Below are positions 1-22,468 of a stretch of 22,468 nt of DNA, piece after piece. The position numbers and the translations under genes are program-made. This stretch comes from a virus, in IMG/VR virus record IMGVR_UViG_3300042865_000144, positions 1 through 22,468 of that record; one strand, 5' to 3'. A model generated the notes under the pieces. That model had not been told where the DNA came from. It made no database searches and worked only from the letters and a program-made list of their open reading frames with translations. The first letter of the stretch is position 1; each line of letters begins with the position of its first letter.

Positions 1-30
1 ACAATCGCCTTTGCGTTCCTCAATCCTCAT
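1..30 (-). CDS. Possible start of an off-edge gene
   Basis: An ATG at 30-28 opens a reading frame that runs off the left edge with ten codons visible (MRIEERKGDC). It overlaps the end of the 30-residue ORF at 20-112 by 11 bases, a spacing seen elsewhere in this operon. No clear ribosome-binding site stands in front of it. Too little is present to assign a family. The alternative is that the next gene starts further left. Confidence 0.3.
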   Translation of the reverse strand, partial: MRIEERKGDC

Positions 31-112
31 CAGCGTCATCTATCTTCTCACCACAAAAAGGCTTTCGTGGAAGAACACGCTTCACTAAACAGGCACAAAG
101 TTTTGCGTTCAT
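20..112 (-). CDS. 30-residue Cys-containing micro-ORF
   Basis: The ATG at 112-110 overlaps the WhiB stop codon as ATGA, the coupling used throughout this window, and the frame closes with TGA at 22-20. The product starts MNAKLCACLVKRVLP, has three cysteines (C6, C8, C20) and an acidic end (DDADED). It resembles no family I know. Support comes only from the tight coupling and position, so it may be a chance ORF or a spacer between WhiB and the next gene. Confidence 0.35.
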   Translation of the reverse strand: MNAKLCACLVKRVLPRKPFCGEKIDDADED

Positions 113-366
113 TTAACCATCTCCTTTAACTCTCTACGCAACTTCGCTCGCTGAGGCGGTGTCATTCCACCGAAAACACCCCAACGATCATCAGTGTCCT
201 CTAACACAATAACCATATCTAAACATTCTTGACGCACCGAACAATTAGCGCAGATCGCTAACGCTTCATCGTAACGATGCTCATTCAAAGTTCTATGATC
301 GGGGAAGAATACGCTACCTTTTTTCCCACGACACGCTGCGCTCTCAGACCAATGTTCACGACTCAC
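109..366 (-). CDS. whiB: WhiB-family iron-sulfur transcriptional regulator
   Basis: WhiB-like proteins are actinobacterial regulators that bind a 4Fe-4S cluster through four cysteines and act with the housekeeping sigma factor. The full pattern is visible: C12 in SAACRG, then C39-x2-C42-x5-C48 (CANCSVRQEC), then the GVFGG turn at 63-67 and a basic tail (PPQRAKLRREL). I chose the GTG at 366-364, preceded seven bases upstream by GAGGT, giving 85 residues; a TTG at 381 is possible but less well placed. The gene overlaps the preceding ORF by 11 bases. Phage WhiB proteins are known from actinobacteriophages, where some act on host gene expression. It ends the recombination operon, consistent with early expression. 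The family call is firm; the target genes cannot be read from the sequence. Confidence 0.95.
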   Translation of the reverse strand: MSREHWSESAACRGKKGSVFFPDHRTLNEHRYDEALAICANCSVRQECLDMVIVLEDTDDRWGVFGGMTPPQRAKLRRELKEMVK

Positions 367-541
367 TAAAAAACCTCGCAATCAAATCGTTTACTTCACC
401 GAACTTCAAAACTGCTTCACGCAAATCATCTAACGATTTACGATCAGTGCCGTCAAAAACTACGACCTTTCTAGCGCAGTCAATTAAGACACCGATCGCA
501 AACTCGTAAGCCATCTGTAATTCTTCAGAAGGGTTGCTCAT
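356..541 (-). CDS. Small acidic hypothetical protein (61 aa)
   Basis: This 61-residue ORF starts with ATG at 541-539, 17 bases inside the end of the annealing-protein gene, and runs into the WhiB gene, which it overlaps by 11 bases. The sequence looks largely helical (EELQMAYEFAIGVLIDCARKV, then LDDLREAVLKFGEVNDLIARFF) and has no membrane segment or metal motif. I do not recognise a family. Compact coupling on both sides and ordinary codon use make it a likely real gene. It could be a partner of a neighbouring recombination protein, but nothing shows this. Confidence 0.65.
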   Translation of the reverse strand: MSNPSEELQMAYEFAIGVLIDCARKVVVFDGTDRKSLDDLREAVLKFGEVNDLIARFFSES

Positions 542-1292
542 CAGTTGCTTTCTTTCGTAAACCCATCAAATGCTTGATGAGATCTGAACCCTCTTTGGTT
601 GTAAGCGTGTTTAGATTTGCTTTGTCAAACAGTTGCTTCAAGATCGCACTGATATCTCCATCAACAACTTCTTTTGCTAACGATGACACCAAACCCTTCT
701 GCTTGTCTGATATCAGGCTGCCGATCTTCGCCGTAGATTTCTGCGGAGTAGAGAACGCTTGTTCTATTTGCTCGTCACTCAACGCTTCCTGATGGCTGCT
801 TTTAGGTTGAACATTTGATGGGTGTGCCTGTTTACTCTTTTCAGCCTCTACTTGACTCATCGGATAACTCGTATAGACGCTGCTGACATTGTTGCGTGGT
901 GCTTCCCAATCTTGTTTAGACCAAAGCGACAAGCAGATGCCGAAGCGCATCGCTGCGTTTCGCAAGAAGTCTCCAACAAGTTCCTTGTCTAAGTCGGGCT
1001 TATCTGAACGAACCGAACCGACACCGACAAGCGATTTGCCTAACAATGTAAGCGTTGCCCACATAGTTGCCACGCCGTTCGCTTCGTGTATTGCTGGTCT
1101 GCCATCAACCCAAGCGACAGGCTGCCAATTCCACATCGGGTCAATTTCAATCAATATGCGAGTAATCTCTGCGTGGCTGACATACGCAAGATTGATTCCG
1201 TTGCGTGGAATCGTTCCTACGATCTTCGGATCTGGAGTGGCATATTGTTCCAGCACCGCTTTTAACATTACTGCTTCTGTTTCATTACTCAT
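525..1292 (-). CDS. ERF/Rad52-like single-strand annealing protein
   Basis: The likely role is binding and annealing single-stranded DNA in phage recombination or replication. The N-terminal 130 residues carry the pattern of the ERF/Rad52-like annealing proteins of actinobacteriophages: a YVSHAEITRILIEIDP segment near 38-52, an aromatic NWQPVAW strand, a central beta region and the helix DFLRNAAMRFGICLSLWSK at 108-126. Residues from about 130 on are variable, rich in Ser, Gln and Lys, and end in a second helical region at about 195-247. The ATG at 1292-1290 overlaps the stop of the exonuclease gene (ATGA). Pairing with a YqaJ-type exonuclease is the usual exonuclease-plus-annealase layout. 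RecT-type naming is possible; the ERF/Rad52-like assignment is from recalled motifs only. Confidence 0.75.
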   Translation of the reverse strand: MSNETEAVMLKAVLEQYATPDPKIVGTIPRNGINLAYVSHAEITRILIEIDPMWNWQPVAWVDGRPAIHEANGVATMWATLTLLGKSLVGVGSVRSDKPDLDKELVGDFLRNAAMRFGICLSLWSKQDWEAPRNNVSSVYTSYPMSQVEAEKSKQAHPSNVQPKSSHQEALSDEQIEQAFSTPQKSTAKIGSLISDKQKGLVSSLAKEVVDGDISAILKQLFDKANLNTLTTKEGSDLIKHLMGLRKKATDEQPF

Positions 1293-2236
1293 TTCTTTGC
1301 CTTCTCTCTGTGTGTTCTCATCACACGATATGGATTACCTTGCTTTTCATATTGCTTAACTAACTCTGGGTGATCGGCACGAAGCCTCGCTATATCTAAC
1401 GCCTTCTTGCCTGCCTGCTGAGTCCACGAAACAATCTTCTGCCCATTAAACATACCGATCTCGTTATTCAACATCATCTGAGCAAGAGCGTCTTTTAGCC
1501 TCGCTTCAGCATCGCTTGCCTCTTTAGAAGTCGCTCGTGCTTTCTCAAGATCTATCACTAGTTGCGCTGCTACCGCATCTAGTTCAACCATAGTTGGTGT
1601 CGCTCGGAATATCCGAGCAATATCATCTGCACTAAAGTTATTGATCTCGTCAAATGGTGGCGTATTGTTATCAACCCAATCACCGAATACTTCTGCTTCT
1701 AATCGCAGAGCGTCAATCGCTACCTCGTTTCTAGGTAACTCAACCACACTGATTTTCAAATCACGATCAAGCACCGAGAACCAAACAGGACAATCAAGCA
1801 CCGCCTGCTGCGCCCAACCCTGCCAACACCATTCCGTAGGCAAATCGTTCTGATCGTAAATTGAATAGCGTGTAGTCGTCTTTGCTTCCACTATGACGCT
1901 TGGCGATTCCCAATGATCTACACCGTCAAGAGAAACAGACAATCTGTTGCTGCGGTAAATCCATTCAGGCGTAAAAAACGACATACCTAATTCTTCTGAC
2001 GCTGCTTCTAGCAACGGCTTCTCTAGAAGATTGCCACGCCTAAAGATCGCTGACTCTGCCTGCTCTTGAGGCTCGTTAAGTTTGTCTGCGAACAACTCTG
2101 CTCTCGTCTTATAAGGCGAAGCGTTCATCAGCGCAGGGATATCGGAAGCCCCGAATACGCACTTACCTTGACTATCTCGCCATCTAGTCAGTAGCCATTC
2201 TTTGCTTCCGTGTTTCGGTTTCGGTATTCTCTCCAT
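1289..2236 (-). CDS. YqaJ-type phage recombination exonuclease
   Basis: This is a lambda-exonuclease-fold nuclease that likely resects double-stranded ends for the neighbouring annealing protein. The YqaJ landmarks are in order: FGASDIPALMNASPYKTRAELF at about 28-49, RRGNLLE at 66-72, a catalytic D104 in SVSLDGVD, the E-x-K pair E117/K119 in VIVEAKTTT, and GWAQQAVLDCP at 140-150 with the conserved glutamines. A helical C-terminal extension follows from about 215. At 315 residues it is normal for the family. The ATG at 2236-2234 has AAGGA seven bases upstream. It lies 54 bases behind the preceding small gene and is translationally coupled to the annealing protein. Confidence 0.92.
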   Translation of the reverse strand: MERIPKPKHGSKEWLLTRWRDSQGKCVFGASDIPALMNASPYKTRAELFADKLNEPQEQAESAIFRRGNLLEKPLLEAASEELGMSFFTPEWIYRSNRLSVSLDGVDHWESPSVIVEAKTTTRYSIYDQNDLPTEWCWQGWAQQAVLDCPVWFSVLDRDLKISVVELPRNEVAIDALRLEAEVFGDWVDNNTPPFDEINNFSADDIARIFRATPTMVELDAVAAQLVIDLEKARATSKEASDAEARLKDALAQMMLNNEIGMFNGQKIVSWTQQAGKKALDIARLRADHPELVKQYEKQGNPYRVMRTHREKAKK

Positions 2237-2290
2237 CTCTGTCCTTCTTTCGTTATTGGTTTATGTTGATCTGATTATTACTTAAGGGTG

Positions 2291-2500
2291 TTACACAGTT
2301 GTTTGTGAATCGTTAAAGCCTTCAAGCATTGCGATATCACTAATTAAAATATCGGTTTCATCTAACCGATCTTTAACTTCGTTCCATCTTTCAATCGTCA
2401 TCATCGTTTCAGTTAAGCCGATAATCGTTCCCTCATATTCTTTCTCATCTTTCGTAGTAATGAGAAAGTAATCACCGATCTTTATTTGTTGATGTTTCAT
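2291..2500 (-). CDS. Small SH3/Sm-like hypothetical protein (69 aa)
   Basis: The product begins MKHQQIKIGDYFLITTKDE and continues with short strands (YEGTIIGLTETMMTIERW), a layout like a small SH3/Sm-type beta barrel, though no family is certain. I chose the ATG at 2500-2498, which overlaps the upstream stop as TGATG and has GGGGA in front of it; a TTG at 2518 would add six residues without a better site. The function is unknown. Its place between the zinc-ribbon protein and the exonuclease suggests an early accessory role, but this is only context. Confidence 0.7.
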   Translation of the reverse strand: MKHQQIKIGDYFLITTKDEKEYEGTIIGLTETMMTIERWNEVKDRLDETDILISDIAMLEGFNDSQTTV

Positions 2501-3027
2501 CAGATTTCCCCATCGCAATCTTGTAATACTTTCTTTGATTCTTTGTAAGCCTTCTTCTGTGCTTTTTCATTAGCAACACGAATCTCATTTAACTCATCAG
2601 CACCATCAAAATAAAAATCAACATTGTTGATTGCGAGAAAGTGTTTAACACCAGTCTCGTCTTTAATGCCAATCTTCCAAGTGTCAAAACGATCAGCCTC
2701 TTCAGCAACCCAGAACACGATGCCGATTGTTCCGATTGGAACTTTTCGCCCACGATAAACCTTGACTGTTTGACCAACAACAATTTTGCCATCTGCTATA
2801 TCTTGGGCATTACGCTTTGCTTGTTCATCTTTAACACTTTGAAGTTGTGCTTGATATGCTGCTGCCTCTTCGGGTGTTGCTTTGCAATAATGTGGCATCT
2901 TCCAGCCACCTCTACCAAACTCATATTCTTGTGAAACATTAACGGCTAGATATCGTTTGCCATTTCGGTTTGTATCCCAATAACATTCATCACCACATTT
3001 GTTGCATCTGACGATTTTGTTTTCCAT
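2500..3027 (-). CDS. Zinc-ribbon plus SH3/KOW-like hypothetical protein
   Basis: The N-terminus carries a putative metal site: CNKCG (C8, C11), C15 and later HYC near 47-48. A charged helix follows (about 50-80), then a strand-rich region with VGQTVKVYRGRKVPIGTIG at about 84-102, which reads like a KOW/SH3 barrel, and a lysine-rich helical tail. The role is unknown; nucleic-acid or ribosome contact would suit such an architecture but is inference. It is the first gene after the TATAAT promoter at 3071-3101 and starts behind a near-perfect ribosome-binding leader, so strong early expression is expected. The start ATG at 3027-3025 follows AGGAGG with good spacing. Confidence 0.8.
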   Translation of the reverse strand: MENKIVRCNKCGDECYWDTNRNGKRYLAVNVSQEYEFGRGGWKMPHYCKATPEEAAAYQAQLQSVKDEQAKRNAQDIADGKIVVGQTVKVYRGRKVPIGTIGIVFWVAEEADRFDTWKIGIKDETGVKHFLAINNVDFYFDGADELNEIRVANEKAQKKAYKESKKVLQDCDGEI

Positions 3028-3045
3028 CTAGTCCTCCTCTTGAAC
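3028..3045 (-). promoter_or_regulatory. Strong repeated ribosome-binding leader (copy 1)
   Basis: On the minus strand this reads TTCAAGAGGAGGACTAG just before the ATG at 3027. The AGGAGG core is a full Shine-Dalgarno match. The same TCAAGAGGAGGACTA block precedes the SprT gene and the 43-residue zinc-ribbon gene. Confidence 0.85.
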
Positions 3046-3065
3046 TATCGGGCGTTTACCCGATA
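3046..3065 (-). promoter_or_regulatory. Palindrome at presumed transcript start
   Basis: Arms TATCGGG (3046-3052) and CCCGATA (3059-3065) are perfectly complementary over 7 bp around a 6-base spacer. The element begins five bases downstream of the TATAAT box, so it covers the expected transcription start and ends next to the leader with the ribosome-binding site. It could be a repressor operator or a 5'-terminal mRNA hairpin. A counterpart lies at 4021-4039. Confidence 0.65.
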
Positions 3066-3070
3066 CCTCC

Positions 3071-3101
3071 ATTATAGTCTCGCCTCTACGAACAACGCCA
3101 A
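3071..3101 (-). promoter_or_regulatory. Sigma70-type promoter for the recombination operon
   Basis: The minus strand has a perfect TATAAT -10 (3071-3076) and a partial -35, TTGGCG (3096-3101), with 19-base spacing, slightly long. It lies in the 102-base gap between the SprT gene and the zinc-ribbon/SH3-like gene and points into the latter. Confidence 0.6.
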
Positions 3102-3122
3102 TCTATTTAAGCCTTATCTTGT

Positions 3123-3138
3123 AAGCCTTTTAAGGCTT
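3123..3138. repeat. Inverted repeat at the end of the SprT gene
   Basis: AAGCCTT (3123-3129) and AAGGCTT (3132-3138) form a 7-bp inverted repeat with a 2-base spacer, overlapping the SprT stop codon. A further AAGCCTT lies just downstream (about 3110-3116). No U-tract follows on either strand, so this is not a convincing intrinsic terminator. Confidence 0.4.
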
Positions 3139-3837
3139 CTCGTCTATCGCCGCATTCGGAAGCAACCAATCAATCCTGTCCTCAGCCTGCCCCTGAATAA
3201 TGTAATCAACCGAATAACCCCAAGTGCTGACCTTCGCAAAAGAGATCTCGCAACCCCAACGCCTCTGCCAGATATCTCGCAGGCAGTGATAGAACTCTCG
3301 TGAGTGAACATCTCTCGCACCGTTCCTAATTATCGGAGGAACTGCACAGTGACAAAGTTCGTGCGCTAACACTTCCCACACTCGCTGACTACGAGACACG
3401 CTTTGAGTCCGATCAACATTCACCTGTATGCGATTCGCCCAAGACTCGGCGTGTCCATACTGTCTGCCACGATTCTGTCCTCTCGCAATCACGATCTGCG
3501 GAAGTCGCTTGCCTTTGTGATACGGCTGCATCAAAGCCCAAATGCGTTCCGCCTCTTTCCGAATCATCTTCGCTCGTATCTCATCAACACGCTGCTGTTG
3601 TTTCTTCGGCTTCAACTTCTTTGCGATACGAACACGCTTTGCTTTTCGCTTCTGCCGAACTACAGCCGTGCGCTTCTCTCTCTGCTTCTCTAACGAAGGC
3701 GCTAACCGATCTACTAGCCTGCCTGACTTCGCCGAGCAAGGCAGACAGTATCGCCGCACATCATTCCTTCGTGGCTTTATCGGTGCCAATAGCCCGTCAT
3801 TGCAGATCGGGCATTTCCATCTCGCCTGTTTACTCAT
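3130..3837 (-). CDS. SprT-like zinc metalloprotease with N-terminal zinc finger
   Basis: The protein has an N-terminal treble-cysteine zinc site (C9-x2-C12, C31-x2-C34 in CPIC and YCLPC), a strongly basic helical linker (about 45-95) and a C-terminal protease core. The core holds the gluzincin motif H159-E160-x2-H163 (LAHELCH) and a later H178 in DVHSREFY, the usual third ligand of SprT-like enzymes. Cellular SprT/Spartan proteins cut DNA-crosslinked proteins; a similar DNA-bound substrate is plausible given the basic linker but is inference. The ATG at 3837-3835 follows the strong AGGAGG leader. It is likely cotranscribed with the zinc-ribbon gene upstream from the promoter at 4046-4072. The metalloprotease call is firm, the substrate unknown. 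Confidence 0.88.
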   Translation of the reverse strand: MSKQARWKCPICNDGLLAPIKPRRNDVRRYCLPCSAKSGRLVDRLAPSLEKQREKRTAVVRQKRKAKRVRIAKKLKPKKQQQRVDEIRAKMIRKEAERIWALMQPYHKGKRLPQIVIARGQNRGRQYGHAESWANRIQVNVDRTQSVSRSQRVWEVLAHELCHCAVPPIIRNGARDVHSREFYHCLRDIWQRRWGCEISFAKVSTWGYSVDYIIQGQAEDRIDWLLPNAAIDEKP

Positions 3838-3853
3838 AGTCCTCCTCTTGAAC
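3838..3853 (-). promoter_or_regulatory. Strong repeated ribosome-binding leader (copy 2)
   Basis: The minus strand reads TTCAAGAGGAGGACT before the SprT ATG. Unlike the other two copies it has no palindrome or obvious -10 box in front, consistent with an internal gene of a short operon. Confidence 0.8.
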
Positions 3854-3870
3854 TTTGATTGTTGTCTAGT

Positions 3871-4002
3871 TTATTTCTTTGTTGGTGTAACCATCTTCAC
3901 TTGACGATGCTTATTCGCACAAGTCGGCTTACCACTTAACTTGATATGTGTAATGATCTGGTTTGCACAACTTGTGCAAATCCATTTCTGATTTACTCTC
4001 AT
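3871..4002 (-). CDS. 43-residue zinc-ribbon-like protein
   Basis: This ORF runs from the ATG at 4002-4000 to TAA at 3873-3871. The product (MRVNQKWICTSCANQIITH at its start) has C9-x2-C12 and C28-x3-H32 (CANKH), a compact C2CH-type metal site, and a basic tail. Similar tiny zinc-finger proteins occur in actinobacteriophages, but I know no function. The perfect AGGAGG leader directly in front and a promoter-like region about 45 bases upstream make it the first gene of an early transcript with the SprT-like protease. Confidence 0.82.
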   Translation of the reverse strand: MRVNQKWICTSCANQIITHIKLSGKPTCANKHRQVKMVTPTKK

Positions 4003-4020
4003 TAGTCCTCCTCTTGACTA
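4003..4020 (-). promoter_or_regulatory. Strong repeated ribosome-binding leader (copy 3)
   Basis: The minus strand reads TAGTCAAGAGGAGGACTA up to the ATG at 4002. The block TCAAGAGGAGGACTA is identical to the other two copies. Confidence 0.85.
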
Positions 4021-4039
4021 ATCGGATTATTGATCCGAT
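4021..4039 (-). promoter_or_regulatory. Palindrome at presumed transcript start
   Basis: ATCGGAT (4021-4027) and ATCCGAT (4033-4039) form a perfect 7-bp inverted repeat around TATTG. It starts six bases below the -10 box at 4046-4051 and abuts the ribosome-binding leader, the same layout as at 3046-3065 and sharing the ATCGG/CCGAT ends. Confidence 0.65.
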
Positions 4040-4045
4040 ATATAC

Positions 4046-4072
4046 ATTCTAGCAGATACAAAAAATTGTAAA
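4046..4072 (-). promoter_or_regulatory. Extended -10 promoter for zinc-ribbon/SprT genes
   Basis: On the minus strand TGCTAGAAT gives an extended -10 (TAGAAT at 4046-4051 with TGC directly upstream). TTTACA at 4067-4072 is a possible -35 with a short 15-base spacing. It lies in an AT-rich gap directly downstream of the late-operon terminator. Confidence 0.55.
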
Positions 4073-4172
4073 ATCCAAAAACATCAAAAACAACAAAACT
4101 GCCTAAGTCAAATAAGGCTCAAAAAAAATCTTAAAAAAATTTTCACGCATTTTTCACTCACAAAACTTTTCT
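4073..4172. other. AT-rich non-coding spacer with A-tracts
   Basis: This stretch between the late terminator and the early promoter has no plausible ORF. It is made mostly of A and T with several runs of six to eight A, and a weak GCCT/AGGC stem near 4100-4117. Phased A-tracts can bend DNA and support upstream promoter contact; I see no direct sign of an origin such as iterons. Confidence 0.5.
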
Positions 4173-4222
4173 AAAAAAAACGAGGAGTTGCCCCAACATT
4201 TCTGCTGAGGCAACTCAACTCG
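4173..4222 (-). terminator. Rho-independent terminator of the late operon
   Basis: On the minus strand a stem GAGTTGCC/GGCAACTC (arms 4209-4216 and 4185-4192, 16-base loop) extends outward by CTCG/CGAG (4219-4222 with 4181-4184, AA bulge) and is followed at once by eight U (4180-4173). This is a textbook intrinsic terminator placed after the last gene of the structural/lysis block. Confidence 0.9.
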
Positions 4223-4225
4223 TAT

Positions 4226-4253
4226 GCGCAGGCGGAGAAGGAGAACGCCTCGC
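4226..4253 (-). repeat. Second hairpin before the terminator
   Basis: GCG-AGGCG pairs with CGCCT-CGC (4226-4234 with one bulged base against 4246-4253) around an 11-base purine/pyrimidine loop. It sits between the last late gene and the U-tract hairpin, making a tandem 3' structure that may protect the mRNA end. Confidence 0.55.
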
Positions 4254-4261
4254 ACAACTTT

Positions 4262-4525
4262 TCAGATTACTTGATTACGCCCACTATTTGCATCGGCACA
4301 CAAAACCTTCATAGACCTGATCATTTCTACAGGCACAGCCAAAATATGGTCGCACTCATCACCCGTCAAACTCTGAGCCAACACAATATGTTTCGGTTTC
4401 GCATCAGGCAACAAGAAACCGACACTCTCAACCACAGCAGGCTCAACATCAATATCAGCAACATCAATCCAAGTATCGGCAACCGAATGGGCATCGTGCC
4501 AAACAACCAGCACAACAGTTCCCAT
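4262..4525 (-). CDS. Conserved small phage protein of unknown function (87 aa)
   Basis: The product starts MGTVVLVVWHDAHSVADTW and reads as a compact mixed alpha/beta protein: a VVWHDAH strand, paired acidic strands (DVADIDVEP), ESVGFLLPDAKPKHIVLAQ and a final strand ending in PVEMIRSMKVL. Proteins of this type occur in actinobacteriophages, but I know no function. It lies three bases behind the metallophosphoesterase gene and is the last gene before the terminator. A short AAGG lies ahead of the ATG at 4525-4523. Confidence 0.75.
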   Translation of the reverse strand: MGTVVLVVWHDAHSVADTWIDVADIDVEPAVVESVGFLLPDAKPKHIVLAQSLTGDECDHILAVPVEMIRSMKVLCADANSGRNQVI

Positions 4526-4528
4526 ACC

Positions 4529-5584
4529 TCACCAGCCTTCCTTCTTGCGATCTAAACAAAACACAGGTGCTTGGATCGTTATGTTTCTTTCAGGCGTAAC
4601 AATCGCTAATGCTTGTTGTGGTTGTTCGTGACCGAAACCCATCAACATCGCATACTCGTCAAAACCTTTCAGGCTGCCGTTCACAATCATTGACGGCGTA
4701 GAAATATATTGATGCCAATGACCAAGCCACAAAGTTTGAAACGATTTACCTGTAGCCAAATATCGTGCCTGCTTTCTTGCTCGCATACGCATAATCGGAG
4801 GATAGATACCGCCGATGCCACCGCCACCAGATACTTGATCGCCGTGAGTAATCAAATGCCCGTGATCGTAAATCTTTATTAACGCATCAGCAGATTCAGG
4901 GATATCAAACGACACTCTCTTATCAAGCCTGAAGTGTCGTTCAACCATTTTCGCTAACAGATAATCAAAATTGGTTTTCACCCGTTGCTTCATACGGGGT
5001 TTGCGAGTCATTCGCCCGTGATTACCGACCACGCTAACCACATAACATTTCTTGAACTCGTCAGTCAATAGTTGTATCGCAGCAGCAACCTGCTCAGACC
5101 AAAACAGCAACGAACCAATCATTGTGTCCTCATTAGTCAAAGCAAGTTCCTCGTGAATGTCACCAGTGAAAATGTCGCCACCAAGAATCACTACAACACC
5201 GTCATATGAAACACCCGACAAATAATGTCTAGAAAGTTTCACAACATTCTGCGCCCACTTTTCTAGACGCATAACAGCGATCTCACGGTTATAACAATTC
5301 AAACCTTCCATCTCGTGCAAGTTCACTACTTCGTCAAAGTGTGTATCGCTTAACATAACAACCAATGTTGCTGCCGATCTTTTCGGTTTCGCTGGTGCAA
5401 GCCAAGACGGAGGCGAAATGCTCACACCTTCAGCGTGTTCAACAATCGCCAAACATTTCTCAACCTGCTCAAGTTGCTCAGTCAGTCGTGCGTTCTGATT
5501 AGCGAAACTATCTCGCTGCCTGCGTAAACGAATCAAATCAGTTTCGGCAGCAGCCTCGTTACCTATCTCGTCTTTAAGACTCAT
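4529..5584 (-). CDS. Calcineurin-like metallophosphoesterase
   Basis: All five metallophosphoesterase motifs are present: D80-x-H82 (LSDTHFDE), G136-D137 (GGDIFTGD), G187-N188-H189 (GNHGR), H247-G248-D249 (THGD) and G288-H289-x-H291 (GHWH). The family binds two metal ions and hydrolyses phosphodiesters; a nuclease like Mre11/SbcD or a nucleotide phosphodiesterase are both possible. Residues 15-50 form a charged coiled coil before a PPSWL linker. The ATG at 5584 overlaps the HTH gene by 11 bases. In related phages, as I recall them, an HTH part, coiled coil and phosphoesterase can be one protein; here they are two ORFs. Its late-operon position after lysis genes is unusual for replication. Confidence 0.92.
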   Translation of the reverse strand: MSLKDEIGNEAAAETDLIRLRRQRDSFANQNARLTEQLEQVEKCLAIVEHAEGVSISPPSWLAPAKPKRSAATLVVMLSDTHFDEVVNLHEMEGLNCYNREIAVMRLEKWAQNVVKLSRHYLSGVSYDGVVVILGGDIFTGDIHEELALTNEDTMIGSLLFWSEQVAAAIQLLTDEFKKCYVVSVVGNHGRMTRKPRMKQRVKTNFDYLLAKMVERHFRLDKRVSFDIPESADALIKIYDHGHLITHGDQVSGGGGIGGIYPPIMRMRARKQARYLATGKSFQTLWLGHWHQYISTPSMIVNGSLKGFDEYAMLMGFGHEQPQQALAIVTPERNITIQAPVFCLDRKKEGW

Positions 5585-5804
5585 ACAAGCCTCTGTAGCG
5601 TTGCACGGCTGTTCGTGTTACATCAAAACCTTTATTGCGTAACACTCGTGCGATAACTGACGGCGAAATACTGTGATCGCTTATTGCGTCAAGTAGGTCT
5701 GCTGCGTCTTGTTTGTTTAACTTTTCTAGAATTAAATCAATTTTGCGTGGCGGTTTGCCTGTGCGAATTGGTGTTTGTTTAATTTCTTTTAGCAGTTTTC
5801 CCAT
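5574..5804 (-). CDS. Small helix-turn-helix DNA-binding protein
   Basis: A basic N-terminus (KEIKQTPIRTGKPPRK) is followed by helices LILEKLNKQDAADLLDAI and by HSISPSVIARVLRNKGFDV-TRTAVQRYR, a helix-turn-helix with the recognition helix near TRTAVQRYRG. At 76 residues it is essentially one DNA-binding domain. The ATG at 5804-5802 has AGAAGGA eight bases upstream; the gene starts 26 bases within the preceding gene and overlaps the phosphoesterase start by 11. A small terminase-like or regulator role is possible, but the pairing with the phosphoesterase is the only context clue. Confidence 0.8.
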   Translation of the reverse strand: MGKLLKEIKQTPIRTGKPPRKIDLILEKLNKQDAADLLDAISDHSISPSVIARVLRNKGFDVTRTAVQRYRGLYES

Positions 5805-6030
5805 TAGTTGTTCCTTCTGCGTGTTGGTCTAAATGTTTCTCTAACTTGTCATCTACCCTGTTCACCGTCTTGAATATCATTCGCAACTGTTGTTGAACAA
5901 TGGCGTGATCTTGACGGTTTTCAATCGCTGCTTCTCTCGCTTCCTTCTTAAACAACTGCATTAACCCGACAATAATTACGCCAATCGTGCTGATCAGCGC
6001 AACAACAATGGTAGCGAAAGCGTCAGACAT
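5779..6030 (-). CDS. Membrane-anchored coiled-coil protein (DUF2746-like)
   Basis: Residues 5-27 (FATIVVALISTIGVIIVGLMQLF) form one clear membrane helix, followed by a charged coiled coil (EAAIENRQDHAIVQQQLRMIF, VNRVDDKLEKHLDQH) and a polar tail. This layout matches small DUF2746-like proteins near actinobacteriophage lysis genes; the family name is from memory. A role in lysis, such as holin partner or spanin-like function, is suggested by the 1-base stop/start overlap with the endolysin gene. It lacks an evident lipobox. Confidence 0.75.
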   Translation of the reverse strand: MSDAFATIVVALISTIGVIIVGLMQLFKKEAREAAIENRQDHAIVQQQLRMIFKTVNRVDDKLEKHLDQHAEGTTNGKTAKRN

Positions 6031-6524
6031 TATGCGACAGGCTTTAATGCTTGAGCGAACGCTTCACGCATCGCATCAGGGTTATCAGCCATCGCTGGCG
6101 AAATCTCGGCGTGAAACCAATCACCCATAGGCGCACCAGTAATGGTCTTTGTGTTGTAGATAGTCCACGAACTGCGATCGCATCGCCAACCTCTGCCGTG
6201 TGGCATCGGGAAGTAATCCAAGATGGCTTCAAGTCCGAAAGCGTCAGCGTTCTTCACAAGAAAATCCATCGCTTCCATCGCTTGCTTTCTTCCGCCTTCA
6301 GGTATGCCACGCTTCTCTTTTGCCATAAAACGGTAAGACAAATCAACTGCACGACCTGTTGCGTGAACACTTAAATCTTTTTTGCCTCGCATCGGGCGAT
6401 TCACATAACTGCCGTTATTCCAAATCGCAGGATATAAAGCGCACAACTGTTTAATAAAAACTGTTAGACCTTTGCGCTCGCCTTGTGCGAGTCCGTCTTT
6501 GTTGCCCGTGTATGGGCGTTTCAT
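6030..6524 (-). CDS. M15-type peptidase endolysin
   Basis: This peptidoglycan peptidase has the M15/VanY-type zinc site: S52-x-H54-x2-G57-x-A59-x-D61 (SVHATGRAVD) and D135-W-F-H138-A-E (GDWFHAEI). H54, D61 and H138 would hold zinc, with an acidic residue (D135) where many relatives have Glu. Members cleave D-Ala-D-Ala or L-Ala-D-Glu bonds; the exact bond cannot be read here. At 164 residues it is a catalytic domain only, with no wall-binding repeat and no signal peptide, so it needs a holin. The ATG overlaps the holin-like gene's stop (ATGA). The N-terminal YTGNKDG segment is unassigned. Confidence 0.87.
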   Translation of the reverse strand: MKRPYTGNKDGLAQGERKGLTVFIKQLCALYPAIWNNGSYVNRPMRGKKDLSVHATGRAVDLSYRFMAKEKRGIPEGGRKQAMEAMDFLVKNADAFGLEAILDYFPMPHGRGWRCDRSSWTIYNTKTITGAPMGDWFHAEISPAMADNPDAMREAFAQALKPVA

Positions 6525-6778
6525 TTTTTGATTCGTTTCTTAGCAACAGGTTTGCCATTACCGCCGAAAGCGTCAGAGATTTCTTGAGTTGTCAAATTGC
6601 CATCAACAGATGCTTTTGCAAGCCGTTCCGCAACTTGAGCGACAGCCGTGAAGCCTGCAAGTGCTGCCGCTTTCCAAACAGGAATACCGCCAACGATTGC
6701 CGAACCTGTAACTATCGCTAGTGCGTTCGCCATAAACAATGCAATCAATCTTTGTGCGATGTCTTGTGCCTTTTTCAT
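6521..6778 (-). CDS. Holin-like membrane protein
   Basis: The 85-residue product has an N-terminal amphipathic stretch, a hydrophobic segment at about 10-32 (RLIALFMANALAIVTGSAIVGG) and a second at about 34-50 (VWKAAALAGFTAVAQVA), then ASVDGNLTTQEISDAF and a basic tail (KKRIKK). Two helices and a charged C-terminus fit a small class II or r1t-like holin, and similar proteins lie next to lysins in actinobacteriophages. The start at 6778 has AAAGGA eight bases upstream, and the stop overlaps the endolysin start. A non-holin membrane role cannot be excluded. Confidence 0.72.
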   Translation of the reverse strand: MKKAQDIAQRLIALFMANALAIVTGSAIVGGIPVWKAAALAGFTAVAQVAERLAKASVDGNLTTQEISDAFGGNGKPVAKKRIKK

Positions 6779-6781
6779 AGA

Positions 6782-6943
6782 TCATTCCTTTGAACCAAGT
6801 GAGAGAACCGAGTGTATAACAATGCCGATACCTGTAAGCAGTAACGCCTGACGAAATGTTGTGCCAGACAGCGTAATCAAAACAAGCCCTGTGCCAACCC
6901 AAGTCCAAGTGTTATCTACAAAATAATCTTTAATCTTTTTCAT
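6782..6943 (-). CDS. 53-residue two-helix membrane protein
   Basis: This ORF reads MKKIKDYFVDNTWTWVGTG at its start and has hydrophobic segments at about 15-29 and 33-50 (ALLLTGIGIVIHSVLSLG), separated by a short FRQ turn, with a basic N-terminus. The ATG overlaps the upstream stop (ATGA), and the holin-like gene follows three bases later. It could be a second holin, an antiholin or a pinholin-like partner. No family recognised. Confidence 0.75.
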   Translation of the reverse strand: MKKIKDYFVDNTWTWVGTGLVLITLSGTTFRQALLLTGIGIVIHSVLSLGSKE

Positions 6944-8469
6944 CTGCTAATCCTTGTAGTCGGCATTGGAAGCATAGTCAAAAGACCGCCAATGGCAACA
7001 AGGCTTCTGCGCTGCGAAACAGGGATATTAGAACCATTCGGCACATACTGTTCAAACTGCGAACCGAAAATATCTATAACTTTCTCAAAAGTTTTCTTCA
7101 CCTTGCTTGGTGCTTCACTCAACACTTCGCTCATCTGCTCAGCCTGCTCAGCCGACAATTCCTCAACCACAACAGATTCAAAGATCTGCTCTGCCTGTTC
7201 TTCTGTTATCGCTTCAAGCACTACAGGCGACACTACGAGTTCAACCGCCTGCGACTGCGTGATATTCGTTGTCAAAATCGCCTCAACTATTGCCACCACT
7301 TTTTCAGGTTCGGCTTCAGCGATCTCGTCAAGTATCTGCTCAAACACTTCTTCGCTAATTTCGCCCGTTTCAGTAGTTTCTATCTCAATAACACGCTCTA
7401 GGATCGCATTAGAGCCTTCTAAATCGTCAATCTGAGGTAAGGGTAGGGTCGTTGCCGAATCGTCTAATACGGTTGAATTAGGAGCGTCTAATAGAGGCTC
7501 GCTAGATGTAGTCGTATCAATAGGCTCAAGCAAGGTAGTCTGAACCGATGTTTCTACTTCTATCGGCTCTTGTGTGGTATCTGGCAGGCTGGTCGTGGGG
7601 TCTGTGGTTTCTGGTGTGGTTTCTGTTGTCGTGGTCTCGTCTTGTTGCTCAGGTAGAGGCTCGGAAACAGGTGCGGAAGTATTGGGAACAGCAACGGGCT
7701 GATCGGTTGTAGAGGTTGTTTGTGTCGGTGTTGAAGGTAATTGAGTCGTTGTGGTCGTTGTGGTGGCAAGGGTTGTCGTGGTATCTGCAACTGATGTGGT
7801 TGTGCTTATCTGAACTGGCTCGCTGGTTGTGGTCGTTGATGTGGGAAGGGTTGTCGTAGATGCGCTGGTTGTTGTTTCGGGCAAAGTTGTCGTGGAAGTG
7901 GTTGTCGTGGAAGTGGTGCTTGTTGAAGTTGTGGTGGTGGATACGCCGTTCGTAGTGAACGCCGAATCAGGCACAATCGCCCAGCCAGTCTCATTAATGT
8001 TCCAAGCCAACATAAAACAAGTGCCACCGCCATTCTCATAAAACCAGCCGTCAAGCGCATAAGACCCAGCAACAAACTGTTCAGAAGTTTCAGCAGACCA
8101 AGAACAACTTTTATCATTCCAAGTGCCGAACTCTGTTCCACCGATCTTCACCGTGCCACCATCATCGGCAGCAACCATAAACTTAATCGTCTGATTCTCA
8201 GGCACAGCAATAAAGCCCGTGTAATGAACCATAAACATATCTGTAGGGCAATCACCGAACGGTTCACCGTCAAAGTTCCTATTGATGTTGTTCTCTAATT
8301 CGCTATAGCAGATCGGATAGGTGTCATCTGATCTTGTTGGCGGTATCTCGCTGATCGTGTAACCGACAGCGTTCAAACCGTAAACAGGTTCAGCGTTTGC
8401 TGTTTGTGGAAAAACTGCGAACAAGATTGCTGGTAGCGGTATAAGCCACCTAGTTAAATTGCGACCCAC
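6940..8469 (-). CDS. Secreted PA14-domain protein with Thr/Ser-rich stalk
   Basis: A signal peptide is clear: basic start, hydrophobic core LIPLPAILFAVF and an AxA-type site (TANA, cleavage near 26). Residues about 30-172 resemble a PA14 domain: VHYTGFIAVPENQTIKFMV then A-DDGG-TVKIGG and a Trp/Tyr-rich end, with several cysteines (C54, C74, C122, C151) that could pair. About 177-345 is a Thr/Ser/Pro-rich mucin-like stalk, then an acidic helical region and a short C-terminal hydrophobic patch (SLVAIGGLLTMLPMP). PA14 domains often bind carbohydrate. I chose GTG at 8469-8467 because the GTG at 8490 lacks a ribosome-binding site; neither site is strong. A sugar-binding protein on the infected cell surface is the simplest reading, since virion proteins rarely have signal peptides. 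Adhesion, receptor masking or superinfection exclusion are all inference. Confidence 0.8.
   Translation of the reverse strand: MGRNLTRWLIPLPAILFAVFPQTANAEPVYGLNAVGYTISEIPPTRSDDTYPICYSELENNINRNFDGEPFGDCPTDMFMVHYTGFIAVPENQTIKFMVAADDGGTVKIGGTEFGTWNDKSCSWSAETSEQFVAGSYALDGWFYENGGGTCFMLAWNINETGWAIVPDSAFTTNGVSTTTTSTSTTSTTTTSTTTLPETTTSASTTTLPTSTTTTSEPVQISTTTSVADTTTTLATTTTTTTQLPSTPTQTTSTTDQPVAVPNTSAPVSEPLPEQQDETTTTETTPETTDPTTSLPDTTQEPIEVETSVQTTLLEPIDTTTSSEPLLDAPNSTVLDDSATTLPLPQIDDLEGSNAILERVIEIETTETGEISEEVFEQILDEIAEAEPEKVVAIVEAILTTNITQSQAVELVVSPVVLEAITEEQAEQIFESVVVEELSAEQAEQMSEVLSEAPSKVKKTFEKVIDIFGSQFEQYVPNGSNIPVSQRRSLVAIGGLLTMLPMPTTRISR
7440..7941 (-). repeat. Low-complexity Thr/Ser-coding stalk region
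   Basis: On the plus strand this is a GT-rich stretch (mainly GGT, GTT, GTC and GTG triplets); on the coding strand it gives long runs of Thr with Ser, Pro and Glu. It includes a perfect 15-bp tandem duplication of gttgtcgtggaagtg at 7886-7900 and 7901-7915. Such tracts change length by slippage or recombination, so stalk length may vary among relatives. Confidence 0.85.
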
Positions 8470-8777
8470 GCTAGTTCTTCTTCGTTCCACTCATACGGAT
8501 TATCTGGCGAAGCATCGGCAGGTAAAGGTGTTGGCGGTTGCCATTTGTAGTTTGCATCAAGAGTCCACGATGGATACGGTTGTGGTGCGTAAAACAATTC
8601 GTTTTCGGCATCATACAAATAACCATCATTGCCGTATTTGTTTTCTACACCCCACTCCATCGGAACCCACAAAGACGCATCACCATAACGCTCAGGATTA
8701 TCTTCCAAAAACTCTCGTGCAACAACGGCAATACGGGTAACTACACCGTTTTCAACTTTAGCAAATGAGGCTTGCAT
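8454..8777 (-). CDS. Small tail-associated protein (marine-phage type)
   Basis: The product starts MQASFAKVENGVVTRIAVV and continues with a Trp/Tyr/Pro-rich series: GNDGYLYDAENELFYAPQPYPSW, then a short W-Q-P-P-TPLP and YEWNEEELAWV. This is the layout of a small protein common near tail genes of marine and freshwater phages, whose function I do not know. I start at the ATG at 8777-8775, which has GGAG seven bases upstream and matches the conserved FAKVENG start; a further-upstream start would add 12 residues. It overlaps the sulfotransferase gene by 20 bases and the PA14 gene by 16. A tail-fibre or chaperone role is guesswork. Confidence 0.72.
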   Translation of the reverse strand: MQASFAKVENGVVTRIAVVAREFLEDNPERYGDASLWVPMEWGVENKYGNDGYLYDAENELFYAPQPYPSWTLDANYKWQPPTPLPADASPDNPYEWNEEELAWVAI

Positions 8778-9516
8778 ACATACTCCATTCGTCAAGACGA
8801 TTACATTTGTCAATCAATTCATCAGATAATTCAACATCAACTGTGCGCCGACTAATTTGTGGGCGAACATCGTGCTGCCCAACAAGATTATAGACATCAT
8901 CATTTTCTTTATGCGTGTTTATAATTTCATCAAGATTGTGATTAAACGATTCCCAACCACAATGCTCATAGATATGCTTAAGTGTCGTTTGCGTGTCATC
9001 AACAAGTTCATCATAAGTTACGAAAATAAACTCGCCGTTGTTGTTTTTTCTTGCCCATTCAACACCAGCAAGCGAACGCATAATCGGCTCACTACCATCA
9101 TTAAGCAAACCAACTTCTAAATCTTGCCAACCGTTTGCTTTGCGAAGCGACATAAACGAAGCAACAATTTCAACCATCGGTCTAACAAGCACAATCACTT
9201 TTGGTGTGTTGTCAAAGTATTGGTTCAGGATTTGCATATTGGCTGGCAAAGTCCAAGACCGACATTTATCAACAACAATCGGTTTTTTTATATCGTTGTA
9301 ATAAGTGTGTGGTATCGGTGCAACAAGTTGATTTATTAAATCTTTTTTGCTTGCCTTCATCTGTTCAGAATTAATAGCCGATTGTTGCATATCCCACATC
9401 AGTTGGCATACCGCCGAATTACCTTCGGCGTGTATCTCAGGATTTTGCGACAAGATACTTGAAAGCAAAGTTGAGCCTGTGCGTGGCAAACCACTAAGCG
9501 CAACAAACTGTTTCAT
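8758..9516 (-). CDS. P-loop sulfotransferase
   Basis: The enzyme moves a sulfuryl group from PAPS to a hydroxyl or amine. The 5'-phosphosulfate loop is SGLPRTGSTLLSS at 8-20, and the 3'-phosphate site is VIVLVRPMVEIVASFMS with R112 and S120. VVDKCRSW at 81-88 is a further family-like segment. I start at ATG 9516-9514, which overlaps the upstream stop as TGATG and follows AAGG; a TTG at 9540 adds eight residues. Sampled lines at 8881, 9181 and 9301 contain 16, 21 and 20 G+C of 60, against 31 of 60 at 11341, so the gene is more AT-rich than tail genes and may be acquired. The substrate is unknown; cell-surface glycan or tail glycoprotein are both possible. Confidence 0.88.
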   Translation of the reverse strand: MKQFVALSGLPRTGSTLLSSILSQNPEIHAEGNSAVCQLMWDMQQSAINSEQMKASKKDLINQLVAPIPHTYYNDIKKPIVVDKCRSWTLPANMQILNQYFDNTPKVIVLVRPMVEIVASFMSLRKANGWQDLEVGLLNDGSEPIMRSLAGVEWARKNNNGEFIFVTYDELVDDTQTTLKHIYEHCGWESFNHNLDEIINTHKENDDVYNLVGQHDVRPQISRRTVDVELSDELIDKCNRLDEWSMYASLIC

Positions 9517-10394
9517 CAGACCTTGAATCTGATATAGCAAACACCTGAACCACCAACAGAAGTGCTTGAATTAGTAACACCACCACCACCGCCACCACGA
9601 TTAGCGGTAGGCGTTGCTGCATTAGTATTTACTGTTCCGTTTGCGCCACCATCTGTTCCTGTTCCAGGACTTGAAGCGTGTGAACCACCACCACCACCAG
9701 CAACACGGGTTGTGTTTGCTGATTGACCAAGCCAAGCAGAAATATCTACGCCACTTCCACCATTGCCACCGACACCAGAAGTTCCTGCTTGTCCTACACC
9801 GCCCATGCCACCACCACCACCGCCGCCTTGACCAGAAGTGCCCTGTCCTGCGCCACCTGCGTAACCTAAACCTGTCAAAATACTTTCACCAGCAGTCCCT
9901 GCTTGTCCGCCAGCACCACCGTTTGCAGCACTAGTTGCACCATGGCTAAATGCACCGCCTTGATACTGTCCGCCACCACCACCGCCGATAGCAGTAACAA
10001 CACCAGCCAAAGAAGTTATTTTTCCAATTTTGACAAATTGAGTCGTATCGTCACCAGCAGTTCCACCAGCAGCAACATCAATAGCATAAGTAGCAGCATC
10101 TAAAAAAACTGTCTGAATAGGGCTGTTGCCTAAAACTTGACCGCCACCACCGCCACCAGCAGGATATCCAGACGAACTACCACCAGCACCACCACCACCG
10201 ATAAGAAGAACATCAAACAAACCTGCTTGAGAAACAACAAGATTGCTGTCACTTGTAAAAGTTAAAAGAGTGTAAGCCTGAGATGACACCGTGATAGATG
10301 AACTCGTACCGCCTGTAGCAACACCATAAGCATTAGCAGACAAAACTGTGCCAGTGTTAGATGAAGAAACATAGCCAAGACGGTTGCGGCTCAT
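9516..10394 (-). CDS. Glycine-rich distal tail protein, likely receptor-binding
   Basis: The N-terminal 80 residues are Ser/Thr-rich strands (SSITVSSQAYTLLTF, AGLFDVLLIGGGGAGG). The rest is dominated by Gly runs of four to seven residues (for example GGGGGGGMGGVGQAG), ending in GGSGVCYIRFKV. Similar C-terminal GGSG-x-x-YIRF endings and Gly clusters occur in phage glycine-rich adhesins, where polyglycine strands form a sandwich whose loops contact the host. By analogy it should lie at the tail tip or fibre. It is coupled to the 120-residue tail gene by ATGA and leads by one base into the sulfotransferase. Role is inferred from composition and place. Confidence 0.72.
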   Translation of the reverse strand: MSRNRLGYVSSSNTGTVLSANAYGVATGGTSSSITVSSQAYTLLTFTSDSNLVVSQAGLFDVLLIGGGGAGGSSSGYPAGGGGGGQVLGNSPIQTVFLDAATYAIDVAAGGTAGDDTTQFVKIGKITSLAGVVTAIGGGGGGQYQGGAFSHGATSAANGGAGGQAGTAGESILTGLGYAGGAGQGTSGQGGGGGGGMGGVGQAGTSGVGGNGGSGVDISAWLGQSANTTRVAGGGGGSHASSPGTGTDGGANGTVNTNAATPTANRGGGGGGVTNSSTSVGGSGVCYIRFKV

Positions 10395-10753
10395 ACAGTA
10401 ATCCTGTTCACAAAACCGTGAATCGTAATCACATTCGCTGTGGCAGCAAATGCTCTGACGGTCAAAGCGGTTGCGTTGCCTTTGATTAAAAGTCCAGGTG
10501 TTAAGTTTACTAGCCCTGCTTCGGCAAGCACATTGATTTCAATGTTGCCATCAGGTGCAGTTGCTTCACCCCATTCAATAGTTAGTTTGACAGTTGAACC
10601 AGAAGTGTTCATAGCATAAAGCCAAACTTCATCAAGGGTGGTTGCTGTAGTTGAACCTGTGTGCAACAAAGTTCCAGCAGTAGCAGTTTGAGCGACTTTG
10701 ATTGCTTTACCGTCTGTGCTTGCTGAAAGAGTTTGTTTAGTAAATGTTGCCAT
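10391..10753 (-). CDS. Small beta-rich distal tail protein (120 aa)
   Basis: The sequence is a run of short Thr-rich strands: KQTLSASTDGKAIKVAQTAT, TLLHTGSTTATTLDEVWLYAM, VKLTIEWGEATAPDGNI, then ANVITIHGFVNRITV. The pattern suggests a beta-sandwich used in fibre or baseplate parts. It follows the 146-residue gene and feeds into the glycine-rich one. The ATG at 10753 has AAAGGA well placed. Family not recognised; a receptor-binding complex component is likely from position. Confidence 0.65.
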   Translation of the reverse strand: MATFTKQTLSASTDGKAIKVAQTATAGTLLHTGSTTATTLDEVWLYAMNTSGSTVKLTIEWGEATAPDGNIEINVLAEAGLVNLTPGLLIKGNATALTVRAFAATANVITIHGFVNRITV

Positions 10754-10762
10754 TATGTTCCT

Positions 10763-11203
10763 TTAACTAAATATTTGTGTGCCTAAAACTATTTGGTCGC
10801 TATCACCAGAAACCGCCGAACTACCACCGCTTCCAAGTGTAGCGATCCAAGTATTTGTTGCCTGCTTCACCAATACTGCTGTTTGAAATTGGGTCATAAT
10901 AAGCGAAGTTGAAGCAGACGATACTGTAACACCTGCGCCAGCCGTCAAAGTAACAGCACCAGCACCAAGTTGAATAACAACAATCCGAACACCGACAGCG
11001 AAAGCAACAGAAGCGTTTGGTGGCACAGTCAAAGTGCTTGCAGAAGCATTTGTCATTGTTACTTGTTTGCCTGCATCAGTTAAAACAAGTGTGTATGAAG
11101 TGCCAGTCTGGGCATTTACATCGTCAGACCATACGCTGTCTTGCAGTGTGTTCATTTGTGCTGCGGTAAGCACTTGTGCTGCGGTAAAGGTCTGTCTTGC
11201 CAT
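10763..11203 (-). CDS. Tail fibre-like beta-rich protein (146 aa)
   Basis: An N-terminal FTAAQVLTAAQMNTLQD segment, common in phage fibre and tail proteins, precedes Thr/Val-rich strands (LVLTDAGKQVTMTNASASTLTV, TLTAGAGVTVSSASTSLIM) and a W-containing turn (ATNTWIATLGSGG). This suits a trimeric beta structure in the tail tip. It starts 16 bases after the minor tail gene, with no clear ribosome-binding site. The function is inferred from place and composition. Confidence 0.68.
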   Translation of the reverse strand: MARQTFTAAQVLTAAQMNTLQDSVWSDDVNAQTGTSYTLVLTDAGKQVTMTNASASTLTVPPNASVAFAVGVRIVVIQLGAGAVTLTAGAGVTVSSASTSLIMTQFQTAVLVKQATNTWIATLGSGGSSAVSGDSDQIVLGTQIFS

Positions 11204-11219
11204 AGTCAGTTAGTGTATC

Positions 11220-12479
11220 TCAAGCAAGAGCGTTGTCGCCATCAAGCGTGCCGAAAATTGGGTCATCAAGAATCAACTGATACAAAATCTCGGTGTTAAA
11301 CAAGCCGACAGTAACCCGATGCTCACCAGCCGTAATCAAATGCGTCAGCCGTTCAACCGCATAAAACTCGGTAACAGAAAGAGGCGAACCAGTCGTGTAG
11401 GTTCGGGTTACGGTAACAACATCTTGAAGTTCAAGAGCGTTAATAGCGTCACGGTTCGGTGCTGACATAGCCGAAGTAACAAGCCCTAGATCGTCAAAAC
11501 GATACTGGGGATTCGCATATAGAGCCACCAGATAGTTCGCCAAAGTTAATGCTTCACTGTCTGATTCAAGCAACAAATCGGGTAGGGCATAAGTGGTTAT
11601 TCCGAACTCTGCTTGTGAAGCAGCATCGTTAGCGATCTGAACCGTTCCGCCTTGAATCGTTGCCTGAATACGGTTATACAAGAACTCTTGCCCGTAAATA
11701 ACCTCTAATGCCGTATAGGGAATGTTTGTGCCAGCGTCAGAGAACTCGGCTGCGATAGTCGCAAACGAAGCATCAAGACGATCAGTGAAAGTCAGATCAC
11801 CGTTCGCAGCAATAAAGCAAGCACCCTGTTCACTTGTAGCGATCTGCTGCAGATAAGTTAAAGCGTTCGTGTTTGCATCTATCTGATACGCACCTAATGT
11901 TGCTAACCCAGCAGAAATATCTCGTGTAGTTAGAGGGTAATCAATCTCAGGCAAATCCAAAAGATAATTAACTCGTGCGCCCGACAATTCAACCGAAGGA
12001 GTGGTGTCAGCCTCAACAACCGTGTTCGCCAATAACACGAAATCATCTGCTGCCGTAATCGTAACCGTGCTTAAGTTGTAATCATAAACAACATCTATAT
12101 CGGTGATACGACCCGTGAACAGATAGTTTGAACCTGAAGTGATCGTAACTTTACGGCGTGGCACAACACCAGAACGCCCAGCAGCAGTATCCCAATAAGG
12201 TGAATCCTCGTTAATCGGGTCAAAGCGTCTATCGTTATTGACTAATTTGATAGCGCATTGTCCTGCGTTAAATTGTGCGAACTGATCTTGTCTGCCACGA
12301 GTAATAGAAACTTCTTGACAGTATTCGGTAATGTCCACGCCTTCAAGGTTGCCGTCAAGAACAAACTCGGTGTTATCTAAAACACCTGCTTCGGCATCGT
12401 CAAGCACAAAGAAGTTAGTGATGAAACCTACTTCAGCGAGAACAGTAATCTGCTCGCCTGATGCGAGAGTGGTAGCCAT
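11220..12479 (-). CDS. Minor tail protein (tail hub/baseplate)
   Basis: The N-terminal half has the signature of an actinobacteriophage minor tail family: LEGVDITEYCQEVSITRGR, DQFNAG-type segment followed by NNDRRFDPINEDSPYWD, GVVPRRKVTIT, FTGRITDIDVVYD and LSTVTITAADDFVLLA. The second half has strands and helices up to an RVTVGLF region. It directly follows the tape measure (ATG adjoining its stop) and precedes the small fibre genes, the usual place for the tail hub/tip. The 419-residue length suits a hub. Exact structural class, Dit- or Tal-like, is not resolved. Confidence 0.8.
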   Translation of the reverse strand: MATTLASGEQITVLAEVGFITNFFVLDDAEAGVLDNTEFVLDGNLEGVDITEYCQEVSITRGRQDQFAQFNAGQCAIKLVNNDRRFDPINEDSPYWDTAAGRSGVVPRRKVTITSGSNYLFTGRITDIDVVYDYNLSTVTITAADDFVLLANTVVEADTTPSVELSGARVNYLLDLPEIDYPLTTRDISAGLATLGAYQIDANTNALTYLQQIATSEQGACFIAANGDLTFTDRLDASFATIAAEFSDAGTNIPYTALEVIYGQEFLYNRIQATIQGGTVQIANDAASQAEFGITTYALPDLLLESDSEALTLANYLVALYANPQYRFDDLGLVTSAMSAPNRDAINALELQDVVTVTRTYTTGSPLSVTEFYAVERLTHLITAGEHRVTVGLFNTEILYQLILDDPIFGTLDGDNALA

Positions 12480-14984
12480 TTATGCCACCGTCAAAGGCAA
12501 AGCACCGTTCGTTCGCTCGTAACGCTTCAAAGCGTTCACGATCTGTGTGCCGATATCTTTACCATCAGCACCCATACCAGCCGTAACTTGAATGTTGTAA
12601 GTGCTACCCATAGAACCTAAACGGTCAAGAGGAATGATCGCCTCTGCGCCTGCTTCACCGACAAGACCGAGCATCGCTTTAGTAACAACACCACCATTAG
12701 CGAACACGCCGATACCGCCACCCAACAATTCTTCAAGCGTAGGAACACGAATGTTTTTCAGATCTTCAAAAGTTATTTCACCGAAACCAAAATCAACACC
12801 TGTGCCACCAGTAGCCCCACCATTACCTGTAGAGAAATCAGGCACAACAACACCTGTACCAGCAGCAGCATCAGCCTCTGCTTTGGCTTTCTTAGAAATC
12901 TTTAAGCCAGCCTCATAACGATCTTTTTCAGCCTCAGTTAGTTTCTCTACAGCCTCAGCCTGACGCTCATAGGCTTCGGTTCGTGCGTCAATAGCATCAC
13001 GCTGAGCCTTCTCAGCATCAAGCAATTCTTTCAACGCATCTTTATAAGCATCACTACCTTCTTTTGCACCATTAACAACCTCATCAAGTTTCTCTTGCGC
13101 AGCAGCCAAAGCCTCAACAGAATCACGCTGAGAATCAGTAGCGTCAGCAACAGACAATTTCGCTTCAGCCAATCTGATCTCGGCTTCACGAATCATCTGT
13201 GGCGTTGATTCAGGGTCTTTACGAACATCAATCAAATCTTCTTCTGCTTTTTTAACAGCAAAAATTGCTTGCTCTAAACCGTATTTTGCTCGCTCAGCAG
13301 AACGCTCAGCCTTTGATCTTTCTTTCTCGGCATCTTTCGCTTCTTTAGATTCTCTGCCATAACCTTTAGTGATTAGGTTGAAACGCTTTTGTGCTTCTGT
13401 TAAGGCTTTAGTTTTCTCTAACAGGCTCTTGTTTGATTCATCTACGCTCTTGTTTGCGTCACGCAACGAACGCTGAGCCTGTGTAACGCCTTTGATTGCG
13501 TCAGTGTATTTCTCTAACGCTTTTTTGGCTTTCTCAATAGCCGATTCACCACTACCACCACCAGCACCGCCACCAGTAGGAGGCGTGAATGTAGGTGGTG
13601 TGAATACTGGTGCAGTGCCTTGACGCTCAGCATTTTTTACTGCTTGAATCTGACCCAATAATTTAGATACTTCTTTACTGGTTTTATTTGCTGATGTTGT
13701 TATACGCCCGAACTCAACTTCGCTTGTGTAAGAAAGTTCAGTTAGTCCAGCACCAAATAAGTTCGCTGCTTTAATCATTATGTTAATGGCAGTAACAAAC
13801 TTATTTCGGACATTAATAAAATAATTAACGAACTCTTCAACTATTGAAATAGCAAAATTAATTACAGAATGAACTACTTTGCGGAAACCTTCAAACTTTA
13901 GATATGCAGCAACAACCGCAACACCTAAAGCAATAACGGCAGCGACAACAATTCCTATTGGGTTAGCAAACAAAGCAGTATTAAAAAGAGTCTGCGAGAT
14001 CGTGGCAGCAATCGCAATTAAACGCAAAGCCGTAAATGCTGAAACTAAAGCAAGAATAATGTTTGTGAACTTGCCACCATTCTCAATAACATCTAGAAAC
14101 TTGCCACCAAGAAACTTAAGACCAGCACCGATACCTTGTTCACCGACTATTTCAGCAAATTCTGTCATTACAGGTAAAACTGAGTTTTGAATTACGCCTA
14201 ACAAAGTTTTATAAACAGGAATTAATGCTGTGCCAAGCGTTGCTTTAACATTTTCAAATTGAGCAGCAAGAGTTCTTTGTGTATTCGCTACACCATCAGC
14301 AGTTCGGGCATAATCACCTTGAGCGAGGCTTGTATCCTTTAAGATAAGCGCATAAGCAGCCTGACTTTTAGCATTGATGTCTAGATTACCTTTGCCGTTA
14401 TACAAGCCAAGATTCATCGCTTCTTGTTTCAAACGAGCATCATTAAGTGCTACACCAAATCGTTTTAACGGTTCTGTTTCGCCCGAAAGACCTGAACGAA
14501 GTGCTTGAATAGCATCTTCAACGCTCGTGTTATTAAACGAAGCAAGATCGCCAGCCAACTGAACAAGTGTCGTGGACATCTCTACTGCTTGTGGTTGAGC
14601 GACACCGAACGCTTGTAACAAGTTCCCGTAAGTGCCTGCTGCCTCTAACGCAGCCTGTTTAGATATACCCATTGATTTCGCAGCCGTTGAAGCAAAATCG
14701 CTTACTGCTTTAGATGATTGACCGAAAACGACATTAACTTTTGATTGAGATTCTTCAAGATTAGAAGCAGCATCAATAAGTTGTTTGCCCACAACTCCAG
14801 CAACAACACCAGCGACAGCACCGAACTTCGCTAAATTTTTTATACCATTAGTAACAGCCTTGTCAAAAGTGCGTAAACCAAAAGTTGCTTTATTGCCTGC
14901 ACCTTCAAGTTTCTTGAAATCGCTGATTGCTTTTTTTATGCCTTTAGAGTCAAAATCAGAGACTATATTTACGCCAACTGCCAT
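12480..14984 (-). CDS. Tail tape measure protein
   Basis: At 834 residues this is the longest gene here, placed between chaperone and hub genes as expected. It has a basic N-terminal region, a hydrophobic helix at about 53-70, a helical central part with LQAFGVAQPQAVEMSTTLVQL and SFNNTSVEDAIQALRSGLSG, hydrophobic segments near 305-355, a long Lys/Glu/Ala coiled coil at about 480-720, and a C-terminal GEAGAEAIIPLDRLG motif typical of tape measures. It spans the tail lumen and sets length; about 0.15 nm per residue would imply roughly 125 nm, a siphovirus-like tail. Confidence 0.93.
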   Translation of the reverse strand: MAVGVNIVSDFDSKGIKKAISDFKKLEGAGNKATFGLRTFDKAVTNGIKNLAKFGAVAGVVAGVVGKQLIDAASNLEESQSKVNVVFGQSSKAVSDFASTAAKSMGISKQAALEAAGTYGNLLQAFGVAQPQAVEMSTTLVQLAGDLASFNNTSVEDAIQALRSGLSGETEPLKRFGVALNDARLKQEAMNLGLYNGKGNLDINAKSQAAYALILKDTSLAQGDYARTADGVANTQRTLAAQFENVKATLGTALIPVYKTLLGVIQNSVLPVMTEFAEIVGEQGIGAGLKFLGGKFLDVIENGGKFTNIILALVSAFTALRLIAIAATISQTLFNTALFANPIGIVVAAVIALGVAVVAAYLKFEGFRKVVHSVINFAISIVEEFVNYFINVRNKFVTAINIMIKAANLFGAGLTELSYTSEVEFGRITTSANKTSKEVSKLLGQIQAVKNAERQGTAPVFTPPTFTPPTGGGAGGGSGESAIEKAKKALEKYTDAIKGVTQAQRSLRDANKSVDESNKSLLEKTKALTEAQKRFNLITKGYGRESKEAKDAEKERSKAERSAERAKYGLEQAIFAVKKAEEDLIDVRKDPESTPQMIREAEIRLAEAKLSVADATDSQRDSVEALAAAQEKLDEVVNGAKEGSDAYKDALKELLDAEKAQRDAIDARTEAYERQAEAVEKLTEAEKDRYEAGLKISKKAKAEADAAAGTGVVVPDFSTGNGGATGGTGVDFGFGEITFEDLKNIRVPTLEELLGGGIGVFANGGVVTKAMLGLVGEAGAEAIIPLDRLGSMGSTYNIQVTAGMGADGKDIGTQIVNALKRYERTNGALPLTVA

Positions 14985-14993
14985 AGTGATACC

Positions 14994-15563
14994 TTACTTT
15001 TGATTGCTCATAATTGCTTTAGTTGTATAAGCATCAACCTGTTTAATAACTTCTAAAATGTCTGCTTCAATCATTCCTTCGTTTGCTTTGATTGCACCGT
15101 ACAATATACGAGAACGACCACCATCACCTGTTGATTTGATTCGTTTATGTTTGTCAAGATTTGCAATAAACTTTTGACCTGCTGTAGCACTAGCACCTCT
15201 AGCACCAGCAGTTACCGAACCAGCAATATCATATACCGAACCGCCAGCGTCATCTTGTTGAATACGCAAGATCACACTTGCTCTAGTGCCTCCACGGATA
15301 GAACCTGAACCTGCTTTGGGTTTCACATTTGCTTTTGCTTTAGAACCTAAATATGGGGGCAGGCGTGATTTTGTTGAAAGTCTCGCACCAGAGGTATGCC
15401 AATTCAATAAAGGTTCATCAGGGAACTTACTGCCAACAAGTTGCGCTAATGGTTGCGCCTTCATTACTAAGTCTCTACGCAGAGATTTATATAACTCTGC
15501 CTCATAGTTTTTCAAATAGTAAAGCGTTTCACTTATACCATAAAACTTTGCTTGTAATGCCAT
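14994..15563 (-). CDS. gp10-like neck/tail-completion protein
   Basis: This 189-residue basic protein has an N-terminal helix (LYYLKNYEAELYKSLRRDLVM), then AQPLAQLVGSKFPDEPLLNW, a Gly/Arg turn and a strand region (ASVILRIQQDDAGGSVYDIAGSV). The pattern of an N-terminal helix, A-xP-LA and LNWHTSG resembles HK97 gp10-type neck proteins in actinobacteriophages. Those usually sit between connector and major tail genes; here it sits between the chaperone and tape measure. It starts 17 bases past the frameshifted chaperone end with no strong ribosome-binding site. Tail completion or tape-measure assembly are both plausible. Confidence 0.6.
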   Translation of the reverse strand: MALQAKFYGISETLYYLKNYEAELYKSLRRDLVMKAQPLAQLVGSKFPDEPLLNWHTSGARLSTKSRLPPYLGSKAKANVKPKAGSGSIRGGTRASVILRIQQDDAGGSVYDIAGSVTAGARGASATAGQKFIANLDKHKRIKSTGDGGRSRILYGAIKANEGMIEADILEVIKQVDAYTTKAIMSNQK

Positions 15564-15580
15564 AGGCGCACATCATACAA

Positions 15581-16002
15581 CTATCTGCGTTTACGATTCG
15601 CCTGTTTAACAAGCCATCGCTGATACGCCAACATCGTGTCCAACATTTCTTCACTCTCATTTAGAAGCAAAGATGGCGCAATATGATACTCGTGCGCTAG
15701 GTGAGCGATCAGCCAATGCGCTGAATCGTCACCGAACTTTATTCTTTTGGGGAATCACCTTCATCTGCTGGTGTAACTTGTGCGACTGTCGCAATCCAAT
15801 CAGGGTCAAACTTCAGTTTAGTTTTTTGTCTGTGTGTGAGAGCAGACCAAGCAAGCCAAGCAAGATCCGTCAAACGCATTTCTGTTTCTAGGCGAACCAC
15901 GCTTCTTTGCCAAGTGCGTTCAAAGCCAACGAAGTCAGCGAACACTGCTTCAACAGGCTCAATCGTGCCGTCTAGATATTCAACTTTTAACGCAATTTTC
16001 AT
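15581..16002 (-). CDS. Tail assembly chaperone, -1 frameshift product
   Basis: The zero-frame ORF ends at 15739, but slipping -1 on C-CCA-AAA (15751-15745) continues for 54 codons to TAG at 15583-15581. The extension reads RIKFGDDSAHWLIAHLAHEY, later LLLNESEEMLDTMLAYQRWL, and ends in a basic KRR; the total is about 140 residues. Long tailed phages make both forms; the frameshifted form is the GT-type chaperone that loads tail subunits on the tape measure. The position between major tail and tape measure genes is exact. Coordinates include the shared N-terminal region. Confidence 0.85.
15700..15751 (-). promoter_or_regulatory. Programmed -1 frameshift signal
   Basis: The heptamer CCCAAAA (15751-15745) fits X-XXY-YYZ in the zero frame (C CCA AAA). 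Eleven bases later a hairpin follows: GGTGA, GAT and CAGC pair with TCACC, ATC and GCTG (15733-15700) around a 6-base loop, 12 bp with small interruptions. The zero-frame stop lies only one codon after the slip. The spacer is a little longer than the usual 5-9. Confidence 0.85.
15739..16002 (-). CDS. Tail assembly chaperone (short form)
   Basis: This is the 87-residue G-type form. It opens MKIALKVEYLDGTIEPVEAV, continues with a helical LRTD-type region (RLETEMRLTDLAWLAWSALT) and ends D-S-P-K-E. Small chaperones of this kind sit between the major tail and tape measure genes. An AGAAGGAG ribosome-binding site stands seven bases before the ATG at 16002-16000. See the frameshift entry for the extended form. 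Confidence 0.88.
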   Translation of the reverse strand: MKIALKVEYLDGTIEPVEAVFADFVGFERTWQRSVVRLETEMRLTDLAWLAWSALTHRQKTKLKFDPDWIATVAQVTPADEGDSPKE

Positions 16003-16032
16003 TGTGATCTCCTTCTAGTTTATTTGTTTAGA

Positions 16033-16443
16033 TCAAGAACCAGTTGATTTTGTTAAAACTCCACCAGTAAAACTAAGACTTGTCATCGCCAATTCACCAA
16101 CGGCTGCTGCCACAGGTGTGTGGCTTGCGAGGAAGCACCCCGTCAAAGTGTATGAAGGGTTTGTTGAACTGATAGCCCCCGATGCAGGCGTGATAACTAC
16201 AGTTGTAGTCGTGCCAACAAGAGGATAGATCGTTGCTTCGGTTTCTGTTGCTGCGAAGTCTTGCATAAATTCAATGTCGCAAGAATTGTTTTGCAACCCA
16301 CCAACAAACTTGTGCCCGACCGAACCGAACGCTGTTACTTCAACGCTGTCCACCTCATAATTCAAAGTAACTGAATTGGCTCTATCGCTCAATACAACTG
16401 CGTTCACAGTGATTGTTGCGTCTGTCAAAACTAATGATGCCAT
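16033..16443 (-). CDS. Major tail protein
   Basis: This 136-residue beta-rich protein forms the tail tube. It reads as alternating strands: LVLTDATITVNAVVLSD, NSVTLNYEVDSVEVTAFG, HKFVGGLQNNSCDIEFMQDF, TTTTVVITPASGAISST and the final SHTPVAAAVGELAMTSLSF. The DSVEVTAFGS-x-GHKFVGGL element is typical of HK97-like tube subunits. It lies two bases behind the 56-residue gene and leads into the chaperone 30 bases on. A strong ribosome-binding site is not obvious, so it may depend on coupling. Two cysteines are present. Confidence 0.85.
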   Translation of the reverse strand: MASLVLTDATITVNAVVLSDRANSVTLNYEVDSVEVTAFGSVGHKFVGGLQNNSCDIEFMQDFAATETEATIYPLVGTTTTVVITPASGAISSTNPSYTLTGCFLASHTPVAAAVGELAMTSLSFTGGVLTKSTGS

Positions 16444-16445
16444 AA

Positions 16446-16616
16446 CTATTTATCGCTTTCTTTTGGTTCTTGTTTAGAAACTTTAACATTAACTTCAGCC
16501 AAATGTCCACCGTCAAGCAGAGCATCAAGGTTAAAACCTTCAAGATCATCACCAGAAATAGTTGCACCTTGTTTCCCTAACGCACACTTGTCTGTCATCA
16601 CTTTGTAGTTTGCCAT
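16446..16616 (-). CDS. 56-residue conserved-type tail-region protein
   Basis: The frame reads MANYKVMTDKCALGKQGATI, then SGDDLEGFNLDALLDGGHLA and a charged tail, ending with TAG at 16448-16446. The LEG-x-N-x-DALL-x-GGHL pattern is one seen in short phage proteins near tail genes. GGATAGGA lies upstream of the ATG at 16616-16614, and the major tail gene starts two bases after the stop. It is too short for usual cut-offs. The function is unknown. Confidence 0.78.
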   Translation of the reverse strand: MANYKVMTDKCALGKQGATISGDDLEGFNLDALLDGGHLAEVNVKVSKQEPKESDK

Positions 16617-16624
16617 TTGTTGTC

Positions 16625-17032
16625 CTATCCGTGAACTGTTACTTGGAACTGTATCTGTAAAAACTCTGCGTCAGCAGAACTTAAACTCGTAATGTTCGCA
16701 CCCGATGGTAGCACCAAAGTTTGGCACACGCCACCAAGTGTCTTGTCGCCTTCAATCGCTGCACGAACACTTTTCGCACCTGAATATGAAAGATAATCGT
16801 CAAGAATCGCAAACGAATTACGATCAACATATCTGCCGACAATCACATTCACAGTCCAATCCATAACGACATCGCCACCAGCGAACGCCCTGTGATACTC
16901 AATCCGATTCAATGTCGGGAACGCAAACGGTGGGTTCAGTTGCTCAGGTTGATACGCCGAAGTGCGAAGCCCAGAGATCGTAGCGAGGCGTGTAGCAAGC
17001 CCTGTAGCGACCTGAGAAACGGTAGCAGGCAT
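16625..17032 (-). CDS. Tail terminator-like protein
   Basis: This 135-residue protein opens MPATVSQVATGLATRLATIS and continues with GLRTSAYQPEQLNPPFAFPT, a helix-then-Pro-rich layout known from tail-terminator proteins of actinobacteriophages. Strands follow (VMDWTVNVIVGRYVDRNSF) and a final QIQFQVTVHG edge strand. It overlaps the connector stop (TGATG) and precedes the 56-residue and tail-tube genes. It probably caps the tail tube at the head-tail junction; no separate head-closure gene is visible before it. Confidence 0.72.
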   Translation of the reverse strand: MPATVSQVATGLATRLATISGLRTSAYQPEQLNPPFAFPTLNRIEYHRAFAGGDVVMDWTVNVIVGRYVDRNSFAILDDYLSYSGAKSVRAAIEGDKTLGGVCQTLVLPSGANITSLSSADAEFLQIQFQVTVHG

Positions 17033-17634
17033 CAGGCGATACCGAAACGGCGATACTGCGACAACAAATCACGCACATCAGGATCAACAGCCCGAACAGT
17101 GATCGCCATATCAGCGAAACCGACTACGCCAAGCGCAGCATTAAGCCGAGCAAACTGACGCATAGAAAGCAAGATACACGCTTGATTCACATCGTCAGGG
17201 ATACTTTCCCAACCCCATTGAGCCGTAACTTGAACAGTCTCAAAAGACGGCGTTACATATAAAGGGAATGTTGCGCCACCGACCATACGAGCAGATTCAT
17301 ATGGGCGTGTGTAGATCGGCACATTTCTTGGCTGTAACACATAGTCCACGCCTTGCGTCAAAGTCGTAGCATAAGTTCCGTTACCAGTTGAATCAATCTT
17401 GATTGTTACACTCGTGTTCGCTACATCTCTGCCGAAATCTAAAAGATATTCGTTGTATGGATACATCGGCACAGCAGTCTGTGAAGTCTTATAAAAAAAC
17501 CTGCCACAGTAGCCATCAATGCGCCGAGAAGCAGACTCAATAGCGTTCTCTAAAAGTGCGTCATCGGTGCTGTCAGTAATTCTAAGAGCCGATTTCAATT
17601 CTGCCAAAGTGCAGTAACCATTAACGATTGCCAT
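17032..17634 (-). CDS. Head-tail connector (gp6-like adaptor)
   Basis: The N-terminal 45 residues match HK97 gp6-type adaptors: a CTLAELKSALRITDSTDDAL helix-turn-helix-like start, then LLENAIESASRRIDGYCGRFF with the R-x-IDGYCGR signature. A beta region follows (VTIKIDSTGNGTYATTLT, VDYVLQP) and a helix-rich end. At 200 residues it is longer than minimal gp6, as common in actinobacteriophages. It binds the portal and starts the connector. The ATG lies three bases after the 66-residue gene, and the stop is coupled to the terminator-like gene. Confidence 0.88.
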   Translation of the reverse strand: MAIVNGYCTLAELKSALRITDSTDDALLENAIESASRRIDGYCGRFFYKTSQTAVPMYPYNEYLLDFGRDVANTSVTIKIDSTGNGTYATTLTQGVDYVLQPRNVPIYTRPYESARMVGGATFPLYVTPSFETVQVTAQWGWESIPDDVNQACILLSMRQFARLNAALGVVGFADMAITVRAVDPDVRDLLSQYRRFGIA

Positions 17635-17637
17635 TAG

Positions 17638-17838
17638 TTATACTTTCTTTTTCTTGCCACGCTTTGACACAGCCTTTTCAACTTCAGGCTCAACCGAAGT
17701 AACCTCAACTTCAGGCACATATTTGTTATCAAAACCAAGTTCACGCAACGCAGCATCAACCGCTTTAACACGATCTTTCAAACCTCTGCGTTCATAGCCT
17801 GCTCGCTCTGCGAGAAGTGCGTCAATCATTTTGCTCAT
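17638..17838 (-). CDS. Small coiled protein behind the capsid gene (66 aa)
   Basis: The helix LLAERAGYERRGLKDRVKAV-DAALRELG precedes an acidic strand and a basic KRGKKKK end. Proteins with this GYERRGLKDRVKAVD motif recur just after capsid genes in actinobacteriophages; their function is not known to me. GGGG in front of the ATG at 17838-17836 may serve as ribosome-binding site. It is preceded by the strong 17859-17894 hairpin, so its expression may depend on read-through. Confidence 0.8.
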   Translation of the reverse strand: MSKMIDALLAERAGYERRGLKDRVKAVDAALRELGFDNKYVPEVEVTSVEPEVEKAVSKRGKKKKV

Positions 17839-17858
17839 ATAGACCCCATAAATAGTTG

Positions 17859-17894
17859 AAGGTTGCTGATACCCCGAAGGATACCAGCAACCTT
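17859..17894 (-). terminator. Strong UUCG-loop hairpin behind the capsid gene
   Basis: On the minus strand the RNA folds as a 16-bp stem (arms 17894-17879 and 17874-17859) with 14 Watson-Crick and two G-U pairs, closed by C(UUCG)G. Only a weak U-rich run follows (CAACUAUUUAUGG), so it may be a partial terminator, an mRNA end-stabiliser after processing, or an attenuator between capsid and connector genes. Confidence 0.75.
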
Positions 17895-17913
17895 ACAACA
17901 ATTCAGTTTCAAC

Positions 17914-17927
17914 AACCTTAGAAGGTT
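17914..17927. repeat. Inverted repeat over the capsid stop codon
   Basis: AACCTT-AG-AAGGTT is a perfect 6-bp inverted repeat that overlaps the TAA of the capsid gene. Its AAGGTTG/CAACCTT arms match those of the adjoining hairpin at 17859-17894. Confidence 0.5.
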
Positions 17928-19240
17928 GGTGTTACCAATCCAGTTCCGCCAACAAGAGCGAAAGCATTTGGGTAACGATTTGCGGTGAACGCACTGTAAC
18001 CGTAAACGATCATTGTGAGATCAAGTTCGGCTGCTTTTGGTTGCTCAAAGCGAAGCATCATCGGTTCGCCTGCACCCTGTTCCCACAAGTGGGCTTCTTG
18101 GGTGTTGCCGAGAATGATGACATCTTCGTTTGAACCTGCACCATTTGTTGTGATGACATTCGCATCTGTGATGACAGGCAAACCAAGAATGGTGTAGCCC
18201 GAGTTGCCATACACAGGTGCGCCGTTGCCCGAAGCAAATGCTGGCTGACCGTTGAAGTTCGGCACAGGCACAGCAAGTGGTCGGTTCTGACCATCAACAG
18301 CAGCCAAGATGAAAGCAAGACGGCGTGGGTGCATCAGAATAAAGTTCGGACCAGCAAAGAAGTTGGTCTGAATACGCTGAACACAGTCAGCCAACTTCGG
18401 ATACAACTCGGCAACCGTTGGCGAAGCGTCAGTGTAAGTAACGACCTGTGTAATCACATTGGTTAGTGATGTTGCACTTGTTGTTACGAACAGACTGTCA
18501 AGGTTTGTGTGGTATGCGCTAACAAGGTCAGCCATTACAAGACTGTCAATGTTTGTGCCACGCTCAATCGCTTGACGGCTGACATTCTGCTGACCTGCAA
18601 CGGTAACAACCGAAACATCAAGTTTCGTGTCGTCCATATTGGTTTCTTGAACGGCTGCGCCTTCAGATTGAACTGCTGTCGCTGAACCAGTTGTTACCTT
18701 TGAGATTGAGATTACCAATCCTGAATCTGGCAACTGATGCTTACGAGCAACATCAAGGAACGGGCGACCTGCACGAGCGAACGGTGCTGCAAGTTCAGTC
18801 AAGAACTGTGGCACGATCAAACCTGCAAAGTTGCTGCTCGTTACATCACGGCGTTCAATCTTTTCCTCGTTCATATGACGAGCAAGACGCTGTTGTGCTG
18901 AGTAATCGTTGTTGAATTGTGCTGCGTAAGCGTCACGAATGAACGATGATTCTGCTTGTGGCGAGTAGGTGCGAGCCTCAGACTTTACGACTGAGCCACC
19001 AACTGCAACATCAAACTTCTTTTCTTTGCGAAGTTCTGCTGCTTCTGCTGAACGCTTTTCAAGTTCAGAGTGCTTTTCAATTTGTTCATCAAGTGAACGA
19101 ACCTCAGCGAGTGATGCTGTGATATCTGCATCTTCTTCAACTGTAAGTTCTCGTGCGTCTGCTTGTGCTGCCGAAACGATTGCTTCAGCCTTTGCAAGTG
19201 CAGCGTCACGCTTTTCAATGAGTGTTGCGCTAAATGACAT
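17918..19240 (-). CDS. HK97-fold major capsid protein
   Basis: Residues 1-80 are a charged helical delta/scaffold region (ATLIEKRDAALAKAEAIV, LAEVRSLDEQIEKHSELEKR), followed by a linker around 85-97 where the neighbouring protease probably cuts. The rest has HK97 capsid features, including GLIVPQFLTELAAPFARAGR near 140, VAGQQNVSRQAIERG, FILMHPRRLAFILAAVDGQN, NSGYTILGLPVITDANV and HLWEQGAGEPMMLRFEQP. The ATG at 19240-19238 has GGAGGT five bases upstream, so I prefer it to a TTG at 19252; the product has 440 residues. It lies downstream of portal and protease, as expected. Confidence 0.95.
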   Translation of the reverse strand: MSFSATLIEKRDAALAKAEAIVSAAQADARELTVEEDADITASLAEVRSLDEQIEKHSELEKRSAEAAELRKEKKFDVAVGGSVVKSEARTYSPQAESSFIRDAYAAQFNNDYSAQQRLARHMNEEKIERRDVTSSNFAGLIVPQFLTELAAPFARAGRPFLDVARKHQLPDSGLVISISKVTTGSATAVQSEGAAVQETNMDDTKLDVSVVTVAGQQNVSRQAIERGTNIDSLVMADLVSAYHTNLDSLFVTTSATSLTNVITQVVTYTDASPTVAELYPKLADCVQRIQTNFFAGPNFILMHPRRLAFILAAVDGQNRPLAVPVPNFNGQPAFASGNGAPVYGNSGYTILGLPVITDANVITTNGAGSNEDVIILGNTQEAHLWEQGAGEPMMLRFEQPKAAELDLTMIVYGYSAFTANRYPNAFALVGGTGLVTPTF

Positions 19241-19306
19241 AGTGACCTCCAATGGTCAATCGGTTTATGTTTTGTCCGAGTGATAAAACCAGTGACCTAA
19301 TTGGTC
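19241..19306 (-). repeat. Direct repeat with internal palindromes in capsid leader
   Basis: The minus strand carries GACCAATTAGGTCACT (19306-19291) and GACCATTGGAGGTCACT (19257-19241), 50 bases apart. Each contains GACC...GGTC arms. The second includes the capsid ribosome-binding site GGAGGT, so pairing would partly hide it. The leader between the protease stop and the capsid start holds no ORF. Confidence 0.55.
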
Positions 19307-19312
19307 GGCTGT

Positions 19313-19909
19313 TTAACGGCTGCGTAACTTCTCAACTGCGATCTGCGATTTACGCAAAAGCAATTTTGAAGTCGGTGCGATAGTAACAGGTGTGGAAGCG
19401 TTACGCAACTCGGCAACTGTTTCCTCATACGCAGGGAAAGTAACCACGCTCACATCAAACAACTGAACCTCACGAAGTTCACGAACCGAACGATCATCTG
19501 ACCAATTATCTTTAATTGTGCGGAAAGCAAAACTCATCTGCGAAAGATCGCCTCGCTTCATCGCTGAGATGATTCGTGCAGCGTCAGGGTTACTTGGGTC
19601 AAGGTCTGCTTCAACACGCAAGCCACGCTCATCTTCTTCCAAGACGAGTGTTCCAGATTTTGTTCTAGCCAACGGAACTCCCTCGTGATCAATCAACAAG
19701 CGAACATCTGCGCCATCGTTAATCGTTTTGCTGAACGCACCACGCTTTACATATTCAACGAATGGCATTGGCTCTGATGGCGAATCAAACACCGAAGCGT
19801 AACCAATCAAAGTGTTTCCATCACCTTCGGCACGAACTTCAAGATTGCTGTATGCGATAGTTCTTTTCTCGTCAATCGGTTTTGCAATCCAGTTAAATGT
19901 TTCGCTCAT
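19313..19909 (-). CDS. HK97-type prohead protease (peptidase S78)
   Basis: This serine protease cleaves the capsid scaffold domain during prohead maturation. The family motifs are visible: GYASVFDSPSE at 36-46, FVEYVKRGAFSKTI, H75 in LLIDHEG, S126 in LSQMSFAF, and LREVQLFDVSVVTFPAYEET at 145-164. H75 and S126 should be catalytic, with an acidic residue in the REV segment a candidate third member. At 198 residues it has normal length. GAGGT precedes the ATG at 19909-19907. It lies 72 bases ahead of the capsid start. Confidence 0.94.
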   Translation of the reverse strand: MSETFNWIAKPIDEKRTIAYSNLEVRAEGDGNTLIGYASVFDSPSEPMPFVEYVKRGAFSKTINDGADVRLLIDHEGVPLARTKSGTLVLEEDERGLRVEADLDPSNPDAARIISAMKRGDLSQMSFAFRTIKDNWSDDRSVRELREVQLFDVSVVTFPAYEETVAELRNASTPVTIAPTSKLLLRKSQIAVEKLRSR

Positions 19910-19931
19910 AGTTACCTCACATTAGTTTATA

Positions 19932-20966
19932 TTATTTGTTTTCGCTACTGCTTGAATACTTCGGGTGTGAAGGTTTGAGCAGATCGTTGTCGGTTATATA
20001 TTTTGGGTTCGCTGGCGCACCTGTTCGGCACAGGAACAAAAATGCGTTCACTCTTGCCATAGCCCACTGCGCTCTGCCAATTCCAGGTCTGTGTGATGTT
20101 GAGAAAGCACCTGCGCCACGCCGATATACCGACTTGACTGCACCCAAAGATGTGCGAGTCCAATCAGGTCGGTTGCGTTCCTTCATCTTCTCATTATGTT
20201 CTTTCACTTTGTTTTCAAGTGCTTTGTTTGTTGCTTCGTTAAGAACTATGCCACCTGTTTTGCCTTGTGCTGAACCTTCAGGGTTCTTTTCGCTGCCTGT
20301 GATCTGATCTTTCTTCGGTGCAGGCGCACGGGTTTCATTCTCTAACTGGCTGACGATTCGTTCTGCGTATGCTTGCGCCCGTCTTGCGCTCGCCTTGCTT
20401 GAACCGCCACCCCACAACAACATAGCGACAAGTCCAGCAGTTATTTCATCGCCTTGAACTGCGTCAAGATCAACAATGTGCCGAGCGATCCACGGCGATA
20501 TTTTGCGCCATTTGTTTTCGCTTAATGGTTCACCGTTAGCCATACGGCGAGCATCAGCGACAGTTGCAGGCACAAGTCCATCACCTGATTCGCCTTGTTC
20601 GTGTAAAGCGAGTCCACGCTTGGCAGATGCTCTCATAAAAGCAGGCGCAACTAGATTCACTGCCCTGTATTCCTCATCATCTTCCATCTCGCTTGTATCC
20701 ATCGGCTCATCTTCATCTTCTTCTTCATCGGCTTCGTAAGTCATTTTCGCTTGTAACAAAAGATTGATCGCCTCATCAATCGCAGCAACCATCTGTTCAT
20801 TTCGTTCGCTTCGCTCATCTGCTGTAGCGATATTTAATGCGGTCATCTGATCTACTGCTTCTTGATGTGTTGCGTGACAGCCACCATCTACAGGAATCAT
20901 TGAACCGACCTTGACTACGGCGTGTCCGTCACAACCTGTGGCGTTCATAATTACTTCATACGGCAT
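19932..20966 (-). CDS. Recurrent phage head-module protein, function unknown (344 aa)
   Basis: Three blocks are visible. Residues 1-45 hold a Cys/His-containing segment (TGCDGHAVVKVGSMIPVDGG, then CHATHQEAVDQMTAL). Residues about 125-210 carry VPATVADARRMANGEPLSENKW, IARHIVDLDAV and MLLWGGGSSKASARRAQAY. The C-terminal part has SVYRRGAGAFSTSHRPG followed by WAMARVNAFLFLC. An acidic tract lies at 80-98. Each block type recurs in phage genes near proheads, sometimes fused to proteases, but I know no biochemical role. Its place between portal and protease suggests head assembly or a scaffold. The start at 20966 has only a weak ribosome-binding site. Confidence 0.7.
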   Translation of the reverse strand: MPYEVIMNATGCDGHAVVKVGSMIPVDGGCHATHQEAVDQMTALNIATADERSERNEQMVAAIDEAINLLLQAKMTYEADEEEDEDEPMDTSEMEDDEEYRAVNLVAPAFMRASAKRGLALHEQGESGDGLVPATVADARRMANGEPLSENKWRKISPWIARHIVDLDAVQGDEITAGLVAMLLWGGGSSKASARRAQAYAERIVSQLENETRAPAPKKDQITGSEKNPEGSAQGKTGGIVLNEATNKALENKVKEHNEKMKERNRPDWTRTSLGAVKSVYRRGAGAFSTSHRPGIGRAQWAMARVNAFLFLCRTGAPANPKYITDNDLLKPSHPKYSSSSENK

Positions 20967-20968
20967 AA

Positions 20969-21232
20969 CTAATCCGAATCTGGTAACAGAACACGAACAT
21001 CATCTGTTTTATTTGTATCGCAAATAGCCCACAACGATTCGCCAAGAGGAACATCTATGTGGATTGGTGCGCTGTGCTTGGCAAGTTGTAAACCTGTAGC
21101 AAAAGTGACGCTGCTATTTCCGACTGCGATTGATTCGTTGCCGACAATGTTGATATAGGCGACACGGTTGATGTTGTCTGCTGCGATAAGTTGCCCTGCT
21201 GTTGCTGTGACAGTTACTTTGTATGAGCGCAT
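20969..21232 (-). CDS. Small beta-rich virion-type protein (87 aa)
   Basis: The product is a run of strands: YKVTVTATAGQLIAADN, RVAYINIVGNESIAVGN-SSV, then TGLQLAKHSAPIHIDVPLG and ESLWAICD. The alternation, TATAGQ start and SLWAI end match a small structural-protein type of actinobacteriophages and other phages. It may be a head decoration or assembly protein; nothing proves this. It begins five bases behind the portal stop and is followed within two bases by the 344-residue gene. Confidence 0.68.
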   Translation of the reverse strand: MRSYKVTVTATAGQLIAADNINRVAYINIVGNESIAVGNSSVTFATGLQLAKHSAPIHIDVPLGESLWAICDTNKTDDVRVLLPDSD

Positions 21233-21237
21233 AGTTT

Positions 21238-22398
21238 CTACTTTTCTGGTGGCAAAGCATCTGTGCCAACAATAGGTGTGGTTGAAGGCGCAACGAACTG
21301 ATCGCCACCCTCATACGGTTCACGATTTTCTATCTCTCGTGCCTCGTTCGGTGTCAATGTGCCAGACAAGATTTGAGTTTGTTGTGCCTTAACACGAGTC
21401 ATTAGATCGGCTCGCAAGAACTCTGACGCATTGAAACGAACTTGTTGTGTTAATGGCAGCATTTCGCTGAACGCTGTTTCTAATCTGCGAACCCAACCAA
21501 GAAGCGTGTATTGATAGAACGCCGAACCAACCGCTTCAAGGTTCTGATATGTCTGGCTGTCTCCACCTGTGCCAATAATCAAGTGAAGCGGTATGCGATA
21601 CACACGGGCGATATCTCGCACGATTGATTCTTTGTGTTCTAACATTTGCATATCGGCTGCGCTAGTTGTTATTGGTCGCCATTTCAAACCGCCTTGCAGA
21701 ACGGCAGGCTTGCGATGTTTGTAATGTGCTTCTTCCCACGAGTCACGAATCTGTCGTGCCTGATCTGGTGTTAGCGCACCATCTGTTTCTAAAACTGATG
21801 ACGGTGTTGCGCCTTCGCCGTAGAACTGTGCCAAGAATCTGTCCATCGCTAGACCCATTCCGATTGTGTTTCGCATTGTTTCAATCGGTGAAACGCCTCG
21901 CACTTGATTAGGCAAGATTAGCCAGTGAATGGCACGAATGTCCTTGCTTGTGTATTGAACTTTGCCGAGATCATAAATTGTGTCTGTGTCTGCGTAAACA
22001 ATTTTTTTGATTGCGTGTGGGTGAATGTTCCGCATCTCTACAGGCAAACCGTTCGCACCTTTAGGCGCATAAATATAAGCGTTGCCGTGCAAAGCAAGAG
22101 TCGCCATAGTTTGATGAACGAACTCAAACATATTCTGTCTATCGTTCGGGCGTTGCAGAACTGAAGGTGTGGGCAGTTTCTCTATGCGACCTCCACGAGT
22201 GCGAGTAAGTTCAAGAGGCATCGCAGCGATAGAGTCAGCCAAAATAGTTACAGCAGACAGAACCGCACTATGAGCGAACGCAGTTAGTTCGGTAACGATC
22301 TCGCCTGTGTAGTTCGGGTAATAAGGGCGAGCAGTTATTTGATACGGGTCAATAGAAGTCGGCAAGGCTCGCTGTTCAGACCTGCGAAACAAACTCAT
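21238..22398 (-). CDS. HK97-type portal protein
   Basis: The portal ring is the DNA gate and connector base. Residues about 35-60 read LTAFAHSAVLSAVTILADSI, with A-A-M-P-LEL following, typical of HK97-like portals, then LQRPNDRQNMFEFVHQTMAT and LHGNAYIY. Later blocks include HWLILPNQVRGVSPIETMRN, YKHRKPAVLQGGLKWRPIT, IARVYRIPLHLIIGTGGDSQ and QTQILSGTLTPNEAREIENR, all expected. At 386 residues it is of usual size. The ATG overlaps the stop of the upstream membrane ORF (ATGA). Confidence 0.95.
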   Translation of the reverse strand: MSLFRRSEQRALPTSIDPYQITARPYYPNYTGEIVTELTAFAHSAVLSAVTILADSIAAMPLELTRTRGGRIEKLPTPSVLQRPNDRQNMFEFVHQTMATLALHGNAYIYAPKGANGLPVEMRNIHPHAIKKIVYADTDTIYDLGKVQYTSKDIRAIHWLILPNQVRGVSPIETMRNTIGMGLAMDRFLAQFYGEGATPSSVLETDGALTPDQARQIRDSWEEAHYKHRKPAVLQGGLKWRPITTSAADMQMLEHKESIVRDIARVYRIPLHLIIGTGGDSQTYQNLEAVGSAFYQYTLLGWVRRLETAFSEMLPLTQQVRFNASEFLRADLMTRVKAQQTQILSGTLTPNEAREIENREPYEGGDQFVAPSTTPIVGTDALPPEK

Positions 22399-22468
22399 AC
22401 TGCTAGACCTCCAGCAACAATCAAAAGAACTCCAGCAACAATAACACTAATCGGAACACTAAACGCCG
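22395..22468 (-). CDS. 3' end of a small membrane protein
   Basis: The frame enters from the right edge and reads AFSVPISVIVAGVLLIVAGG, then LAV and TGA, which overlaps the portal ATG (ATGA). The visible part is one hydrophobic helix ending directly at the C-terminus. It might be a small membrane protein between terminase and portal, a position where such genes occur. The start lies outside the window. Confidence 0.6.
   Translation of the reverse strand, partial: AFSVPISVIVAGVLLIVAGGLAV

Follow-up and report, generated by a model that had tools for sequence, protein, structure and literature searches.

A phage PA14 protein with an exchangeable head and a putative anchor shared with actinobacterial surface proteins

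Background

Why would a tailed phage carry, between its tail and lysis genes, a gene whose product is laid out as a secreted cell-surface protein, and where would such a protein end up? The question is raised by a linear IMG/VR virus record of 22,468 bases, analysed over its whole length and hereafter called the window. An initial annotation had described this product as a signal peptide, a PA14-like domain, a Thr/Ser/Pro stalk and a short hydrophobic C-terminal patch, possibly derived from the host. Here the parts of the protein are delimited, followed through viral contigs and bacterial genomes, and weighed for what they say about its destination and its use.

Results

Gene neighbourhood and host

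The main genes of the window are coded on its minus strand, in the order portal-like, capsid (Phage_capsid match, 3.4e-11), tape measure, tail genes and a Gly-rich tail-fibre-like gene, continuing with a sulfotransferase, a small gene, the PA14-protein gene, a holin-like and an endolysin-like gene. The small gene (8454..8813, minus strand, 119 aa) matches phrog_7759, of unknown function, at 1.5e-12, and overlaps the start of the PA14-protein gene. The holin-like gene (6521..6778, minus strand, 85 aa) is weakly similar to the holins of phrog_443 (0.026); its best PHROG, phrog_26427, is labelled nuclease, a doubtful label for a small hydrophobic protein. Weak matches to Peptidase_M15_4 and to PHROG endolysins define the endolysin-like gene (6030..6524, minus strand). 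The location between tail and lysis genes, as initially annotated, is found both in the window and in most relatives: wherever enough flank is available, the PA14-protein gene mostly lies between genes of the tail-fibre region and holin-like/endolysin-like genes, large phages being different. Such a position suggests late expression.

The sulfotransferase (8761-9519, minus strand; Sulfotransfer_3, 1.6e-17; phrog_27463, 6.6e-55) is part of the tail-fibre region, a short distance upstream of the PA14-protein gene, in a cluster also present in a few relatives (L002, L003, L020, L021, L023), and might act on fibres or on host glycans. A SprT-like protein (3133-3837, minus strand) is barely over the Pfam cut-off (7e-06). 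An actinobacterial host is indicated by a WhiB-like protein encoded in the window (112-381, minus strand; Pfam Whib, 4.5e-16); the use of WhiB as an indicator of actinophages has been discussed (PMC10202952).

Layout of the protein and its signal peptide

The gene (6940..8469, minus strand) runs from a GTG start at 8469 to a stop codon at 6942-6940 and encodes 509 aa, exactly as annotated; its start codon, within V-G-R, is common to many relatives. Signal peptide, PA14 head, Thr-rich stalk and helical C-module follow one another in an overall layout that is kept in hundreds of viral contigs and is thus not due to chance.

Residues 1-26 (VGRNLTRWLIPLPAILFAVFPQTANA; 8392..8469, minus strand) look like a Sec-type signal peptide, predicted by motif reading: a basic N-terminus is followed by the hydrophobic core WLIPLPAILFAVF and by an A-x-A-type motif, which in 79 of 80 relatives stands immediately N-terminal to the mature domain. 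The signal peptide of the initial annotation is borne out by these features.

The PA14 head

The head (residues 27-175; 7945..8391, minus strand) was delimited by AF2 modelling, Foldseek, VIA, profile search and conserved columns. Its AF2 model, obtained with 74 relatives, has a pLDDT of 93 and a pTM of 0.88, and is matched by VIA to the RsgI3 PA14 domain (6qe7) with Z 18.2 (rmsd 2.0, 137 aligned), to MpPA14 with Z 15.8 and to Flo5 with Z 14.0, the yeast flocculin/Epa folds (Flo1, Flo5, Epa) giving Z 13-14; profile search reaches RsgI3 PA14 with an E of 2e-12. The PA14 domain formerly placed at residues 27-172 is therefore well founded. As to its recognition by HMM, 72 of 74 relatives match Pfam PA14 (PF07691, best E 1.4e-7), whereas the window protein alone scores 16-17 bits, below the curated cut-off of 24 bits. 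Since uncultured tailed phages were already known to carry PA14 domains in other proteins, the domain alone is not new.

Asp77-Asp78 and four Cys residues are unchanged in all 74 head relatives. The Asp pair aligns with the ADDG motif of MpPA14, in which the equivalent residues hold the sugar-binding Ca2+ (PMC8092209); by analogy, the phage head probably binds a glycan in a Ca2+-dependent manner. Since most members have Ala, Trp, Asn or His at the position aligned to Gln156 of MpPA14, the specificity of the head may vary.

Exchange and conservation of heads

PA14-head relatives are found in at least 544 IMG/VR contigs, and C-module relatives number at least 569. In a head-independent census, for which loci were gathered via the endolysin (58 usable), PA14 sits on the C-module in 42 and the C-module bears another, absent or truncated head in 14, while two loci have no C-module. 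Two contigs, L226 and L227, carry endolysins 96% and 95% identical to that of the window, and their signal peptide region is 83.5% identical, but similarity is lost at 8388-7939 and comes back from 7938 at 93-94%. The gap coincides with the PA14 head, which is swapped for a short unrelated one; at the level of these alignments, the head is shown to be an exchangeable cassette.

A common alternative in the PA14 slot of many related phages (L111, L133, L152 and others) is a second beta-type head of about 130 residues, here called E2, strongly conserved and with conserved Cys, for which neither a Pfam match nor a meaningful PDB profile match was obtained. Other arrangements include a stalk without a head (L244) and, on a 105-kb contig (L040), two heads with a stalk between them.

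Pairwise comparison of 79 distinct loci shows PA14 to be better conserved than the tape measure in 97% of pairs, than the fibre in 100% and than the C-module in 94%, figures inflated by the retrieval of most of these loci through PA14 similarity; in members retrieved via the C-module, the head is still about 56-63% identical to that of the window. The phages have one or the other of two tail modules, unrelated to each other, and heads compared between the two types share 57-87% identity. A link between head and tail type was considered and rejected, and no link to a receptor was found, because PA14 accompanies both modules.

These data bear on whether the protein belongs to the virion, as a tail-associated receptor-binding protein set beside the tail fibre. 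The gene does follow the tail-fibre region, uncultured tailed phages have PA14 domains in further proteins as well, and the cassette swap resembles the exchange of fibre tips. Tail receptor-binding proteins, however, are assembled in the cytoplasm and have no signal peptide, while its motif is present in nearly all relatives (79/80); moreover, the anchor is common to chromosomal surface-type proteins, as detailed below, and one gene type is used by phages of both tail modules, which are unrelated. Given the signal peptide and the host-type anchor, a virion protein was rejected as the main reading and appears most improbable.

Stalk and C-module

The stalk (7435..7944, minus strand), defined by composition, contains 67 Thr, 21 Ser and 19 Pro in 169 residues (40% Thr), in full agreement with the Thr/Ser/Pro stalk of the initial annotation; its length in relatives ranges from about 117 to 400 residues. 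Beyond it lies the C-module (6943..7335, minus strand), a helical region of about 130 residues recognized from alignments, from an AF2 model (pLDDT 77) and from kinship to chromosomal surface proteins, which ends with the motif YVPxGSxIPVxxRR and a short hydrophobic helix. Comparison of the model with known folds gave no confident match, and no matching model was found in Pfam and NCBIfam. The most diverse alignment of the module was too variable for a pattern scan, and a narrower one was used instead.

The hydrophobic patch previously noted at the C-terminus is real and conserved, but is not a separate feature, being the helix that closes the C-module. Its best 17-residue Kyte-Doolittle mean is 1.33, weak for a lone TM segment. 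A stand-alone TM anchor was rejected on this ground, a partner ORF being the better explanation.

A proposed two-TM partner ORF

The proposed membrane partner is a 53-aa ORF (6782..6943, minus strand), shorter than the usual length cut-off and absent from the initial annotation, which overlaps the stop codon of the PA14-protein gene within an ATGA and has two hydrophobic stretches flanking a TLSG motif. Inspected for this TM unit, the 139 distinct C-module genes whose downstream sequence is long enough have it as a separate downstream ORF in 125 cases and fused C-terminally in 13, never in both forms; in one it is lacking. Among the 125 separate ORFs, an overlap of 4 or 1 bases with the upstream stop codon is seen in 105. 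In a control motif search, a TM-unit ORF was found after 143 of 149 C-module genes, versus 37 of 1492 other genes. Independently, a single family, phrog_29041, matches the 53-aa ORF of the window at 1.8e-24 and, at 4.3e-5, the tail of a bacterial protein. From the fusion of the TM unit to the C-module in some genomes and its adjacency in others, we infer that the two act together.

A two-TM protein of 53 aa has the size of a small holin, and the gene pair directly precedes the holin-like and endolysin-like genes, so that one may think of a lysis accessory, in which the small protein would be holin-like, the long one a wall-binding helper, and the pair would open the envelope. This is improbable: a separate holin-like gene is present downstream, and the TM unit is also fused or adjacent to surface-type proteins of bacterial chromosomes, where lysis makes no sense.

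The putative anchor in actinobacterial chromosomes

In two actinobacterial MAGs, the C-module turned up in chromosomal genes located amid ordinary metabolic genes. Sampling of further genomes located it in 14 of 200 from the family of these MAGs and in 3 of 298 from the order; at phylum level it was found in 2 of 396, which are both among the matches of the family search as well. The family is, we suspect, Ilumatobacteraceae. The search for the C-terminal end in actinobacterial surface proteins, which had been proposed as a check, was thus productive. All inspected bacterial loci are flanked by ordinary chromosomal genes. The proteins (L094, L095, L208-L219) are chromosomal and of surface type, one per genome where present. 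When complete, they feature a signal-peptide-like start, a low-complexity stalk, mostly Thr-rich, and a TM unit either fused or adjacent; their heads are RCC1 and/or DUF4082, or are lacking altogether. Members of 48-49% GC resemble the phages in that their C-terminus is short and the partner is a separate ORF. The C-module and the two-TM unit are apparently an undescribed actinobacterial surface-anchoring pair, literature searches having returned no description of a C-module/TM gene pair. The initial annotation had likened the stalk to secreted proteins of planktonic actinobacteria: the resemblance is indeed actinobacterial, but stalk and anchor match one family, not planktonic actinobacteria in general. 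A link between the phages and this family is suggested by two things, the shared genes and the WhiB protein.

When C-modules are arranged in a tree (134 rows), those of hosts are scattered over separate positions among those of phages, and at least three changes are required by the starred branches; the tree is coarse, being based on few columns, and gives no direction of transfer. Within the bacterial genomes sampled, no PA14 was found on the C-module anchor, a combination seen only in viruses. The closest PA14 relatives in genomes of the host family, as found by profile search of the 200 genomes, are 33-42% identical and belong to lipoproteins without a C-module. These lipoproteins (L287-L289) have an LSACG lipobox and Thr-rich stretches, two of them occur in tandem at one locus, and some finish with a TM segment and a basic tail; judging from similarity, they are a possible source of the phage head. 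A low-sensitivity scan of two short PA14 peptide patterns over 84,980 species found no relative. With the pattern scan blank, family relatives at only 33-42% and the C-module absent from them, the head was rejected as a recent host gene. The host origin proposed for the gene is tenable for the anchor, which is host-related; the head itself is, by its sequence relationships, virus-type. In broader terms both halves look like bacterial surface-protein material, on account of the host C-module proteins and of the PA14 lipoproteins of the host family.

The occurrence of the same anchor and partner in a gene present once per host genome lends itself to a further explanation, in which the anchor matters more than the head: the phage copy would compete for a place in the membrane, removing or diluting the host C-module protein, which may itself be a phage receptor. 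The nesting of host copies among phage copies in the tree and the headless phage version (L244) are in line with it. We consider such a replacement unlikely, as the phage brings its own TM partner, making competition for that of the host unnecessary, and as the highest conservation, that of the PA14 head, would be left unexplained.

Discussion

Taken together, the parts of the protein favour display at the cell surface. The initial proposal that the protein is displayed on the infected cell is probably right, because its anchor is the one used by chromosomal surface-type proteins of actinobacteria. For the reading as a whole, surface display, through a C-module/TM anchor that would have been captured from the host, of a head that binds glycans with the help of Ca2+, leaving purpose aside, we estimate a probability of roughly 0.65.

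After Sec-dependent export late in infection, the protein would be retained at the membrane of the cell by its C-module together with the TM partner, and the stalk would carry the head outward, where it would bind a glycan in the presence of Ca2+. By covering or tying up surface glycans on the infected cell and its debris, the head might prevent further phages, progeny included, from adsorbing. Receptor masking, or superinfection exclusion, is the leading candidate for the main purpose and also the least certain step; we put it forward tentatively, at somewhat less than even odds. That the head stays conserved in phages whose tails are unrelated agrees poorly with each phage masking its own receptor, and leaves room for adhesion as an explanation.

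According to the latter, the displayed head would bind other cells or particles, as an adhesin or in flocculin-like fashion, and clumping or attachment would bring progeny near new hosts; the anatomy of display is identical to that assumed for masking, and the purpose alone differs. The order of parts is that of yeast PA14 flocculins (PMC8621652), the fold matches Flo1, Flo5 and Epa proteins, a head conserved among phages with unrelated tails is what a common ligand would lead one to expect, and host proteins with the shared anchor carry DUF4082 and RCC1 heads. On the other hand, a gene beside the lysis genes would leave only a brief time of action before burst, and some relatives have no head at all. 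An adhesive purpose, the next candidate after masking, seems rather doubtful.

It is also conceivable, though we would not favour it over the opposite, that these phages possess a dedicated display system, a C-module/TM-hairpin pair repeatedly exchanged between tailed phages of an actinobacterial lineage and their hosts and presenting interchangeable heads. With similar reserve, it may be supposed that these heads, whether PA14, the second beta-type, the short third one or none, govern sticking at the end of infection.

If display is confirmed, abundant aquatic phages would have a testable route for remodelling the host surface during infection, informative for an actinobacterial lineage whose adsorption and exclusion are little known. 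The split and fused forms expose an apparently undescribed actinobacterial anchoring pair, the exchangeable heads point to ligands worth testing, and the common anchor gives a means of connecting uncultured phages to their hosts by sequence.

The various known systems resemble the phage protein in different respects. MpPA14 and the RsgI3 PA14 domain share fold and Asp-Asp motif with the phage head, but are only about 18% identical and belong to other architectures, and the residue equivalent to Gln156 of MpPA14 varies in the phage family. Yeast flocculins combine a signal peptide, a PA14 lectin, a Ser/Thr-rich stalk and a C-terminal anchor (PMC8621652). The N-terminal PA14 head and Ser/Thr-rich stalk of Flo1, Flo5 and Epa1 recall the phage protein by similarity of layout, kinship not being implied; the latter is encoded by a bacterial virus and lacks both the GPI anchor and the flocculin repeats. 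Pfam scanning of the window proteins matched no flocculin model, and no GPI pathway is known in bacteria; for want of repeats and GPI, the phage protein was not filed as a flocculin.

The Llp protein of T5 resides in the envelope of the infected cell and prevents adsorption both there and to debris (PMC9586334). Only the proposed purpose is alike: Llp is a small lipoprotein of the periplasm whose target is a protein receptor, with another mode of working and without sequence or structural kinship.

Closer in their parts are the actinobacterial C-module proteins described above, which share signal-peptide-like start, stalk, C-module and TM unit, and differ in having RCC1/DUF4082 heads or none and in being chromosomal rather than phage genes. 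In the Actinomycetia phage DSL-LC01, protein WJZ48438 (OQ999401) has a C-module 35.8% identical over 103 residues, but its heads are others and its TM unit is fused behind the C-module; this 129-kb phage is a metagenome assembly and was rejected as a cultured relative.

An anchor pair with exchangeable heads appears to be new. Its nearest precedent is Cryophage (PMC7468147), in which type IX secretion sorting domains occur on exported proteins, a PA14 protein among them. In both cases an exported PA14 protein, encoded by a phage in a variable region of its genome, is placed on a C-terminal sorting or anchoring domain of the host; the Cryophage domain is of the Bacteroidetes T9SS type, without a described two-TM partner, and the host belongs to another phylum. 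The principle is thus equal, while anchor and host phylum are different.
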